Positions 1-64,000 of a stretch of 64,000 bases of DNA are shown piece after piece. The stretch's first letter is position 1, and the number at the start of each line of letters is the position of its first letter. Both the position numbers and the translations under genes were made by a program. Source of the DNA: Sulfurimonas sp. (GTDB lineage Bacteria; Campylobacterota; Campylobacteria; Campylobacterales; Sulfurimonadaceae); the NCBI RefSeq assembly GCF_026988655.1, contig NZ_JALSKT010000049.1:1-64000 (forward strand), read 5' to 3'. The notes beneath the pieces were generated by a model. That model was not told the DNA's origin. It worked only from the letters and a program-made list of their open reading frames with translations, and made no database searches.

Positions 1-11
1 TAAATATATCA

Positions 12-32
12 TTTATTCTTGTCAGGCACTTA
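12..32. repeat. 21-bp repeat, copy A
   Basis: These 21 bases occur again, exactly and in inverted orientation, at 29842-29862. This copy lies upstream of the -10 box (57-62) of the first gene. Read on the minus strand it contains CTGACA, a -35-like hexamer. Its function is unknown; see the matching finding. Confidence 0.7.
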
Positions 33-56
33 ATAAAACTATTTAAAAAAAGAGTA

Positions 57-62
57 TATAAT
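57..62 (+). promoter_or_regulatory. probable -10 box (TATAAT) for the gene at 92
   Basis: A perfect TATAAT lies 29 bases before the ATG at 92. The ribosome binding site AAGGAG follows at about 80-85. No convincing -35 is seen, which is usual in Campylobacterota. Confidence 0.5.
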
Positions 63-91
63 CTCAGTAAATAGTTTATAAGGAGTTTTTA

Positions 92-559
92 ATGTCATCT
101 CTTCCTAATACATTAAACTCTTTTTGGCTTTGGAAAGAAGTTTATGCAAAACTGGGGATTTCTAACCCTGCCTACAAATACTGGAAAAATACTCCAACAC
201 TCAAGCTAAATAATAAATATCTTTTTATTCAAAAAGACAGACTTCCTAAAAAACATGAATATGTTCAAGAAATTTTGACGGATCTCTCTGGGCATTTACC
301 AATTAAATATGCATCTGATAAACTTCATATAAATGAACACTTGTTCATATCTGATAGAATGCGCCTACACAAGGAGTTTGATTATAAGTTTGTTGAGGAT
401 GTCAAGTTTGTGAATATTAGAAAATTTTTTCGAGAAAATGGTATAAAAGTTACAAAAAATTCACTTGTGCAAATAGGAAAGATAAAAGATTTAGAGTTGA
501 GCGCAGAAGCAACTTTTTACAATCTTAAGAATGATTATGGTGTGGTGGTATACGACTGA
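92..559 (+). CDS. conserved hypothetical protein, 155 aa
   Basis: A soluble-looking 155-residue protein with no signal peptide or membrane segment. I do not recognise a domain. It is rich in Lys, Tyr and Phe, with an aromatic N-terminal stretch (SFWLWKEVY). The start is well set by AAGGAG 6-7 bases before the ATG. Its TGA overlaps the ATG of the next gene (TGATG), so the two are translationally coupled. The operon continues into the TPR protein and probably rnc and aroC. Function unknown; the coding call is firm because of the coupling and the codon use. Confidence 0.75.
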   Translation: MSSLPNTLNSFWLWKEVYAKLGISNPAYKYWKNTPTLKLNNKYLFIQKDRLPKKHEYVQEILTDLSGHLPIKYASDKLHINEHLFISDRMRLHKEFDYKFVEDVKFVNIRKFFRENGIKVTKNSLVQIGKIKDLELSAEATFYNLKNDYGVVVYD

Positions 560-1605
560 TGGATATGTTCTACATTGGGTTTCGTGATCCTCTTTTTTCG
601 ATTATTATATTTTTTACTATTATTTTTATAATTACTTTTTTTTCATACTGGTGGGGAAGGTATAAACGTAAAGAAGATTCTAGATATCTCGATAAATTTT
701 TAGAACAGTTTCGTGCATTACCAACTGAGAATGAACTTAAAGTACTTATCTCAAGTGGAGAACTCTCCGAAAAATCTTGGCTTTTATTGGCTGCTTCATA
801 TTCGAAAAATGGAGATTATGAAAAGAGCATTGAAATTTATAATGAAATTTTAAATGTTGCCAATACAACACGAGCAAAAGAGACTATGTTCTTGCTTGGA
901 AAAACATATTTTAAAGCAGGTTTTTTAGAACGCTCGAGACAGATATTTTTAGAAATACTTAAACATAGTCCACGTACACCACAAGCCTTACATTATCTTC
1001 TTCTTGTGTATGAATATATGAGAGATTATAAGTCTGCTTTAGATGTGCTTGAACCACTTGAAGAACTTGATGAAGATATAAAACTTGATAAAACATATCT
1101 TCATGCTTTATCTCTACTGAATGATACTAAGATTCAAGACAAAGAAAAGGCGCAAAAACTTTTAGCCTTGTATAAAGAGAGAGGCGTTTTAGCTCATTTG
1201 GTTTTTGAGTATATTTTTAGGATTGACCCTCAGTTAGCATGGAAAAATTTGGATCTTGAGAAGTGTGAGATATTAAGTGAGATACTCTATGGATTGGAGT
1301 CAAAAAATTTGAATTTAGATATAATTTCAAAGAGTCAATACTTAAAAGATTTATATAGTGCAAGAGGTGATATTAGCCTCTGCACGCAGAGTTCAATATT
1401 TGAGTTTGATGTTTTAATCAAGCTTAATGGAAGTTCAAATGCAACATTAAGTTTTGAGTATATCTGCAGTAAGTGTAAAGGTTCATATCCTTTTGCATTT
1501 AATCGCTGTAGTTCATGTCATGTAATTGATACAGCTGTGCTTGAGTATAGTTTAAGTAGAGATTATGCCAAAGAGTTTCGTGAAGAAAATAACTCTTTTC
1601 AGTGA
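559..1605 (+). CDS. membrane-anchored TPR protein with C-terminal zinc ribbon
   Basis: 348 aa. One N-terminal membrane segment (about residues 12-32) is followed by a helical region with tetratricopeptide-type repeats (for example SWLLLAASYSKNGDYEKSIE and the repeats after it). The C-terminus has two CxxC pairs, C303/C306 and C317/C320, a rubredoxin-like zinc ribbon. TM, TPR and a C-terminal metal ribbon are the architecture of LapB/YciM, the adaptor controlling LPS synthesis through FtsH in enterobacteria. Whether this protein does that job is inference. It is coupled to the upstream gene and sits 40 bases before rnc. Confidence 0.75.
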   Translation: MDMFYIGFRDPLFSIIIFFTIIFIITFFSYWWGRYKRKEDSRYLDKFLEQFRALPTENELKVLISSGELSEKSWLLLAASYSKNGDYEKSIEIYNEILNVANTTRAKETMFLLGKTYFKAGFLERSRQIFLEILKHSPRTPQALHYLLLVYEYMRDYKSALDVLEPLEELDEDIKLDKTYLHALSLLNDTKIQDKEKAQKLLALYKERGVLAHLVFEYIFRIDPQLAWKNLDLEKCEILSEILYGLESKNLNLDIISKSQYLKDLYSARGDISLCTQSSIFEFDVLIKLNGSSNATLSFEYICSKCKGSYPFAFNRCSSCHVIDTAVLEYSLSRDYAKEFREENNSFQ

Positions 1606-1645
1606 TGGAGTTAAAAACACATTTAGAGAATAAAATGAGGATATA

Positions 1646-2326
1646 ATGCATAAAAATATAAAGACTCTAGAAGAGAAGTTGGGATATAGATTTAAAGATA
1701 AAAAGCTCATTATCGAAGCGCTGACACACAAAAGTTACAAGCAGCCCTACGATAATGAGCGCTTAGAATTCTTAGGAGATGCAGTACTTGATCTCGTTGT
1801 TGGTGAGTATTTATTTACTAAATTTAGAACTTCAGATGAGGGAAAACTCTCAAAAATCCGAGCTTCATTAGTGAATGAAACGGGTTTTGATAAGCTGGCT
1901 CGTGCTTTAAATCTTGGTGATTATATACTCCTCTCAAATGCAGAAGACAATAATGGTGGACGAGAAAAATCATCTTTACTCTCAAATGCATTTGAAGCAA
2001 TAATGGGTGCAATATATCTCGAAGCAGGGCTTAAAGTCGTTGAGCAAATCGCCATTAGACTTATAGAAGAAAATCATGAAGAAATTTCCCTTGATTCGCT
2101 TTTTCGTGATTTTAAAACGACGCTACAGGAGTTGACACAGGCTAGATTTGGTATCACACCTGAGTATAAAGTAATGGCTTCTCGTGGACCAGACCATAAA
2201 AAAGAGTTTGAAGTTGCTGTTTTTATAGAAGATAAAGAGTATGCAAGAGCAAGTGGAAAAAGTAAAAAAATTGCCCAACAAGAAGCAGCGCGTGTGGCTG
2301 TTTTAATGTTAAATAAGGAAAAATAG
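1646..2326 (+). CDS. rnc: ribonuclease III
   Basis: 226 aa, normal length for RNase III, the endonuclease that cuts double-stranded RNA in rRNA processing and mRNA decay. The catalytic signature NERLEFLGDAVLDLVV is at about residues 38-53. A second acidic site lies near NAFEAIMGAIYLEAG. The C-terminal double-stranded RNA-binding domain ends in KSKKIAQQEAARVAVLML. The start has GAGGATATA before the ATG. Its stop codon overlaps the GTG of aroC by one base; the rnc-aroC order is common in Campylobacterota. Confidence 0.97.
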   Translation: MHKNIKTLEEKLGYRFKDKKLIIEALTHKSYKQPYDNERLEFLGDAVLDLVVGEYLFTKFRTSDEGKLSKIRASLVNETGFDKLARALNLGDYILLSNAEDNNGGREKSSLLSNAFEAIMGAIYLEAGLKVVEQIAIRLIEENHEEISLDSLFRDFKTTLQELTQARFGITPEYKVMASRGPDHKKEFEVAVFIEDKEYARASGKSKKIAQQEAARVAVLMLNKEK

Positions 2327-3399
2327 TGAACAGTTTTGGAATAAAATTACGATTTTCAACTTTTGGTGAATCACATGGAAAAGCACTTGGTTGTTTGCTA
2401 GATGGTCTTCCTGCTGGTCTTGAGATAGATGAGGCATATATTCAAAGTGAGCTTGATCGTAGAAAACCGGGGAAAAGTGAGTTTGAGACTGCGAGAAAAG
2501 AGGCAGACAAAGTAGAGATACTCAGTGGCGTATTTGAAGGTAAGAGTACGGGAACTCCTATCGCAATGATTATATACAACACAAATCAAAAGTCAAAAGA
2601 TTATACGAATATTAAAGATGTATTTCGTCCTGGACATGCTGATTTTACCTATTTTCATAAATATGGTATCCGTGATTATCGTGGGGGAGGAAGAAGCTCT
2701 GCACGAGAAACAGCTGCTCGTGTTGCAGCGGGTGCTGTGGCTAAATTATTACTAAAACAGCTTAATATTGAAGTGTTAAGTGGTATCAGTGAGGTAGCAG
2801 GTATTCAAGCTACTGCATTTGATTATACTAGGGTAAACAGTAGTCTGATTTATGCACTTGATCCAGATAAAGAAGAGGCACAAAAAGAGGCTATCTTAAA
2901 AGCAAAAAAAGAACATGATTCTGTAGGTGGAGTTTCACGTGTACTGATTAAAGGTGTACCTGTTGGACTTGGTCAGCCACTATACTATAAGTTAGATGGC
3001 GTACTAGCAGATGCTATGATGGGTCTAAACGCAGTAAAAGCTGTAGAGATAGGTGATGGTGTTCTCAGTGCGAGAAGTAGTGGTTCAAAAAATAATGACC
3101 AGATACGCGCTGAAGGCTTTGAGTCAAATCATTCGGGTGGAATACTTGGCGGCATTAGTAATGGAGAAGATATAGTGTTGAATGTCTATTTTAAACCTAC
3201 TCCTTCTATATTTAAAGAGCAGCATACAGTAACGACAGAAAACGAAGAGGTTGATTTCTCTCTTAAGGGAAGACATGATCCTTGTGTAGCGATTCGTGGA
3301 ACCGTAGTATGTGAAGCAATGGCTGCATTAGTGATAGCAGATATGCTACTTTTAAATATGGGTTCAAAAATGGACGGAGTTGTAGCTTACTATAAGTAA
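2326..3399 (+). CDS. aroC: chorismate synthase
   Basis: 357 aa. It converts 5-enolpyruvylshikimate 3-phosphate to chorismate, the last shared step of aromatic amino acid synthesis, using reduced FMN. Family signatures are visible: STFGESHGKALG near the N-terminus, RPGHADFTY, YRGGGRSSARETAARVAAGAVA, SNHSGGILGGISNG and RHDPC. GTG start, overlapping the rnc stop by one base. An AAACGCAG motif (3027-3034) lies inside, reading Asn-Ala. Confidence 0.98.
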   Translation: MNSFGIKLRFSTFGESHGKALGCLLDGLPAGLEIDEAYIQSELDRRKPGKSEFETARKEADKVEILSGVFEGKSTGTPIAMIIYNTNQKSKDYTNIKDVFRPGHADFTYFHKYGIRDYRGGGRSSARETAARVAAGAVAKLLLKQLNIEVLSGISEVAGIQATAFDYTRVNSSLIYALDPDKEEAQKEAILKAKKEHDSVGGVSRVLIKGVPVGLGQPLYYKLDGVLADAMMGLNAVKAVEIGDGVLSARSSGSKNNDQIRAEGFESNHSGGILGGISNGEDIVLNVYFKPTPSIFKEQHTVTTENEEVDFSLKGRHDPCVAIRGTVVCEAMAALVIADMLLLNMGSKMDGVVAYYK

Positions 3400-3457
3400 T
3401 CAGTGACTATAATAATAGATACATAAGTTTTATTAATAGATATCATGAGGAGAGATT

Positions 3458-4198
3458 TTGGATCTTAAAAGTTTTTTATGGGAATATGGAGAAAAAGTTC
3501 CCGGATATGATGTAAGAGTGATTAACGAGAGAGAGGCAAGGGCTGCAGCTGGTATATTGGCTATGCTTGGCACCATTGTAATCTTCGTTGGTATTGGTTT
3601 TAATCATATCATAGTTGCAAGAGTATATTTAGCATTTTTATGGTTTGACTTTTTAGCAAGGGTGATTAGCCCAAATTATTCTCCATCTTTACTCTTGGGA
3701 AAATTTTTAGTTAGTAATCAAAAACCAGAGTATGTAGGTGGATTGCAAAAGCGGTTTGCTTGGACTATTGGATGGTTTATCTCTTTTCCTATGGTTTATT
3801 GGTTTGTACTCAATTGGGACATTACTTTTTTTAAAGTTCTTGTGTGTGTTTTATGTATCAGTTTGATGTTTTTGGAGAGTGCGCTTTCTATTTGTGTTGG
3901 CTGTATTATTTATAAAGCAATAACTAAAGAGGACCCAAAATATTGCCCAGGTGGTGTTTGTGAGATACAGCAAAAAGAACCGATTCAAATGTTTAATCCC
4001 CTACAGAAGTTTATAGCAATGCTTACTGTGTTGAGTTTAATTACAGGTGTTTACTTATTTCTTGCTAAGACAGAATCTAAAACATTTTTTGGTCAGTTTT
4101 TACATGAAGCTGTCCTTACAAAAGAACAGCTTAGAAAAGAACAAGAGTTAGAATTTGAAAAACAATCACAAAGAGAATTTGAAAATGATGATTTTTAA
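3458..4198 (+). CDS. DUF4395-type membrane protein
   Basis: 246 aa with about four or five membrane segments, the first near residues 30-50. The N-terminal region (VINEREARAAAG) and the CVGCIIYK stretch before a soluble tail resemble the DUF4395 family, whose function is unknown. Two further cysteines follow in YCPGGVCE. It starts at TTG, set by GAGGAGAG eight bases upstream; no ATG fits as well. The 3' end overlaps the convergent lipoprotein gene by four bases. Confidence 0.75.
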   Translation: MDLKSFLWEYGEKVPGYDVRVINEREARAAAGILAMLGTIVIFVGIGFNHIIVARVYLAFLWFDFLARVISPNYSPSLLLGKFLVSNQKPEYVGGLQKRFAWTIGWFISFPMVYWFVLNWDITFFKVLVCVLCISLMFLESALSICVGCIIYKAITKEDPKYCPGGVCEIQQKEPIQMFNPLQKFIAMLTVLSLITGVYLFLAKTESKTFFGQFLHEAVLTKEQLRKEQELEFEKQSQREFENDDF

Positions 4199-5172
4199 TC
4201 TACTTCTGTAATCTCTTTTATTGTATTAATAAGCATCTCTTGCGCTTCTTCAAGCGGTTTAATCGATGCTTCATCTTTTATTCCTAAACTTGTTATCCAG
4301 TTTTGTACACTTAAAAATCCCATATGCATTTTGTCTTCATTTTTCTTTTTGTAAAAGTAAAATGAACAAGGTGCCCAAGCTCCTGCTTCGGGATGCAGCT
4401 TAGAAACTGGATAAATTACATCAAATTTACAAATAGAATAAGTATGATAGAAATCATATTCATTATAATCGTGCTGATTAAAGATTTCTTCTTGAAGATT
4501 TGTAAAGTTTGGTACTAAGAAACCTAAAGATTCTATTTCGCCTTCAAATTCTGCTTCAAAGTCTTCAATATACTCTTCCATACCAACATCTTTATTTAAG
4601 TTGACTGTAGAAGTGAATGTAACTTGCAGCGCTTTATTTTGATGAGATGGGACAAAAGGAAGAGTTTTAAATTCTCCATTAGGAATTGATTTTTTAAGTG
4701 CAGTTTGTATAAGGGTAGCGTACTCAATTAAGTCAGGATCATTTAGGGGAATGCCTGTTACTCTAGCCATGCCATTTATTGTTAAAGTTGCAATACTTAT
4801 TTGCTTGTTTTGTGTCCATATTGACATAGTTAGTGGAGTAAGGGCCCCAAAGGATGGATATTTTTTAATGAGTTTAAAAGTTAAATCATTATTGATAAAC
4901 ATAGCTAAGTTATAACTAGGATAATGTGTTGCACCAAATCTCGTTTGAAATGGCTTATTCATATCATTATTTCCTGGAACACTTAGTCCAACAGATTCAA
5001 ATGCATTTTCAATAGTTTTAGGCGTAATTGTAGTATTTGTATTACTTCCTGTATAAACTTGTACATCTTGAATTTTTTGAGTGATTGGTGGTGTTTTTTC
5101 TATATTACTAGTACATGCAGTATTGAATACTAGGGCAAATGTAAGTACTAATAGAGTATATATTTTTTTCAA
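4195..5172 (-). CDS. lipoprotein with DUF302-like halves
   Basis: 325 aa. The N-terminus is a lipoprotein signal (MKKIYTLLVL... with a cysteine after NTA at residue 20), so it should be a membrane-anchored periplasmic protein. Both the N-terminal half (GLSVPGNNDMNKPFQTRFG onward) and the C-terminal half (FDVIYPVSKLHPEAGAW and the following helix) look like DUF302 domains, a small fold of unknown function. The start is TTG, with AAAAGGA upstream. It is separated from the MOSC gene by about 30 bases on the same strand. Confidence 0.65.
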   Translation of the reverse strand: MKKIYTLLVLTFALVFNTACTSNIEKTPPITQKIQDVQVYTGSNTNTTITPKTIENAFESVGLSVPGNNDMNKPFQTRFGATHYPSYNLAMFINNDLTFKLIKKYPSFGALTPLTMSIWTQNKQISIATLTINGMARVTGIPLNDPDLIEYATLIQTALKKSIPNGEFKTLPFVPSHQNKALQVTFTSTVNLNKDVGMEEYIEDFEAEFEGEIESLGFLVPNFTNLQEEIFNQHDYNEYDFYHTYSICKFDVIYPVSKLHPEAGAWAPCSFYFYKKKNEDKMHMGFLSVQNWITSLGIKDEASIKPLEEAQEMLINTIKEITEVD

Positions 5173-5203
5173 TTGAGTCCTTTTATATTTAATGGGTATG
5201 AGA

Positions 5204-5653
5204 CTAATGTAGTATTTCTACATTGTCACCTATATTGATTTCAGCTGTTGGGCCAATCACCTTAGCAAATACTCCTCGATCATCTTTCAAAAGTTTTGGC
5301 AGTTTTGCATTAATAGCAGTTAGCCCTTTGCAGAGTGTACAGTTTTGTGTTATTTCAAAAATTGTCTCTCCGATTTTTATTGTTTCTCCCTGTATCAAAC
5401 TGTATGGATTGATATCTATTAGAATATTTTCTCCCAATACACCTCCTTCTATATTGATGTTGTTCTCTTTTGCTATAGTGTAACTATCATAGGATGTAAT
5501 TAAAATTGCTCTTTTGGGATTTTTAGCATAAAACTTATCTCCTACTATGCCATTTGCATCTACAGTTACACGCTCTTTTGAAATTTTTGTTTTGACTTCA
5601 TCATCTTTAGTTATATAAAGCTTTAAAACTTTACCTTGTAATTTTTTTTTCAT
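5204..5653 (-). CDS. MOSC-domain protein
   Basis: 149 aa from the ATG at 5653; an in-frame TTG at 5668 would add five residues and neither has a good ribosome binding site. The sequence matches the MOSC beta-barrel of molybdenum-cofactor sulfurase C-termini and YiiM-type proteins: VDANGIVGDKFYAKNPKRAIL, GENILIDI and the conserved cysteine in NCTLCKGL. Such proteins handle molybdenum cofactor or sulfur. The neighbouring SoxC is a Moco enzyme and moaC/mobA lie 7 kb away, which fits but does not prove a Moco role. Confidence 0.8.
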   Translation of the reverse strand: MKKKLQGKVLKLYITKDDEVKTKISKERVTVDANGIVGDKFYAKNPKRAILITSYDSYTIAKENNINIEGGVLGENILIDINPYSLIQGETIKIGETIFEITQNCTLCKGLTAINAKLPKLLKDDRGVFAKVIGPTAEINIGDNVEILH

Positions 5654-5744
5654 TTTTATTGTGTCCAAAATTAATTCTGTTTCCTTAGTATTCTAGCACT
5701 TTAATATTAAAGAAGTTATTGTTTATGTGGAGGATATTGAGAGA

Positions 5745-5769
5745 TAGGAGCAAAAATTACTTGCTCCTA
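5745..5769 (-). terminator. hairpin after soxZ
   Basis: A nine-base-pair stem (TAGGAGCAA/TTGCTCCTA) lies downstream of soxZ. It is the second of two hairpins after the sox operon. There is no long U-tract, so intrinsic termination is plausible but not certain. Confidence 0.55.
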
Positions 5770-5774
5770 AGAAG

Positions 5775-5800
5775 AAGGTAAAATTATTTAATTTTACCTT
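5775..5800 (-). terminator. hairpin overlapping the end of soxZ
   Basis: A ten-base-pair perfect stem (AAGGTAAAAT/ATTTTACCTT) spans the soxZ stop codon and is followed on the minus strand by CTTCTTC. Together with the hairpin at 5745-5769 it marks the end of the sox transcript. Confidence 0.5.
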
Positions 5801-6098
5801 TGCCTTTGTAAACTTTACCTTTAAGGTCAGTTGCTACCATTAGTAATTTGTCACCTTTTTTACCAATACCTTTAAATTCAAATTTAAAAATTGGATTTTT
5901 AGATAAGAATTGTGAAGTTGACATATCCATTACAGTTTCACCATTTAAAGTTGCACTCACATGCGTTATGAAGTTAGCATTATCTCTGCTTCCTGTTTTT
6001 TTCTCAGCCATGTTATAAGTCATCATTTCATGTTTAACCATTGCTTTTACTTTTACAATGTCACCTTTTAGTTTTGCTTTTACTTTAATACCAGCCAT
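5784..6098 (-). CDS. soxZ: SoxZ, thiosulfate-oxidation carrier subunit
   Basis: 104 aa, usual SoxZ size. It forms the SoxYZ heterodimer that carries the sulfur substrate on SoxY in the periplasm. The sequence has the SoxZ pattern of VKAKLKGDIVKVKAMVKHEM and SQFLSKNPIFKFEF. It has no signal peptide; in the known system SoxZ is exported together with SoxY. It is the last gene of soxCDYZ, 49 bases after soxY, and is followed by two hairpins. Confidence 0.93.
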   Translation of the reverse strand: MAGIKVKAKLKGDIVKVKAMVKHEMMTYNMAEKKTGSRDNANFITHVSATLNGETVMDMSTSQFLSKNPIFKFEFKGIGKKGDKLLMVATDLKGKVYKGKGKIK

Positions 6099-6147
6099 TT
6101 TATTTCCTTAATAGTTTATTTTTTATAATTATAAAAATGAGAGGGGA

Positions 6148-6600
6148 TTAACCTTCACATCCACCAAGTGCAACATCTAAAGTTTTCTTTGCAGCATAGA
6201 GTTTACCGTCATTACCTTGAGCAACGATTGTAATTGTACCAGATTTAGCCATCTTGATTTTGATTGCGTATTTGTTCACACTGTATTTTGTTGTACTAAC
6301 AACCATTACAGCAGCTTCAGGATTTGCATCTTGAAATACTGCAATTGATTTTACATCTTTGTCTGTTGAAAAGTTAACAGGAATAGCCCCGCCATTACTT
6401 GCTACATCAGGAGCAGTAAGTTGTACACCCTCCATTGTTAATGCAGTTGAACCATACATTGCTTTAATGGCATCATCTACTGTGTGAGCTGTCCATACAG
6501 CCGGCTTTGCTTTTCTAAAGTCTTCTGCTCTAACACTTGCAGGTACAACAGCTAAAGCTAAAGCACCTAAAGTCATACTTAAAAATTTTCTTCTTTCCAT
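6148..6600 (-). CDS. soxY: SoxY, sulfur-carrier protein
   Basis: 150 aa. A twin-arginine-like signal (MERRKFLSMTLGALALAVVPASVRA) is followed by the SoxY fold and a C-terminal swinging arm ending GGCEG, with the substrate-binding cysteine at residue 148. The canonical arm is GGCGG, so residue 149 is Glu instead of Gly. SoxY carries thiosulfate sulfur and polysulfane intermediates through the Sox cycle. It lies between soxD and soxZ, with a ribosome binding site AAAGGAAAT. The assignment is firm. Confidence 0.93.
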   Translation of the reverse strand: MERRKFLSMTLGALALAVVPASVRAEDFRKAKPAVWTAHTVDDAIKAMYGSTALTMEGVQLTAPDVASNGGAIPVNFSTDKDVKSIAVFQDANPEAAVMVVSTTKYSVNKYAIKIKMAKSGTITIVAQGNDGKLYAAKKTLDVALGGCEG

Positions 6601-6616
6601 GATATTTCCTTTTGTT

Positions 6617-7780
6617 TTATTTACTTTTATTGATCATATAGTCAACGATTGATTTGAAATTAGAATCTGATAAATCAGTTCCACCTTTTGGAGGCATTCC
6701 TGCATCTGTACCTTTAATACCGTTAGTGTATACTTTATCCATACCTTTGGCAGTATAAGCAGCCCATTCAGCCTTGTTGCCAACTACAGGAGCACCCATA
6801 CCTTCAGCCCCATGACACATTGCACAAGATTCTGTATAGGCTTTTTCAGCATTAAAACCGCCTGCTGAAGGTTCTTCTTTTGGTAAGTCACGTGCAACAC
6901 TCATTGGTGGATGGAAATCACTAATCCCTGCACCTTGAATATAAACAATTTTTGCAGTTGGTTCTTGACAATTCGTCATACAACGCTCAGAAGCTTTAAC
7001 TTTAACTGCTCCAAAATTATCTGGATTTGAGAAGTATTTACGTACATTTGCACGACCTTCTGGTCCATCAATCTTAGGTTCAAAACCATCTACATTTGGC
7101 ATTTTGATTTTTAAGAATTTTTCACGATTAAGTACATACTCATCATCTACCTCTTCTCCATCAATCTCAAATTCATTGATATTAAGAATATATGCTACAA
7201 GTGAATATACTTCATCATCACTTAAACTATCAGTTTGTGGATGTGGCATTGCATCTTTTATGTACCACCAAAGTGTACTAGCTTGTGGCCAGTATGTACC
7301 AAATACACGAACAGGACCATCCATATCTGGTTTAATTCTTTGATTTGTTAATGTTTCGTGTAAGTCATAAGCAGTTCCTTTAGATAATGATGGGTAACCA
7401 CCACCACCTGAACCGAAGTCACCATGACACATTACACATTTTGATTCATAAACTTCCTCTCCATCTTCAACGCTACCTTCACCTTCAGGTAAGCCTGTAC
7501 CATCTGGCATAACATCAGAATTCCACTCTTCGTACTCATGTTCAGTAGGAATACGACCGTTGAAAATATGTTTTGCTTGTTTTTCAACTTGAGGGTTTAC
7601 GTAGTATGGACCAGTTTTATCGTCTTTTACAGGGTATTTTACACCACCATCAATAGATGCAGCAAGAGAAGGCGTTGCATTCGCACTTGGCATAATATCT
7701 TCCATACATGCTGTTAATCCTAAAGATAAGGCTGCAGCTGCAGAGATTGAAATCAATAAATTTTTATTTAATTTAAACAT
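6617..7780 (-). CDS. soxD: SoxD, dihaem cytochrome c subunit of sulfur dehydrogenase
   Basis: 387 aa. The N-terminus has a lipobox-like LGLTAC, suggesting membrane anchoring. There are two CxxCH haem sites, CVMCH in the N-terminal half and CAMCH in the C-terminal half, with a further CMTNC pair between them. It should take electrons from SoxC, which oxidises the sulfane sulfur bound to SoxY. It starts one base after the soxC stop codon, so the two are translationally coupled, as expected for the alpha2beta2 SoxCD enzyme. Confidence 0.9.
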   Translation of the reverse strand: MFKLNKNLLISISAAAALSLGLTACMEDIMPSANATPSLAASIDGGVKYPVKDDKTGPYYVNPQVEKQAKHIFNGRIPTEHEYEEWNSDVMPDGTGLPEGEGSVEDGEEVYESKCVMCHGDFGSGGGGYPSLSKGTAYDLHETLTNQRIKPDMDGPVRVFGTYWPQASTLWWYIKDAMPHPQTDSLSDDEVYSLVAYILNINEFEIDGEEVDDEYVLNREKFLKIKMPNVDGFEPKIDGPEGRANVRKYFSNPDNFGAVKVKASERCMTNCQEPTAKIVYIQGAGISDFHPPMSVARDLPKEEPSAGGFNAEKAYTESCAMCHGAEGMGAPVVGNKAEWAAYTAKGMDKVYTNGIKGTDAGMPPKGGTDLSDSNFKSIVDYMINKSK

Positions 7781-7781
7781 A

Positions 7782-9161
7782 TTATACCTTTCCTTCGATT
7801 ACTAGCTCACCATTTGGTTTACGGTCTAATTGAGAGCGAATCTGCACGTGGGTGATTTTTCCATCTTTTTCAACTTTCCAGCTTTCAACTGCATTTCTAT
7901 GGTAAACAGCTTCAACTCCAACTTTTAATGTTTCTTCATCAATTGTAGGTTGAATATATCCAGCATCATCCATAGCACGAGAAGTTAAAATAAGCTCTTG
8001 ACCTTTTTTGTATGTATGCATGTAGCTCCAACGAGTCCAACATTTAGGAAGTACTAAACCTTTAAGTTTTGCTTCTACATAATTGTTTCCACCATCAAAT
8101 GATATATCTACACCAGTGATTGTACCCATTCCTGACCATGCAAGACCTTCGATTTCAACGATGTCTCCATCTTCTAAATCTGTCCAGTCAATTTCTGGAG
8201 ATGGAGAAGTAACAGTAGAGTTTACTTCATTTGCATAGAAATGTTGTATAGCTTTTCCAGTTGGCTTTAAAACTGTATATTTTGAAGTTTCTTCTTTACA
8301 GTACCAAGGCTCGCTAGCAAAGTCTAAACGACGAAGCCATTTCACACATAAGTTACCTTCCCAACCTGGAACAAGTAAACGTACAGGATAGCCTTGTTCT
8401 GGGCGTAATGCTTCACCATTTTGTCCCCATACAATCATTGCATCGTCAAGAACTTTATCAATAGGAATGGTTCTTCCCATTTTTGATGAGTCTCCACCCT
8501 CTGCAAGCATCCAGTTAGCTTCAGGTTTTAAGCCTAAGTCTTCAAGAATTGTTTTTACATATACACCAGTCCACTCTGCACAAGACATAAATCCTTTTGC
8601 AAACTGTAATGAGTTATATTGAGGGCCTCTCCACTCTTGTCCACCATTTGCAGGACACTCGATAAAGTGAGTACGCGTAACACTTGGGTAACGCTTGAGT
8701 TGTTTCATAGTTAACACAATGGGTTTTTCAACTAAACCTGTAATCATTAGTCTGTGTTCATTAGGGTCGATATGTGCTACACCACCGTGTGAACGACTAA
8801 AGAAAAGTCCATTAGGTGTAATAATACCGCTTGATTCATGTATAGGTGTTACAGCAATTGATGCTCTATAGTTACCTGAAGCAAGAAGTTTTGTATATCT
8901 TCGTGTTACATTATGCTCATATTTTGAAGGCATTCCATACAAGTTTTTAGTAACAGGATCCCCCCACGCTGTTCCCCATTTCTGGGGTTCCATAATTGCG
9001 GGATCATCTGCTTTTGCTTCTGAAGAAAGAAGTGAAGTTCCAGCTAAGGCAGTTACAGATAAAGCTGCTGTTTTTCTGAAAAAATCTCTTCTTCCATTAA
9101 TGTTGGAATCTTCATCATTAGATGCTGATTCTAAATCTTGCTGAGATTTTTTTATATCCAT
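7782..9161 (-). CDS. soxC: SoxC, molybdenum subunit of sulfur dehydrogenase
   Basis: 459 aa from the ATG at 9161, chosen because TAAAGGAGAAAAT precedes it; a longer reading frame upstream lacks this. A Tat signal with R24-R25 (GRRDFFRK) exports the folded Moco protein. The sulfite-oxidase fold is visible, with the cofactor cysteine in FIECPANGGQEWRG and a C-terminal dimerisation domain. With SoxD it oxidises sulfane sulfur on SoxY, letting thiosulfate go to sulfate without sulfur globules. First gene of soxCDYZ; promoter at 9284-9289. Confidence 0.95.
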   Translation of the reverse strand: MDIKKSQQDLESASNDEDSNINGRRDFFRKTAALSVTALAGTSLLSSEAKADDPAIMEPQKWGTAWGDPVTKNLYGMPSKYEHNVTRRYTKLLASGNYRASIAVTPIHESSGIITPNGLFFSRSHGGVAHIDPNEHRLMITGLVEKPIVLTMKQLKRYPSVTRTHFIECPANGGQEWRGPQYNSLQFAKGFMSCAEWTGVYVKTILEDLGLKPEANWMLAEGGDSSKMGRTIPIDKVLDDAMIVWGQNGEALRPEQGYPVRLLVPGWEGNLCVKWLRRLDFASEPWYCKEETSKYTVLKPTGKAIQHFYANEVNSTVTSPSPEIDWTDLEDGDIVEIEGLAWSGMGTITGVDISFDGGNNYVEAKLKGLVLPKCWTRWSYMHTYKKGQELILTSRAMDDAGYIQPTIDEETLKVGVEAVYHRNAVESWKVEKDGKITHVQIRSQLDRKPNGELVIEGKV

Positions 9162-9283
9162 ATTTTCTCCTTTACTTAGATTGTCGTTTATTATTTTAAA
9201 TAAAATCATTTCTTTGGATTTCAAAGATTTTTACGTTTGTATTGTGCCATTTTATGGTTAATAAAATTTTTCAGGCAGGTATC

Positions 9284-9289
9284 ATTATA
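9284..9289 (-). promoter_or_regulatory. probable -10 box of soxCDYZ
   Basis: On the minus strand this reads TATAAT, about 120 bases before the soxC ATG at 9161. The region 9162-9430 holds no gene and is very AT-rich, leaving space for regulatory binding. No operator was recognised. Confidence 0.45.
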
Positions 9290-9430
9290 CATAAAAATGA
9301 GATACAAATGTGATAATAAGCTTAGAAAAAGAGAATATGGTTACTTAATGAAACAGTAATAAGAAATAATTTTTTTTAATATTGCATAGAAAAATAAAAA
9401 AGATTATTGACAATTATAAATAAATTATTC

Positions 9431-9724
9431 TTATGCTTGGATTATGCCTAACATAAGATAGCAATCATTTTCTTTATCGAAATAAAAAGGGATTATGAAC
9501 CCTTGATGTGTGATATCTTTAATGTTTTCATCATCAAAATAGATGGATTTTTTGAACTTTTTAGCTTTTGTGGGTGCATTAATGATGATAGTATCAAGAT
9601 ACATTTTGAAATTTTTAGTTGCTGCATAGTCTTCCTCTACAAATGTACTAAGGATTTCTTGTAGCTGCGTTTGAAAAAGGTCTGTGCAGAGGATATTCAC
9701 GATTGCTCTTTTTCTTTTAACCAT
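9431..9724 (-). CDS. small RelE/ParE-like toxin candidate
   Basis: 97 aa from MVKRKRAIVNIL. The length, the basic N-terminus, the helical middle (LFQTQLQEILSTFVEEDYAA) and the beta-rich end (KSIYFDDENIKDITHQGF, then the FYFDKENDCYLMLGI strand) resemble RelE/ParE-superfamily toxins, but no catalytic residue is certain. It overlaps the preceding small gene by 28 bases, a typical toxin-antitoxin arrangement. It contains an AAACGCAG motif (9665-9672). It could instead be a small conserved protein of unknown function. Confidence 0.55.
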   Translation of the reverse strand: MVKRKRAIVNILCTDLFQTQLQEILSTFVEEDYAATKNFKMYLDTIIINAPTKAKKFKKSIYFDDENIKDITHQGFIIPFYFDKENDCYLMLGIIQA

Positions 9725-9843
9725 GCACTCATCTCTTGGGAGCATGGATAGAACTCTTTTGCAGAGTTCTTATCTTGTAAATATTTTTCTAGAGCTTCTT
9801 GCATAGCTTGGCGTGCATTTGTATCTATTTTTTTTTCACTCAC
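9697..9843 (-). CDS. 48-aa antitoxin-like protein upstream of the toxin candidate
   Basis: A short frame reading MSEKKIDTNARQAMQEALEK and ending WLKEKEQS, with a GTG start two bases after the stop codon of the DUF2231 gene. It is hydrophilic and helical, and its 3' end overlaps the next gene by 28 bases. Size, order and overlap suggest an antitoxin. There is no clear DNA-binding domain, so it may only neutralise. The coding call rests on the tight packing and on codons continuing without a stop. Confidence 0.5.
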   Translation of the reverse strand: MSEKKIDTNARQAMQEALEKYLQDKNSAKEFYPCSQEMSAWLKEKEQS

Positions 9844-9845
9844 GA

Positions 9846-10448
9846 TTATTCTTCATCCTCAGATTCGTTTTCTTCTTTTGGTTCATTTCCATAAATAGCA
9901 TCTACTTCTTCTGAGAGAGATGTTATAGTGTCAATTGCATCTTCATAGATTTCTACTTTTGCTTCATCTTCATCCTCTTCCTCAGCAGTTGCAACAGCTT
10001 CGTTGAGTGTGCTTTCTATCATATAGGCTTTAAATGGCATACCATAGTTGTAAACTATCTCTCCCCCATGTTTCCCTTGTAAAAGTGTCGTTGCAGTAGC
10101 ACCAAGCAATAAAACTATTGATAAAACTTCGAGTGCATAACTTTTCATTTTACAGCCAATGATTTTAAGTATGGCTATGATACTGAGGGCAATTGCAAGA
10201 TAAAAACCAAGCTCTTTATGTTCAAGAAGCTCATGTTTACCTGCCTCACTGAGATAATCAATAATCTGTGGACCAGCTTGATTTCCGGTATACCACGCTG
10301 CAATCATGGCTAGTGCAGCAAAAAGTGTTACTCTTGAAGAAATTTTCGACATGCTTTCGCTTTTGCTAACCATATACGCTAGTCCAAAAACTGAAGCTAC
10401 AATTGGAAGTACCATCGCAAAATGGGCAGTGGCTGGGTGAATCATCAT
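9846..10448 (-). CDS. DUF2231-type membrane protein
   Basis: 200 aa. It begins MMIHPATAHFAMVLPI, with two histidines typical of DUF2231 membrane proteins, followed by four membrane segments in the first 120 residues. A very acidic tail follows (EEEDEDEAK, then EEENESEDEE-like). The start has AAAGGATTCACT before the ATG. Family function is not established; the paired histidines have prompted the idea of haem binding, which is inference here. It is followed directly by the small toxin/antitoxin-like pair. Confidence 0.75.
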   Translation of the reverse strand: MMIHPATAHFAMVLPIVASVFGLAYMVSKSESMSKISSRVTLFAALAMIAAWYTGNQAGPQIIDYLSEAGKHELLEHKELGFYLAIALSIIAILKIIGCKMKSYALEVLSIVLLLGATATTLLQGKHGGEIVYNYGMPFKAYMIESTLNEAVATAEEEDEDEAKVEIYEDAIDTITSLSEEVDAIYGNEPKEENESEDEE

Positions 10449-10538
10449 AGTGAATCCTTTGAGTTATGTAAAATTTGAAATTATATTACTGTGATTAAAG
10501 TAATAAGCTTCTTAAATATAATAATCTCTAATTTTAAT

Positions 10539-11582
10539 TTATTTTTTGTCCATAGCATCTTTAGCTGATTTTAATGCTGTTCCTAATGCGTCTCGAGCAA
10601 TTTCCCAAGCCTGTACTCCCATACGTTTTGCTTCTTTTGCTTGTGGTGACTGTAAAGCAGAATCTGCTTTTTTGACTGCAGTTTTTGCCAGATTAGAAAA
10701 TTTATTTCTTATGATATCTGCTGTTTCTTTAGAAAGCAGTACTAGTTCTTCTAAGTCGTAGCGCATATCTTTTTGAATATCTAGAAGTACTTTACGTAGA
10801 ACACTTGAAGTATCTGTAGCCTGCGTGATTATAATTTGAGAAAACAGTGTGTCTGTTTGATTTAAATCTTCCACTATCGTATCATAATCTTCAATAAGAA
10901 TATGTTTGGCTTCGACTGGCATGAAAGCAAGGCGTTGTTTAAATCTGTCTATTGATTTTACAAGACCACTACGCATACCTTTGAGTGTTGGACGTAAAAT
11001 GTCATCTGCTTTGGTTGGTGTTGCGTCTGCTATATCTATAGCCGTTGCAAGAATGGTAGAAAGAATTTTTCTCACTCTGATTGTGTTGAGTGAACCTTCT
11101 TTGATCGATTCGTAAGTAACTTCTTTGATGACTTCTTTGATAGTATCATGCAGTTCATCACTCTCTTGATCTTTTTCAAGTGCTGTAATAATTGCTGATT
11201 CTACCATTTCACTAAGAATCTCATAAAGATCAATAGATTGCAGTTTAATTTGATGTAGCGTGGTTAAAGCTTTTTCATCTGTGATAAGTTTTTCTTCTAA
11301 AACATTAAAGATTTCATATTTTATCTCTTGAAGTTTTTCGGCTTTTTTCTCTAAACTGCGTTCTATCGCTTCTTTTTGTGCAAGAAGATCTTCTATTTCT
11401 GATTCAAGAGTTTTGGTCTCTTCTTCCACTATTGTAGATGTTATTGTCTTTAGTTCATCTTGTGAAAGTTTTTCAATCTCAAGATTTGCATCACTCACTG
11501 CGTGTTCAACTCTCTTTTGTATACTTTTATATCTATGATTATAAACTTTTTTTAGTGTTGCTTCAATCTCTTTTGCTTCCAT
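10539..11582 (-). CDS. large helical, coiled-coil protein of unknown function
   Basis: 347 aa from MEAKEIEATLKK; TAAGGAGAAAATC before this ATG rules out the longer upstream frame. It is almost entirely alpha-helical and charged, with a predicted coiled coil around residues 40-110 (EEETKTLESEIEDLLAQKEA and following) and Ala/Lys-rich amphipathic helices at the C-terminus. There is no signal peptide or membrane segment. I do not recognise a characterised domain. It lies downstream of the DUF493 gene on the same strand, 10 bases apart, so it is probably co-transcribed. Confidence 0.7.
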   Translation of the reverse strand: MEAKEIEATLKKVYNHRYKSIQKRVEHAVSDANLEIEKLSQDELKTITSTIVEEETKTLESEIEDLLAQKEAIERSLEKKAEKLQEIKYEIFNVLEEKLITDEKALTTLHQIKLQSIDLYEILSEMVESAIITALEKDQESDELHDTIKEVIKEVTYESIKEGSLNTIRVRKILSTILATAIDIADATPTKADDILRPTLKGMRSGLVKSIDRFKQRLAFMPVEAKHILIEDYDTIVEDLNQTDTLFSQIIITQATDTSSVLRKVLLDIQKDMRYDLEELVLLSKETADIIRNKFSNLAKTAVKKADSALQSPQAKEAKRMGVQAWEIARDALGTALKSAKDAMDKK

Positions 11583-11592
11583 GATTTTCTCC

Positions 11593-11868
11593 TTAAAGTA
11601 CCATTTTAATATCTTGATGTTTTTTGAGTGCATCAAATATAAATTGCCTATCGTCATCATTATATACAAGCATATCTAAGTTCATACTAACATATTTTCC
11701 GGTTTTAGAAGTATTTGAATCTGCAAGCTTGTGTTCCCTCTCATCCAAAACATCTTTGATGGCTTTTTGTAAAGCTTCCCTCTCACTTGCAATAACCTTA
11801 TAGCACCAGTTACAAGGATACTCAAGCTCAAGTTTTTTATCTTGTAGTTTATCGTTTAAAGTCTCCAC
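11593..11868 (-). CDS. DUF493 family (YbeD/HP0495-like) protein
   Basis: 91 aa. It matches the small DUF493 family: an early [10 protein letters not shown] strand and the later [20 protein letters not shown], giving an ACT-like ferredoxin fold. Family members are regulators of uncertain role. The CxxC in PCNWC is visible. It overlaps the 3' end of moaC by 20 bases, so it is translationally coupled to it. Confidence 0.8.
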
Positions 11869-12319
11869 TTTTCCCTCCTGATTTTGATTCTAGTTGTACA
11901 TTTTTGATGATCATCCCTTTATCGATGGCTTTGACCATGTCATAAATCGTCAACAGCCCAACACTTGCCCCTGTTAATGCTTCCATCTCTACACCTGTTT
12001 GTCCTGTGAGTTTCGCAGTCACTGTGAGCTTAAATCCGGGGAGCTCACCAAGCTCTTCGACATCGCAGTTAATCCCTGTAAGGTTGAGTGGATGACACAT
12101 TGGAATAAGATCACTTGTCTTTTTGGTACCCATAATTGCAGCAATAACTGCAGTTTGTAACACGGGCCCTTTTTTTGTCTTTTCAGTTACGATGGCGGCA
12201 TAAGCATCTTGGCTCATTTGTATTATACCACTTGCTACTGCTACTCTAGTTGTATTGCTTTTATCGCTTACATCAACCATTTTTGGGCGTTGATTTTCAT
12301 CTAAATGTGTTAGGTTCAT
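11849..12319 (-). CDS. moaC: cyclic pyranopterin monophosphate synthase
   Basis: 156 aa, normal for MoaC, which with MoaA makes cyclic pyranopterin monophosphate in the first stage of molybdenum-cofactor synthesis. Signatures are [15 protein letters not shown] and the C-terminal [22 protein letters not shown], with KAIDKGM after it. It sits between mobA and the DUF493 gene on the same strand. The product is needed by SoxC nearby, among others. Confidence 0.96.
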
Positions 12320-12372
12320 AAATTCTCTTTTTATATATAAAAATTACTGTTTTATATTATAGCAAAGAGCTG

Positions 12373-12954
12373 TTAACAATGACTTATAATTTTGAGGGCT
12401 TCTTGATATTCGTTTGGATGGTTGAGATTTGCGAAGGCATTTTTATTATCAAAATAGACAAAAGTTGTATTTGTATTTTTGAGTAAAAGACCGAGTTTGT
12501 GGTTGTTCTCATCAAGCATTTTCTCAAACTTAGGCAAAAGCGTACGAGAATAGATACCGCATAAGGGTTGCATGCCTTCTTGTGTTTGTGCAATCACTGC
12601 GTTTACATTTGTGTTATTCGAAAGGAGTAGCTTTTGAATTTCATCTTCGCCTACAAAAGGAGAGTCAACACTCAGGGCAAAAAAACGCTCTTCTTTGAGC
12701 TCTTTAAACGCAGTAACAAAGCCTAGTGTTGGTGCATAAATATCTAGCCCTTTTGCATCTTCTATAAACGCAGCTGGAAAATGAAATTTTGATTTGTCTT
12801 TACACGAGATGTAAACATTGCTAAAAAGTTTGGAGAGTCTGTTGTACTGGTATTGTGTTAGAGTGTCAAAGTCTGCAAAGGGGAGAAGTGCTTTATCTTC
12901 TCCCATGCGACTGCTTTTGCCACCTGCAAAGATGACACAGGGGATAGAAAACAT
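12373..12954 (-). CDS. mobA: molybdenum cofactor guanylyltransferase
   Basis: 193 aa, the MobA size. It attaches GMP to molybdopterin to form Mo-bis-MGD. The nucleotide-binding N-terminus FAGGKSSRMGEDKALLPF and the later SVDSPFVGEDE metal site are clear. It begins one base after the OmpA-family gene ends and is followed by moaC. Three AAACGCAG motifs fall inside it (12597, 12706, 12766), in both orientations. Unlike DMSO-reductase enzymes, SoxC normally uses MPT-type Moco, so MobA more likely serves other enzymes. Confidence 0.93.
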   Translation of the reverse strand: MFSIPCVIFAGGKSSRMGEDKALLPFADFDTLTQYQYNRLSKLFSNVYISCKDKSKFHFPAAFIEDAKGLDIYAPTLGFVTAFKELKEERFFALSVDSPFVGEDEIQKLLLSNNTNVNAVIAQTQEGMQPLCGIYSRTLLPKFEKMLDENNHKLGLLLKNTNTTFVYFDNKNAFANLNHPNEYQEALKIISHC

Positions 12955-12955
12955 A

Positions 12956-14173
12956 TTAGTTTCTAGTAAGCTCGGCTTCTATTCTTCTGTTTTTTGCACG
13001 ACCTTCTTCACTTGCATTGTCTGCTACAGGATTTGCTTCACCCATACCAACTGAAGAGAGTTGTGAAGGATTGACACCTCTTTGGATAAGAAGTTTTTTC
13101 ACTTCATCTGCTCTTTTTTGAGAAAGTTTTTGGTTGTAAGCTTCGCTTCCTCTGCTATCTGTAAAACCAACTATTTTTGCACTATAGTTTGTATATGTTT
13201 TTAGAAATTTAGCATATTTACCTAGGTTTGCAAAAGAGTTCTCTTTTACATGAAATGAGTTGTTTTCAAAGCTTACATTAAGTGTAATACTTTTTGGACA
13301 ACCATCACTGTTAACAGCCTCACCCACTTCTGTGTTAGGGCAGATATCATTTGCATTTAAGACACCATCATTATCCATATCTTCTTTACATCCATGCGCA
13401 TCAACTTTTGTATTTGCTGGAGTATTCGCACAAGTATCTAAGCTGTCAATTACACCGTCATTATCACTATCTTTTACAAGTGTACAACCTACTGCGTTTA
13501 CTTCCGTATCTGCTGGAGTATTTGCACACTCATCTTTAGAATTTACAACACCATCATTGTCATCATCAAGCTCAGCAACAACTACTGGAGCTACCTGAAT
13601 AGTCTCTTCAACTATGATTTTTTCTTTGATGATACTCTTTTGTGCTTGTGCTCCAAAAGAGTAACTTAATCCTACAAGTGTCATAAGGTTACTGTCTGCA
13701 TTTCCCGCATTTTGGTGTGCTACTTTTGCCATATAGATAGCTTCAAGTTTTAAAGCTAAGTTGTCTGTTAGATCAACTTTCGCTCCAGCACCAGCATCAA
13801 CAAAAAAACCAGTTTGGTTTGCACGGTTTTCATCACTTATGTTTTCAATACCAAGACCAAGTTTTGCAAATGGCGTGAAAAAATCTTGTTTTGCATATTC
13901 ATAAACACCGTTAAAAGCACCACGAACTATGTTTGTTTCGCCATTACCTTTGTAATCTGGTCTAGCATAAAAAAGAGAAAATTCAGGACTGATTTTTGAT
14001 GTAGGCGTGTTAAATTGTAGTTCAAGTCCACCTGTAAGATAACCATCATTTTTGATATCTAAGTTACCCTCAGCAAAGTTATAACCTATCATTGGAGAAA
14101 GTTCATATTTGTAGTCGTTTGCAAAAGACGCAGTTGTCAGCATAAGCGCTGGAATAAGTAGAAGTTTTTTCAT
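12956..14173 (-). CDS. OmpA-family outer membrane protein with thrombospondin type 3 repeats
   Basis: 405 aa. Signal peptide MKKLLLIPALMLTTASFA; an eight-strand beta-barrel-like domain to about residue 180; three calcium-binding thrombospondin type 3 repeats (DDDNDGVVNSKDECANTP, DSDNDGVIDSLDTCANTP, DMDNDGVLNANDICPNTE); then a peptidoglycan-binding OmpA domain (VGFTDSRGSEAYNQKLSQKR...NRRIEAEL). It should anchor the outer membrane to the cell wall. The repeats explain the local repetition at 13300-13560. The ribosome binding site AAAGGAAAAAC is clear. Confidence 0.93.
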   Translation of the reverse strand: MKKLLLIPALMLTTASFANDYKYELSPMIGYNFAEGNLDIKNDGYLTGGLELQFNTPTSKISPEFSLFYARPDYKGNGETNIVRGAFNGVYEYAKQDFFTPFAKLGLGIENISDENRANQTGFFVDAGAGAKVDLTDNLALKLEAIYMAKVAHQNAGNADSNLMTLVGLSYSFGAQAQKSIIKEKIIVEETIQVAPVVVAELDDDNDGVVNSKDECANTPADTEVNAVGCTLVKDSDNDGVIDSLDTCANTPANTKVDAHGCKEDMDNDGVLNANDICPNTEVGEAVNSDGCPKSITLNVSFENNSFHVKENSFANLGKYAKFLKTYTNYSAKIVGFTDSRGSEAYNQKLSQKRADEVKKLLIQRGVNPSQLSSVGMGEANPVADNASEEGRAKNRRIEAELTRN

Positions 14174-14198
14174 GTAGTTTTTCCTTTTGTTTGTTTAA

Positions 14199-15458
14199 TT
14201 ATCTTGGGTCTGTAATATAACCACTAATAGCAGAAGCAGCAGCTACTGCTGAATTTGCCAAATACACTTTAGAAGAGCGACTTCCCATACGACCGACAAA
14301 GTTTCTGTTTGTCGTACTGATAGCTACTTCTTCATCACCTAAAATTCCCATGTATCCACCAAGACAAGCACCACAAGTAGGATTACTAACAACCCCACCA
14401 GCATCAACGATGATATCGATATACCCTAAGTGATTTGCATCACGAAGAATTTTTTGTGTTCCTGGTGTTACAATGAGACGTACATCTGGATGTACCTTGT
14501 GTCCTTTGAGTATCTCAGCGGCCACTTTTAAATCTGCTAAACGTCCGTTTGTACAGCTTCCAATGAAGGCTTGATCTACTTTGATATGATCTTTTACTGC
14601 TTGATTGACTGAATGCCCATTTGATGGTAAAAATGGATAAGCAATAACAGGATCAAGATTTGCAACATCGATTTCTAATACTTGAACGTACTCAGCATCT
14701 TCGTCAGAGTAGTGGATACGAGGTTCTCGAGCGAGATTTTTATCTGCTAAAAATTCTGCTGTAATTTCATCATAGGCAACGATGCCATTTTTTGCACCTG
14801 CTTCGATGGCCATGTTACACATAGAAAATCTGTCATCCATTGTAAGATGCTCAATCGTACTTCCTGTAAACTCTAGCGTTTTATAAAGTGCGCCATCCAC
14901 GCCGATTAGGCGAATAATTTCAAGGATAATATCTTTCCCTGTTGTGAATTTTTCTGGTTTTCCTGAGAGTACCACTTTGATAGACTCGGGAACTTTAAAC
15001 CAGTTTCCTCCGCTAATCATAGCAAATGCAAGGTCAGTTGAACCCATACCCGTTGAAAATGCTCCAAGTGCACCATGGGTACAAGTGTGTGAATCCGCAC
15101 CGATGATGACATCACCTGGAACAATAAGACCTTTTTCAGGTAAAAGAGCGTGCTCAATTCCCATGTCATGTTCATCAAAATAGTTTTTTAGCTCATGCTT
15201 TTTTGCAAAATCACGAGAGATTCTTGCTTGGTTAGCTGAAGCTATATCTTTTGCAGGAATAAAGTGGTCAAGAACAATAGAAAAACCATCAGGATTAGCA
15301 AGTTTTTGTGCACCACTATCTTCAAATGCTTTGATAGAAATAGGAGTAGTTATATCGTTTCCGATAACCATATCGATGTCGCAGCGAATGATTTCACCCG
15401 CTTTTACTTCACGACCAATATGTTGTGAGAATATTTTTTCAGTTATAGTTTGACCCAT
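14199..15458 (-). CDS. leuC: 3-isopropylmalate dehydratase large subunit
   Basis: 419 aa, the shorter LeuC/homoaconitase type common in Campylobacterota. It isomerises isopropylmalate in leucine synthesis with a [4Fe-4S] cluster. The cluster cysteines lie in GSCTNGR and PTCGACLGG, and GADSHTCTHGALGAF is conserved. The partner LeuD is not in this window. A -10 box lies at 15495-15500 and AAGAGGTTC precedes the ATG. A homoaconitase-like role cannot be excluded from sequence alone. Confidence 0.9.
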   Translation of the reverse strand: MGQTITEKIFSQHIGREVKAGEIIRCDIDMVIGNDITTPISIKAFEDSGAQKLANPDGFSIVLDHFIPAKDIASANQARISRDFAKKHELKNYFDEHDMGIEHALLPEKGLIVPGDVIIGADSHTCTHGALGAFSTGMGSTDLAFAMISGGNWFKVPESIKVVLSGKPEKFTTGKDIILEIIRLIGVDGALYKTLEFTGSTIEHLTMDDRFSMCNMAIEAGAKNGIVAYDEITAEFLADKNLAREPRIHYSDEDAEYVQVLEIDVANLDPVIAYPFLPSNGHSVNQAVKDHIKVDQAFIGSCTNGRLADLKVAAEILKGHKVHPDVRLIVTPGTQKILRDANHLGYIDIIVDAGGVVSNPTCGACLGGYMGILGDEEVAISTTNRNFVGRMGSRSSKVYLANSAVAAASAISGYITDPR

Positions 15459-15494
15459 TATGGTGAACCTCTTATAATATATTTTAATCGGGAG

Positions 15495-15500
15495 ATTATA
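15495..15500 (-). promoter_or_regulatory. probable -10 box of leuC
   Basis: Reads TATAAT on the minus strand, 36 bases before the leuC ATG at 15458, in the gap between leuC and the cytochrome gene. Confidence 0.45.
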
Positions 15501-15524
15501 TCATAAGAGATTTAAAGAGAGTTT

Positions 15525-16223
15525 TTACTTCTTCTGTTTATTGTTTTTTTTAATTTGCGTTGCTACATAATGTGCTACGGATTTTAACTGTATGTCGTTA
15601 TATCTTTTTTTCCATGAGGGCATATCATTTTTTGCTGTTCCCCAAAACTTACCACCAAATTTTGCATATAAAAAGATTTGTTTTTCACTTAAGAGGATTT
15701 TTTGTAGATTATATGGGTAGATAAAATTTTGGTTTGATTTTGATTGCTCAACATAGTCACTTTCACCATTGCCTGATACACCATGACACTTGCCACACTT
15801 ACGTTGAAAGATTTTTTTACCGACTTTCATCATCTCTTGTCTATCTTTTTCCTCAAGTTGTGCAGATTCCTTTAAAAGGTTTTCTACTCTCTTATCTCTA
15901 TGAGAATTAAAAGTTTTAGAAACATAATGAGCAACTGCTTTTATCTGAATATCACTATAAACATATTTAAATGTTGGCATGATATCTGCGTGAGAACCAT
16001 ATGCATGTGCGCCATATTTGATGATTTTGTAGGCTTGGGTTTCTGTTAGGATACTTTTAGATAAGATTCTTGGTTTTACAACAAGTTTCATATCGTTTTG
16101 AGAGTTTCCATCTATGCCATGGCAGGAGATGCATGTTGTTTTATATATCGTCTCCCCTAGTGCATATTGTGACTGTGCCGCAAAGGCGAAAGTAGCTAAA
16201 AGCGCTAAGAGGAGTAGTTTCAT
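15525..16223 (-). CDS. dihaem cytochrome c
   Basis: 232 aa. Signal peptide MKLLLLALLATFAFA, then two class I cytochrome c domains: CISCHGIDG (about residue 31) and CGKCHGVSG (about residue 140). Each is followed by a distal methionine region (DIMPTFKYVYSD and NDMPSWKKRYND). It is a periplasmic electron carrier, probably related to cytochrome c553/cbb3-associated types. It is the third gene after the dihaem peroxidase and cupredoxin, with gaps of 4 and 21 bases, so the three probably form one redox unit. Confidence 0.85.
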   Translation of the reverse strand: MKLLLLALLATFAFAAQSQYALGETIYKTTCISCHGIDGNSQNDMKLVVKPRILSKSILTETQAYKIIKYGAHAYGSHADIMPTFKYVYSDIQIKAVAHYVSKTFNSHRDKRVENLLKESAQLEEKDRQEMMKVGKKIFQRKCGKCHGVSGNGESDYVEQSKSNQNFIYPYNLQKILLSEKQIFLYAKFGGKFWGTAKNDMPSWKKRYNDIQLKSVAHYVATQIKKNNKQKK

Positions 16224-16227
16224 AGGC

Positions 16228-16530
16228 TTATTTTGCTGTAACTTCTAAAAGCATATTTGGGTGGATCGCACACTCTACACTAAATTGACCTGGTGCTTTG
16301 ATAGTTACAGTTTTTTTTGTTCCTGATGCTTGCATACCAATATCAAATTCATTTGCTTCATCATCTGTGTAGGTATTATGAGCAAAAGGATCAGAGTTTA
16401 AAAAAGTAAGTGTATCACCTACTTTTACTGTTACTTCATGAGGAATAAAAGTTTTTCCTTTTTGATTTATCACATGGTCTGCTCCAAAGAGAGAGGCTAC
16501 TAAGAGTGTTGCTAGTGCTATTTTTTTCAT
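16228..16530 (-). CDS. cupredoxin (type 1 copper protein)
   Basis: 100 aa. A signal peptide ends at about residue 16-17 (VASLFGA). Ligands of a type 1 copper site are visible: H51 in FAHNTY, then C87, H90 and M93 in ECAIHPNM. The C-x2-H-x2-M spacing is that of amicyanin rather than plastocyanin. It is a periplasmic electron carrier lying between a MauG/CCP-type dihaem protein and a dihaem cytochrome c, which suggests electron transfer with them. Confidence 0.85.
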   Translation of the reverse strand: MKKIALATLLVASLFGADHVINQKGKTFIPHEVTVKVGDTLTFLNSDPFAHNTYTDDEANEFDIGMQASGTKKTVTIKAPGQFSVECAIHPNMLLEVTAK

Positions 16531-16551
16531 ATTTATTATCCTTTGTTGTTT

Positions 16552-17574
16552 TTATTGTGGAAAGTTTTTTGGAACTTTAATATCTAAGTCCGGACCAGTG
16601 AGTGCTTTCATAAATTCTACAATTGCATCAACTTCATCATCGCTTAAATGTCTGTCTACCATTACATCTGATTTGTTTTTGACACCATCTTGATAGCGTC
16701 CACCTTGAGAACAGATAACTGTTGCTTCTTTGAGTGTTTTGACACTTCCATCATGAAAGTAAGGAGCTGACTTTGTAACATCACGAAGTGTTGGTGTTTT
16801 AAATACACCATACCAAGCTGCTCTTTTTTTCACATTGTAACGACCAAGTTCTTTGCCTTTGAGTTCGCCTTTATTGAGACCGATGTTTTGAAAACTTCCA
16901 TCACTAAAATTAAAGCCATCATGACAATCTATACAATGTGCTTTGCCTTTAAAAAGTTCAAAACCTTTTTTAGCTTTAGTGTTAATGGCATTTTTATCAC
17001 CTTTTGCATATTTGTCAAATGGAGATTCTGTAGAGACTACTGTTCTCTCAAATGAGGCAATGGCTTTTGCAAGTGAATCTTTTGTGATTCCTTCGCCTGG
17101 ATAAGCTTTTTCAAAAAGCTCTCTGTAGCCTTTAATTTTATTGAGTTTTGGTATAAGCTCTTTGAGTGGCATATTCATCTCAACATCTGCTTCGATTGGA
17201 CCGAGTGCTTGTTCTTCTAGAGATTTTGCACGACCATCCCAAAACTGATGTCTTTGATAAGCTGAGTTTAATACAACAGGAGAGTTTCTTGGTCCTACTC
17301 GCCCTTCAAACCCAACAGCTTTTGCAGCTGGGACTTCATCTGTCCATCCGTGACTTGGACTATGACAAGTTGCACAAGAAATTTTGTCATTTTTAGAGAG
17401 TCTTGTGTCAAAGTAAAGGAGTTTTCCTAGTTCAATACGCTCAGGCGTTAGTTTATTGTTTGCAGGTTGTGGGGCTGTTTGGGGTCGTAACCACTGTGAC
17501 ATATCTTCATTTGCCCCAACACTTGTAAAGAATGTTGCTAGAACAAGTGTTGCTATTGTTAATTTTTTTATCAT
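16552..17574 (-). CDS. dihaem cytochrome c peroxidase (CCP/MauG family)
   Basis: 340 aa from the ATG at 17574 (AGAGAGGGAATTT upstream; a longer frame is less likely). Signal peptide MIKKLTIATLVLATFFTSVG. Two haem sites: CATCH at C67-H71, and CIDCHDGFNFSDG in the second half. PRNSPVVLNSAYQ and FKTPTLRDVTKSAPYFHDGS are CCP hallmarks. CCPs reduce hydrogen peroxide in the periplasm with electrons from small carriers; MauG proteins oxidise other proteins. The neighbouring amicyanin-like cupredoxin and cytochrome are likely partners. Confidence 0.88.
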   Translation of the reverse strand: MIKKLTIATLVLATFFTSVGANEDMSQWLRPQTAPQPANNKLTPERIELGKLLYFDTRLSKNDKISCATCHSPSHGWTDEVPAAKAVGFEGRVGPRNSPVVLNSAYQRHQFWDGRAKSLEEQALGPIEADVEMNMPLKELIPKLNKIKGYRELFEKAYPGEGITKDSLAKAIASFERTVVSTESPFDKYAKGDKNAINTKAKKGFELFKGKAHCIDCHDGFNFSDGSFQNIGLNKGELKGKELGRYNVKKRAAWYGVFKTPTLRDVTKSAPYFHDGSVKTLKEATVICSQGGRYQDGVKNKSDVMVDRHLSDDEVDAIVEFMKALTGPDLDIKVPKNFPQ

Positions 17575-17625
17575 AAATTCCCTCTCTTTTGTGATAAAAT
17601 ATTGTAACATCTTAAACTGATAGAG

Positions 17626-17631
17626 ATTATA
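17626..17631 (-). promoter_or_regulatory. probable -10 box of the peroxidase/cupredoxin/cytochrome unit
   Basis: TATAAT on the minus strand, 51 bases before the ATG at 17574 and overlapping the end of the preceding membrane-protein gene. It suggests the redox trio can be transcribed separately from the ABC transporter. Confidence 0.4.
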
Positions 17632-18574
17632 AAAGTGTGTGATTTATTAAAAGATAATAAATAAATTTTATAGAAATAAGAAAAACAAATACCATATACA
17701 AATAAGAAGCCCTCTTGTAACTTTTATCTTCAAAGTTAAATAAGGCTGTGTTTAAGGCATAAAAAGTTGCTAAAAGTAGAGCGCCATAGATAAAATACCC
17801 GACATAGTAGTAGTCAAATCCTAAGATACAATAGGGACACTTATGTGTTGGAAGCTCATAAATATAGGTACTAAAAAAGTAGGTGATACTCAGGTACGAT
17901 ACATACAAAAAGAGGATGCTAAACGCAGTGATGAGTACTCTTTTTTTCAAGTGTAACAAAAATAATAAAAGAAAAAACATTGCATAAAATAGAGTGACTA
18001 AAACACCTGTAGTCAAATGAAAGGGCATTGCAGTTGTTGTTTTTGCGTAAATATTTGAACAGCAAAGCACTGGTGTAAGTGTTGAGAGATTGGCAAAAAA
18101 GTTTATTTCTACAATGGCGTTTAGAAGTATTAAAAAATAAATAAAAAGAAAAAAGTAGAGTTTTTTCTTGAAGTAGGGATGCTGTTTAGAGTAGTAATCT
18201 TGATGGTTGAGTGAAAGCCAGAGCAAAGAGCAGAGAATGATAATAATTTTGAGTATAAGGAGTGGATTTCCAAATGGGTTTGCTCCTACAACGCCTGCAG
18301 CACACATAGCACCAGGGATGAGAGAGGCTAAATCATTAAGCGTATAAATAAAAAAGCCTAAAAGAAAGATATTTATAAGAAGTGAGAGCTGTATGAGTGT
18401 TGTAATAAGATAAGACCTTTTTTCTAGTTCATACTGCATTTGACTTACTGCGTTGGGTCTATATTGTTTGAGAATTTGGACTGTGTTAAACGCAGCTATG
18501 GTGAGGGCTATAAGTACCAATAAGGCGATAAAGAGCGTGATAGTGACATGAGCAGAGAGAAAGATACTACTCAA
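17627..18574 (-). CDS. polytopic membrane protein with cysteine motifs, linked to an ABC transporter
   Basis: 315 aa with about eight membrane segments. Three short cysteine motifs stand out at predicted membrane edges: PGAMCAAGVVGANPFG (about residue 88), VLCCSN (about residue 170) and THKCPYCILG (about residue 249). I do not recognise a named family. It overlaps the ABC ATPase gene by eight bases, so it is translationally coupled to it and likely part of the same complex. The CxxC and CC pairs suggest metal or thiol chemistry; that is inference. Confidence 0.65.
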   Translation of the reverse strand: MSSIFLSAHVTITLFIALLVLIALTIAAFNTVQILKQYRPNAVSQMQYELEKRSYLITTLIQLSLLINIFLLGFFIYTLNDLASLIPGAMCAAGVVGANPFGNPLLILKIIIILCSLLWLSLNHQDYYSKQHPYFKKKLYFFLFIYFLILLNAIVEINFFANLSTLTPVLCCSNIYAKTTTAMPFHLTTGVLVTLFYAMFFLLLFLLHLKKRVLITAFSILFLYVSYLSITYFFSTYIYELPTHKCPYCILGFDYYYVGYFIYGALLLATFYALNTALFNFEDKSYKRASYLYMVFVFLISIKFIYYLLINHTLL

Positions 18575-19235
18575 GAGTACCTTCTTTAATACTCAAGCTT
18601 TTATCGATGATCTTGCATGTGTCAAAAATTGGGTCATGCGTAGCGATAATGATAGTTTTGCCTTTTGCTTTTAATTTTGTAAGTATCTCGATAAAAAGTA
18701 GAGAGTTTTCTTTGTCTAAATTTGCTGTTGGTTCATCACAAAGGATGATTTGGGCATCACTTACGATGGCTCTAGCGATGATGGCTCTTTGTTTTTCTCC
18801 TCCTGAGAGGTTTGAGACTTTTTGTTTTGCTTTATGGGCAATATTAGCAAGCTCCATAGCTTTTTGTTGGGCTGCGTTTATCTGCACTGCGTTTAGATCT
18901 TTAATGACAAGGGCTGGGAGAAGATTTTCTTCGACAGTGAGTGCATTAAAAAGATGAAAGGACTGGGTAATATAGGCTGTGATATCACGTCGATAGAGCG
19001 AAGCGTGATAATCTGAATATGAAGCAATGTTTTCACCAGCGACTTCTACGCTTCCGCTTGTTGGTTTGAGTTGTGAAGCTAAAATATGTAAGAGGGTGCT
19101 TTTTCCACTACCACTCACACCTTTGAGTAGAACAAATTCACCTTGCGCAACACTAAGAGTAATATTTTTCAAGGCATGAAAAATTTCGCCATTTTTTTCT
19201 TTAAAATCTTTGTTGAGGTTTTGTATTTGTATCAT
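18567..19235 (-). CDS. ABC transporter ATPase, LolD/MacB type
   Basis: 222 aa. Walker A GVSGSGKSTLL, signature LSGGEKQRAIIARAI and Walker B IILCDEPTANLD are intact. The length and sequence are those of LolD/FtsE/MacB ATPases that drive FtsX-like permeases. It overlaps the permease gene (ATGA) and the downstream membrane-protein gene. LolD itself normally pairs with LolC/E; here the partners are unusual, so the substrate is unknown. Two AAACGCAG motifs lie 15 bases apart (18872, 18887). Confidence 0.88.
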   Translation of the reverse strand: MIQIQNLNKDFKEKNGEIFHALKNITLSVAQGEFVLLKGVSGSGKSTLLHILASQLKPTSGSVEVAGENIASYSDYHASLYRRDITAYITQSFHLFNALTVEENLLPALVIKDLNAVQINAAQQKAMELANIAHKAKQKVSNLSGGEKQRAIIARAIVSDAQIILCDEPTANLDKENSLLFIEILTKLKAKGKTIIIATHDPIFDTCKIIDKSLSIKEGTLE

Positions 19236-20404
19236 TTCATAACCTCATTTGCTTCGGTGATGGCAAGCTTCCACACCGGTATGACTATGGCGAGTAAAAA
19301 AGGCGTAACAAAGAGAATAAAAAGCAGACTCAAGTCATTTGTACTAATACTTGGAGAAAAAGATGCCTTGTTGTTGAGGTTTTGATAGCCGACAAAGATA
19401 TACTTTAGTAGAGGCGCACTCAAATAATAAACATAGATTAAAGCGGCTGTCACTCCCGTAAGATAAGCAAAAAATACGATTATAAAGTTCTCTAAAAGTT
19501 TAAACCAAATGATCTCTTTTATCTGCCATCCAAGTGAGCGTAATATGGCTACTTCTTTGGCATCTTCTGTCTTTATCATGGAGTATCTTTGGTAGAGTAT
19601 GAGTAAAAATGTACTGAGTGCGATAAGGTAAAGGATAAGGAAAACACCACCTTTATAGTTAAAAAGATTTTTATAATGTTTTGCGATATCTTCTTTTGTA
19701 ATGATTCTGCTGTCAAAGTGGGATATAAGAAGCTTTTCATAGACCATTTGGCGCTCTTTTTTGTTGGGAACTTTAAGGATAATATCACTGACATATCCCT
19801 CAGGAATGCCAAGAATTTTACGGGCTTCATCACTATCCATCAAGATAACATCACTGCCGATAAGATTTGTCTCTTTGGGGAGTGTATCATAAATATAGAC
19901 CTTTTCTTTGCTTCTATCTGGTGGTCTAAAAGTGTAAGAGTTTGTGTAGGCATATGTGTCAAAAAATTCTTTAACACCTGAGCCAATAATCATATTTTTT
20001 CGTGAGAGAAATTTTTCTATATCAATACTTTTGAGAAGTGTTTGAAGTTCTTGTTCTATCTGTTCATCATAAAAATCTATGCCGACTATGGTGAAATGTT
20101 CTTCTTTTGGTTCATAATAATGTATGCCATAAATGCGTCCCTGTGCTTTTTCTACTCCTTGAATGGCAAGCGCTTCATCTAGCCAACTTTGTGGGGTATC
20201 TAAACGCAGTCCATCTTTGTAGCGTTGCAGGGTAATGTCTGCTTGTGCATCAAGTGTTGCAAAGATATCTTTTTGTATTGATGAAGAGATAAAAAGCACA
20301 CTTGCAAGAAGCCAGATAAGCACAGAGGAGAGAATAAAAATCCCGAGATGTTTTTTAGGGTTGCTACGTAATAAGATAAGTAAAAAGTTGAATTTATTGC
20401 GCAT
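19232..20404 (-). CDS. FtsX-like ABC permease
   Basis: 390 aa from the ATG at 20404. One N-terminal membrane segment, a long periplasmic domain (about residues 45-240) and three C-terminal membrane segments make the MacB/LolC/FtsX topology. EVAILRSLGWQIKEIIWFKL is the typical FtsX cytoplasmic loop that contacts the ATPase. It overlaps the upstream small gene by 11 bases and the ATPase gene by four. These mechanotransmission transporters act on periplasmic or outer-leaflet substrates; this one is not identified. Confidence 0.82.
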   Translation of the reverse strand: MRNKFNFLLILLRSNPKKHLGIFILSSVLIWLLASVLFISSSIQKDIFATLDAQADITLQRYKDGLRLDTPQSWLDEALAIQGVEKAQGRIYGIHYYEPKEEHFTIVGIDFYDEQIEQELQTLLKSIDIEKFLSRKNMIIGSGVKEFFDTYAYTNSYTFRPPDRSKEKVYIYDTLPKETNLIGSDVILMDSDEARKILGIPEGYVSDIILKVPNKKERQMVYEKLLISHFDSRIITKEDIAKHYKNLFNYKGGVFLILYLIALSTFLLILYQRYSMIKTEDAKEVAILRSLGWQIKEIIWFKLLENFIIVFFAYLTGVTAALIYVYYLSAPLLKYIFVGYQNLNNKASFSPSISTNDLSLLFILFVTPFLLAIVIPVWKLAITEANEVMK

Positions 20405-20624
20405 ACACAAAGTCCATCTGTTTGAGGTCTTGCATCTTCGGATAGAGTTGGTTTGAGCTATCTCTATAGCAGTGGATACGATGTTCTAAAAATGAAGTAG
20501 AAGAAGCAAAACCCGGTAGTTTTGTAAGTTTGCTCAAACTTTGTATCTCCTTCGTATTCGTTTGCTTGCTAAGAACAAGAAGGAGGGTAAAAAGGAAGAG
20601 ACCAAGAAGCCCAAGTACGAGCAA
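20394..20624 (-). CDS. small single-pass membrane protein of the ABC operon
   Basis: About 76 aa from a TTG at 20624. One N-terminal membrane segment (LVLGLLGLFLFTLLLVLS) is followed by a short soluble tail with one cysteine (FLEHRIHCYRDSSNQLYPK). A better ribosome binding site (AAAGGA) lies about 30 bases further up, followed in frame by RHFT before the segment, so the true start may be an unusual codon there. It overlaps the permease start and is probably an accessory subunit of that transporter. Family unknown. Confidence 0.55.
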   Translation of the reverse strand: MLVLGLLGLFLFTLLLVLSKQTNTKEIQSLSKLTKLPGFASSTSFLEHRIHCYRDSSNQLYPKMQDLKQMDFVYAQ

Positions 20625-20656
20625 TGTAAAGTGTCTTAATAAAATAAAATTTCCTT

Positions 20657-22513
20657 TTAAACTTTAAAGACCTCGAGATGCTTGTTTAACTCTTGGGTAG
20701 ATTGACGAATCTTCACACTTGCTTTTGCAACATCATCTATACTATGAAGGTTTTCATTTGAAATTTGGCTGACATGTTGAATCTTTTGTATAATTGTGTC
20801 TGTTTTATCCGCATTTTCTCTATAACCATCAAGAATGTTTTCACTCATTTGTGTTGATTGCGTCATTATTTCTGAAGTTGCGTTTATTTTGTCTCCTACA
20901 CTCATAGAAATAGCTGCGAGTTCTTCCATCTCAGTAGAGTTATTGTTCATCTGCTCTGAACTCTCAACGATAGCCTGAACGATGACATTTACAGTGGCAT
21001 TTATCTCTGAAAGAGATTTCTGTGTGCGTTCTGCAAGTTTTCTAACTTCATCGGCAACGACGGCAAAACCACGTCCATGCTCACCTGCACGAGCAGCCTC
21101 AATCGCTGCGTTTAGCGCAAGAAGATTTGTCTGGTCTGCAATGTCTGCAATGACTGTTAATACATCTTTGACTTGTGAAGCATCTTGTGAGAGTTGGCTG
21201 AGTCCTTGTGCTAGTTCCATTTGTAGCTCTGAAGAGTTTTGTACTTTATCAACGAGTGTTAAGATGTCTTTCTTTGTTTCATTCAGGTTCTCATTTGATT
21301 GAATGAGGTTTTGTTTTCCCTCTTGTGCTTCTTCGATTGCATGACTCAGAGCATCACGCATCACACGTCCTTCATTGACTGTCTCATTGAGTTCACTGTT
21401 CTCTTCTTCTGAGCGTTTTTCTACGGTATGTGCTGTTGTCTCAAGATAAGTTGAAGCGTTGAGGTTTTGTTTAGATGAGTCTATAACTACTTTTAAAACT
21501 TCTTGAACTTTTTCTATAAACTGGTTGATATAGTAGTTTGCTTGTGCTATCTCATCTTTTGTATCTGTGGCAAGTCTGATGGTAAGGTCACCATCTCCTT
21601 GAGTAAGCTCTTTAGCTGTGTTTATGAGCTTTTTAATAGGCTCAACTATAGAGTTGATGATAAGGAGTAATAAAATAACAATTACGGCTCCAAAAATAAG
21701 CTGCATGATTAAAGAAAGCGTTGAAGTAAAAGCAATTTTATCTTCAAGAATTGGGGCATAAGTTTTATGTATATTGTTTAAGAGTTTTTGATTTTGTATT
21801 ACAAGTGCATTCATTTCTCCAAGCAGCCCTTTGGTCGAGTCAAAACCTTTTAACTCAGTTGCTTTGACAAGAGCAGTAAAATACTTTTTATATGCTTGTA
21901 GGTCACTTTTGATATGTTTAGAATTTTCAATATTTCTGTCTATATAATAGATAAGTGCATTGTAAGAACGTTTGAATTTTTTTAGATATTTTTTATTGTG
22001 AGATAGTTCGAAACTTTTTTCCAAGTTTCCTAAGGTCAGAACCATACTAAAGACATCAGCATTTTGAGATTTTTTGGCAAAAAGTTCTGCTTGACGAATG
22101 GCATTTGCTAGCTTTTTGTTAAGACCATCTTTTGGAGTAAAACCTATCTCTTTTTGTATTTTCACAATCTTTGAAAAGCTCTCTTTATAGAGCTGTGTGT
22201 TTTTTATGATTTTATCGATTCCGCTTGGTTCTATATCAAGAGTGAGTAGCTTCTTTTTGAGTGACTGTGCATCTTTCATAGTTGTAGTGTATTGTAAAGA
22301 AAAATTGTCAATGTTTTTTTGATGTTTATATTCTAAAAAATCACTTGCACTTATCATCAAGCCTTTTAAATCATTATCTATCTTATATACATTAAGTTTG
22401 GTTGATTCAATCAGGTGGCTAGAACTCAGCATATAATTAACGATAAAAATATTTGCAAGAATAGAGACTACTGAGATAGCCATAACAGAGATAAGTTTAT
22501 TTTTGATAGTCAT
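20657..22513 (-). CDS. methyl-accepting chemotaxis protein
   Basis: 618 aa. Membrane segments at about residues 8-29 and 265-288 enclose a helical periplasmic sensor domain. A HAMP domain ([21 protein letters not shown]) and the cytoplasmic signalling helix follow; its tip has [18 protein letters not shown]. It should control CheA and so swimming. There is no CheR-tethering pentapeptide at the end. It lies 16 bases after a small unknown gene, itself coupled to a diguanylate cyclase, so chemotaxis and c-di-GMP sensing may share one transcript. The ligand is unknown. Confidence 0.93.
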
Positions 22514-22529
22514 ATAAAAAATCCTTTTT

Positions 22530-23033
22530 TTATATCTTGTATTTTAGTGCTTTTTTTGTAAACTCGCTAGAGCAGAAAAACATTGCAATGAAGATGGGAT
22601 TAAAAATGAGTGTATCATCTTCAAGTGTATCAAAGACTCCAAAGCTAAAACCTTCTCCATCATTTGGGTTTTGTGGTTTTACTATAAACTTTAGAGGCGA
22701 CACTGTTCTTGCCATGTTGATAATATTTTTTTTCTCTTTTTTACTTTCAACATTTAAAATATTAAAATCTTTTTCTTGTGCTTCTCTATGGGCTACAAGA
22801 ATTTTTTCAATAAGATCAACTTTGTCTTTAAAAACAACTTTATTCCATTGAATGATAGAGTTGTTAGACGCTATCTGCATATTTTTTTGCATAAGAGGGT
22901 TTGGTTTCTTAGCACGCATGGCTTCAATGAGAGCAAGTAAATAGTTGACTCCTCCGATGCTTTTGGCAGCTTTACTCATAAAAAGATGAATAGTTGCTTT
23001 TGTCTCGTCACTTTGATTGTTAAAATTACACAT
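22530..23033 (-). CDS. conserved hypothetical protein in a chemoreceptor/cyclase operon
   Basis: 167 aa, soluble, with no signal peptide. I recognise no domain. The N-terminal half is helical ([20 protein letters not shown]) and the C-terminal half is mixed, with the conserved-looking [20 protein letters not shown]. Its ATG overlaps the stop codon of the diguanylate cyclase gene by one base, and the chemoreceptor follows 16 bases later. It may be a signalling partner of one of them. Confidence 0.6.
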
Positions 23034-24586
23034 TAATTATTTTCCTTGTTTTGATAGATAATAGCTCGGTTTTTCCCCAGCTTTTTCGCTTCGTACATAG
23101 CCTTATCGGCAAACCTAATGAGCTCTTCATTATTTTGTGAATGCTCAGGATAGAGAGATATCCCTATACTCGCACCCACTTTCACGATTTTGTGATTTAT
23201 TGAAGTTCCTTCGTTTATTTTTTCCATGATGTTGTTGGCTACTTTTAGAGCATCAGCATCATTATGAATGTTTGAAAGTAATACAGCAAATTCATCACCA
23301 GCAAATCTAGAAGCAATGTCTATACTACGAATAGATGAACTTAAAACATTAGCAACAAACTCTAAAATTTGATCTCCTGCATGATGTCCGTAGGTATCAT
23401 TTACAGCCTTAAATCCATCAAGATCAATAAAAAGTAATGCAACTTTACGCTTGTATCTCTGTGCTCGATTGAGTTCATTATGGAATTCAACTTTGAAAAG
23501 TGCTCTGTTTGGGAGTTGCGTTAAGGGATCAAAAAGCGCAAGTTCTTTGAGTTTTTCTCTTGATATTATAAGATAAAGGGAAAAGATATAAAAAAAAAAG
23601 ATAACAACACAAAAAAGTAGTGTTATATAGTTCTTTTCTATCTCGAGACGGCTGAGGTAGGTGGACTTTGTATAGGTTACTAAGTAAGCAATATTTTTAC
23701 TATAAAATCCAGGAATTGGTAAAAAGTTTACAACAATTTGTTGGTAGTTGTAGTCAAAATTTTGAGAAAAAGGTTTGGCCTCTTGTATACTTTCTTGTAG
23801 TTTTTGTTTGAGTTGGATTTTATTGATCATATCATAAAAGTTTTGGTCTTTAATCTTTTGATGCGTTGCAGCGTCAATATAATATGCATCAGATTCCCAT
23901 GTTTTTTTGTAGACTATCCCATGTTGTTGTGCTAGAGGTGTGTTTATAGCAATCTCTTTAGATACAAGGACATGGGAGTCATATACAAAATTTTCAATAA
24001 GGTTTTGTATGATAGATGCGTCAGAGTAACTAATCTCTACACTACCAATATGCTTATTCTTATAAAAAAGAGGGTAGATAAATCTATATCCAAGAAGATA
24101 AGGACAGACTTCAAAACCTTCTTGTGCTTGCAGTGTTTTGTTTGTGAGGACAATACCCTCTCTTGTTTGAGACAAATCATCGCCATAGTCTTGTGGGGCA
24201 TACATTCGTAAAAAACTTACATTGTTTGGCAAATGAAAATGAACTTGAGAGATACCCATATGCTCAAGACGTTTATAGTTTTTTTTGAGTTGATTATAAA
24301 CTTCTGTACGAATGATGTTTTGCTCTTGCTCGGAGCTATATGATGCTTTATCTAAGAGTTGCATAAGTTTTGTGTTATTTGTATACATTGTGTAGATATC
24401 TTGAGACATTATCTTTAGATATTTGTGCCAAGTTGTATACTCTTTAACAAAAAGTTGACTTTGTATATGAAGATAATACTCTCGTTTGTTAGATTCTATC
24501 TTTTTGATAATCTGTATCGTTGCAATAGTAATAAAGATAAACAAAAGAGTCGTTGCTATTATCTTGTTTCGTTTTGTTTCAAGCAT
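23033..24586 (-). CDS. membrane-bound diguanylate cyclase (GGDEF) with periplasmic sensor
   Basis: 517 aa. A membrane segment (about residues 9-26), a periplasmic Cache-like domain and a second segment (about residues 322-342) precede a C-terminal GGDEF domain. The active-site loop is RFAGDEFAVLL. An RxxD inhibitory site (RSID) lies five residues before AGDEF, so feedback inhibition by c-di-GMP is likely. It makes c-di-GMP in response to an unknown periplasmic signal. It starts the transcript that continues into the unknown protein and the chemoreceptor. Confidence 0.9.
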   Translation of the reverse strand: MLETKRNKIIATTLLFIFITIATIQIIKKIESNKREYYLHIQSQLFVKEYTTWHKYLKIMSQDIYTMYTNNTKLMQLLDKASYSSEQEQNIIRTEVYNQLKKNYKRLEHMGISQVHFHLPNNVSFLRMYAPQDYGDDLSQTREGIVLTNKTLQAQEGFEVCPYLLGYRFIYPLFYKNKHIGSVEISYSDASIIQNLIENFVYDSHVLVSKEIAINTPLAQQHGIVYKKTWESDAYYIDAATHQKIKDQNFYDMINKIQLKQKLQESIQEAKPFSQNFDYNYQQIVVNFLPIPGFYSKNIAYLVTYTKSTYLSRLEIEKNYITLLFCVVIFFFYIFSLYLIISREKLKELALFDPLTQLPNRALFKVEFHNELNRAQRYKRKVALLFIDLDGFKAVNDTYGHHAGDQILEFVANVLSSSIRSIDIASRFAGDEFAVLLSNIHNDADALKVANNIMEKINEGTSINHKIVKVGASIGISLYPEHSQNNEELIRFADKAMYEAKKLGKNRAIIYQNKENN

Positions 24587-24772
24587 GAATTTCCAGTGAG
24601 AGTTTAGTTATGTTATTATTATATCGTAAATTAACTATAGAGATTACTTTTTTTATTCTTAAAGTAAATATGACCTCAGTTAGTCTTAAGCAAATCATAA
24701 TGACAAAGCTAATATGATGTCAAAAGTAAAAGAAGACAAAAATAGTCTTATTTAGAAATATAACCCAAATGA

Positions 24773-26008
<1,236 letters not shown>

Positions 26009-26016
26009 AAATAGAT

Positions 26017-26039
26017 AAGGGAAATGAAAAGGTTCCCTT
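26017..26039 (+). terminator. hairpin between nifS and nifU
   Basis: A seven-base-pair stem (AAGGGAA/TTCCCTT) lies in the 65-base gap, followed by A/T-rich sequence without a U-tract. It may partly terminate the transcript or stabilise its ends. Confidence 0.4.
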
Positions 26040-26073
26040 AAAATTTATAAAATAAATTTAAAGGAAAGAAAGT

Positions 26074-27054
26074 ATGGCAAAAGCAGATATACTAGGCGAG
26101 TCTCTATGGGACGCCTACTCAAATAAAGTAACAACATTAATGAATAATCCTCAGCATCAAGGGGAAATAACACCAGAAGAGGCTGAGTCTCATGGTAACA
26201 AGCTTATCGTTGCAGATTTTGGAGCAGAATCTTGTGGAGATGCAGTAAGACTATACTGGGAAATTGATCCTAAAACAGATAAGATTGTAAACTCTAAGTT
26301 TAAATCTTTTGGATGTGGTACAGCTATCGCATCAAGTGATGTTATGACTGAACTTTGTATAGGCAAAACAGTACAAGAAGCTGTTAAAATTACAAATATT
26401 GACGTTGAATTAGCGCTTCGTGATGACCCTGAAACACCAGCTGTTCCACCACAAAAAATGCACTGTTCTGTAATGGCTTATGATGTTATCAAAAAAGCTG
26501 CTTCACTTTACCTTGGGGTTGATGAAGGAAGTTTTGAAGAAGAGATCATTGTTTGTGAATGTGCACGTGTTTCACTTGGAACAATTCAAGAGGTTATCAA
26601 ACTCAATGATCTTAAAACTGTTGAAGAGATTACAGACTATACAAAAGCAGGTGGTTTTTGTAAATCTTGTATCAAACCAGGTGGTCATGAAGATAGAGAA
26701 TGGTACCTTGTTGACATTTTAGAGCAGACTCGTAAAGAGATGGATGAAGAAAAGATGAAAGCAGCAGCAGATGCTATGGCAGCTGGTGGTGGTAAATTTG
26801 AAGAGATGACACTTGTACAACAAATCAAAGCTGTTGATGCAGTTATAGATGAAAATGTACGTCAATTTCTTATCATGGATGGCGGAAACATGGAGATCAT
26901 TGACATTAAGAAAAATGATGACTATATTGATATCTACATTCGTTATCTTGGTGCATGTGATGGCTGTGCATCATCTGCAACAGGTACCTTGTACGCGATT
27001 GAATCAACATTAAAAGAAAAACTTTCAGATAAAATTCGCGTTTTACCAGTTTAG
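26074..27054 (+). CDS. nifU: NifU Fe-S cluster scaffold
   Basis: 326 aa with the full three-domain NifU layout. An IscU-like N-terminal scaffold has cysteines in GAESCGDAV, FGCGTAIASSDVMTELC and KMHCSVMAYD. A central [2Fe-2S] BFD-like domain has CECARVS and CKSCIKPGG. A C-terminal Nfu domain has GACDGCASSATG. It receives sulfur from NifS and delivers clusters to target enzymes, including the aconitase-type LeuC in this window. AAAGGAAAGAAAGT precedes the ATG. Confidence 0.97.
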   Translation: MAKADILGESLWDAYSNKVTTLMNNPQHQGEITPEEAESHGNKLIVADFGAESCGDAVRLYWEIDPKTDKIVNSKFKSFGCGTAIASSDVMTELCIGKTVQEAVKITNIDVELALRDDPETPAVPPQKMHCSVMAYDVIKKAASLYLGVDEGSFEEEIIVCECARVSLGTIQEVIKLNDLKTVEEITDYTKAGGFCKSCIKPGGHEDREWYLVDILEQTRKEMDEEKMKAAADAMAAGGGKFEEMTLVQQIKAVDAVIDENVRQFLIMDGGNMEIIDIKKNDDYIDIYIRYLGACDGCASSATGTLYAIESTLKEKLSDKIRVLPV

Positions 27055-27064
27055 ACGCAAATGA

Positions 27065-27091
27065 GAAATGCCCAGCTTGACTGGGAATTTC
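27065..27091 (+). terminator. terminator-like hairpin after nifU
   Basis: GAAAT and CCCAG on the left pair with CTGGG and ATTTC on the right around a five-base loop, with one internal mismatch. TTTC follows. The hairpin lies before the preferred start of the next gene (27112), which argues against the longer start at 27061. Confidence 0.6.
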
Positions 27092-27111
27092 TTTCTGGTT
27101 ACAATACTTTT

Positions 27112-27696
27112 ATGTATGATAACTTATATGAAAAAATTACTGATGCTTTAGTAAATGATGGTTATATCGTCATAGAAAATGCACTAGATCCACAACTTTG
27201 TAAACAACTCTTTGAAACTTCAAACCAAATCAACAACTTTAAAAAAGCGGGAATTTCTAGTAGTTCTTTACGCGATGAAAATAGACGACGAGATAAAATC
27301 AAGTGGCTTGATGCTGATACAGAGACAACAACTGCCTATCTGAGCTTTGCACAAGGCCTGCAGTCATATCTCAATCGTCATCTATACCTTGGACTAAGCT
27401 ACTATGAAGCCCATTTTGCAGTGTATGAGGTGGGAGACTTTTATGAAAAGCATCTCGATGCCTTTGCATCAGCCAAAAATCGTGTTGTGACGACTGTTTA
27501 TTATCTCAATGAAGTGTGGGATAGTAATGATGGGGGCGAGCTAATCATTTATGATAAAGAAGGCAAAGAGATAAGCAGAGTTTTACCAAAAGCAAATACT
27601 TTGGTAGTATTTATGAGTGAAGATTTTCCCCATGAAGTCCTAGCCTGTAAGGCTAAACGCAGCTCCATAGCAGGATGGTTTAGAGTGGATAAGTAA
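27112..27696 (+). CDS. 2-oxoglutarate/Fe(II)-dependent oxygenase
   Basis: 194 aa from the ATG at 27112. A frame from 27061 exists but would run through the nifU terminator hairpin. The fold is the prolyl-4-hydroxylase type: iron ligands H and D in EKHLDAF, the second His in DFPHEV, and the 2OG-binding Arg near KRSSIAGWFR. YEAHFAVYEVGDFY is typical. Homologues (PiuC/SM-20-like) hydroxylate proteins or modify small molecules; the substrate is unknown. There is no ribosome binding site, and TACAAT at 27100-27105 suggests a leaderless mRNA. Confidence 0.83.
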   Translation: MYDNLYEKITDALVNDGYIVIENALDPQLCKQLFETSNQINNFKKAGISSSSLRDENRRRDKIKWLDADTETTTAYLSFAQGLQSYLNRHLYLGLSYYEAHFAVYEVGDFYEKHLDAFASAKNRVVTTVYYLNEVWDSNDGGELIIYDKEGKEISRVLPKANTLVVFMSEDFPHEVLACKAKRSSIAGWFRVDK

Positions 27697-27698
27697 TA

Positions 27699-27743
27699 GA
27701 TTGTTGATAAAACAGCATCATCTTCCATTAAAAGTATCTTCAT
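27699..27743 (-). pseudogene. relic of a response-regulator N-terminus
   Basis: Read on the minus strand, the gap encodes MKILLMEDDAVLSTI, which matches the start of an OmpR-type receiver domain (compare MKILLLEDDTALANI at 52606). The match ends at the 3' end of the oxygenase gene, after which the frame is only its antisense. It looks like the remaining tip of a deleted response-regulator gene. Confidence 0.55.
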
Positions 27744-27747
27744 AAGC

Positions 27748-27764
27748 TATTTTATCCTAAAATA
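27748..27764. promoter_or_regulatory. palindrome with divergent -10-like boxes
   Basis: TATTTTA-TCC-TAAAATA is a perfect seven-base inverted repeat. TAAAAT reads on both strands, each ending five bases before an ATG: that of the methyltransferase gene (27769, plus) and that of the response-regulator relic (27743, minus). Confidence 0.4.
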
Positions 27765-27768
27765 ACAT

Positions 27769-28539
27769 ATGATTATAAAAATAGATGATATAGAGATACC
27801 AGAGTTACAAATTTACAAAGAGTTACGTGAAGCTGCGTTTAGAAGTGATAGAAGCTTTATAGCTGACTCTCCTAAGGTGGTAAACTTACTTCTAGAGAGT
27901 GATGTAGAAGTAAAGAGCATACTTGCAACACAAGAGTATTATGATGAGTTTTTTGACTTAGTCGCCTCGAAAAACATAGCAAAAGTCTACCTGACAACAA
28001 AAGAGCAAATGGGTAAAATTGTAGGGCATAAAATTCATCATCATTGTATGATGCATGGCATACGCCCAAAAGATATAACCTTAGATGAAGCAGATGACAA
28101 CATCATTATGCTAGACAATATTACTTCAAGTGAAAATGTTGGCTCGATTGCTAGAAGTGCTGCGGCTTTAGGTGTAGGCACCTACTTCTTAGCAAAATCA
28201 TCTCCACACCCTTTTAACAGACGTGCATTACGAGTATCTATGGGGTATGCGCACAGACTTAAAACATATATTTATGATGATATCCTTGAGACTATAAAAG
28301 CATTAAAATCAAAAGGCTACAGAGTATATGCCGCTGAAGTGAGGGAAGGTTCTACGCCACTAGGAGAGCTAAACGCAGTAAATAAATGGGTGCTAATTAT
28401 GGGGCATGAAGGAAGAGGTATCGCAGAAGAGATTTTAGATGAATGTGATGAAATTGTAACTATTGAGATGCAAGAGGGGATTAAAAGCTTTAATGTAGGT
28501 GTAGCTGCTTCGATAATGATGTATACATTAAGCAAATGA
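27769..28539 (+). CDS. SpoU/TrmH-family RNA methyltransferase
   Basis: 256 aa. A small substrate-binding N-terminal domain is followed by the knotted SPOUT methyltransferase domain: LDNITSSENVGSIARSAAALG, then WVLIMGHEGRGIAEE and IEMQEGIKSFNVGVAASIMMY. It should 2'-O-methylate a ribose in tRNA or rRNA with S-adenosylmethionine; which one cannot be told. No ribosome binding site; TAAAAT five bases before the ATG suggests leaderless translation. Confidence 0.88.
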   Translation: MIIKIDDIEIPELQIYKELREAAFRSDRSFIADSPKVVNLLLESDVEVKSILATQEYYDEFFDLVASKNIAKVYLTTKEQMGKIVGHKIHHHCMMHGIRPKDITLDEADDNIIMLDNITSSENVGSIARSAAALGVGTYFLAKSSPHPFNRRALRVSMGYAHRLKTYIYDDILETIKALKSKGYRVYAAEVREGSTPLGELNAVNKWVLIMGHEGRGIAEEILDECDEIVTIEMQEGIKSFNVGVAASIMMYTLSK

Positions 28540-28562
28540 TGAAAGATACAATTACTTTGTGA

Positions 28563-28568
28563 TATAAT
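28563..28568 (+). promoter_or_regulatory. probable -10 box of the EAL-HDOD gene
   Basis: TATAAT, 34 bases before the ATG at 28603, in the short gap after the methyltransferase gene. Confidence 0.45.
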
Positions 28569-28602
28569 CAACAAACAATAGAATTATACGGGAAATAATA
28601 AG

Positions 28603-29844
28603 ATGGAAAGTGTATATTTAGCAAGACAGCCGATTTTAGATAGAAACTCTGATATATGTGCGTATGAGATTCTCTATCGAGATGTAAACAAAGCGAGTCA
28701 CATTGAGAGTGACCGTTATGCAAGTGCAACAGTGATTAGCAATATCTTAAATAAGTTTGGAACAAAAGCACTCTTAGAAGATAAACGGGCATTTATCAAA
28801 GTTGATGAGAAATTTTTACTCAATGACATCATCTTCTCCATTCCTAAGGATTTTTTTGTTTTTGACATTTTGGAGAGTGTTGTTCTTGATGAAAGAGTCA
28901 TTGAACGTATCCAACAACTTCACGCTAAAGGCTATCTTCTTGCTATAAATGATACAAAACTTATTCCCCAAAGTCTAGAAAAATATCGAGAAGTGTTCAA
29001 AGAGATTAATTTTTTTAAGATTGATTTTGATGTGAGTATGGAAACTGAAGTCGCTCCACTCTTGCAACCTATGAAAAAACTAGGGATTGAACTTATCGCC
29101 ACAAAAATTGAAGATAGTGATACTTATGAAGTAGCACAAAAGATAGGTTTTGACTGTTTTCAAGGCTACTTTTTTGCCAAACCAAAAATCGTAGAAAATG
29201 CTAAATACGAACCTGCACAAATGAATGTTCTTAATCTTTACAATTTGTTAATACAAGATACAGACATTGCGGATATTACAGCAGAGTTTGAAAAAACTCC
29301 AGAGATTACTGTACAACTTTTACAGTTTATCAACTCTGGCGCTTTTCATTTTAGAAATAAAATTTCTTCTATTCATCATGTTATTACCTTAATGGGTCGT
29401 ATCACTTTAGCGAAATGGCTTATGCTGATGATTTACTCTAAATCGCTTTCAAAAAACAAGCACCATGAGCCCTTGATGTTGATGGTTCAAAACAGAACAC
29501 AGCTTATGGAACTCATTTTAAAAGACATAAACCCTGAGGCAGGTAATAGCAAACTTGGAGAGGCGTATTTGGTAGGGGTTCTCTCTCTTATAGATACCAT
29601 TTTTTCTATGCCATTGGAAAATATACTCAAGAGCATTAATGTCTCAGATCCTGTAAAAGACGCACTCTTGGAGGATGCCGGTCTGTTGGGCGATATTTAT
29701 AAAACAGTGAGAGATATTGAAAACATTGAAGTGTATGATATTTTCAAATTTGAACAAAAGTATAAATTGGCACCAGGAAGTATAGACAGAGCTGTCATGG
29801 AAGCTATCGAAAAGGTTAATGAATTTAATAATCCGCAAGAGTAA
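28603..29844 (+). CDS. EAL-HDOD signalling protein (YuxH type)
   Basis: 413 aa. The N-terminal 200 residues are an EAL-like domain, but the catalytic motif reads YEILYRD instead of EAL and other metal ligands look lost, so c-di-GMP hydrolysis is unlikely. The C-terminal half is an HDOD domain (VQLLQFINSGAFHFRNKISS), without the HD metal pair. Such YuxH-type proteins act in signalling by protein binding. The stop codon is the first three bases of the 21-bp repeat copy B. Confidence 0.88.
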   Translation: MESVYLARQPILDRNSDICAYEILYRDVNKASHIESDRYASATVISNILNKFGTKALLEDKRAFIKVDEKFLLNDIIFSIPKDFFVFDILESVVLDERVIERIQQLHAKGYLLAINDTKLIPQSLEKYREVFKEINFFKIDFDVSMETEVAPLLQPMKKLGIELIATKIEDSDTYEVAQKIGFDCFQGYFFAKPKIVENAKYEPAQMNVLNLYNLLIQDTDIADITAEFEKTPEITVQLLQFINSGAFHFRNKISSIHHVITLMGRITLAKWLMLMIYSKSLSKNKHHEPLMLMVQNRTQLMELILKDINPEAGNSKLGEAYLVGVLSLIDTIFSMPLENILKSINVSDPVKDALLEDAGLLGDIYKTVRDIENIEVYDIFKFEQKYKLAPGSIDRAVMEAIEKVNEFNNPQE

Positions 29845-29862
29845 GTGCCTGACAAGAATAAA
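29842..29862. repeat. 21-bp repeat, copy B
   Basis: Exact inverted copy of positions 12-32. It begins at the stop codon of the EAL-HDOD gene and ends eight bases before the -10 box of the helicase gene, with CTGACA inside it at 29849-29854 as a possible -35. Confidence 0.7.
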
Positions 29863-29869
29863 ATAAGGG

Positions 29870-29875
29870 TATAAT
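29870..29875 (+). promoter_or_regulatory. probable -10 box of dbpA
   Basis: TATAAT 20 bases before the helicase ATG, giving a leader of about 14 bases. CTGACA at 29849-29854, inside the 21-bp repeat, lies 15 bases upstream and could be its -35. Confidence 0.5.
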
Positions 29876-29895
29876 TTTAAAAAAGAATTGACACT

Positions 29896-31254
29896 ATGAA
29901 CTTCTCAAAACTCCCACTTACAAAAGAAATGCTCCAAACACTTCACTCTCTAGGCTATACAGAGATGACACCTATCCAAGAAGAGGCGCTGCCTTTTATA
30001 CTTGAAGGTCGCGATGTTATCGCCCAAGCAAAAACAGGCAGTGGAAAGACCGCTGCCTTTGGTATTGGGGTACTCTCACACCTTGATGTAAAAAAATTCC
30101 GTGTACAGTCTTTGATACTTTGTCCAACCCGCGAACTAGCTGATCAAGTAGCAAAAGAGCTTCGTCGCATTGCAAGATTTCAACACAATATCAAAATCCT
30201 TATGCTGACCGGTGGTGAATCATTTGGGAAGCAGTTAGGCTCACTTGAGCATCAAGCGCATATCATAGTTGGAACACCAGGACGTGTTTTAAAGCACTTA
30301 AACAAAGAGAGCTTAGAGCTTTCTAACTTAAAAACTTTAGTCTTTGATGAAGCCGATAGAATGTTAGATATGGGCTTTATAGAGGAGATAGAAAATGTGC
30401 TTGGTTTTGTTCCAAAAGGGAGACAAACGCTACTTTTTTCTGCTACCTATGATGACGAGATCTTGGATATCAGTAAAAGAATTCAAAATGATGCAGTAAG
30501 TGTAAAAACAACAACAAAAGAAGTGCAAAATAAAATAGTCCAAGACTTTTATGAAACAAATGATAAAGTCGATACGCTTATAAAGATTTTCTCAAGCTAC
30601 AAGCCTGAAAATGTCATCGTGTTTACAAATACAAAACTAGAAGCAAAAGAACTTGCTGAGTCTTTGGTACAAAACAAGATAGATGCTTTGGCAATTCATG
30701 GCGATTTAGAACAGTATGAGCGTAATGATGTGCTTGTACAGTTTGCTAACAAATCGTGTCCTATTTTAGTGGCAACAGATGTAGCGGCTCGTGGGCTTGA
30801 CATCAAAGAGTTGAGCTTAGTGGTAAATTATGATCTGCCTCATGGTATGGAGACGTATACACACCGCATAGGAAGAACAGGACGTGCAGGGGCTGAAGGT
30901 ATAGCCATCACACTTTACAGCGATAGAGAAGCGCACAAGATAGAAGAGTATGAAGAAGATACAAGTCGTAATTTCTTAGATGCTGCTACGCTGAAAAAAG
31001 AGCAGGGCTTTGAGATGAAGCCACAGTACGTGACGCTTGTTATAGAGGGTGGTAAAAAAGACAAGGTTCGTGCAGGGGATATACTCGGCGCTTTGACAGG
31101 CGAGGCGGGACTCCAAGGTGCGAGCATTGGGAAGATAGATATTTATGACAGACAAAGTTATGTAGCGATAGAAAACTCACTTGTTGATGAAGCACATAAG
31201 AAACTAAAAAATGGCAAAATTAAAAACAAAAAATTTAGTGTGTGGATTCTTTAA
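29896..31254 (+). CDS. dbpA: ATP-dependent RNA helicase, DbpA type
   Basis: 452 aa. DEAD-box core with the Q motif (GYTEMTPIQEEALP), AKTGSGKTAAF, VFDEADRML, FSAT, and HRIGRTGRAGAEG. The C-terminal domain (KPQYVTLVIEGGKKDKVRAGD... and IGKIDIYDRQSYVAIE) is the DbpA RNA-binding domain, which in other bacteria binds hairpin 92 of 23S rRNA. It should act in assembly of the large ribosomal subunit. Its 3' end overlaps the convergent acetyltransferase gene by four bases. Confidence 0.92.
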   Translation: MNFSKLPLTKEMLQTLHSLGYTEMTPIQEEALPFILEGRDVIAQAKTGSGKTAAFGIGVLSHLDVKKFRVQSLILCPTRELADQVAKELRRIARFQHNIKILMLTGGESFGKQLGSLEHQAHIIVGTPGRVLKHLNKESLELSNLKTLVFDEADRMLDMGFIEEIENVLGFVPKGRQTLLFSATYDDEILDISKRIQNDAVSVKTTTKEVQNKIVQDFYETNDKVDTLIKIFSSYKPENVIVFTNTKLEAKELAESLVQNKIDALAIHGDLEQYERNDVLVQFANKSCPILVATDVAARGLDIKELSLVVNYDLPHGMETYTHRIGRTGRAGAEGIAITLYSDREAHKIEEYEEDTSRNFLDAATLKKEQGFEMKPQYVTLVIEGGKKDKVRAGDILGALTGEAGLQGASIGKIDIYDRQSYVAIENSLVDEAHKKLKNGKIKNKKFSVWIL

Positions 31255-31772
31255 TCCATCCACTTTTGAGCATCATACCCATCAGTCGGACGAACAATCT
31301 CTTTTTTTTGTAGTGCTTTTTTCATAATGATGCTGGGCTTTTTATCCGCATAACTTGTATGTTGGCTATCAAGCACAACTTCAAAACCAAACTTCTCTAA
31401 AAATTTTATACTTTTGAGATCATCCAAAACACTGATACTTAAACTCTCATAGAGTGAGCCAGCTTCAAGTAAAAACTGCTCTATCATGGCAGTAGCTATG
31501 CCTTGATTTCTAAATTCAGGTTTTACTGCGAGGTTGACAACTGGAGTATCTTCATCTACAAAGCCATTTGACTTGTGTGCTGCGTTTAGTTTTCTGCTCC
31601 AGATAGCTCCGGCTAAGACATTGTCTTGCATGGCATAGAGTCCTAAGTCTTTGTTTGAGAGTCCGAAAAAATCACTGTAGATGGCATTTTCTTTGAGCCC
31701 TTGTGCATGATAAAGCATATCACTCACTATCTTTTGTTCACTACTTCTTAAAAAATAAAGCTCTAAACTCAT
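31251..31772 (-). CDS. GNAT-family N-acetyltransferase
   Basis: 173 aa. The acetyl-CoA-binding motif A is VVNLAVKPEFRNQGIATAMIEQ. The N-terminal half is divergent and the substrate is unknown. It overlaps the ABC-F gene upstream by four bases (translational coupling) and the convergent dbpA by four bases. Ribosomal-protein or small-molecule acetylation are both possible; the link to ABC-F and a rRNA helicase does not settle it. Confidence 0.82.
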   Translation of the reverse strand: MSLELYFLRSSEQKIVSDMLYHAQGLKENAIYSDFFGLSNKDLGLYAMQDNVLAGAIWSRKLNAAHKSNGFVDEDTPVVNLAVKPEFRNQGIATAMIEQFLLEAGSLYESLSISVLDDLKSIKFLEKFGFEVVLDSQHTSYADKKPSIIMKKALQKKEIVRPTDGYDAQKWMD

Positions 31773-33601
31773 CCTAACTCCTCGATTTTTTCTTCATACT
31801 TTTGCATAATGTCATCAAGCTGCGTTTGCTCAACTTCTAACTCTTCAAAGAACTCTTCAACTTGATTCTCCATATCTGAGACTGTTTTTGAAAGCTCCAT
31901 AAGTGTAGCACTATCTCCTTTATTTGAAGCTTCTATGAGTTCTTCATGTTTGAGTGAAAGCGTGTTTTCAAGGTTCATGATCTTCTCTTCAAGCTTATCA
32001 ACTTTTTTCTTTAAAGGCGAAGCGAGTTTGTTGCGTTCTCGTACAAGCTCTGCACGGAGTTTTTTGTTTTCTTTGTTGTTTGATTTTGGAGCCGTTTTCA
32101 CTTTTTCCTCAAGCTCTTCATCATCCCAGCCAATTTTTTCCAAGAACTCATCATATGTACCATCAAAATACTCTGCACCCTCTTTTGCAAAGATAATCAG
32201 TCGGTCACATACACGGCGCAGTAACTCTTCAGAGTGGGTTACGATGATGCTTGAGCCCTCAAAGCTGTTGATGGCGTTGGTAAGTGCTTCTATGCTTTGC
32301 ATATCAAGGTGATTTGTTGGTTCATCAAGGAGTAAAAGATTGACTTCTCTTGCGATAATTTGACCAAGCATAACACGGCTTTTTTCTCCACCGGAGAGGA
32401 GCGATATCTTTTTCTCAGCTCTATCACCGCTAAACATCATTCCTCCGCAGATACTGCGAACATTGGCTTCACTGAGTTTTGCATTTGCATTGTAAATCTC
32501 ATCCATGATGCTGTTGTCTGGGCTGAGGTGTGAAATGTTTGTTTGTCCAAAGTGTGCAAACGCAGTAGCAGTATTAAAATTGACTTCGCCACTGTTTTGT
32601 TTGAGTTCACCGGCGATAGTATTTAAAAGTGTCGATTTTCCTTTTCCATTTTTCCCGATGATGCCGAGTGTTTCACCCTTTGCAAGAGTAAAAGAGATAT
32701 TTTCAAAGAGAGTCTTCTCAGGCGTATAGCCAAAACTTAACTCTTTCACATCAAGTAAAATTTTTGCAGGGGTCTCTTTATAGTTAAAATGAAAAGCAAG
32801 AGAAGACTCATTTCCCAAATCCTCAAGCCTATCCATCTTCTCGAGTTGTTTTACTTTTGATTGTGCTAGTGCTGCGGTGGAAGCTCTAGCTTTGTTTTTT
32901 GCGATGAACTCTTCAAGCTCTTTGACCTTTTTATCTTGTGCTACTTTTTGTTTTTGATGGAGTTCATCTTCAGCTTTGAGTTGCTCGTAAAACTTTTTGG
33001 TGTTACCCTCAACGACTCGAATATTTTTTCTTACAATGCCTGCTGTGTGCGTACAAACACCATCCATAAAATTTCTATCATGGGTGATGAGAATGACTTC
33101 TCCATCAAAACTTCTTAAAAATGTTTTGAGCCAGCGAAGTGAGACAATGTCAAGATAATTGGTAGGTTCATCAAGAAGCAAGAGATTTGGTTCGGTGACT
33201 AAAAGCTTTGCAAGGTTGATGCGTATCTGATAGCCACCAGAAAATGAGAGCGGGTCTTTTTCTAAGTCCTTAGCATTAAAGCCAAGTCCAAAAAGTATCT
33301 TTTCTACTCTGTAGGTATCGTACTGCATCTCTTCACTGAGTGCAAGGGCTGCTTCTTCTTTTAGTGTTTTTTCACTAAAGGTAAGATGTTGTTTCAGTGT
33401 ACCAATACGGTAATTTTTCGGGATAACAACATCACCGCTGTCTGGGTGTTCTTCATTGAGAATGATTTTAAAAAGAGTAGATTTTCCACTTCCATTGCGA
33501 CCAACAAGCCCAAGGCGGTTGCCTGCATTGAGCTTGAAGTTAAGGTTTTTAAAAAGTTCTTGTGATGTAAAAGATTTTGAAATATTTGTTAGTTGAATCA
33601 T
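31769..33601 (-). CDS. ABC-F ATPase (ribosome-associated)
   Basis: 610 aa from the ATG at 33601 (MIQLTNISKSF); a GTG 15 bases upstream is less likely. Two ABC domains without membrane segments: GRNGSGKSTL and GKNGKGKSTL, signatures FSGGYQIRI and LSGGEKSRVM, and LLDEPTNYLD and LLDEPTNHLD. A charged linker (residues 220-280) and a C-terminal coiled coil follow, close to Uup. ABC-F proteins act on the ribosomal E site or rescue stalled ribosomes. Confidence 0.92.
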   Translation of the reverse strand: MIQLTNISKSFTSQELFKNLNFKLNAGNRLGLVGRNGSGKSTLFKIILNEEHPDSGDVVIPKNYRIGTLKQHLTFSEKTLKEEAALALSEEMQYDTYRVEKILFGLGFNAKDLEKDPLSFSGGYQIRINLAKLLVTEPNLLLLDEPTNYLDIVSLRWLKTFLRSFDGEVILITHDRNFMDGVCTHTAGIVRKNIRVVEGNTKKFYEQLKAEDELHQKQKVAQDKKVKELEEFIAKNKARASTAALAQSKVKQLEKMDRLEDLGNESSLAFHFNYKETPAKILLDVKELSFGYTPEKTLFENISFTLAKGETLGIIGKNGKGKSTLLNTIAGELKQNSGEVNFNTATAFAHFGQTNISHLSPDNSIMDEIYNANAKLSEANVRSICGGMMFSGDRAEKKISLLSGGEKSRVMLGQIIAREVNLLLLDEPTNHLDMQSIEALTNAINSFEGSSIIVTHSEELLRRVCDRLIIFAKEGAEYFDGTYDEFLEKIGWDDEELEEKVKTAPKSNNKENKKLRAELVRERNKLASPLKKKVDKLEEKIMNLENTLSLKHEELIEASNKGDSATLMELSKTVSDMENQVEEFFEELEVEQTQLDDIMQKYEEKIEELG

Positions 33602-33652
33602 AACGCAAGTGTACACAAAATCACTTTAAGCATTATTTATTTAGAGTAGAGT

Positions 33653-33658
33653 TATAAT
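33653..33658 (+). promoter_or_regulatory. -10 box placed for a leaderless transcript
   Basis: TATAAT ends six bases before the ATG at 33665. Transcription would start at or next to the start codon, and no ribosome binding site is present. Confidence 0.45.
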
Positions 33659-33664
33659 GAACGT

Positions 33665-35344
33665 ATGAAAAGTTTTAATATTATATTTAAGGATGAAGAC
33701 TCTTTAGATACTTTTATAGTGAGACATTCGCTTAAAAGTGCAGAGACTATTTTTATCCAAATTTTTAGTGGTGTTACAAGCCCTGATTATTTTATGAATA
33801 TCTCTCGTATGCTCAAAGAGAAGCTCCCACAAGCAAATATCATTGGGACAACAACAAGCGGAGAGATTTCAGATGGTGAGATGCTAGAGGAGAGTGCGGT
33901 TATTTCTTTTAGCATTTTTGAGAGTTCAAGAGTCGTGTCCAAATTTTATAACTTTGATACAGCATTTAATCTTCAAGACATTAAAGAAGATTTGATTTTT
34001 GATGATACCAAAGCGATGATTATCTTTAGTGATGGACTCAAAAGTGATGCTGAGCGTTTGTTAAAAGATATTTACAAAATTAAGCCTGAAATTATCATCG
34101 CGGGTGGACGTGCAACTGACAAAGAGTTTAAGCAGACGTATGTTTTTTCAGATGAAGAGTTCTCTGATGATGGGTGTGTAATTGCGACAATTAGTGGAAG
34201 TAATTTGCTGGTCAATAGTGAATATATCTTGAAATGGACTTCTATTGGCAAAGAGATGCTTGTTACTAAAGCAGATGGAACTACTCTTTATGAGCTTGAT
34301 GGGGTTCCTGTTATGGATGTTTATAGAAAATATCTTGGAGATGATGTAGCAAAAAATCTACCTGCATCATGTATGCCTTTTCCTCTTGTTTTGAATAAAG
34401 ATGGTGTTCTTGTTGCAAGAGATCCCATTGGGGTGACAGAAGATAATGCTTTAACCTTTGCAGGTAAATTTAGTGAAGGGGATAGGGTACGTTTTAGTTT
34501 TGCAAATATTGAAGAGTTGACTGATAATTTAGATGTTTATTTTGATGAACTGAAAAATATTCCAGCTGAAGTTGTTTATGTCTATTCTTGTGTAGCAAGA
34601 AAAGCACTATTGCAAGAAAAACTAAAAGATGAGATAAATCTGCTTGAGTCTTTGGCTCCTACAGTTGGTTTTTTTACGTTTGGGGAATTTTTTCATTCTG
34701 GAAAGATTGCCGAACTTTTAAATGTAACAACAACCTTTATGATGCTCTCAGAGTCCAAGGAAGTAAAAGAAAAAAAATTAAGAAAAAGTTCGACAAGTGA
34801 GTTTGATCCACTTAAAAAAGCGCTAACAAACTTAGTCAAAGTCACGACTAAAGAGTTAGAAAACATATCGACACATGATGCTTTAACTTCTTTATATAAT
34901 AGAAGTGAGTATAGAAATATCTTAGAAAAAAAGATAAAAAGTGCACAGCGCTATGGCGATAAGTTTGGTTTTATCATGATGGATATAGACTTCTTTAAAC
35001 TTGTAAATGATAACTACGGACATAGTGTAGGGGATGAAGTTTTGAAGAAATTTGCTTCTATCTTAAAAGAGCATGTACGTGAGGATGATTTTGTCGCGAG
35101 ATGGGGTGGAGAGGAGTTTATCATCATTGCCAATCATGCGGGAGATAAAGAGCTTGAAAAGCTTACAAAAAAACTCCAACAAGAGATAGCAAAAACATCT
35201 TTTTATCCAGTTCCACAGCTCACTGCATCCTTTGGCTTGACGGTTTATATTGAAGGTGATACAGAAGATAGTCTCTTTAAAAGGGTGGATAATGCTCTGT
35301 ATACAGCAAAAGAAACGGGAAGAAATCGCTATGTTATTGGTTAG
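33665..35344 (+). CDS. FIST sensor-diguanylate cyclase
   Basis: 559 aa. FIST N and C domains (about residues 20-210 and 215-365), proposed to sense small molecules such as amino acids, are followed by a GGDEF domain. The active loop is RWGGEEFIII. An RxxD inhibitory site (REDD) lies five residues before GGEEF. There is no signal peptide or membrane segment, so it senses a cytoplasmic ligand and makes c-di-GMP. The start appears leaderless. Confidence 0.9.
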   Translation: MKSFNIIFKDEDSLDTFIVRHSLKSAETIFIQIFSGVTSPDYFMNISRMLKEKLPQANIIGTTTSGEISDGEMLEESAVISFSIFESSRVVSKFYNFDTAFNLQDIKEDLIFDDTKAMIIFSDGLKSDAERLLKDIYKIKPEIIIAGGRATDKEFKQTYVFSDEEFSDDGCVIATISGSNLLVNSEYILKWTSIGKEMLVTKADGTTLYELDGVPVMDVYRKYLGDDVAKNLPASCMPFPLVLNKDGVLVARDPIGVTEDNALTFAGKFSEGDRVRFSFANIEELTDNLDVYFDELKNIPAEVVYVYSCVARKALLQEKLKDEINLLESLAPTVGFFTFGEFFHSGKIAELLNVTTTFMMLSESKEVKEKKLRKSSTSEFDPLKKALTNLVKVTTKELENISTHDALTSLYNRSEYRNILEKKIKSAQRYGDKFGFIMMDIDFFKLVNDNYGHSVGDEVLKKFASILKEHVREDDFVARWGGEEFIIIANHAGDKELEKLTKKLQQEIAKTSFYPVPQLTASFGLTVYIEGDTEDSLFKRVDNALYTAKETGRNRYVIG

Positions 35345-35417
35345 ATTTTTACATTTTTTGTGCTATAGTTTATGAAAGTGCATAAGATAAATTTAGATTT
35401 ATAAAAGGAGATTTATT

Positions 35418-35645
35418 ATGAATGTTGTGCAATATACATTTCAGTCACCTTATCCAAGTCCGGTGCAAGTAGGGCATCTTGACCCAAACTCTCAAAAAGA
35501 CAATAGCAAATCATCAAGTGATACATCTTCCTTGATGCAAGCTACAAATGAGACTGCTCAAAAAGCACAAGTAGTTCAAGAGTCCCTCACAAGTGAAGTA
35601 AAACCGAATGTTGCAACTTCTACTTCACTAGATTTATACGCTTAA
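35418..35645 (+). CDS. small hydrophilic protein, 75 aa
   Basis: Ser-, Thr- and Gln-rich, without a signal peptide, ending ATSTSLDLYA. I recognise no family; the C-terminal end has the look of short motility-associated proteins, but this is weak. The start has a strong site, AAAAGGAGATTTATT, before the ATG. It overlaps the convergent hydrolase gene by four bases. Confidence 0.6.
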   Translation: MNVVQYTFQSPYPSPVQVGHLDPNSQKDNSKSSSDTSSLMQATNETAQKAQVVQESLTSEVKPNVATSTSLDLYA

Positions 35646-36187
35646 AGAGCTTCTTCTTTTTTTAGCTCTTTAAGTATCCACTCCCATTTGCCATAACCAC
35701 TCTCGGCATTGATATGTCCTGCATTTTGAACTATTTTCATCTCTATATTGAGTTCTTTTTGTAAAATTTCTGCCTCTTCTATGCTCATATATGGGTCATT
35801 TGTTGAGACAATAAGCATGGCTTTTACTGCGTTTAGGTCTTTGGGTGCTTGTATGGGAAAAAACTCACTAAGCTCGCTAACCTTGCACTCTAAACTTGGT
35901 GGTGCAACGAGATAAAGCTTCTTTACTGCGTTTAGCTGCTGCGTTTGACACAGATGAAACCATAAAGTATTTGCAAGAGAGTGACAGATGACGATATCAG
36001 GAGCAAAATCATTAAGTGCGCTTGTGAGCTCTTGCATCCAGACATCAAGCTTTGGTTCATCAAAATTTGAAAATTTTAAAAAGTTTACACAGCCATAATC
36101 CTGTGCTAGTTCACCCGCAAGCCAGCTTTGCCAATGGGGAAAATCACTTCCTCCCCAACCATGAAGAAGTAAAACTTTTTTACTCAT
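35642..36187 (-). CDS. RBBP9/YdeN-family alpha/beta hydrolase
   Basis: 181 aa. It starts MSKKVLLLHGWGGSDFPHWQSW, with the HGWGG oxyanion region. The nucleophile serine is in ICHSLANTLW, and the acid and histidine in STNDPYM and QNAGHINAESGYG. These small serine hydrolases are of unknown substrate. Three AAACGCAG motifs lie inside (35827, 35926, 35939), two only 13 bases apart. It is nine bases after the DUF234 gene. Confidence 0.85.
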   Translation of the reverse strand: MSKKVLLLHGWGGSDFPHWQSWLAGELAQDYGCVNFLKFSNFDEPKLDVWMQELTSALNDFAPDIVICHSLANTLWFHLCQTQQLNAVKKLYLVAPPSLECKVSELSEFFPIQAPKDLNAVKAMLIVSTNDPYMSIEEAEILQKELNIEMKIVQNAGHINAESGYGKWEWILKELKKEEAL

Positions 36188-36196
36188 AATCTTACT

Positions 36197-37084
36197 TTAC
36201 TCAGTAAGCTTTGCGAAGTTTTTCAGCGTTATAAGTCGAAGGTTTTCGCCTTTGAGGTTTTTGAGTTCGTTTGAGAAACCTTGTTTTGCAACAATGACAA
36301 AAATATCTGCGTGTATACCTGCCTTGTTGGCAAGTTCTTGTAAACGAGTGAGTTCACTTTTTTTGATTTTTGCATTTGTGTATTTTGTACTTCCTAGGAT
36401 AGTCTTGCCTGATTTTGTTTTTGCGAAGATGTCAAACTCTGCTGTTTTGTCCCAGTAGCTCGATATCTGTACAATAGGATCATCACTCTTTTTAAAGTTT
36501 TCTTGCAGTAGTTCATGGGAGAGTTGTGTAAAGATGAGGTTAGTAAACTCTGCTTCTCGATTTTCCCAACGTTTTTTTACTTCAGAGTAGTCACCATCAC
36601 GAATGCCTTTAAAAAGTGGGGAGATAAAGGCAAACCAAAATCGTAAAAAAGGTGTGGTGAAGTAAAGCTTGTTATCGAGTTTTTCATTATCTTCCCAAGA
36701 AGTAAACTCCTTTTTTGGTTTCTCAACACGGATAATTCCTCGCTCAACTAGTTCTACAACAGCCTTATCTCCAACCTCTTTGTCAAGTTTTGCTCGTTTG
36801 TAACTTGAGTGTGTTTTTCCATCACCCATAGCAATGGCAGTAAGTAGGGCATGATAAAGTGGTGCCCCACCGGTAATGTCACTGACATCATTACGAATAT
36901 AATGATAATCTCTAAGGATCAGCTTTTCTATGAGTTCATAAGAAGAGTGAGCCGTATCTATCTCACCCCAGCCTACACCGCCAAAGATAGCAAATTTTTC
37001 TATGGCATCTTCCATATTTTTAAATTTATGCTCTTTATAAAATATTTTAAATTGTTCTTTGAATGTTGTATTTTCTGAAATCAT
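36197..37084 (-). CDS. DUF234-domain protein lacking its ATPase half
   Basis: 295 aa. The C-terminal part (YFTTPFLRFWFAFISP, EFTNLIFTQLSHELLQ, then EFDIFAKTKSGKTILGSTKY) matches the DUF234/restriction-endonuclease-like tail found on archaeal-type ATPases. The usual N-terminal P-loop domain is absent. FDIFA...K is reminiscent of a PD-(D/E)xK nuclease core. It could be a nuclease-like remnant or a free-standing version. The start is a reasonable ATG without a strong ribosome site. Confidence 0.65.
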   Translation of the reverse strand: MISENTTFKEQFKIFYKEHKFKNMEDAIEKFAIFGGVGWGEIDTAHSSYELIEKLILRDYHYIRNDVSDITGGAPLYHALLTAIAMGDGKTHSSYKRAKLDKEVGDKAVVELVERGIIRVEKPKKEFTSWEDNEKLDNKLYFTTPFLRFWFAFISPLFKGIRDGDYSEVKKRWENREAEFTNLIFTQLSHELLQENFKKSDDPIVQISSYWDKTAEFDIFAKTKSGKTILGSTKYTNAKIKKSELTRLQELANKAGIHADIFVIVAKQGFSNELKNLKGENLRLITLKNFAKLTE

Positions 37085-37183
37085 GCTTGAAACCTTATGG
37101 TGTAATAAATGAAATTATACAATAAAGATACACCCTTTTTCTTTTTGATGCGAGAACTACACAAACATTACACAAAGGTTTGG

Positions 37184-37189
37184 TATAAT
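37184..37189 (+). promoter_or_regulatory. probable -10 box of the Cys/Lys-rich peptide gene
   Basis: TATAAT 31 bases before the ATG at 37221, with AAAGGATTCAAA as the ribosome binding site. Confidence 0.5.
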
Positions 37190-37220
37190 AACCCTAATTA
37201 AAAACAACAAAGGATTCAAA

Positions 37221-37499
37221 ATGAATAAGTTCAATCTTTCAGCTCTACTTTTAGGAGCAGCTCTCTTTACAGGTTTAGGTGCAGTTTCAGCAAGCGCAAG
37301 TGACATGAAATGTGGCGCAGGTAAATGTGGTTCTAAAATGGAAAAACCAGCGAAAAAATGTGGTAATGCTAACAAAGCAATGAAATGTGGCGATGCGAAA
37401 AAAGCAGCGAAAAAATGTGGCGCAGGAAAATGCGGCGATGCGAAAAAAGCTGCAAAAAAAGCGATGAAATGTGGTGCAGGAAAATGTGGAAGTAAATAG
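37221..37499 (+). CDS. secreted Cys/Lys-rich repeat peptide (possible bufferin/HvfA-like)
   Basis: 92 aa. A signal peptide (LSALLLGAALFTGLGAVSASA) is followed by a low-complexity tail with KCGAGKCG occurring three times and KKCG/KCGDAKKAAKK units between. Twelve or so cysteines are spaced regularly, suggesting copper or other metal binding in the periplasm. The pattern recalls bufferin/HvfA precursors, whose EGKCG motifs are modified by MNIO (DUF692) enzymes, but the motif here is AGKCG and no MNIO gene is near. A DoxX gene, part of many such clusters, lies 2 kb away. Confidence 0.65.
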   Translation: MNKFNLSALLLGAALFTGLGAVSASASDMKCGAGKCGSKMEKPAKKCGNANKAMKCGDAKKAAKKCGAGKCGDAKKAAKKAMKCGAGKCGSK

Positions 37500-37511
37500 T
37501 ATTCCTCTTTT

Positions 37512-37538
37512 TATAATAGAGCGTATCGCTCTGTTATA
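37512..37538. terminator. hairpin between convergent genes
   Basis: TATAA-T-AGAGCG pairs with CGCTCT-G-TTATA around a three-base loop, 12 pairs including one G-U. It spans the end of the metallo-hydrolase gene and may serve both strands. There is no U-tract. Confidence 0.45.
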
Positions 37539-38397
37539 GTTCCACCTTCATTCTATCTTCAGCGAAGATAACTTCTCCTTTAAAACTTTTTTTGATTATC
37601 TCTGTACTCTGTTTTTCATTCCCAATTGTACGCTTCATTCTATGTGTGAGTAAAAGCTTTTTGGCATTGAGAGCGTTTGTAGCTTTGGCGATGATAGCCG
37701 GTGTCATATGCAAGTATGTTGCATATCCTTTTGCATCTTGAGCAATAGCATGATGTGCTACAAACAAGTCAACATGGGAGGAGAGTCGCTCTAAGTTGAG
37801 ACCTGCATTGTTGGTGTCGCCACTTATGAAAATATGCTTGCCTTGGACTTGAATAAGAAGAGCAAGAGCAGGAACGATACCGTGATGCACTCGTATAAAC
37901 TGCAGAGTAAAATCTTTATAAACCCTTTTTTCACTGCGTTTAATATCTATGGGAATAATCTCAAAAGAGTCACTTTGTGGGCTTAGCACATCACTCATGT
38001 ACCGATACGCACCTTTTTTCCCAAATAAATCATCTAAAAATTCAGTAGTAGAAGGAAAATACTCATTTTCATCAGGCGCGATGATATCGAGTGAGCTACT
38101 GCGTTTAGAAAAGTATCCAGCTTTAATAAATGCAGGTAAATCCACACTATGATCAATGTGTAAGTGTGTGAGTACAACAGCTTCAAGGTCTTCAAGTCGT
38201 GCTTTGCTTTGCTCGAAACGCAGCATCGAACCACTTCCCATATCGACAATGAGTCTAGCTTTGTTATCTATCCAAAGTAGATAAGAAGTGCTTGCTCTGC
38301 CGTCAATTTCTGGTCCACCTGAGCCTAGAACTTCAAGTTCTATTTTTGAAGCAAATACAATAGTTGTAAGTAATAAAAAAATGAGTAAAGTTTTCAT
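37534..38397 (-). CDS. periplasmic metallo-beta-lactamase-fold hydrolase
   Basis: 287 aa. Signal peptide MKTLLIFLLLTTIVFA. The zinc site is HLHIDHSVDLPAF, with further ligands in FISGDTNNAG and HRM near the end. DMGSGSMLRFEQ at the start is typical of the RNase Z-like group of this superfamily. Its export argues for a hydrolase of periplasmic substrates rather than tRNA processing. Three AAACGCAG motifs fall within it. Confidence 0.85.
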   Translation of the reverse strand: MKTLLIFLLLTTIVFASKIELEVLGSGGPEIDGRASTSYLLWIDNKARLIVDMGSGSMLRFEQSKARLEDLEAVVLTHLHIDHSVDLPAFIKAGYFSKRSSSLDIIAPDENEYFPSTTEFLDDLFGKKGAYRYMSDVLSPQSDSFEIIPIDIKRSEKRVYKDFTLQFIRVHHGIVPALALLIQVQGKHIFISGDTNNAGLNLERLSSHVDLFVAHHAIAQDAKGYATYLHMTPAIIAKATNALNAKKLLLTHRMKRTIGNEKQSTEIIKKSFKGEVIFAEDRMKVEL

Positions 38398-38565
38398 TTA
38401 ATCTTTGAGCCTATCGCGAATTTCTAAAAAACTATTATAACAAAAGTATAGCATAAACTTATATTATAGAGGTTCTTGTGAAATCAGGTATATGATTAAT
38501 AATTGAGACAGTATTTTTTTGTTAGAATCTAATAACTTTAACAAAAAAAGAGGAGTTTCCAAAGA

Positions 38566-39315
38566 ATGAAACAAGTTACAAAAATAGTATTAGCTTCAAT
38601 AGCTATTGTAGGGTTAGTAGGTTTAAGTGGCTGTAGTGCAATGAAAACAGCAGTTGCAAAGAGAAATTTAGATGTTCAAACAAAAATGTCTGATACAGTC
38701 TTTTTAGAACCTGTAGCGCCAGAAGATAAAATTATATATTTTGATATGAGAAATACTTCAGATCGTGAACTTAACGTTGCTCAGAATATTAGAAATATTT
38801 TTGAGAAAAAAGGCTTTGTAATTACAAATAATCCAAAGAAAGCTACGTATATGCTACAAGGGAATGTTTTAAAAGCTACAAAAACAAATGCGAGAGAAGC
38901 TGAAGCGTTAAAAAAATCTGCCTATGGATCTGCAATAGTTGGAGGATTGGCTACTGGCGCTGCTGCAAAGTCTATGGGTGCAAATAGTGGACAAACAGCT
39001 GGTTATGCATTGTTAGGGGCAGGACTTGGTTTTGTTGGTGATGCTTTAGTTGAAGATACTATATATGTAATGGTTACAGATTTACAAATTCGTGAGAGAC
39101 CACTTGAAGGTGAAATAGTGACACAAACGCAACAAGCTCATTTAAAACAAGGCTTGGCAACAAACACAGAACAATATGCACATGGTGGTAAGGTACAATG
39201 GAAAACGTATCGTACACGTATAATTTCAACTGCTGAAAAAATGAATCTTGATTTTTCAGAAGCAAAACCTGCGCTCGAAAAAGCTTTATCTCGTTCAATT
39301 TCTGGAATATTTTAA
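38566..39315 (+). CDS. TraT-family outer-membrane lipoprotein
   Basis: 249 aa. Lipoprotein signal with VGLSGC; the body matches TraT: KMSDTVFLEPV, NIFEKKGFVITNNPKKATY, GAIVGG-like glycine-rich hydrophobic stretches (SAIVGGLATGAAAKSMG and GYALLGAGLGFVGDALVED). On F plasmids TraT gives surface exclusion and complement resistance; chromosomal homologues are widespread in this group and their role is not known. AGAGGAGTTTCC precedes the ATG. No other conjugation gene is near. Confidence 0.85.
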   Translation: MKQVTKIVLASIAIVGLVGLSGCSAMKTAVAKRNLDVQTKMSDTVFLEPVAPEDKIIYFDMRNTSDRELNVAQNIRNIFEKKGFVITNNPKKATYMLQGNVLKATKTNAREAEALKKSAYGSAIVGGLATGAAAKSMGANSGQTAGYALLGAGLGFVGDALVEDTIYVMVTDLQIRERPLEGEIVTQTQQAHLKQGLATNTEQYAHGGKVQWKTYRTRIISTAEKMNLDFSEAKPALEKALSRSISGIF

Positions 39316-39324
39316 ACTCTCGTC

Positions 39325-39346
39325 TGGCAGCTCTTTATTGCTGCCA
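39325..39346 (+). terminator. hairpin after traT-like gene
   Basis: TGGCAGC pairs with GCTGCCA around an eight-base loop just after the stop codon at 39315. No U-tract follows. Confidence 0.5.
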
Positions 39347-39491
39347 ATACCATTACTCTTCTCTAAAATATACTTTCAAATAACTTAATAAAACTCCTAA
39401 ATAAGATAAAAATTTAAATATTACAATAGCTTCTACACACTCCCTACACAAAGAAGAGATACAATGTACTTATACAAAAAAGGAGTTTATT

Positions 39492-39932
39492 ATGAAACTG
39501 AAAGAAATGTATTTGGAATTTTCTCATTTGGGGGAGTATCTAAAATCTCTGAGTCTACTTTTTGCAAGATTGTTGGTTGCCTATGGTTTTTATGAGCCGG
39601 CGATGATGAAGTGGAATGACATTCATTCGGTGGCTGAGTGGTTTGGTTCTATGGGCATACCTTTTCCAACGCTTAACGCTTATATGGCAGCAAGTACTGA
39701 AGTCGCGGGTGTAGTTTTGCTGACTCTTGGGCTTTTTACGAGACTTATTTCTCTTCCTCTGATTGTCATTATAATCGTTGCGATTGTGACAGTGCATCTT
39801 GGAAATGGCTTCTCAGCAGGGGACAACGGCTTTGAAATTCCACTCTATTATATGTCATTTTTGTTAGTTTTCTTTTCTCATGGTGCAGGAAAGTTTTCAC
39901 TTGATAGATTTATCTTTGGTGAAAAAAACTAA
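39492..39932 (+). CDS. DoxX-family membrane protein
   Basis: 146 aa, four membrane segments. LLFARLLVAYGFYEPAMMKW and the later MAASTEVAGVVLLTLGLFTRL are DoxX hallmarks. DoxX proteins are linked to respiratory or redox membrane complexes and, in Hvf/bufferin clusters, to copper handling. AAAAGGAGTTTATT precedes the ATG. The next gene starts three bases after its stop codon, so they form an operon. Confidence 0.88.
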   Translation: MKLKEMYLEFSHLGEYLKSLSLLFARLLVAYGFYEPAMMKWNDIHSVAEWFGSMGIPFPTLNAYMAASTEVAGVVLLTLGLFTRLISLPLIVIIIVAIVTVHLGNGFSAGDNGFEIPLYYMSFLLVFFSHGAGKFSLDRFIFGEKN

Positions 39933-39935
39933 GCT

Positions 39936-41690
39936 ATGGAAGCTCTCTTAAATTTTACGCATGAAATAGGAGAGATGCATTTTCCTATTTTGATGTTTAT
40001 GCTTAAGGCATTATTCTTTTTATTTGTTGTGATTTCTATAGTTTTATTTATCTATGACAAGTATATCCAACGAGATAATCAACTCCTTATCAATTACCCA
40101 CTTATCGGGCGTATGCGCTATGTTTTTTATGCACTGCGTGACCCGATGAGACAATACTTTGGTGATGAAAAATTTTATGAATCTTTTGATAAAGTTAAAT
40201 GGGTTTATGACTCAGCAGAGAGAAAATCTGCGTATGCCTCATTTTCACCTGGACAACCTCAAAAAAGTGCAAGTTTATCAATCAAAAATGCTAATTGTGT
40301 TTTAAATACTAGCGATGTTAGTGATGATTTTAGTGTGACATTTGGGGAGAGTTCTGCTCAGCCCTTTACTACACGTTCGGTTTTTGGTAGAAGCGCCATG
40401 AGTGATGGAGCAATTTCTCCAGAGGGAACACGAGCCTTTTCAAAAGGTGCTTATCTTGGAGAATTTCCCATAAATACAGGGGAGGGAAGTCTTACCTCAA
40501 ACTTTTTATATACACACAAATACAATCCCAAACACAACTGTTACTTAGAAGTAAAAAGGGGAACTGCGTTTGCCAAAACTGTGTATAAACTTGTAAAATT
40601 TATCATCAATCCTGCTGTAGCTGAAAAAGTTTACCGACACATGGTCATTCACGCCAACGACGATGAAACCTATCTTTTTGATAAAGATGCCCTTGTGTGC
40701 TACCGTGTAAATTGGCAGGCACCCTTGGAGTCATTTCCAAATAAAGTCCCCTCAGATATTCCTGATATTATCTTTCAAATGGGAAGCGGGCTCTATGGTG
40801 TACGTGATGAAGAAGGGAAGTTTTGTGAAACGCGCTATCAAAAAACAATGCGTTTTGCAAAAATGACAGAGATAAAAATGGCACAAGGTGCAAAACAAAC
40901 CGGTGGAAAACTTTTAGCTTCTAAAGTTAGTGAAGCTATTGCGTATTACCGTGGTGTTGAACCCCATAAAGATCTCTTTTCTCCAAACCAGTTTCCATTT
41001 GCACATAACCTTGAAGAGCTTTTTGATTTTATGGGCAGACTAAAAGAACTTTCGCAAAAGCCAGTGGGTGTGAAGATCGTTATCTCCTCTGAAGCTGCGT
41101 TTGAGGAGTATGCCCAGCTTATAAAACAAAGACTTCAAGAGGGTTCAACTGCGTATCCTGATTTTATCACTGTAGATGGTGGCGATGGAGGTAGTGGCGC
41201 TGCTCCACTAGAGATGATGATGAGTGTCGGGATGACGATATCAAAAGCACTTTTTATCGCAGATAGTCATTTAAGAAAAGTAGGGGTACGAGAAAAAGTG
41301 AAACTAATAGCGAGTGAAAAAGTGCTTACTCCTGATGATGCCATCGTTCTTTTTGGTTTGGGTGCTGACTATGTTGCCATTGCTAGAGCCTTTATGATGA
41401 GTGCGGGATGTATCCGTGCAAGAGAATGTTCTGGTGCGCATGGACGTTCTTGCCCAGTCGGACTTGCGACACAAGACAAAGCCAAACGTGCTTCTTTTTT
41501 GATAGAGAAAAAAGCTAGAAACATTGCTTCGTATCATAAACAACTCCTTGGCGGTGTAAAAAATCTTTTAGCAATTATGGCAGTGGATCATATCTCTAAA
41601 ATGAATAAAAACAACCTTATCTTTAAAGATCATACAGGCAAGACCTATATGAATGTAGAACATTATTTTGAAGAGTCTATCGTAGACTAA
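39936..41690 (+). CDS. FMN-binding glutamate synthase-like protein
   Basis: 584 aa. A membrane segment (about residues 19-40) precedes a GltS-type FMN barrel: FAKMTEIKMAQGAKQTGGKL, SPNQFPFAHN, and DFITVDGGDGGSGAAPLEMM. Fe-S cluster cysteines lie in CIRARECSGAHGRSCPVG. It lacks the glutaminase domain of full glutamate synthase. The family (FMN-binding GltB-like, GltB2) has no settled physiological role. Its stop lies inside the left repeat of the MITE-like element. Confidence 0.88.
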   Translation: MEALLNFTHEIGEMHFPILMFMLKALFFLFVVISIVLFIYDKYIQRDNQLLINYPLIGRMRYVFYALRDPMRQYFGDEKFYESFDKVKWVYDSAERKSAYASFSPGQPQKSASLSIKNANCVLNTSDVSDDFSVTFGESSAQPFTTRSVFGRSAMSDGAISPEGTRAFSKGAYLGEFPINTGEGSLTSNFLYTHKYNPKHNCYLEVKRGTAFAKTVYKLVKFIINPAVAEKVYRHMVIHANDDETYLFDKDALVCYRVNWQAPLESFPNKVPSDIPDIIFQMGSGLYGVRDEEGKFCETRYQKTMRFAKMTEIKMAQGAKQTGGKLLASKVSEAIAYYRGVEPHKDLFSPNQFPFAHNLEELFDFMGRLKELSQKPVGVKIVISSEAAFEEYAQLIKQRLQEGSTAYPDFITVDGGDGGSGAAPLEMMMSVGMTISKALFIADSHLRKVGVREKVKLIASEKVLTPDDAIVLFGLGADYVAIARAFMMSAGCIRARECSGAHGRSCPVGLATQDKAKRASFLIEKKARNIASYHKQLLGGVKNLLAIMAVDHISKMNKNNLIFKDHTGKTYMNVEHYFEESIVD

Positions 41691-41779
41691 GAGCCTACGG
41701 CAAATCAAAACAAAAGTCATTCTCAGCTTGACTTTAGTTTTGAAGTTATCTTAGTTTTGATTTACCGTACTAAGAGCCT
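41686..41779. mobile_element. MITE-like element with 11-bp flanking direct repeats
   Basis: ACTAAGAGCCT occurs at 41686-41696 and again at 41769-41779. Between them lie 72 bases whose ends form an inverted repeat (ACGGCAAATCAAAAC and GTTTTGATTTACCGT, one mismatch over 15). A second inner hairpin (AAAGTCA/TGACTTT) is nested. Direct repeats outside terminal inverted repeats are what a transposed miniature element leaves. A structured terminator after the glutamate-synthase-like gene is the alternative; the direct repeat is the argument against it. Confidence 0.55.
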
Positions 41780-41842
41780 GAGTACACAAACTATACACAT
41801 AAGTTGAGTATAATGATACTAAGAAAGAAAAAGGAGGATGTT

Positions 41843-42031
41843 ATGTGTGTCCCTCATGGAGCGGCTCGCTCACAAGATAATGGATTTGTTAAAGATGACA
41901 AACCGAAAAAACATATACAAAGAGTTTCTAAAAGAGAGTTTGAAAAAGGTGATCCTGATTTTGTAGATGAAAGAGTAAAAGCATACACACCAAAGAAAAA
42001 AGGCTCATTTTTTGATGACCTTTTCTCGTAG
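41843..42031 (+). CDS. small basic protein, 62 aa
   Basis: Starts MCVPHGAARSQDNGFVKDD at 41843, set by a perfect AAGGAGG site six bases before the ATG; a longer frame from 41804 lacks one. Very charged (KPKKHIQRVSKREFEKGD) with an end FFDDLFS. No domain recognised. It overlaps the Tat-signal gene by 17 bases, so it may be coupled to the gluconate-dehydrogenase-like pair. Confidence 0.6.
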   Translation: MCVPHGAARSQDNGFVKDDKPKKHIQRVSKREFEKGDPDFVDERVKAYTPKKKGSFFDDLFS

Positions 42032-42503
42032 AAATTTCCTCAAAGCAGGCTTTTTATCTAGCGCTGTTTTTTTGATGGATGGGTGTAATCTTTTTGGCGT
42101 AACAACACCCATAGAAACTATCCGTATTTTAGAAAATGACTTGTTCCCACAAGCAAATAAACTTCATATAAAAACAGCACCTTATATGGAGATAATACTT
42201 CATCACTCTCGCATCAGCAAAGCAGATAAAACATTTATAAAAAATGGTGTCAAATGGCTTAACGAAGAGGCAATAGCATTACACCATAAAAGTTATGTCA
42301 AACTCGCCCACAAAGAGCGTCAAGAAGTGCTAAACGCAGTAGCAAAAACTGAGTGGGGAGAAAGCTTTATATATAATATAATGAGCTATATGTTTGAAGC
42401 GATGCTTGGTGACCCTATCTATGGCGGTAACAATAAAGAAGCAGGTTGGAAATGGCTTGCTTTTACAGGGGGAGAACCCCGTCCTAAAAAGGCTTTTTTA
42501 TAA
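42015..42503 (+). CDS. gluconate 2-dehydrogenase subunit 3-like protein
   Basis: 162 aa. Tat signal MTFSRRNFLKAGFLSSAVFLMDGC. The body (ENDLFPQANKLHIKTAPYMEI ... MLGDPIYGGNNKEAGWKWLAFTGGEPRPKK) matches the small subunit 3 of gluconate 2-dehydrogenases. It likely carries the GMC subunit, which has no signal of its own, across the membrane. Its stop codon overlaps the next start by one base. The cytochrome c subunit of such enzymes is not adjacent. Confidence 0.85.
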   Translation: MTFSRRNFLKAGFLSSAVFLMDGCNLFGVTTPIETIRILENDLFPQANKLHIKTAPYMEIILHHSRISKADKTFIKNGVKWLNEEAIALHHKSYVKLAHKERQEVLNAVAKTEWGESFIYNIMSYMFEAMLGDPIYGGNNKEAGWKWLAFTGGEPRPKKAFL

Positions 42504-44167
42504 TGGTTGATGTATGTATCATAGGAAGTGGCGCAGGTGGCTCACCCATAGCATACGAGCTTGCCAATGCCGGTTTTGAGGTTGTTGTTCTTGAAAAAGG
42601 TAAAAACTACACAGAAAAAGATTTCAACAAAGATGAGTTGGCAGTTTCTCGTCGTGATATGTTTACCCCTCCGCTTGATGAGCAAAAACACATCATAAAT
42701 GAACATAATGATGATGGAACATTTACTCGTTATGATGGTGCAGAATCGGGCTGGAACTTTTGGAACGGTTCCATGGTCGGTGGTTCATCAAATCTTATGA
42801 GTGGCTATTTTCATCGTCTCAAACCAAATGATTTTAAACTCAAAAGTGTTTACGGTGCGATAGAGGGAGCCAACGTCATAGACTGGGCGATAAGCTATGA
42901 AGAGCTAGAACCCTACTATGATAAGGTAGAAAAAGTTGTAGGTGTGAGTGGAAAAATAGTAAAACACAAACACCTCGAACCACGTTCAAGTGCCGACTTT
43001 CCTTATCCTGAGCTAGCAACAAACGCAGTAACAAAATGGTTTGACGCTGCATGTAAAGAGCTGCATTTTAAATCCATTCCTACCCCTCGTGCGGTGCTTT
43101 CTCAAAATGCCCTGAGTAGAAATGCTTGTTACTACTCAAACTTTTGTGGAAGTTATGGTTGTGCAAGTGGGGCAAAAGGAAGTGCAAGAGCCGCGCTTTT
43201 ACAAAAATGTTCTGCAAAAATCATTACTGATGCTTTTGTGTATAAACTTGAGAGTGATGAGAAAAAGATAACACGTGTCTACTACTACACAAAACATGGT
43301 GTTAGACACTCTGTGAGAGCGAAAATCTTTGTTTTAGCAGCACAGGCGATAGAGAGTTCAAGACTGCTACTGAACTCTAAAAACAAATACTTTTCAAAGG
43401 GTATGGCAAACTCTAGTGGACAGGTAGGAAAAAATCTTATCTTTTCAGGCGGAGGAAGTGGTAGTGGAAGATTTGTCTTTGAAAAGCTCACTCAAACGCA
43501 GCAAACAGAGCTAATGGAAGTTGGAGTTTTTTTTAACCGTTCTTTGCAGGATTGGTACGAATATACAGAGAAAGATAAAGCTCAAAAAGGTGGAACTATA
43601 GACTTTCTTTTTGAACATCAAAACATTATTCCCCGTGTGATGAAAGAAGTATATGACGAAGAGGGACATCTTCTTTGGGGTGAGGCTTTGGCAAAAAAAG
43701 TCCAAAAAATGCTGACGACTTCACGGGTTTTGACTTTTGAAGTCTTTAATGACTGGTTACCAACAGATAAATGTTTTGTTGCTGTGGATGAGAAAGTAAA
43801 AGATAAGTATGGTGTACCTGTTGGCGTTATCAATCTTTATGGACATCTAAAAGATTTGGAAGTAGGTGAGCATTTAGCAAAAAAAGCAGTAAAAGTTTTG
43901 CAAAAACTTGGCTGTGAAGAGATAGACTACTCTATATCTTCAGCACCGCCACCAAACCTTGTAGCTGGTGGTTGCAGATTTGGCAATGATCCAAAAACAT
44001 CAGTACTAGACAAAAACTGTAAGGCGCATGACTTAGAAAACTTATATGTAACAGATGCCTCTTTTATGCCGACAGGCGGAAGTGTGCCTTATACATGGAC
44101 GATCTATGCAAACTCTTTTCGTGTGGCTGATGTGATTAAAAAGCATCTTGGTGCTTTTGTGAGTTAA
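42503..44167 (+). CDS. GMC-family flavoprotein dehydrogenase
   Basis: 554 aa. FAD-binding IIGSGAGGSPIAYELANAGF, the GMC region GGSSNLMSGYFHRL, and the C-terminal DASFMPTGGSVPYTWTIYANS. It pairs with the Tat-exported subunit 3 upstream (one-base overlap) as in membrane-bound gluconate/alcohol dehydrogenases that feed electrons to the periplasmic chain. The substrate is not determined. Three AAACGCAG motifs lie in this gene pair (42332 in the upstream gene, 43021, 43494). Ends overlapping the convergent Fic pseudogene. Confidence 0.88.
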   Translation: MVDVCIIGSGAGGSPIAYELANAGFEVVVLEKGKNYTEKDFNKDELAVSRRDMFTPPLDEQKHIINEHNDDGTFTRYDGAESGWNFWNGSMVGGSSNLMSGYFHRLKPNDFKLKSVYGAIEGANVIDWAISYEELEPYYDKVEKVVGVSGKIVKHKHLEPRSSADFPYPELATNAVTKWFDAACKELHFKSIPTPRAVLSQNALSRNACYYSNFCGSYGCASGAKGSARAALLQKCSAKIITDAFVYKLESDEKKITRVYYYTKHGVRHSVRAKIFVLAAQAIESSRLLLNSKNKYFSKGMANSSGQVGKNLIFSGGGSGSGRFVFEKLTQTQQTELMEVGVFFNRSLQDWYEYTEKDKAQKGGTIDFLFEHQNIIPRVMKEVYDEEGHLLWGEALAKKVQKMLTTSRVLTFEVFNDWLPTDKCFVAVDEKVKDKYGVPVGVINLYGHLKDLEVGEHLAKKAVKVLQKLGCEEIDYSISSAPPPNLVAGGCRFGNDPKTSVLDKNCKAHDLENLYVTDASFMPTGGSVPYTWTIYANSFRVADVIKKHLGAFVS

Positions 44168-44838
44168 ATATTTTGGGTATCTTCTATCTCTTCTATCTTG
44201 TAGAGCATATAACCCTCATAATAATAACTTGTGTCAATACCTCGCATATAAAGAGTAAAGTCATCTATCTCGTCACTCAGAGCATTTTGAAGTAAATACT
44301 TTATCTCTATATCTTTAATTGGACTTCTTTGCATAGCAAGCAGATAGTCTTCTTTGTCTACTTTTGTCCAATCAACGACAACTTTTAACTCATGTTTAAG
44401 TATATGATCTAACCATATTCACATGCTTCGTCCATTACCCTCGCGAAAAGGGTGAGCAACATTCATCTCTACATACTTTTCTATTATTGTATCATAGGTA
44501 TTTTGTGGCATCTTTTGGATATTTTCTATGGACACTTTCAAGTAACTCACAGGTGCAAAACGAAAGTCACCTTTAGAGATATTAGCATCTCTAATTTTTC
44601 CAGCAAAAGGGTAAATAGTACCAAAAAGATACTCATGAATAGAAGACAGAGCTGCAAAACTACCAGGCTTTAAAGTATCTAAAAAAGCGTTTTCAAAATG
44701 AAAAACAGTGCCTGAGAGTTCTTCTGTTTTTTGGCGTTTTTTAGTTGTATCAGTCGAAGCATTGAGGTTTATGCCATAAAGCATTGCGCTTGAGGCGACA
44801 AGACATTTGACAAAAGTTCTTCTTGATATATTTTTCAT
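44164..44838 (-). pseudogene. Tat-signal Fic protein broken by an in-frame TGA
   Basis: 225 codons in one frame interrupted by one TGA at 44419-44421. Codons 1-139 give a Tat signal (ISRRTFVKCLVASSAMLY), then a Fic domain ending HPFREGNGRSM with catalytic H129. After the TGA the same frame continues with IWLDHILKHELK to DTQNI for 84 codons, matching Fic C-termini. The Fic motif expects Arg where the TGA stands, so a single CGA-to-TGA change explains it. Fic proteins AMPylate targets; an exported one would be unusual. Likely a recent pseudogene. Confidence 0.75.
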
Positions 44839-44857
44839 AATTGCTACCTTTTATAAG

Positions 44858-45244
44858 TTAAAAATTAAGTGTTGTTTTTACACGAGACCTTTTTCCCTCT
44901 TTTGGTGTTATAAATATATGTAACTGCCAAGTTCCACTCATTGCAAGGTTAAGAGTCGCTTTATACTTTCCATTTCCAAGGTTTTTTGCATTTGCTTTAG
45001 AACTCATGGCAGGCATTCCAGGCATTGCAGGCATAAATGCTTTGAGTGCTATGTTTGCATCGTCTATAAGTTTACCATTTTTTTTGATAGTAACTACAAC
45101 TGTATTTGATCCAGTTGTAAGTGGTTTGTCTGCAGTGATATGCACAGTAGTTGTTCTGAATTTTGCATCTTTGCTAAACGCAGCGGCATGTACTAGTGTT
45201 GCACCTAAGAGAAGTGCGAAAAAGATTTTTGTTAAAGTTTTCAT
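44858..45244 (-). CDS. YtkA/FixH-like periplasmic protein
   Basis: 128 aa. Signal peptide MKTLTKIFFALLLGATLVHA; an immunoglobulin-like fold of the YtkA/FixH kind with TVVVTIKKNGKLI and a Met/Pro stretch (FMPAMPGMPAMSS) reminiscent of copper-binding loops. Such proteins occur near RND metal pumps or cytochrome oxidase assembly genes. The gene stands alone on this strand, 19 bases before the Fic pseudogene. Function is inferred only. Confidence 0.75.
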   Translation of the reverse strand: MKTLTKIFFALLLGATLVHAAAFSKDAKFRTTTVHITADKPLTTGSNTVVVTIKKNGKLIDDANIALKAFMPAMPGMPAMSSKANAKNLGNGKYKATLNLAMSGTWQLHIFITPKEGKRSRVKTTLNF

Positions 45245-45422
45245 AATGAAGTCCTTTTTGTGTTTTGCTGAGAGAAGTATATACTCTTTGTGTGGTGGGT
45301 TTGTGATGTAAAAATGGAGGGCATATTAAAAGGTAAAACAGACTCTTAAATCTAATAATAATAGTAAAAAATAGGTTTACAAGTCTAATTTTGATACAAT
45401 CTGTAAAAAATAGAGGTCACTA

Positions 45423-46610
45423 ATGCTGGAAGAACTACGAGACTATCAAAGAAAGTTATTTAAAAAAGTAGATTTTAGTTATAAACGATATTTCTTTCAT
45501 CTTAATCTGGATAAAAAACTTGTAGGTATTATTGGTGCCCGCGGTGTAGGTAAGACTACATTTTTGATTCAGTATTTAAAAGCATTGGATTTGCCATTTA
45601 GTAAAAAACTCTATATCAGTGCAGATATTATTAGCATTCCCTCCTTGTATGAGGTTGCCGAAGCTTTTTCTAAAGAAGAGGGTGAAATTTTAGTGATAGA
45701 TGAGATTCATAAATACAAAGATTTTGAGAAAGAGTTAAAAAAAATCTATGACCTTCTGGATTTATGTGTGATTTTTAGCGGTAGTTGTGCACTCAAACTT
45801 GACAATGCAAAAGCAGATCTCAGTAGAAGAGCAATTATCTATGAAGTAGAGGGATTGAGTTTTAGAGAGTTTGTTGAACTGAGTAAAGGTATCTCTTTGC
45901 CATCGTTTTCATTAGAGCAGATTTTACAAAACCATCAAGATATAGCGTATGAACTTTTAGAAAAATTCAATGTAACATTGTTGTTTAAAGAGTATGTGAA
46001 ATATGGATATTATCCTTTTTATTTTGAAGATAAAGATGATTATCTAATCAGACTTAATGAGACAATAAATACTGTAATAGAAGTTGATATCCCTTCGATA
46101 TTTCCAATAGAATACGACAGTATCAATACTTTAAAAAAACTGGTACGTCTTATCTGTTTGTCGCATCCTTATACCCCAAATCTTAAAGAGTTGATGACAA
46201 AAATGAACATGCAAGATAATTACAAAGGCTTGTACAGATTTTTAGAATACCTCAATCGTGCAAAAGTTCTTCATGTCATACGCGCAAAAACAAAAGGAGA
46301 TAATATATTTACAAAACCGGATAAAATATATCTCAACAACACAAATTTACATTATGCCTATTGTGAGAGTCATAACACAGGAACAGTCCGAGAAGTATTC
46401 TTTGCAAGTATGTTGCAGGTTGGACATCATATAACGATACCGAAAAAAGGAGACTTTAATGTTGATGAGAGATATACTTTTGAAGTTGGTGGGAAAACAA
46501 AAAGTTTCAGACAAATTAAAGATATAGGTGAGAGTTTTGTTGTAGCGGATGATATCGAGATAGGATCCGGCAATAAAATTCCTCTTTGGTTGTTTGGATT
46601 TTTATACTAA
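45423..46610 (+). CDS. AAA ATPase (AAA_14/DUF4143-like) upstream of the SMC operon
   Basis: 395 aa. Walker A GARGVGKTTF (about residue 37) and Walker B ILVIDEIHKY (about residue 95), then a sensor GSCALKL and a C-terminal winged-helix/nuclease-like region (FFASMLQVGHH, FEVGGKTKSF). This is the AAA_14 + DUF4143 layout found on many mobile or defence-linked ATPases. It ends nine bases before the kleisin-like gene and shares its promoter, so it may be a fifth component. AGAGGTCACTA precedes the ATG. Confidence 0.8.
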   Translation: MLEELRDYQRKLFKKVDFSYKRYFFHLNLDKKLVGIIGARGVGKTTFLIQYLKALDLPFSKKLYISADIISIPSLYEVAEAFSKEEGEILVIDEIHKYKDFEKELKKIYDLLDLCVIFSGSCALKLDNAKADLSRRAIIYEVEGLSFREFVELSKGISLPSFSLEQILQNHQDIAYELLEKFNVTLLFKEYVKYGYYPFYFEDKDDYLIRLNETINTVIEVDIPSIFPIEYDSINTLKKLVRLICLSHPYTPNLKELMTKMNMQDNYKGLYRFLEYLNRAKVLHVIRAKTKGDNIFTKPDKIYLNNTNLHYAYCESHNTGTVREVFFASMLQVGHHITIPKKGDFNVDERYTFEVGGKTKSFRQIKDIGESFVVADDIEIGSGNKIPLWLFGFLY

Positions 46611-46619
46611 GGTAAAGTA

Positions 46620-47768
46620 ATGAATATAGAAAAATTATTCCACATACTCAATCGTCATCAGGAATTGATTTTTTATCTTTTTGAACATAGTGATAGAGTT
46701 GTTTATGTGAATGAGATAGAAGATTATTGCAGTGATACAAGTTTGGATGTTTTAGAAAATTTTGAAATTATAGAACTCAGTGATGATACAATAACTTTAG
46801 ATACTCGTGTTACGCAGTTTTTGAGAGAGTATATAGGGAACAATGATACAATTGAAATTTCTGTTATTGGGGAAATTATAAAAAGGATAGAACATTCTTT
46901 GGAGATAGCAAGTGAGTATCGTGAGAAGCAAGCCATTGAATTACCAAAAATTCGTCGAGAGTTGAAAAAAATCAATGCTATATTGTTCCAAAATTTGGAC
47001 AAACTTCGTATCCGTATTGATAGAGTTTATAAAAGTATTGATACTTTTGAGTTAAAATTAAAAGAACTGCATTTTTCCAAAACTCGCTTAGATGAGTATG
47101 AAAAAATACTGTATGCTTTTGAGAGTTTTTTGAAAAAAAATAGTACTTTGATGAAAAGCTTTTATAATCATGAACTAAATCTTTTAATCACTTTTATACA
47201 AGAAAACAAAATTGCACTGCATAGAAGCCTTATCCCTCTTACACAAGATGTAATCGAGTATATAAATCAGGTGCAAAAACAAAATGTTTTTGTAGAAAAA
47301 ATTTTAAAACTTAAAGAGTTAAAAGACAACTTTGAACTTAAAAATAAAACAGATATAGAGGAAAAAAGCGAAATGTTTCAGATAATGTTATCTCCTTTAC
47401 GGGTTGGTAGTAGATTAGATCCGGAAGTGATTCACACAAACGCCTTTGCAACCTTGCTTCATAAAATTTCTAATAAGGCAAGTATAAAATCTCATCAGGC
47501 GGATGCTATAGAATTTACTCCAGCTACAAAAGAAGGGATATTCTTAAATGTTGCCCAAATCCATTTTGCTTTTAGTTCGTCACAAAGTTCATTGATTGAA
47601 TTTTTACTGCATTATAATCAACTTAAAAATAAAGAGATTGATGAACTTGGAGAGATTTACTGTAAAATGATACTGCTTTATGAAGATGAATATCGAATAA
47701 GTAGTGATTTTTTTATCTATAAAACCCAAAAATTTGCAAAGGTATATTATGACAATAGATTTAGATAA
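46620..47768 (+). CDS. kleisin-like subunit of a Wadjet/MksBEF-type SMC system
   Basis: 382 aa. An N-terminal winged-helix-like region (residues 1-70) precedes long helices with coiled-coil character (100-260), then a C-terminal winged helix-like end. No sequence motif proves it, but size, fold pattern and place before a KITE-like gene and an SMC gene match JetA/MksF. It should bridge the SMC heads. It overlaps the next gene by 20 bases. Confidence 0.6.
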   Translation: MNIEKLFHILNRHQELIFYLFEHSDRVVYVNEIEDYCSDTSLDVLENFEIIELSDDTITLDTRVTQFLREYIGNNDTIEISVIGEIIKRIEHSLEIASEYREKQAIELPKIRRELKKINAILFQNLDKLRIRIDRVYKSIDTFELKLKELHFSKTRLDEYEKILYAFESFLKKNSTLMKSFYNHELNLLITFIQENKIALHRSLIPLTQDVIEYINQVQKQNVFVEKILKLKELKDNFELKNKTDIEEKSEMFQIMLSPLRVGSRLDPEVIHTNAFATLLHKISNKASIKSHQADAIEFTPATKEGIFLNVAQIHFAFSSSQSSLIEFLLHYNQLKNKEIDELGEIYCKMILLYEDEYRISSDFFIYKTQKFAKVYYDNRFR

Positions 47769-48288
47769 AGCCAAAGTAACAAAACTATTTTTGTATCTTA
47801 AAGAGGGAAAATTTCTTTCACAAAATAGCCCAAGTAAAAGCGAAAAAGCTCTCTTTGCCTATTTGGAACATCATTTTGAAACACTGCATGAGTATTTTAG
47901 TTATATAGATATAGAATTGGTATTGGGCAATGGATATGCTTATTTTGCATCTTCAGAAAATAAAGAAAAACGGCTTGAACAAATCTACGAACTAATAGAT
48001 TATTTGAATTTTTTCTATAATTATAGTCCTATGTTTGATGTAGGTTTTCACTTTCTACTTTCAGATATTGAGGAGAAATTAAAAGAGAATTTGACACTTG
48101 ATTTACGTCTTAAAAAGATAAAAACAATTAGTGGAGATACCCTACATGCCAAGCTTCGCTCTTTAGTATCAAAGCTCGAAAAACGAGGCTTTATTGGCTG
48201 TGAAGATGAATATCTGCAAAGCTATGTAGTGCTGAACAGTTTTACTTATTTGACGGCTTTTTATGATGCTATAGAGATAAAGGAGTAA
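47749..48288 (+). CDS. KITE-like subunit of a Wadjet/MksBEF-type SMC system
   Basis: 179 aa from the ATG at 47749 (AAAGGTATATT upstream). Reads MTIDLDKAKVTKLFLYLKEG, helical and winged-helix-like, 179 residues: the size of JetB/MksE, which binds the kleisin. Recognition is by position between the kleisin-like gene and the SMC gene, not by a clear motif. It ends three bases before the SMC gene. Confidence 0.6.
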   Translation: MTIDLDKAKVTKLFLYLKEGKFLSQNSPSKSEKALFAYLEHHFETLHEYFSYIDIELVLGNGYAYFASSENKEKRLEQIYELIDYLNFFYNYSPMFDVGFHFLLSDIEEKLKENLTLDLRLKKIKTISGDTLHAKLRSLVSKLEKRGFIGCEDEYLQSYVVLNSFTYLTAFYDAIEIKE

Positions 48289-48291
48289 GAA

Positions 48292-51200
48292 GTGGACGCT
48301 TTTATAAAGACAGTATTAATTAAGTCAGCAAAGTACGATTATGCTGAGGTTGATGTGGATAAAAATAATCTTTTTATCGGTGCAAATGGTGCAGGTAAAA
48401 CGACACTCTTGCGTGCAATACTCTACTTTTATACGGCGAATGCAAAAGGATTGGGCATTAGCAGTGCAAAAAAAATCTCTTTTTTAGATTACTATTTTCC
48501 TTATGAAGACTCTTACATCGTTTATGTATACAAAAAAGAGAAAAAGTACGTATTGGTTACGCTTTATAAAAATACAAAAATTCAGTTTCGCTTTTGTTTG
48601 TTAGATACGCAACCAGACATTAAAAAACTTTTTATTCAAGGTAATCATCCAAAAGAACGTCATGCACTCTGGAATGGATTGCGTGAAATGGGTGGAAGTT
48701 TAAGTAATGCAATGAGTGCGAGTGAATATCGGCAAGCACTTTATGTAAAACAGGGGAAAGTACGCTATTACTCCTTGTTTGAAGCAAAAGAGTATGAAGG
48801 GTTTACGAAAACATTAGCAAATATTTTTATTAATAATAAAGTTGATTCTGAGGCGATAAAAAGAGTAATAGTCTCATCTTTAAATGCTGCAAAAGAGATC
48901 GATATAGAGCGTATTCAAAAACAACTGGCAACATTTAATCAGACTTATGAAGATATTATTGCTTATGAAAAAAATATACCACTCATTGAAGAGCTGATAA
49001 AAAATGTTAAAGGGTTTGAGAAAGTACGTTATCAGCTTGAAGAGAACCTTGGTACATTGGCATTCTCAAAAATAAAAACTTTGCAAGAGTTGGAGACACT
49101 TCAAAAAACAAATAAAACACTCTCAAACAAAAAAAGTGTGACAGAAGATGAGATACAAGAACTTACACGACTTTACAACAAGCGTCTTGCGCGAGTAAAT
49201 GAGGCTATTGGTGAGTATAAAGGATTATTAAAAAGAACAAAAGAAAAACTTGCTTACTATCAAGAAGAAAAAATTGAAGAAAAAATAGCAGCTTATGATA
49301 CTTTAGCAGTTTTAGATAACGAATTGCAAGAGATTATCTCACAAGAAGAATTTATCACAAAAATTGCTTCTGAACTCAAAGTAGGACATGAAAATAGACT
49401 CAAATCATTAGAAAATAGTTACAGTATGCAGGTCAATACCATAGAGAGAAAAGAAACGGATCTTCTAACAAAAAAGAATCAAAAAGAGACAGATTTAAGA
49501 AACGAGGAGAATGATACTCTTCTAATGTTAGAAAAAGATTTTTTACAAAAAAGCAGCGAAACAAAAGAGCATATACAAAAGCTCGAGTTAGATATACAAG
49601 GGCTACAGAATAAACTTGAAAATGAAAAAAAACATCATTTTATTTTTTCAAAAGAGAAAGATATACATACTCTTGAAAAAGAGATAGAAACAACACAAAG
49701 TAAATTGCGTGAGTCTAAGCATAATTTAGAAATATTGGATGCGAAACTTGAAAAAGAAGAGAGTCTTGCAGGATATAATGAAACACGCATTTTGGAAAAG
49801 AAGCACCAACAAAAAGAGCTGTTTAATGAAAAAATAGAGCGAATTAAACAACTCTTAGCACCACAAAAAAGTTCATTATTATACGCTTTACAGGAAAAGA
49901 ACCTTGATTTGGACAAATATCTTTATTGTGTGAATGAAGACTTTTTACAAAGTGAAATGGATGCTGATTTTATACAAAATGAATCTATGCAATTTTTTGA
50001 ATTAAATCTTGAAAATTTTACAATACCGGCGAACTCTTTAAATGTACAATTGACAGAGTTGCAAAAGGAGAAAAAGAAGAGTGAAAAGTTTTTTGATTTA
50101 GAAATTGAGAAACTGCAACAAGATTTCAAAAAGATACAAAAGCAGATCTATAGAGATAAACGCAGTAGCGTAGAGGATATTAAAACACTGGATAAATCTT
50201 TATTGATATTAACAACACAGCAGAGTCGTTTGTTAGAAGAGAAAGAACATGCTTATGATGTTTTTGAAAAGGAGAAAAAACAAAACATTACGCAGTTACA
50301 AGAGGCTCTTTTGCAAAAAAAATCAGAAAAAAAAGAGCATCAAACACTTTTGCAACAATTTGAGCTAGAAAAAAAGAAACAATATGCAGTAACAAAGAGT
50401 TTTTATACTAAAAAATATAATAATATTCAAAGAGATTTTGATAGTGAACAACAAAAGCTACAAGAGCAATTAAGACAATTAGAACAACAAAAACAACAGC
50501 AAATAATTGAACAGGAAGAACTTTATAAAAAACGCCTGCAAGAGAAAAATATAGATGTTACAGCTCTTGAGAAGCTTAAAAAGCAAAAAAATGCTTTAGA
50601 AGAGAAACTGAGAAAAGTGCATTCTTATGCTGAGATAATTGCCAGATATAAAGGGGATAAAGAAGAGTATATTGATAAGCAAAAAAGTAATGAAAAAAAA
50701 CTCAAATCTTTACAAGAAGAACAAAAAAAATTACAAGTGCAGTACACAATTGACAAAAATCTCAAAACAGAGGAACTTGACAAATACAAAAGAGAGATAG
50801 ATGCAAACGCAGAGAAGATAAAAGCATATGAAACAAGCCTTGCAAGAGTAGCAGAATTTGAAGCAAGTAGTGCGATGCAAGAGTGCAAGAATATAGGGTT
50901 GAGTTATGAGCCAAATAATCATTATGAGATACTTGATACGCTTTTGGACGCCATTTATAATCTTTTGGCTAATTATAGAGAAATAGAGAAAGGAATAGCA
51001 AAACTACTTAATAAACTCCAAGATCTGTTTGGTACTTCATTACAGATCAAGCGTTATGAGGATGCTCTGCAAAGTGCTTACGCTTTAGAAGAGTATCACA
51101 CTAAAGAGAAGATAAAGTCTGTTAAAGAGTGGCAAACACGTGAGTTAGGGCTTATTGTTAAAAGTGTTGTTGATGAGTATAATACACTGATGAATAACTC

Positions 51201-51834
51201 TCAAAAAATAGAATCGCTAGTAAAAAAGATAAGCAAACTCTTTGGTGAAATTCAAATCGGTGTTGTTGATGAACTCTCTTTGCGTTATTTACAAAGCAAC
51301 AATCGTGTCATAGAAAAATTGAAACAGATAAAAGCTGTGAATGATGACAACCCTCATGGTTATGGTGTCTCATTATTTAATGATACAGACAACTCTAAAG
51401 AGATGCTTCGACTTTTAAAAAATCTGCGTGATACTATAGAGTATGAAAATATTCAAACACTAACACTTGAAGACAGTTTTGTGTTGGAATTTCGTGTTAT
51501 AGAAAATGGAAATGACAGTAAGTTTCAAACATCTCTTGATAATATTGGCTCAAACGGTACTGATGTTTTGGTCAAAACTATGATTTATATTGCAATGCTC
51601 TATATTTTTAAAACAAAAACAACAAAAAAAGAGTTGGCAATACATGTAATACTTGATGAGATAGGTATACTTTCTCAGCGTTATTTAAAAGAACTGATAG
51701 AATTTGCCAATCGTTATAATATTTACTTTATAAATGGTGCACCTGATGAAAAACTCATTGGTACATATAAAAGAGTTTTTCTTATCTCAAATAAAAATGC
51801 AAAAGCCGTCGTACGGGAGATTATTTCCAAATGA
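48292..51834 (+). CDS. SMC/MukB-like ATPase (JetC/MksB type)
   Basis: 1180 aa. Walker A at residues 30-37 (GANGAGKT) lies in an SMC-like head; a very long coiled coil (about residues 220-950) is broken by a hinge-like part; the second head half has Walker B IHVILDEIG with D1122-E1123. The signature motif is NIGSNGTD near residue 1084, in place of the LSGGE of classic SMC and MukB. Size and operon match MksB/JetC. GTG start with AAGGAG before it. Its stop overlaps the nuclease gene. Confidence 0.85.
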   Translation: MDAFIKTVLIKSAKYDYAEVDVDKNNLFIGANGAGKTTLLRAILYFYTANAKGLGISSAKKISFLDYYFPYEDSYIVYVYKKEKKYVLVTLYKNTKIQFRFCLLDTQPDIKKLFIQGNHPKERHALWNGLREMGGSLSNAMSASEYRQALYVKQGKVRYYSLFEAKEYEGFTKTLANIFINNKVDSEAIKRVIVSSLNAAKEIDIERIQKQLATFNQTYEDIIAYEKNIPLIEELIKNVKGFEKVRYQLEENLGTLAFSKIKTLQELETLQKTNKTLSNKKSVTEDEIQELTRLYNKRLARVNEAIGEYKGLLKRTKEKLAYYQEEKIEEKIAAYDTLAVLDNELQEIISQEEFITKIASELKVGHENRLKSLENSYSMQVNTIERKETDLLTKKNQKETDLRNEENDTLLMLEKDFLQKSSETKEHIQKLELDIQGLQNKLENEKKHHFIFSKEKDIHTLEKEIETTQSKLRESKHNLEILDAKLEKEESLAGYNETRILEKKHQQKELFNEKIERIKQLLAPQKSSLLYALQEKNLDLDKYLYCVNEDFLQSEMDADFIQNESMQFFELNLENFTIPANSLNVQLTELQKEKKKSEKFFDLEIEKLQQDFKKIQKQIYRDKRSSVEDIKTLDKSLLILTTQQSRLLEEKEHAYDVFEKEKKQNITQLQEALLQKKSEKKEHQTLLQQFELEKKKQYAVTKSFYTKKYNNIQRDFDSEQQKLQEQLRQLEQQKQQQIIEQEELYKKRLQEKNIDVTALEKLKKQKNALEEKLRKVHSYAEIIARYKGDKEEYIDKQKSNEKKLKSLQEEQKKLQVQYTIDKNLKTEELDKYKREIDANAEKIKAYETSLARVAEFEASSAMQECKNIGLSYEPNNHYEILDTLLDAIYNLLANYREIEKGIAKLLNKLQDLFGTSLQIKRYEDALQSAYALEEYHTKEKIKSVKEWQTRELGLIVKSVVDEYNTLMNNSQKIESLVKKISKLFGEIQIGVVDELSLRYLQSNNRVIEKLKQIKAVNDDNPHGYGVSLFNDTDNSKEMLRLLKNLRDTIEYENIQTLTLEDSFVLEFRVIENGNDSKFQTSLDNIGSNGTDVLVKTMIYIAMLYIFKTKTTKKELAIHVILDEIGILSQRYLKELIEFANRYNIYFINGAPDEKLIGTYKRVFLISNKNAKAVVREIISK

Positions 51835-52625
51835 GGCACTATTCAATACTCAAAAAATTATACGAAGACGGGGAGGTGAATTATTCACAGCTTGCCTCAC
51901 AACTACGCAAAGAGCTAGAAGATGAAGGATTAATAAACATTAGATTCCTCTCTGCGAGTAGAAGAAAAATTGTGGCCAAGGATGCTTTTAAAGCATACTT
52001 CAAAAAAATAGACAATATAGAGCAGGCACAAACACGTACAGAGTTAGTTCATGCAAAAAGTGATACGAAAAGAAAACGCATAGCTCCTCAGAATGGTCTT
52101 TATATTGCAGGTAATGCGTATATAAACAATAGGCCTTTACCGGAATTTTATGAAAGTACACTATTTTTAAAAAACATTCCAACAGTAGAAGAAAATACAC
52201 TTATTATTGGTGTAGAGAATTTTGATAATTTAGTTTACTGGAGAGAGCAACGTTATTTTTTTGAGGATGACAAGGAGTTACTCTTTGTCTATAGAAATAA
52301 AAAAATGTTGGACTTTCTCGAGAGTACAACAAACTCTGTTCTTTATTTTGGAGATTTTGATTTGGCGGGTATAAGTATATATGAGAATGAGATACGAAAA
52401 CGAAATAAAGAAACAAAACTGTTTATTCCTCAAGGTATTGAAACTCTCTTAGAAAAATATGGCTCAAGCAAGCTCTATATGCAACAATTCAATCAATTTA
52501 AAAATCTTACAAGCAAACTACCAGAAGTTGAAAACCTGATAAAGATGATACATAAATATCAAAAAGGGCTAGAACAAGAATTTTTTATTCAAAGTGAAGG
52601 GAAAAATGAAAATATTATTACTTGA
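51831..52625 (+). CDS. TOPRIM nuclease subunit (JetD/MksG-like)
   Basis: 264 aa. The C-terminal half has a TOPRIM-type site: the acidic IIGVENFDNLVYW and then VLYFGDFDLAGISIYE (DxD). In Wadjet, JetD is the topoisomerase VI A-like nuclease that cleaves plasmid DNA extruded by JetABC. The N-terminal part (MRHYSILKKLYEDGEVNYSQL) is helical and winged-helix-like. Overlap with the SMC gene is four bases and with the response regulator gene 20 bases. Confidence 0.72.
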   Translation: MRHYSILKKLYEDGEVNYSQLASQLRKELEDEGLINIRFLSASRRKIVAKDAFKAYFKKIDNIEQAQTRTELVHAKSDTKRKRIAPQNGLYIAGNAYINNRPLPEFYESTLFLKNIPTVEENTLIIGVENFDNLVYWREQRYFFEDDKELLFVYRNKKMLDFLESTTNSVLYFGDFDLAGISIYENEIRKRNKETKLFIPQGIETLLEKYGSSKLYMQQFNQFKNLTSKLPEVENLIKMIHKYQKGLEQEFFIQSEGKNENIIT

Positions 52626-53253
52626 AGATGATACGGCACTGGCAAACATTTTAGTTGATTTTTTGGAAGATGACTATGAGGTTGTGCAGACTTACAGTAT
52701 GAAAAAAGCCTTGCAACTTGCAGAAGAAGAGAAGTTTGATTTGTATATTTTTGACATTAATGTACCTGATGGGGACGGTATCTCTTTATTGAAAGAATTA
52801 CGAGATTTTCATGATGAGACACCGGCTATTTTCATCACTGCGTTTCATGATACAAAGTACCTCAAATCTGCCTTTGAATCAGGTGCAAATGATTTTATAA
52901 GAAAGCCTTTTGACTTAGAAGAGTTAGCGCAGCGTATAGAAAATATTAAAAGGCATTTTGGGCTGGAGAGTTTGGTGAAATTAGCTGATGCAATGGTATT
53001 TGATACTAAAACACATACGCTAAAAACAGCAGAAAAAACTATTAAACTGACACATAAAGAGAGTGACTGTCTGCACTATTTTTATAAGAACCGTCATCGT
53101 GTGGTAAGCTCTGATGAACTTTTACAAAACTTTTGGGAGTATGAAGATATGCCGAGTGATGATGCTATTCGTACTATTGTGAAAAATTTGCGAAAGCATA
53201 TTGGTAAGGAATGTATTGTCAATATTCGCGGGGAAGGGTATAAGTTTGAATGA
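52606..53253 (+). CDS. OmpR-type response regulator
   Basis: 215 aa from MKILLLEDDTALANI (the ATG at 52606, GAAGGG upstream). Receiver domain with the phosphoacceptor Asp in LYIFDINVPDGDG, the conserved Thr/Lys region (ITAFHDTK, RKPFDLEEL), and a C-terminal winged helix (TIKLTHKESDCLHYFYKN, IRTIVKNLRKHIGK, NIRGEGYKFE). It overlaps the nuclease gene by 20 bases and the kinase gene by eight, so this SMC operon and the two-component system are co-translated in sequence. Confidence 0.93.
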   Translation: MKILLLEDDTALANILVDFLEDDYEVVQTYSMKKALQLAEEEKFDLYIFDINVPDGDGISLLKELRDFHDETPAIFITAFHDTKYLKSAFESGANDFIRKPFDLEELAQRIENIKRHFGLESLVKLADAMVFDTKTHTLKTAEKTIKLTHKESDCLHYFYKNRHRVVSSDELLQNFWEYEDMPSDDAIRTIVKNLRKHIGKECIVNIRGEGYKFE

Positions 53254-54358
53254 GTTGGAAAAAAAGTCTTTTTACTCTTTTGTAGCGCTTTATCTTGTTT
53301 CTTCTTTTTTGTTTGTTTTATTATCAGGATATTGGTATTACAATGCGCAAAAAAACTCTTTGGAGAGTACAACATACTACAAGTTAAACCACATAGCCGA
53401 TAAACTCTCAGGACTCATTATTAATGCGCAAATGAAAGGCACAACACTAAATCTTCCGGATGAAGAAGGCTTTGAGTATAGCTTGGTTCCTGTCAATGAA
53501 GCAGTAAATATTGAAAAAGGATATTATGAACAAGATGGCTATAAAGTACTTGTCTCAGATGCAGCACAAGAACATCTAAATATAAAATATGTTGTGGTTA
53601 AAACAAAGGAATATTTTCAAAAGCTTGATGAACTTCAACAAGAAGTACTTTTGGTTATGGGTATAAGTTTTGTTTTTATTGGCATTATCTCTTTTATACT
53701 CGCTAAACTTTTCATGAAACCAGTACATCAAAGGATGGAGCAGATTGAGAGCTTTATTCAGGATGTCTCACATGAACTTAATACGCCTATAACGGCTTTA
53801 AAAATGAGTGCAAGCCGAGCAATAAAGAAAGAAGTTTATGACAAAAAAATTCTTACAAATATTTCTATAAGTACAAAACAACTTGAGAGCATTTATAAAT
53901 CGCTGACATTTTTGAACTTTAAGCAAAAACAGCAAGAAGCAGAGGATGTGAATCTTAAAGATATTTTGGAAAGGAGTGTCAGTTATTACAGTGAGCTTAC
54001 ACAAGCAAAAGATATAAAAATACAAACAGAGCTTGAAGATGTTTCTTTTTACATTGTTCCATCACGAGCTGAACTTCTCTTTTCAAATCTACTCTCAAAT
54101 GCCATAAAATACTCTATGCCACAAACAACAATAAGGATAAAACTAGATAAACACGTTTTTATCATAGGAGATGAAGGTGTAGGTATAGAAGAGAAAAAAC
54201 TTGATGAAATTTTTAAGATGTATAAACGTGAGTCAGATATAGCAGGTGGGTTTGGTGTAGGTCTGAGCATCGTTAAACAGATATGTGATGAATATGCTAT
54301 AGATATTACAGTCACATCTGAGTTGGGCAAAGGAACGAAATTTAGTTTACTCTTTTAG
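53246..54358 (+). CDS. sensor histidine kinase
   Basis: 370 aa from a TTG at 53246 with GGGAAGGG upstream; no ATG fits. Two membrane segments (about residues 13-32 and 139-163) enclose a short periplasmic sensor. The H-box is FIQDVSHELNTPITALKM; N, G1 and G2 boxes are LLSNAIKYS, VGIEEKKLDE and GVGLSIVKQIC. It lacks a clear HAMP. It should phosphorylate the regulator just upstream. The stimulus is unknown; metal pumps nearby make metal stress one possibility. Confidence 0.9.
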   Translation: MNELEKKSFYSFVALYLVSSFLFVLLSGYWYYNAQKNSLESTTYYKLNHIADKLSGLIINAQMKGTTLNLPDEEGFEYSLVPVNEAVNIEKGYYEQDGYKVLVSDAAQEHLNIKYVVVKTKEYFQKLDELQQEVLLVMGISFVFIGIISFILAKLFMKPVHQRMEQIESFIQDVSHELNTPITALKMSASRAIKKEVYDKKILTNISISTKQLESIYKSLTFLNFKQKQQEAEDVNLKDILERSVSYYSELTQAKDIKIQTELEDVSFYIVPSRAELLFSNLLSNAIKYSMPQTTIRIKLDKHVFIIGDEGVGIEEKKLDEIFKMYKRESDIAGGFGVGLSIVKQICDEYAIDITVTSELGKGTKFSLLF

Positions 54359-54367
54359 AAATACTTC

Positions 54368-54667
54368 TTACTCTTTTTCGTCTTTTGCAAGTTCAAATTT
54401 ACCTACTGCGCAGGATACAAAGCTTTTTGCTTGTGCGGTGGTATTTTGCATAAAACCAAGGTTTTCATCAGCCATAGGATAGCCTAAGGTTTTTAGTGCT
54501 TGACGAAGCTCAGTAATATCTTGGTCTTGAATATCTAAAGTTATCTCACGTGGCATCACTTCAAGATTTACTTGAATGTCTCCAAATTTATCTTGGAGTT
54601 TGCTTGTTAGCGTATTGGCGCAACCTCCACATTTTACATTTTGAACTTGAAAGTTTTTTTTTGGCAT
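54368..54667 (-). CDS. heavy-metal-associated (HMA) domain protein
   Basis: 99 aa. It starts MPKKNFQVQNVKCGGCANTL, with the CxxC metal site at C13-C16, and carries a C-terminal extension with a lone Cys (SFVSCAVGKF). It resembles CopZ-type copper chaperones with a longer tail. It is monocistronic on this strand and convergent with the kinase gene. A link to the CusA-type pump 0.5 kb away is plausible. Confidence 0.85.
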   Translation of the reverse strand: MPKKNFQVQNVKCGGCANTLTSKLQDKFGDIQVNLEVMPREITLDIQDQDITELRQALKTLGYPMADENLGFMQNTTAQAKSFVSCAVGKFELAKDEKE

Positions 54668-54793
54668 GGTATTTCTCCTGTTTTAGTAGGCTTATTGTAC
54701 TCGAAAATTATTTCTAAATCTTAACTCAAGAAACGAAGCCTTGAGAAAGTCTTTTGTCGCTACTATATCAAAATAATAACAAAAAGGACAATA

Positions 54794-55132
54794 ATGAAAG
54801 AGATAAATGATTTATTAGAAAAATATAATCACTTTAAATATGAACAACTCCGTTCAGTCAAACAACTTCCAAACTCAAAAACTGTTACAATCGTTGTACA
54901 AGATGATGAGGGAGAAGATGTAAATAGTATTGACCTGACATTTACAGGTATAAGTGCTTCAAGAATTTTAGAAGATGGTGTACTCTCTTACTTAGATATG
55001 TCTAGCGGTATAACACTCATCAAAGAAAAAAACTTATATGGTTTTGCATTAGGCAAAGGCGATACAATGTTGCATGTTCATAATGCTCCTTTGTATATTG
55101 TTGCTACTGATATAAAAATTGAGGAGAGATAA
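54794..55132 (+). CDS. hypothetical protein, 112 aa
   Basis: Acidic, mixed alpha/beta, with VTIVVQDDEGEDVNSIDLTF and a C-terminal VHNAPLYIVATDIKIEE. No domain recognised and no signal peptide. AAAAAGGACAATA precedes the ATG, and a good terminator follows, so it is a stand-alone transcript. Position between the HMA gene and the RND pump gives no firm clue. Confidence 0.6.
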   Translation: MKEINDLLEKYNHFKYEQLRSVKQLPNSKTVTIVVQDDEGEDVNSIDLTFTGISASRILEDGVLSYLDMSSGITLIKEKNLYGFALGKGDTMLHVHNAPLYIVATDIKIEER

Positions 55133-55147
55133 AACTCTTCTCTTTTT
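55121..55147 (+). terminator. intrinsic terminator after the 112-aa gene
   Basis: GAGGAGAG pairs with CTCTTCTC (one G-U) around a six-base loop, followed by TTTTT. It overlaps the last codons and stop codon of the gene at 54794. Confidence 0.65.
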
Positions 55148-55155
55148 ACTTCCTT

Positions 55156-58100
55156 TTACTTCTTTCCTATATCCCATTTCATATAAATTTCATAGAGTAT
55201 AGGAATGATTACTAAAGATAAAACAGCGGAACTCACTACACCACCAAGCATAGGTGCCGCAATACGTTGCATCACTTCACTTCCTACTCCATGCGTGTAC
55301 ATAATAGGTGCTAGACCTGCAAGGATGGCAAATACGGTCATGAGTTTTGGACGAACCCTTTGTACAGCTCCCTCATATATAGCAGCATTAAGATCTTGTA
55401 GATTAAAAGCATCTCCTCTTGTTTGTTTGAGTTCATCCACACTCTCTTGTAAGTAGATTATCATAACTATAGCAGTCTCAGCAGCAACGCCAAGCAGTGC
55501 CAAAAATCCGACAATGACAGCAATACTCATCGCAAAGTTAAGCATATCTATGTAGATAAGACCGCCTAAAAGAGCAAAGGGTAGGGTGAAAAAGACGATA
55601 AGTGTTGGTGCTGGTTTTTTCAGTGCCATAAAGATGAGTAAAAATATCGCAACAAGTACAGCCGGAACTATCCAGATGATACGTTTCATAGCAGAATCAA
55701 GATACTCAGACTGTCCAGCCCACTCTATATAATAACCCGAATCAAATGTAATCTCATCGATAAATTTCTGAGCGCCGAGTTTGTACTCTGTCGCGCTCAT
55801 TCCCTCTTTTGGGGTAATATAGATAAAAGTAACAGGAGCTGCCATTTCGCTTTTTATCACAGAAGCACTTTGTCTGTAGGCTACTTTTGCTAGTGAGCCA
55901 AGAGGGACAAACCCGAGTTTTGTTTTGACTTGTATATCTCTAATAGACTCCAGACCTCTTCTTTCATCTCCTTCTAAACGCAGTGAGATAGGGTATCGCT
56001 CTAGTCCTTTATACATGGTAGAGACTTTCATACCACCTATGGCAAAAGAGGTGTACTCTAAGAGAGTATCTTTTGTCATGTTATATCGTGCAAGCTTTTC
56101 TTCATCAGGAATAATGTCGATGTAGTATCCTGCACTTGCCTGGTCGGCAAAAACGGAGAGTGTTTTGTCGTATTGGCGCAGTTTTTCTTCTATGAGTTTT
56201 CCGAATTTTTGCAAACCTGCCGCATCCATTCCGTAGAGTTTTATTCCAATAGGTGTTCGTATACCGCTTAAAAGCATGTCGATACGACCACGGATAGGAT
56301 AGGTCCAGGAATTTGTCAGACCCGGAACCTGCAGAGCAGCTTCCATCTCTTCACGCAGTTTGTCATAGGTCATGCCCTTCGGCCACTCTGATTTTGGTTT
56401 GAGTGTGATGATAGTCTCAAGCATACCAAGAGGAGCAGGGTCAGTTGCACTGCCTGCTCGTCCTGCTTTTCCGAAAACATTTTCAACTTCTGGAAATGAT
56501 TTGATGATTTTGTCTGTTTTTTGCAAAAGCTGTTTTGTCTGGTCTATACTTATACCGTAAGGAGTTACCGGCATATACATAAATGTCTGCTCATTAAGCA
56601 TAGGCATAAATTCCCATTTGAGGCTTTTATACAGCGGATACATGTAACCAAGCGAGAGTAAAACAAGTACAATAACCAGATATTTAAGTTTGAGTCCGTA
56701 TACAATAATGGGACGATAAAGCCAGATAAAAAACCTGTTGAGAGGATTTTTATTTTCAGGTAGAATCCTTCCTTTAACAAAAAATACCATAAGAGTAGGT
56801 ACGAGTGTAATACTTAAAAGTGCCCCTGCAGCCATTGCAAATGTTTTTGTAAATGCAAGGGGCGTAAAAAGAAGACCCTCCTGTCCACTGAGTGCAAAGA
56901 TAGGTAAAAACGAGACGACAATGAGTGCGAGTGCAAAAAAGATTGGACGTCCTACAAGTTGGGATGACTTGAGTATGATGGCAATGCGTTCTTTGTCTGT
57001 AGGCACTCTTGCTTCTTTATGCTCAAATTTATGTAGCATTTTATGGGCATTTTCTATCATAACGATAGAGGCATCAACCATCGCACCGATAGCAATAGCA
57101 ATACCACCAAGACTCATGATGTTTGAGCCGATACCAAAGAGTTTCATCAGTAAAAAGGTAAAGCCAACTGTGAGCGGTAGTACAATGATAACAATGAGTG
57201 AAGAGCGAAAGTGCATCAGAAAAAGCCCGATGATGATAACCACGATAACACTCTCTTCAATAAGCGTATCTTTTAAAGTATCTACGGCTTTGTCGATGAG
57301 ACCTGAACGGTCATAGACAGTGACAACATCCACATCATCAACTTTAAGTTCTTTCATCTTCTTTTGCACACGTTTAATCATGCTATAAACATCTTCACCA
57401 TAACGTGCCATAACAATACCGCCAACTACTTCGCCTTCACCGTTTAAGTCTGCCAGACCACGACGCGGTGCAGGGGTGAGTTCTACTCTTGCAATATCTC
57501 CAAGTTTTACAGGTGTACCTGCTTTTGTTGTGACTACGAGTCCTCTGATATCATCAAGGTTTGTGATATAAGCCTTTGCCTGCACCATCCACTCGTAGCC
57601 ATTTTTAATGACAATACGACCACCGGTATCGTTGTTGTTTTTTGCCAATACTCTTTTAATGTCCCCGATGCTGAGGTTGTACCTTACAAGGTTGTTATTA
57701 TTTACAGTGACTTGAAAGGTAGGAACAAACCCTCCAATACTGGCCACTTCACTTACTCCGTCAACGCCCATAAGTGCATATTTGTAATAATAATCCTGCA
57801 ATGTACGAAGCTCGGCAAGGTTTTTTGTTTTTGATTTGAGTGCATACTCATAAACCCAGCCCACACCACTGGCATCAGGACCAAGGGCTACGTTCATATT
57901 TGCAGGGAGTTGTGACTGTATGCTTGCTAGTTGTTCAAGTACACGACTACGAGCCCAATAAAGGTCAGTCCCTTCTTTAAAAATGATGTAAATAAGACCA
58001 TTCTCATACGTAGAATAGCCACGTACCGTGTCAATATTGGCGATAGCCAAAAACTGCGCAACAAGTGGATATGTGCCTTGAGATTCTACAATCTCAGGAG

Positions 58101-58269
58101 ATTGTCCTGCCCAGTTAATCTGTACAATAACCTGAGGAGGAGAGAGATCAGGGAGTGCATCAAGAGGAGTGTTTTTCATACTCCAAATAGAAGCAATAGC
58201 CAAAGTAAACGCAGCTATGAGAACGATAAATCTGTTTTTAATACTAAAAGCAATGAGTTTTTCTATCAT
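55156..58269 (-). CDS. CusA/CzcA-type heavy-metal RND efflux pump
   Basis: 1037 aa, full RND length with twelve membrane segments and two large periplasmic loops. MIEKLIAFSIKNRFIVL at the start, GAMVDASIVMIENAHKMLHK in TM4, and FGKAGRAGSATDPAPLGM are typical of the copper/silver (CusA) branch. It pumps Cu(I)/Ag(I) or divalent metals from the periplasm. No CusB adaptor or CusC channel is adjacent, so it is an orphan here. The promoter -10 is at 58298-58303 on the minus strand. Two AAACGCAG motifs (55976, 58207) lie inside. Confidence 0.93.
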   Translation of the reverse strand: MIEKLIAFSIKNRFIVLIAAFTLAIASIWSMKNTPLDALPDLSPPQVIVQINWAGQSPEIVESQGTYPLVAQFLAIANIDTVRGYSTYENGLIYIIFKEGTDLYWARSRVLEQLASIQSQLPANMNVALGPDASGVGWVYEYALKSKTKNLAELRTLQDYYYKYALMGVDGVSEVASIGGFVPTFQVTVNNNNLVRYNLSIGDIKRVLAKNNNDTGGRIVIKNGYEWMVQAKAYITNLDDIRGLVVTTKAGTPVKLGDIARVELTPAPRRGLADLNGEGEVVGGIVMARYGEDVYSMIKRVQKKMKELKVDDVDVVTVYDRSGLIDKAVDTLKDTLIEESVIVVIIIGLFLMHFRSSLIVIIVLPLTVGFTFLLMKLFGIGSNIMSLGGIAIAIGAMVDASIVMIENAHKMLHKFEHKEARVPTDKERIAIILKSSQLVGRPIFFALALIVVSFLPIFALSGQEGLLFTPLAFTKTFAMAAGALLSITLVPTLMVFFVKGRILPENKNPLNRFFIWLYRPIIVYGLKLKYLVIVLVLLSLGYMYPLYKSLKWEFMPMLNEQTFMYMPVTPYGISIDQTKQLLQKTDKIIKSFPEVENVFGKAGRAGSATDPAPLGMLETIITLKPKSEWPKGMTYDKLREEMEAALQVPGLTNSWTYPIRGRIDMLLSGIRTPIGIKLYGMDAAGLQKFGKLIEEKLRQYDKTLSVFADQASAGYYIDIIPDEEKLARYNMTKDTLLEYTSFAIGGMKVSTMYKGLERYPISLRLEGDERRGLESIRDIQVKTKLGFVPLGSLAKVAYRQSASVIKSEMAAPVTFIYITPKEGMSATEYKLGAQKFIDEITFDSGYYIEWAGQSEYLDSAMKRIIWIVPAVLVAIFLLIFMALKKPAPTLIVFFTLPFALLGGLIYIDMLNFAMSIAVIVGFLALLGVAAETAIVMIIYLQESVDELKQTRGDAFNLQDLNAAIYEGAVQRVRPKLMTVFAILAGLAPIMYTHGVGSEVMQRIAAPMLGGVVSSAVLSLVIIPILYEIYMKWDIGKK

Positions 58270-58297
58270 AATTTTTCCGTTTTTGTAGTTTGGAAAA

Positions 58298-58303
58298 ATT
58301 ATA
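58298..58303 (-). promoter_or_regulatory. probable -10 box of the cusA-like gene
   Basis: TATAAT on the minus strand, 29 bases before the ATG at 58269. Confidence 0.45.
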
Positions 58304-58410
58304 GCAAGCTTGTGTGTAGGGTTTGTGGCAGGAGTAAAATAAAATCTTTGCTTGTAGTCTTTGTAGTTTAAATGTTGCTATTTTGAGTCTATTAAGAAAT
58401 CTGTTTATTT

Positions 58411-58416
58411 TATAAT
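58411..58416 (+). promoter_or_regulatory. probable -10 box of the nucleotidase fusion gene
   Basis: TATAAT 29 bases before the ATG at 58445; GAAGGAAAAGTT serves as the ribosome site. It is divergent from the cusA promoter about 110 bases away. Confidence 0.5.
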
Positions 58417-58444
58417 GTACTTAAAATAGAATGAAGGAAAAGTT

Positions 58445-61400
58445 ATGGTTTTGAAAAATTTGATAAAAATAAGTCTTGTTGCGAGTACAAGTTTAATGCT
58501 TATAGGGTGTGGTGGCGGAGATAATACTTCAGATACGACACAAGAGGCAGAAAATTTTAAACTTTCTGTATTTCATCTTAATGATACTCATTCTCATATA
58601 GATAGTGAGCAGTTAAGTTTTTATACGACAGATGGGGTAAAAACCTATTATGATGCCGGAGGGTATCCAAGAATTGTTACAAAACTTAAAGAGTTACGAA
58701 CACAAAAACCAAATTCTTTAATGCTTGAAGCAGGAGATACTTTTCAGGGAACACTTTATTATTCTCTTTTTAAAGGAGATGCAGATGCAGATGCAATCAA
58801 TCTTTTGGGTGTAGATGCATATGTACTTGGAAACCATGAGTTTGATGATGGTGATGCAGCGCTTAAAACTTTTATAAATAAACTTGACAGCAATATATCA
58901 ATGCTAAGTGCAAATGTAATTCCTCAAGCTGGAAATATTTTAGAAGATATGTGGAAACCCTATGTTATCAAAGAGATTGATGGTGAAAAAATTGGGATAA
59001 TCGGAATTACAACGTCTCAAAAAACACAAGACTCTTCAAATCCTAGTGATACACTAGATTTTGCTGATGAACTCATAACTGCGCAAAGCAATATTGATAT
59101 GTTGATAAATCAAAATGTTAATAAAATCATTCTTTTAACACACCAAGGCTATCAAAATGATATCGCGATGGCACAACAGCTTTCAGGGGTTGATGCGATT
59201 ATTGGTGGGGATTCTCACACCTATTTAGGTGATTTTGGAGAATTTGCAACTAGCAGTGGAGAATACCCAACTGAGGTAAAAAATGCTGATGGGGATACTG
59301 TCTGTATTGCGCAAGCAGGGCAGTATGCAAAGATTTTAGGTGACCTTGAGCTAGAATTTGATGTAAAAGGTATTGTTCAATCATGCGGAGGAGAGCCTCT
59401 GTTACTTGTTGGCGATACTTTTTTACAACAAGATGTCGATGGGAATAAAGTAGAGGTTAATGCGACAGAAAAAGAAAAAATTTTAGATATTGTTAATAGT
59501 AAAAACATTGCAATTGTTGCAGAAGATACAACGGCATTATCAGTCATACAAAAGTACAAAGATCAGGTTGATGCTAAAAAGGCAGAGACAATAGGTGTCT
59601 CAGCAGAGGAGTTAGCACATATTAGAATTCCAGGCAGTGATTATGGCGATGTAAATGGTTCTACGCTTCCGCTTGGGAGTGAAATAGCTCCAATTGTTGC
59701 CAAGTCTTTTTATGAGCTTAGCAATCGTGCTGATGTTTGTATACAAAATGCTGGTGGAGTGCGCATAACTGTACCTGAGGGTAATATCACTATGGGAACA
59801 GCATATGAGCTTTTACCGTTTGCAAATACGCTTTTCGAAATTGAGATGAAAGGAAGCGAAATTAAACAAGTGCTTGAAGATGCTCTTACAAACTATCTAG
59901 ATAATGGTGGCTCAACTGGCTCATTTCCTTATGCTTATGCACTTAGATATGACATAAATGAAGGAAATCCTGCAAACAGCAGAATTAGTAATCTTGAAAT
60001 AAAAAATAGGGAAACAGGAAGGTGGTCAGCTATAGAAGATACAACTATGTATGTCGTGGTGACAAACAGTTATATCGCTGCTGGAAAAGATGGCTATACA
60101 ACATTTGCTACAGTACAAGAAGAGAGGGGTGCGGGTGTTGATACTTATCTTGACTATGCAATGAGTTTTGTTCGCTATGTGGAGAAACTACAAGCAGAAG
60201 GAAAAAAAGTTGAGAAACTACCTCTTACTGAGCACTGTATTAAAAACTTCAATGCTGTACTCAGTAAAATATCTTCTTTTGATACTTCTTTAGAAGGTGG
60301 TAGTGAAATAGTTGCTTACGATACAGATTCAAAAAGAATGTTTACTACAAATGGAGCAGAAAATAAACTTGATATTATCTCTTTATCTGATGTGAACAAT
60401 CCTATACTTGTAAAACAAGTAGATCTATCTAGTTTTGGTACAGGCGTAAACTCTGTGAGTGTTCATAATGGCAAAGTAGCAGTAGCAATGCAAGATGGAA
60501 ATGATACAGTGGGCACAAAACAGCTTCAAGGGCGTATAGTATTTTTTAATACAGATGGCATTTATGACAAAAATGTAACAGTAGGTTACCTTCCAGATAT
60601 GGTAACATTTAATGAAGATGGTTCAAAGGTTATTGTTGCTAATGAGGGTGAGCCAAGTAGTGTAAATGGTAGCACTGATTACTATGATCCTATTGGCTCT
60701 GTTGGGGTTATTACTGTCTCAGATGGAACATATGTAGATATAAACTTCTCTGCTGCTACATTAACATCTGCAGAAGATGGTACTCCTGTAAGATTAGGTG
60801 GTACACCAAGTAATGATCAGGCAAAAGATATTGAACCTGAATATGTTACAGTGAGTGGTAATTTTGCCTACGTGACACTTCAAGAGAATAATGCAATAGC
60901 AAAAATTGATCTTACAACGAACAAAATAGAGTATGTTAAATCCCTTGGAGCAAAAAGCTGGGATGTGGATTCAAATAATACGATAGATATCGAAGAAGAG
61001 GGTAAAATTAAGATGCAATCGTATACAGGTCTTTATGGACTATATATGCCAGATACAATTGCATCACTTACATATAATAATGCAACCTATCTTTTAACAG
61101 CAAATGAGGGAGATGGGAGAGAATACGGTGACTTTACAGATGAATCAAAAGTAAGTAAGCTTGATTTAGATTCAAGTATAGCAAATGCTTATGAGGATGA
61201 AAATGACATCAAAGTTGTTGTAGATATGGGTGATACTGATGGTGATGGTGATTACGATAAACTCTATGCTTATGGTGCTAGAAGTTTCTCTATCTGGGAT
61301 GATAATGGTGATATTGTATATGACTCTGCTGATAGTATAGGTAAAAGTATTGCTCTTTATGAGCCACAACTTTTTAACCAAGACGAAGGTGAAATGGATG

Positions 61401-61687
61401 GAAGAAGTGGTAATAAAGGGGGAGAACCTGAAGCGTTAACTACTGGTGTAGTTGATGGAAAAACATATGCATTTGTAGGTTTGGAGCGTCAAAGTGCCAT
61501 TTTAGTTTACGATATTAGTGATATTAATGATGTGAAGTTTCTTACTTACTATAGAGCTGAAATAGAGGGCGACATCTCTCCTGAAGGGATGAAGTTTATC
61601 CCTGCAACAGACTCACCAAACGGTAAAAATCTTCTTTTAGTCTCTTATGAGTTTAGTGGTTCAACAGCTATATATGAAGTAAAATAG
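58445..61687 (+). CDS. 5'-nucleotidase fused to a choice-of-anchor I domain, lipoprotein
   Basis: 1080 aa. Lipoprotein signal ending LMLIGC, then a UshA-like metallophosphatase (HLNDTHSHI, GNHEFDD, THQGYQND, GGDSHTYL; residues about 35-330) with the nucleotidase C-domain (NAGGVRITVPEGN... to about 600). The rest is a choice-of-anchor I beta-propeller-like domain (PDMVTFNEDGSKVIVANEGEPS, ANEGDGREYGDF). It should release phosphate from nucleotides outside the cell. Fusing both is uncommon; the propeller half may bind a partner or phosphate ester. Confidence 0.88.
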   Translation: MVLKNLIKISLVASTSLMLIGCGGGDNTSDTTQEAENFKLSVFHLNDTHSHIDSEQLSFYTTDGVKTYYDAGGYPRIVTKLKELRTQKPNSLMLEAGDTFQGTLYYSLFKGDADADAINLLGVDAYVLGNHEFDDGDAALKTFINKLDSNISMLSANVIPQAGNILEDMWKPYVIKEIDGEKIGIIGITTSQKTQDSSNPSDTLDFADELITAQSNIDMLINQNVNKIILLTHQGYQNDIAMAQQLSGVDAIIGGDSHTYLGDFGEFATSSGEYPTEVKNADGDTVCIAQAGQYAKILGDLELEFDVKGIVQSCGGEPLLLVGDTFLQQDVDGNKVEVNATEKEKILDIVNSKNIAIVAEDTTALSVIQKYKDQVDAKKAETIGVSAEELAHIRIPGSDYGDVNGSTLPLGSEIAPIVAKSFYELSNRADVCIQNAGGVRITVPEGNITMGTAYELLPFANTLFEIEMKGSEIKQVLEDALTNYLDNGGSTGSFPYAYALRYDINEGNPANSRISNLEIKNRETGRWSAIEDTTMYVVVTNSYIAAGKDGYTTFATVQEERGAGVDTYLDYAMSFVRYVEKLQAEGKKVEKLPLTEHCIKNFNAVLSKISSFDTSLEGGSEIVAYDTDSKRMFTTNGAENKLDIISLSDVNNPILVKQVDLSSFGTGVNSVSVHNGKVAVAMQDGNDTVGTKQLQGRIVFFNTDGIYDKNVTVGYLPDMVTFNEDGSKVIVANEGEPSSVNGSTDYYDPIGSVGVITVSDGTYVDINFSAATLTSAEDGTPVRLGGTPSNDQAKDIEPEYVTVSGNFAYVTLQENNAIAKIDLTTNKIEYVKSLGAKSWDVDSNNTIDIEEEGKIKMQSYTGLYGLYMPDTIASLTYNNATYLLTANEGDGREYGDFTDESKVSKLDLDSSIANAYEDENDIKVVVDMGDTDGDGDYDKLYAYGARSFSIWDDNGDIVYDSADSIGKSIALYEPQLFNQDEGEMDGRSGNKGGEPEALTTGVVDGKTYAFVGLERQSAILVYDISDINDVKFLTYYRAEIEGDISPEGMKFIPATDSPNGKNLLLVSYEFSGSTAIYEVK

Positions 61688-61706
61688 TGACACAATATTA
61701 TTCATT

Positions 61707-61737
61707 AGGAGTAGAGATTTTTAAAAACTCTACTCCT
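61707..61737 (+). terminator. strong hairpin after the nucleotidase fusion gene
   Basis: A ten-base-pair perfect stem AGGAGTAGAG/CTCTACTCCT with an 11-base A/T loop, followed by TTATATG. Confidence 0.7.
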
Positions 61738-61828
61738 TTATATGATAGTAAAGCTTATAAACAAAGATAATTTTAATTATAACTAACTATAATTCTAAAT
61801 ATTCTATAATACTAGATAGGAGTTTGGT

Positions 61829-61900
61829 GTGGTTATTCAAAAAAAGTTATTGTTTTTATCTCAAATATGTGGTAGGTCTGTAAAATATCATGAGCTATGA
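61829..61900 (+). CDS. possible 23-aa leader peptide before the TauE gene
   Basis: A GTG with GATAGGAG upstream opens a 23-codon frame (VVIQKKLLFLSQICGRSVKY...) whose TGA lies just inside the next gene (ATG at 61890). TATAAT at 61805-61810 fits its promoter. The TauE ATG itself has no good ribosome site, so coupling through this leader is plausible. Weakly supported; it may be non-coding. Confidence 0.3.
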   Translation: MVIQKKLLFLSQICGRSVKYHEL

Positions 61901-62639
61901 GTATATGCTTTTTGGTGCTATCACTTTTGTACTCTCTATTCTTTTCTCTATGGGAGGAGCTGGTAGTGGTGTAGCACTTATCCCCATTTTACATTTTTTA
62001 GGGGTTGATTTTACTGTAGCTAAGGCGATAGGACTTTTTGCAGGGGCTTCAACTACCATTACCTCAAGTGTTATGAACATTGTTCGTAAAAGTGTTGAGT
62101 ATAAATTTGTATTTCCAATCGCCGCAATGATGCTTATTTTCGCTCCACTTGGCGCTTATAGTAGTAGTTTTATTGATGAAAATATCGTCAAATTTTTCTT
62201 TATGCTTTTACTTTTTTACAGTGCAACGATGATGATGTTTTCAAAGAAAAAAGCACTTTTTCATGCTGAGTCAAACATTACTCTTTTAGTTGTTGGCGCT
62301 TTTGTTGGTTTTCTTGCAGGACTTTTAGGCGTTGGTGGAGGAAACATTCTCATTCCTCTTTTAGCACTTCTTGGATATGCCCCTAAAAAAGTAGCTGTTG
62401 CTGTGAGTTTTGTTGTTCCATTCTCTGCACTTGGCTCTTTTGCTACCTATGCCTCTTATGTAGCCCTTGATTGGAATCTTTTAGCCGTAGTAGCTCTTTG
62501 TGCCATTGCTGGAGGGTACATCGGAAACTATATGATGCACTTTAAGTTAGAACAATCCCATATCAAAAAACTTATGGCAGTGATTTTGTATTTGCTAGCA
62601 CTGAAGATGCTCTGGCACTTTTATATAACTTTGGTTTAA
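61890..62639 (+). CDS. TauE/SafE-family sulfite/sulfur-compound exporter
   Basis: 249 aa, eight membrane segments. SMGGAGSGVALIPIL and the second-half mirror LLGVGGGNILIPLLALLG are the TauE/SafE (DUF81) repeats. These carriers move sulfite, sulfoacetate or related anions; in a Sox-bearing organism sulfite or other sulfur anions are plausible cargo, but the substrate is not shown. The MFS gene follows after 24 bases. Confidence 0.88.
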   Translation: MSYEYMLFGAITFVLSILFSMGGAGSGVALIPILHFLGVDFTVAKAIGLFAGASTTITSSVMNIVRKSVEYKFVFPIAAMMLIFAPLGAYSSSFIDENIVKFFFMLLLFYSATMMMFSKKKALFHAESNITLLVVGAFVGFLAGLLGVGGGNILIPLLALLGYAPKKVAVAVSFVVPFSALGSFATYASYVALDWNLLAVVALCAIAGGYIGNYMMHFKLEQSHIKKLMAVILYLLALKMLWHFYITLV

Positions 62640-62663
62640 TTGAAGTTCTTATAAAATAGTTTT

Positions 62664-63938
62664 ATGCAAAACAACACAAAAAAAAGTATCTATGCTTGGG
62701 CATTCTATGACTGGGCAAATTCTGCTTATGCTACTACTGTAATGGCTGGATTTTTTCCTATATTTTTTAAATCTTATTATAGTGTGGGTGCAGATGTGAC
62801 AGTAAGTACAGCACAGCTTGGACTTGCTAACTCTCTTTCGAGTTTTGTGGTTGTTCTTATGGCTCCTCTGCTTGGGGCGATTGCCGATGCAGGGTCTTTA
62901 AAAAAGCGTTTTTTATCTCTTTTTGCATTTTTGGGAATTTTGATGAGTGCTTCACTTTCTCTTGTAGGAGAGGGAAACTGGGAACTTGCTGCGTTTATCT
63001 ATGCACTTGGAAATATTGGTTTTATGAGCTCAAATATCTTTTATGACGGACTTCTCCCTTTTGTAAGTGAGGATAAGAGTGTGGATTTTATTTCAGGGCT
63101 TGGGTTTTCTCTTGGCTATCTTGGCGGTGGTATTTTATTTGCACTCAATGTCTTTATGGTACAAGAGCCCTCTTTTTTTGGGTTTGAAGATAAAGTTGAA
63201 GCTATAAAGGCATCTTTTATTAGTGTGGCACTTTGGTGGGCACTTTTTTCACTTCCACTTTTATTTTTTGTTGCAGAAAAGAAAAAGCACAAAAAAGAAA
63301 AGCAAAGCTTGATTGTTGCAGGATATTTTCGACTGAAAAAGACTTTTGAGAGAGTAACAAGCCTTAAAGGGCTTTTTTTCTTTTTAGTTGCTTATTGGTT
63401 TTATATAGATGGGGTAGATACTATCATCCGTATGGCAGTTGACTATGGTATGGCCTTGGGATTTGATAGTAGCAGTCTGATAATGGCTTTGCTTATAGTA
63501 CAGTTTGTTGGTTTTCCAGCAACGCTTATCATTGTGAAATTAGCAGATATTTGGGAGACGAAAAAAGTCATTTATCTTAGTATTGCTATTTATATTGCTA
63601 TTATTATTTTTGCATCTATGATGAAAGAGGAGTCAGAATTTTATATCTTGGCTGTGATGATTTCACTTGTTCAAGGTGGTATTCAAGCGCTTAGTCGTTC
63701 CTACTATGCAAAGATGATACCACAACAATATGCAGCAGAATTTTTTGGTTTTTATGATTTACTTGGAAAGTTTGCTGTTATCTTAGGTCCCTTACTCATT
63801 GGAGGGGTTGCACTACTGACGCAGAGTTCACGTTTATCTATTGCTTCGGTTGCTATTCTCTTTGTTATTGGAGGTGTTTTACTCTTTTTTGTGGATGAGA
63901 GAAAAACTTCCAAAGAGGTACGCGAGGCGCTGGACTAA
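62664..63938 (+). CDS. MFS transporter, UMF1/Atg22-like
   Basis: 424 aa, twelve membrane segments. The N-terminus IYAWAFYDWANSAYATTVMAG is the UMF1/BtlA (Atg22-like) signature, a family with likely small-molecule efflux roles. There is no ribosome site; TATAAA at 62650-62655 ends eight bases before the ATG, suggesting a leaderless mRNA. It overlaps the convergent partial gene by four bases. Confidence 0.87.
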   Translation: MQNNTKKSIYAWAFYDWANSAYATTVMAGFFPIFFKSYYSVGADVTVSTAQLGLANSLSSFVVVLMAPLLGAIADAGSLKKRFLSLFAFLGILMSASLSLVGEGNWELAAFIYALGNIGFMSSNIFYDGLLPFVSEDKSVDFISGLGFSLGYLGGGILFALNVFMVQEPSFFGFEDKVEAIKASFISVALWWALFSLPLLFFVAEKKKHKKEKQSLIVAGYFRLKKTFERVTSLKGLFFFLVAYWFYIDGVDTIIRMAVDYGMALGFDSSSLIMALLIVQFVGFPATLIIVKLADIWETKKVIYLSIAIYIAIIIFASMMKEESEFYILAVMISLVQGGIQALSRSYYAKMIPQQYAAEFFGFYDLLGKFAVILGPLLIGGVALLTQSSRLSIASVAILFVIGGVLLFFVDERKTSKEVREALD

Positions 63939-64000
63939 AAGAGTCCATTGATCTGCGCATCACTATCCATCATAAACAGAGCATTGTTTACTACTTCATC
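63935..64000 (-). CDS. C-terminal end of a further gene (partial)
   Basis: On the minus strand the last 66 bases read DEVVNNALFMMDSDAQINGLF followed by TAG. The start is beyond the window. Too short to name. The stop overlaps the MFS stop by four bases, as at other convergent pairs here. Confidence 0.5.
   Translation of the reverse strand, partial: DEVVNNALFMMDSDAQINGLF

What the first reader, a model, noticed from the sequence alone, without database searches (positions are those of the whole stretch)
45423..54358. A Wadjet/MksBEFG-like SMC operon, probably plasmid defence
Five genes run head to tail: AAA ATPase, kleisin-like, KITE-like, a 1180-aa SMC ATPase and a TOPRIM nuclease with overlaps of 4-20 bases. 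Order and sizes match JetABCD, which extrudes DNA loops on plasmids and cuts them. The individual subunits are too divergent for me to name a known Wadjet type.
Basis: partly seen in the sequence, partly recalled or inferred. Interest (0 to 1): 0.72.

Follow-up and report, generated by a model that had tools for sequence, protein, structure and literature searches.

The report
Plasmid-cutting SMC cassette in Sulfurimonas
Four genes for a predicted plasmid-cutting machine (an SMC motor, two partners and a nuclease) sit as an accessory cassette inserted just in front of a conserved two-component regulator gene next to a metal-efflux pump in a Sulfurimonas-type bacterium; it is a divergent but recognisable member of the known MksBEFG/Wadjet defence family.

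Summary
The system is four genes, mksF-E-B-G (46620-52625), not five. MksE matches Pfam MksE, MksB matches DUF3584, and MksG matches DUF7281 with an intact TOPRIM. The AlphaFold model of MksF finds MukF kleisins as its top seven PDB matches. PADLOC models match only weakly (and MksF not at all), so no Wadjet type (I-III) can be assigned.

The ATPase upstream and the two-component genes downstream are not part of the core. Genome G174 has ATPase-RR-HK with no mks between: a matching empty site. The boundaries fall at the mksF and RR start codons, and MksG's last codons are read out of the RR gene. The closest same-genus system (G055) sits in a different operon, which also has an empty counterpart (G032).

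MksE occurs in 34 of 135 genomes of the genus, at several loci. I found no SMC hinge or ScpA in 21 relatives and no MukB in 60, so a conserved housekeeping role is unlikely and an accessory defence role likely. Plasmid cleavage itself is inferred, not shown. New points: start-codon insertion sites, and a weak link to neighbouring AAA-ATPase genes.

The parts
46620..47768 (+). mksF/jetA-like kleisin, 382 aa: N-terminal winged helix, helical middle, disordered linker, C-terminal winged helix
   Evidence: No Pfam or PADLOC match; AlphaFold model pLDDT 78.5; Foldseek ranks 1-7 all MukF or MukE-MukF chains, best E 9.3e-4, JetA chains also listed; 50% identical to L011 MksF
47749..48288 (+). mksE/jetB-like KITE, 179 aa from ATG 47749
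   Evidence: PF21980 MksE E 3.6e-24, above cut-off; 57% identical to L011 MksE
48292..51834 (+). mksB/jetC-like SMC ATPase, 1180 aa: Walker A at 30, signature at 1087, Walker B D1122-E1123, charged coiled-coil-like middle
   Evidence: PF12128 DUF3584 E 2.6e-33 over 18-1164; motifs; PADLOC JetC1 6.3e-6 and LmuB 3.6e-7
51831..52625 (+). mksG/jetD-like nuclease, 264 aa: N-terminal winged helix plus TOPRIM; E129, D175, D177 and E248/E250 invariant in 12 aligned MksG; last codons and stop are read out of the RR gene
   Evidence: PF23947 DUF7281 3.7e-11; JetD3 3.8e-7; alignment; model residues 87-256 on Topo VIA 1d3y, Z 7.0, 154 aligned, rmsd 4.4; junction
46618..52605 (+). insert (about 5.99 kb) absent from the matching site of genome G174
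   Evidence: window 45328-46628 = L066 3775-5074 and window 52597-54357 = L066 5056-6816; junction alignment
45423..46610 (+). AAA_14-type ATPase (395 aa, DUF4143-like architecture by eye); separate occupant of the site, not part of the core
   Evidence: AAA_14 2.6e-22; PADLOC candidate PDC-S01 6e-23; 96% identical copy at the G174 site without mks
52606..53253 (+). host OmpR-type response regulator, 20 bp overlap with mksG
   Evidence: PF00072 3.7e-27 and PF00486 8.5e-19; same gene without mks upstream in relatives
53246..54358 (+). host sensor histidine kinase (start uncertain; longest ORF from 53201)
   Evidence: HATPase_c and HisKA; matches at E <= 1e-60 in 95 of 135 genomes of the genus

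Best explanation
46620-52625 encodes a divergent MksBEFG/JetABCD (Wadjet-like) complex carried as an accessory four-gene cassette. Inferred working, by homology with studied type I systems: MksB dimers bridged by the MksF kleisin and held by MksE KITE dimers use ATP to extrude DNA loops; small closed circles such as plasmids are fully reeled in, and MksG, a CAP-TOPRIM nuclease, then cuts them. In this genome the cassette lies between a separately mobile ATPase gene and the start codon of a response regulator next to a metal-efflux locus, and is probably transcribed from upstream. Shown here: gene content, folds or families, intact catalytic residues, patchy distribution, matching empty site. 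Inferred: loop extrusion, plasmid cleavage, transcription, and insertion (rather than loss in G174).
For: Families. Kleisin fold. Nuclease: TOPRIM E/DxD and the C-terminal ExE invariant across 12 MksG; the ExE spacing matches C. glutamicum MksG E349/E351 (PMC10123090); Topo VIA match. SMC motifs. Order F-E-B-G in 4 close systems (window, L011, L074, L075) and as mksFEBG in C. glutamicum and Pseudomonas (PMC10123090). Patchy: MksE in 34/135 genomes, 19/79 of good quality; mksG hits in 10/149. Matching empty sites: window; G055/G032. No SMC hinge or ScpA in 21 genomes, no MukB in 60, so it is not one of those housekeeping condensins.
Against: Sequence is far from every characterised Wadjet: no true PDB match by profile for MksB, MksG or MksF, PADLOC matches weak and none for MksF. 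The MksG model is only moderately confident (pLDDT 68.9) and its TOPRIM match (Z 7.0) lies in the range where chance matches occur. No activity data for this branch.
Confidence: 0.85

Rival explanations
1. It is a housekeeping MukBEF/MksBEF-type condensin for chromosome segregation, with the TOPRIM protein as an auxiliary.
For: Relatives lack SMC hinge, ScpA and MukB, so this may be the only condensin-like complex in the cell; MksF folds like MukF.
Against: About three quarters of the genus lack MksE; loci differ between genomes and include several distinct mks types plus JetABCD-like loci; nuclease residues are conserved.
Confidence: 0.06
2. It is a five-component system in which the upstream AAA ATPase is a functional partner (regulator or extra nuclease).
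For: AAA-ATPase genes (AAA_14 or AAA-ATPase_like/PDDEXK_9) are immediate neighbours of mks in Sulfurimonas (2 loci), a Sulfurospirillum MAG, a Campylobacterales MAG and Persicobacter: 6 of 62 neighbour genes against 1 of 234 others, Fisher p 4e-4.
Against: The L011 system lacks it; the same ATPase (96%) stands without mks in G174; the ATPase family is found in 74 of 135 genomes, often in several copies; two different ATPase families are pooled, the families were chosen after seeing the data, and mobile genes cluster.
Confidence: 0.1
3. The operon includes the two-component system, which switches the defence on in response to metal stress.
For: Overlapping genes mksG-RR-HK; L074 also has mks between an RR and an HK gene.
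Against: RR-HK is found without mks beside it in the relatives inspected; L011 is in an unrelated ABC-transporter operon.
Confidence: 0.05

Closest known systems
MksBEFG of Corynebacterium glutamicum (Wadjet type I; PMC10123090)
   Same: Gene order F-E-B-G, condensin-like SMC with kleisin and KITE, CAP-TOPRIM nuclease with conserved acidic residues and C-terminal ExE
   Different: No sequence-level match to solved chains; MksG shorter (264 aa, against C. glutamicum numbering that reaches at least residue 351), with a reduced N-terminal part
JetABCD (Wadjet types I-III, PADLOC nomenclature)
   Same: Subunit classes, order A-B-C-D; weak profile matches to JetB1, JetC1, JetD3
   Different: Too divergent to assign a type; the JetA-like subunit matches no PADLOC model
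MukBEF
   Same: MksF folds as MukF; PF21980 also rings in E. coli
   Different: Extra TOPRIM nuclease; accessory distribution
Bacteroidota plasmid mks loci (Persicobacter pPP6 NZ_AP025298.1, Phocaeicola massiliensis OY725996.1)
   Same: Same four-gene order, 25-34% identity over MksB pieces
   Different: Plasmid-borne; in pPP6 flanked by AAA-ATPase_like genes

Membership tests
MksBEFG/Wadjet (broad) | Four adjacent genes kleisin-KITE-SMC-TOPRIM nuclease | tested here: met
MksBEFG/Wadjet (broad) | SMC subunit with Walker A, signature, Walker B and long coiled coil of the MukB/JetC class | tested here: met
   DUF3584 over the whole length; motifs
MksBEFG/Wadjet (broad) | Kleisin subunit of MukF/JetA fold | tested here: met
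   Foldseek top 7 all MukBEF/MukEF chains, best E 9.3e-4; two winged-helix ends and disordered linker in the model. VIA Z 12.5-12.9 for MukF is not above unrelated helical bundles
MksBEFG/Wadjet (broad) | KITE subunit MksE/JetB | tested here: met
   PF21980 3.6e-24
MksBEFG/Wadjet (broad) | CAP-TOPRIM nuclease with E and DxD metal site | tested here: met
   DUF7281 and JetD3 matches; invariant E129, D175, D177, E248, E250; Topo VIA match supportive only, Z 7.0
MksBEFG/Wadjet (broad) | Accessory, patchy distribution | tested here: met
MksBEFG/Wadjet (broad) | ATP-dependent loop extrusion and cleavage of small circular DNA | not testable with these tools
   needs biochemistry and plasmid assays
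Wadjet type I, II or III specifically | Clear match of all subunits to one type's profiles | tested here: inconclusive
   JetB1 5e-4, JetC1 6e-6, JetD3 4e-7, no JetA match
MukBEF/MksBEF housekeeping condensin | Conserved at one locus in most relatives | tested here: not met
   34 of 135 genomes, several loci
Five-gene unit including the AAA ATPase | ATPase gene present in all close systems | tested here: not met
   absent at L011; ATPase without mks in G174

The most novel reading that the evidence does not exclude
MksFEBG cassettes of this branch work with, or are controlled by, neighbouring P-loop ATPase/PD-(D/E)XK genes, and they and other defence cassettes (type I restriction, MntA/HepT-like pairs) enter host operons at the start codon of the downstream gene, in bacteria where no housekeeping SMC was found and the defence SMC may be the only condensin-like complex.
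Probability: 0.12. Interest if true: 0.6.

Novelty: new member of a known kind. Interest (0 to 1): 0.4.

Why it matters
It extends plasmid-cutting SMC systems to a divergent branch in Campylobacterota (and Bacteroidota plasmids) that PADLOC typing models barely see. Because no Smc-ScpAB or MukB was found in sampled relatives, these bacteria could test how a plasmid-cutting SMC spares the chromosome when no housekeeping condensin competes for it. The matching empty sites give natural paired genomes with and without the cassette.

Tried and rejected
Promoter capture (the cassette taking over the RR's own promoter): rejected, because the region upstream of the ATPase is similar to that of another copy of the ATPase elsewhere (L073; local alignment score 30 against a shuffle mean of 14) and not to RR upstream regions. 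ATPase as obligatory fifth subunit: not supported by L011 and G174. Sequence profile search of the PDB for MksB, MksG and MksF gave no true match, and Foldseek of the MksG model gave no hit below 0.001, so MksG rests on profiles, residues and a middling Topo VIA alignment; no solved JetD chain appeared in its lists, which proves nothing. Phage records: no MksB match. Viral contigs: two distant matches only. Consensus promoter and terminator counts do not exceed shuffles, so the transcription start is undecided. General 'always inside operons' claim: neighbours are co-directional in 47 of 62 cases, but I had no genome-wide baseline and many loci share one site. A paper on restriction systems inserting into operons (known to me from memory): not held. 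Polarity: precise loss of mks in G174 is not excluded.

Full report
Observation. Two neighbouring pairs among the five overlap (mksF/mksE 20 bp, mksB/mksG 4 bp), the others are 3-9 bp apart, and mksG also overlaps the next gene by 20 bp.

Identity of the four core proteins. Gene 3 is MksE (PF21980, 3.6e-24), gene 4 is a DUF3584 SMC over its whole length (2.6e-33) with Walker A at residue 30, signature at 1087 and Walker B at 1122-1123. Gene 5 matches DUF7281 (3.7e-11) and, in PADLOC, JetD3 (3.8e-7); its TOPRIM glutamate E129 and D175xD177 are invariant in 12 aligned MksG, as are E248 and E250, which have the spacing of E349/E351 proposed as nucleophiles in C. glutamicum MksG (PMC10123090). The AlphaFold model of gene 5 is moderate (pLDDT 68.9); residues 1-71 form a winged helix and 87-256 align with topoisomerase VI-A (1d3y, Z 7.0, 154 residues, rmsd 4.4), which is supportive but within the range of chance Z. 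Gene 2 has no Pfam or PADLOC match, but its model (pLDDT 78.5) has winged helices at both ends around a helical middle and a disordered linker, and its seven best Foldseek hits are all chains of MukBEF or MukEF structures (best E 9.3e-4), with two E. coli JetABC entries further down. In the VIA list MukF reaches Z 12.5-12.9, not above unrelated helical bundles, so the Foldseek ranking and domain layout carry this point.

How divergent. Profiles of MksB, MksG and MksF find no true relative in the PDB. PADLOC matches are weak and absent for MksF. I therefore file it under MksBEFG/Wadjet in the broad sense and assign no type.

Distribution. MksG relatives occur in 10 of 149 related genomes, and MksE over the family cut-off in 34 of 135 genomes of the genus, 19 of 79 of good quality. 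Several kinds coexist: F-E-B-G like the window (G055 in the same genus; L074 and L075 in other Campylobacterota MAGs), a second F-E-B-G group with a 1230-aa MksB, G-F-E-B sets often beside an aminopeptidase-like gene, and sets with JetA/JetC/JetD-like sizes and order (L124, L125, L129, L130, L140; by size and order only). No SMC hinge or ScpA was found in 21 relatives although positive controls rang, nor MukB in 60.

The cassette and its site. In genome G174 the same ATPase (96% protein identity) is followed directly by the same RR and HK: window 45328-46628 matches L066 3775-5074 and window 52597-54357 matches L066 5056-6816. The missing segment starts at the mksF start codon region and ends at the RR start codon; MksG's last codons and stop are read out of the RR gene, whereas MksG of the three closest systems ends at residue 253-262. 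Insertion is the simpler reading; exact loss in G174 is not excluded. The ATPase segment is 92% identical in DNA while the two-component segment is 83%, which suggests that the ATPase moves on its own; its upstream region resembles that of another copy elsewhere. In other relatives the RR is preceded by other genes, including a small pair in G153 and G011 that looks like MntA/HepT by eye (not profile-tested).

A second case. In G055 mksFEBG lies between btuF-like and btuD-like transporter genes (named by eye); G032 has these two overlapping, with no insert, and G047 has genes that look like a type I restriction system (by eye) at the same place. So this branch occurs as a four-gene unit without the ATPase or the regulator genes.

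The ATPase question. AAA-ATPase genes of two families are immediate neighbours of mks in five loci: 6 of 62 neighbours against 1 of 234 other genes, p 4e-4. The families were pooled and chosen after seeing the data, and mobile genes cluster, so I treat this as a lead.

Mechanism. From studied type I systems (reviewed in PMC10586767; PMC10123090): loop extrusion by the SMC part, then cleavage of the fully reeled-in circle by JetD/MksG. Here motifs and folds are shown; extrusion and cutting are inferred.

Verdict. A new, divergent member of a known kind, with an unusually clear accessory-cassette context. Confidence 0.85; interest 0.4.

Noticed in passing
window 44419-44838 (-): Chimeric ORF: its start resembles the N-terminus of the long 'NISRR.FVKG' gene intact in L071 (566 aa, copper-oxidase-like by eye), then it runs into a Fic/DOC domain (PF02661 7.6e-10): a recombination scar next to the metal locus.
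   Followed up: partly
window 54368-54667 and 55156-58269 (-): HMA-domain protein (below cut-off) and an AcrB-type RND pump (3e-210) beside the two-component genes, suggesting a metal-efflux locus.
   Followed up: partly
L017 74-7830 (same locus as L149): An MksG-like gene separated from mksFEB by a PLD-SNF2-type helicase (1037 aa) and an Eco57I-type methylase (1291 aa) in a tight co-directional run: one defence cassette nested in another.
   Followed up: partly
L141 4303-9372 and L148 69-2545: A further variant: short 868-aa SMC, then an MksG-like protein, then 390-aa and 168-aa proteins that could be MksF and MksE (order B-G-F-E); L148 seems to lack the nuclease.
   Followed up: no
L135: A decayed mks locus: MksG, MksF and MksB broken into several ORFs, showing loss in progress.
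   Followed up: no
L076 11642-12634: JetD1-type nuclease (PADLOC 4.2e-59) paired with MksFEB of another branch, i.e. possible exchange of the nuclease subunit between types.
   Followed up: no
L067, L068, L071, L072, L073 upstream of the RR gene: A TACAAT box lies within about 15 bases of the RR start codon in relatives where no ATPase precedes the RR, hinting at leaderless transcription of the regulator.
   Followed up: no
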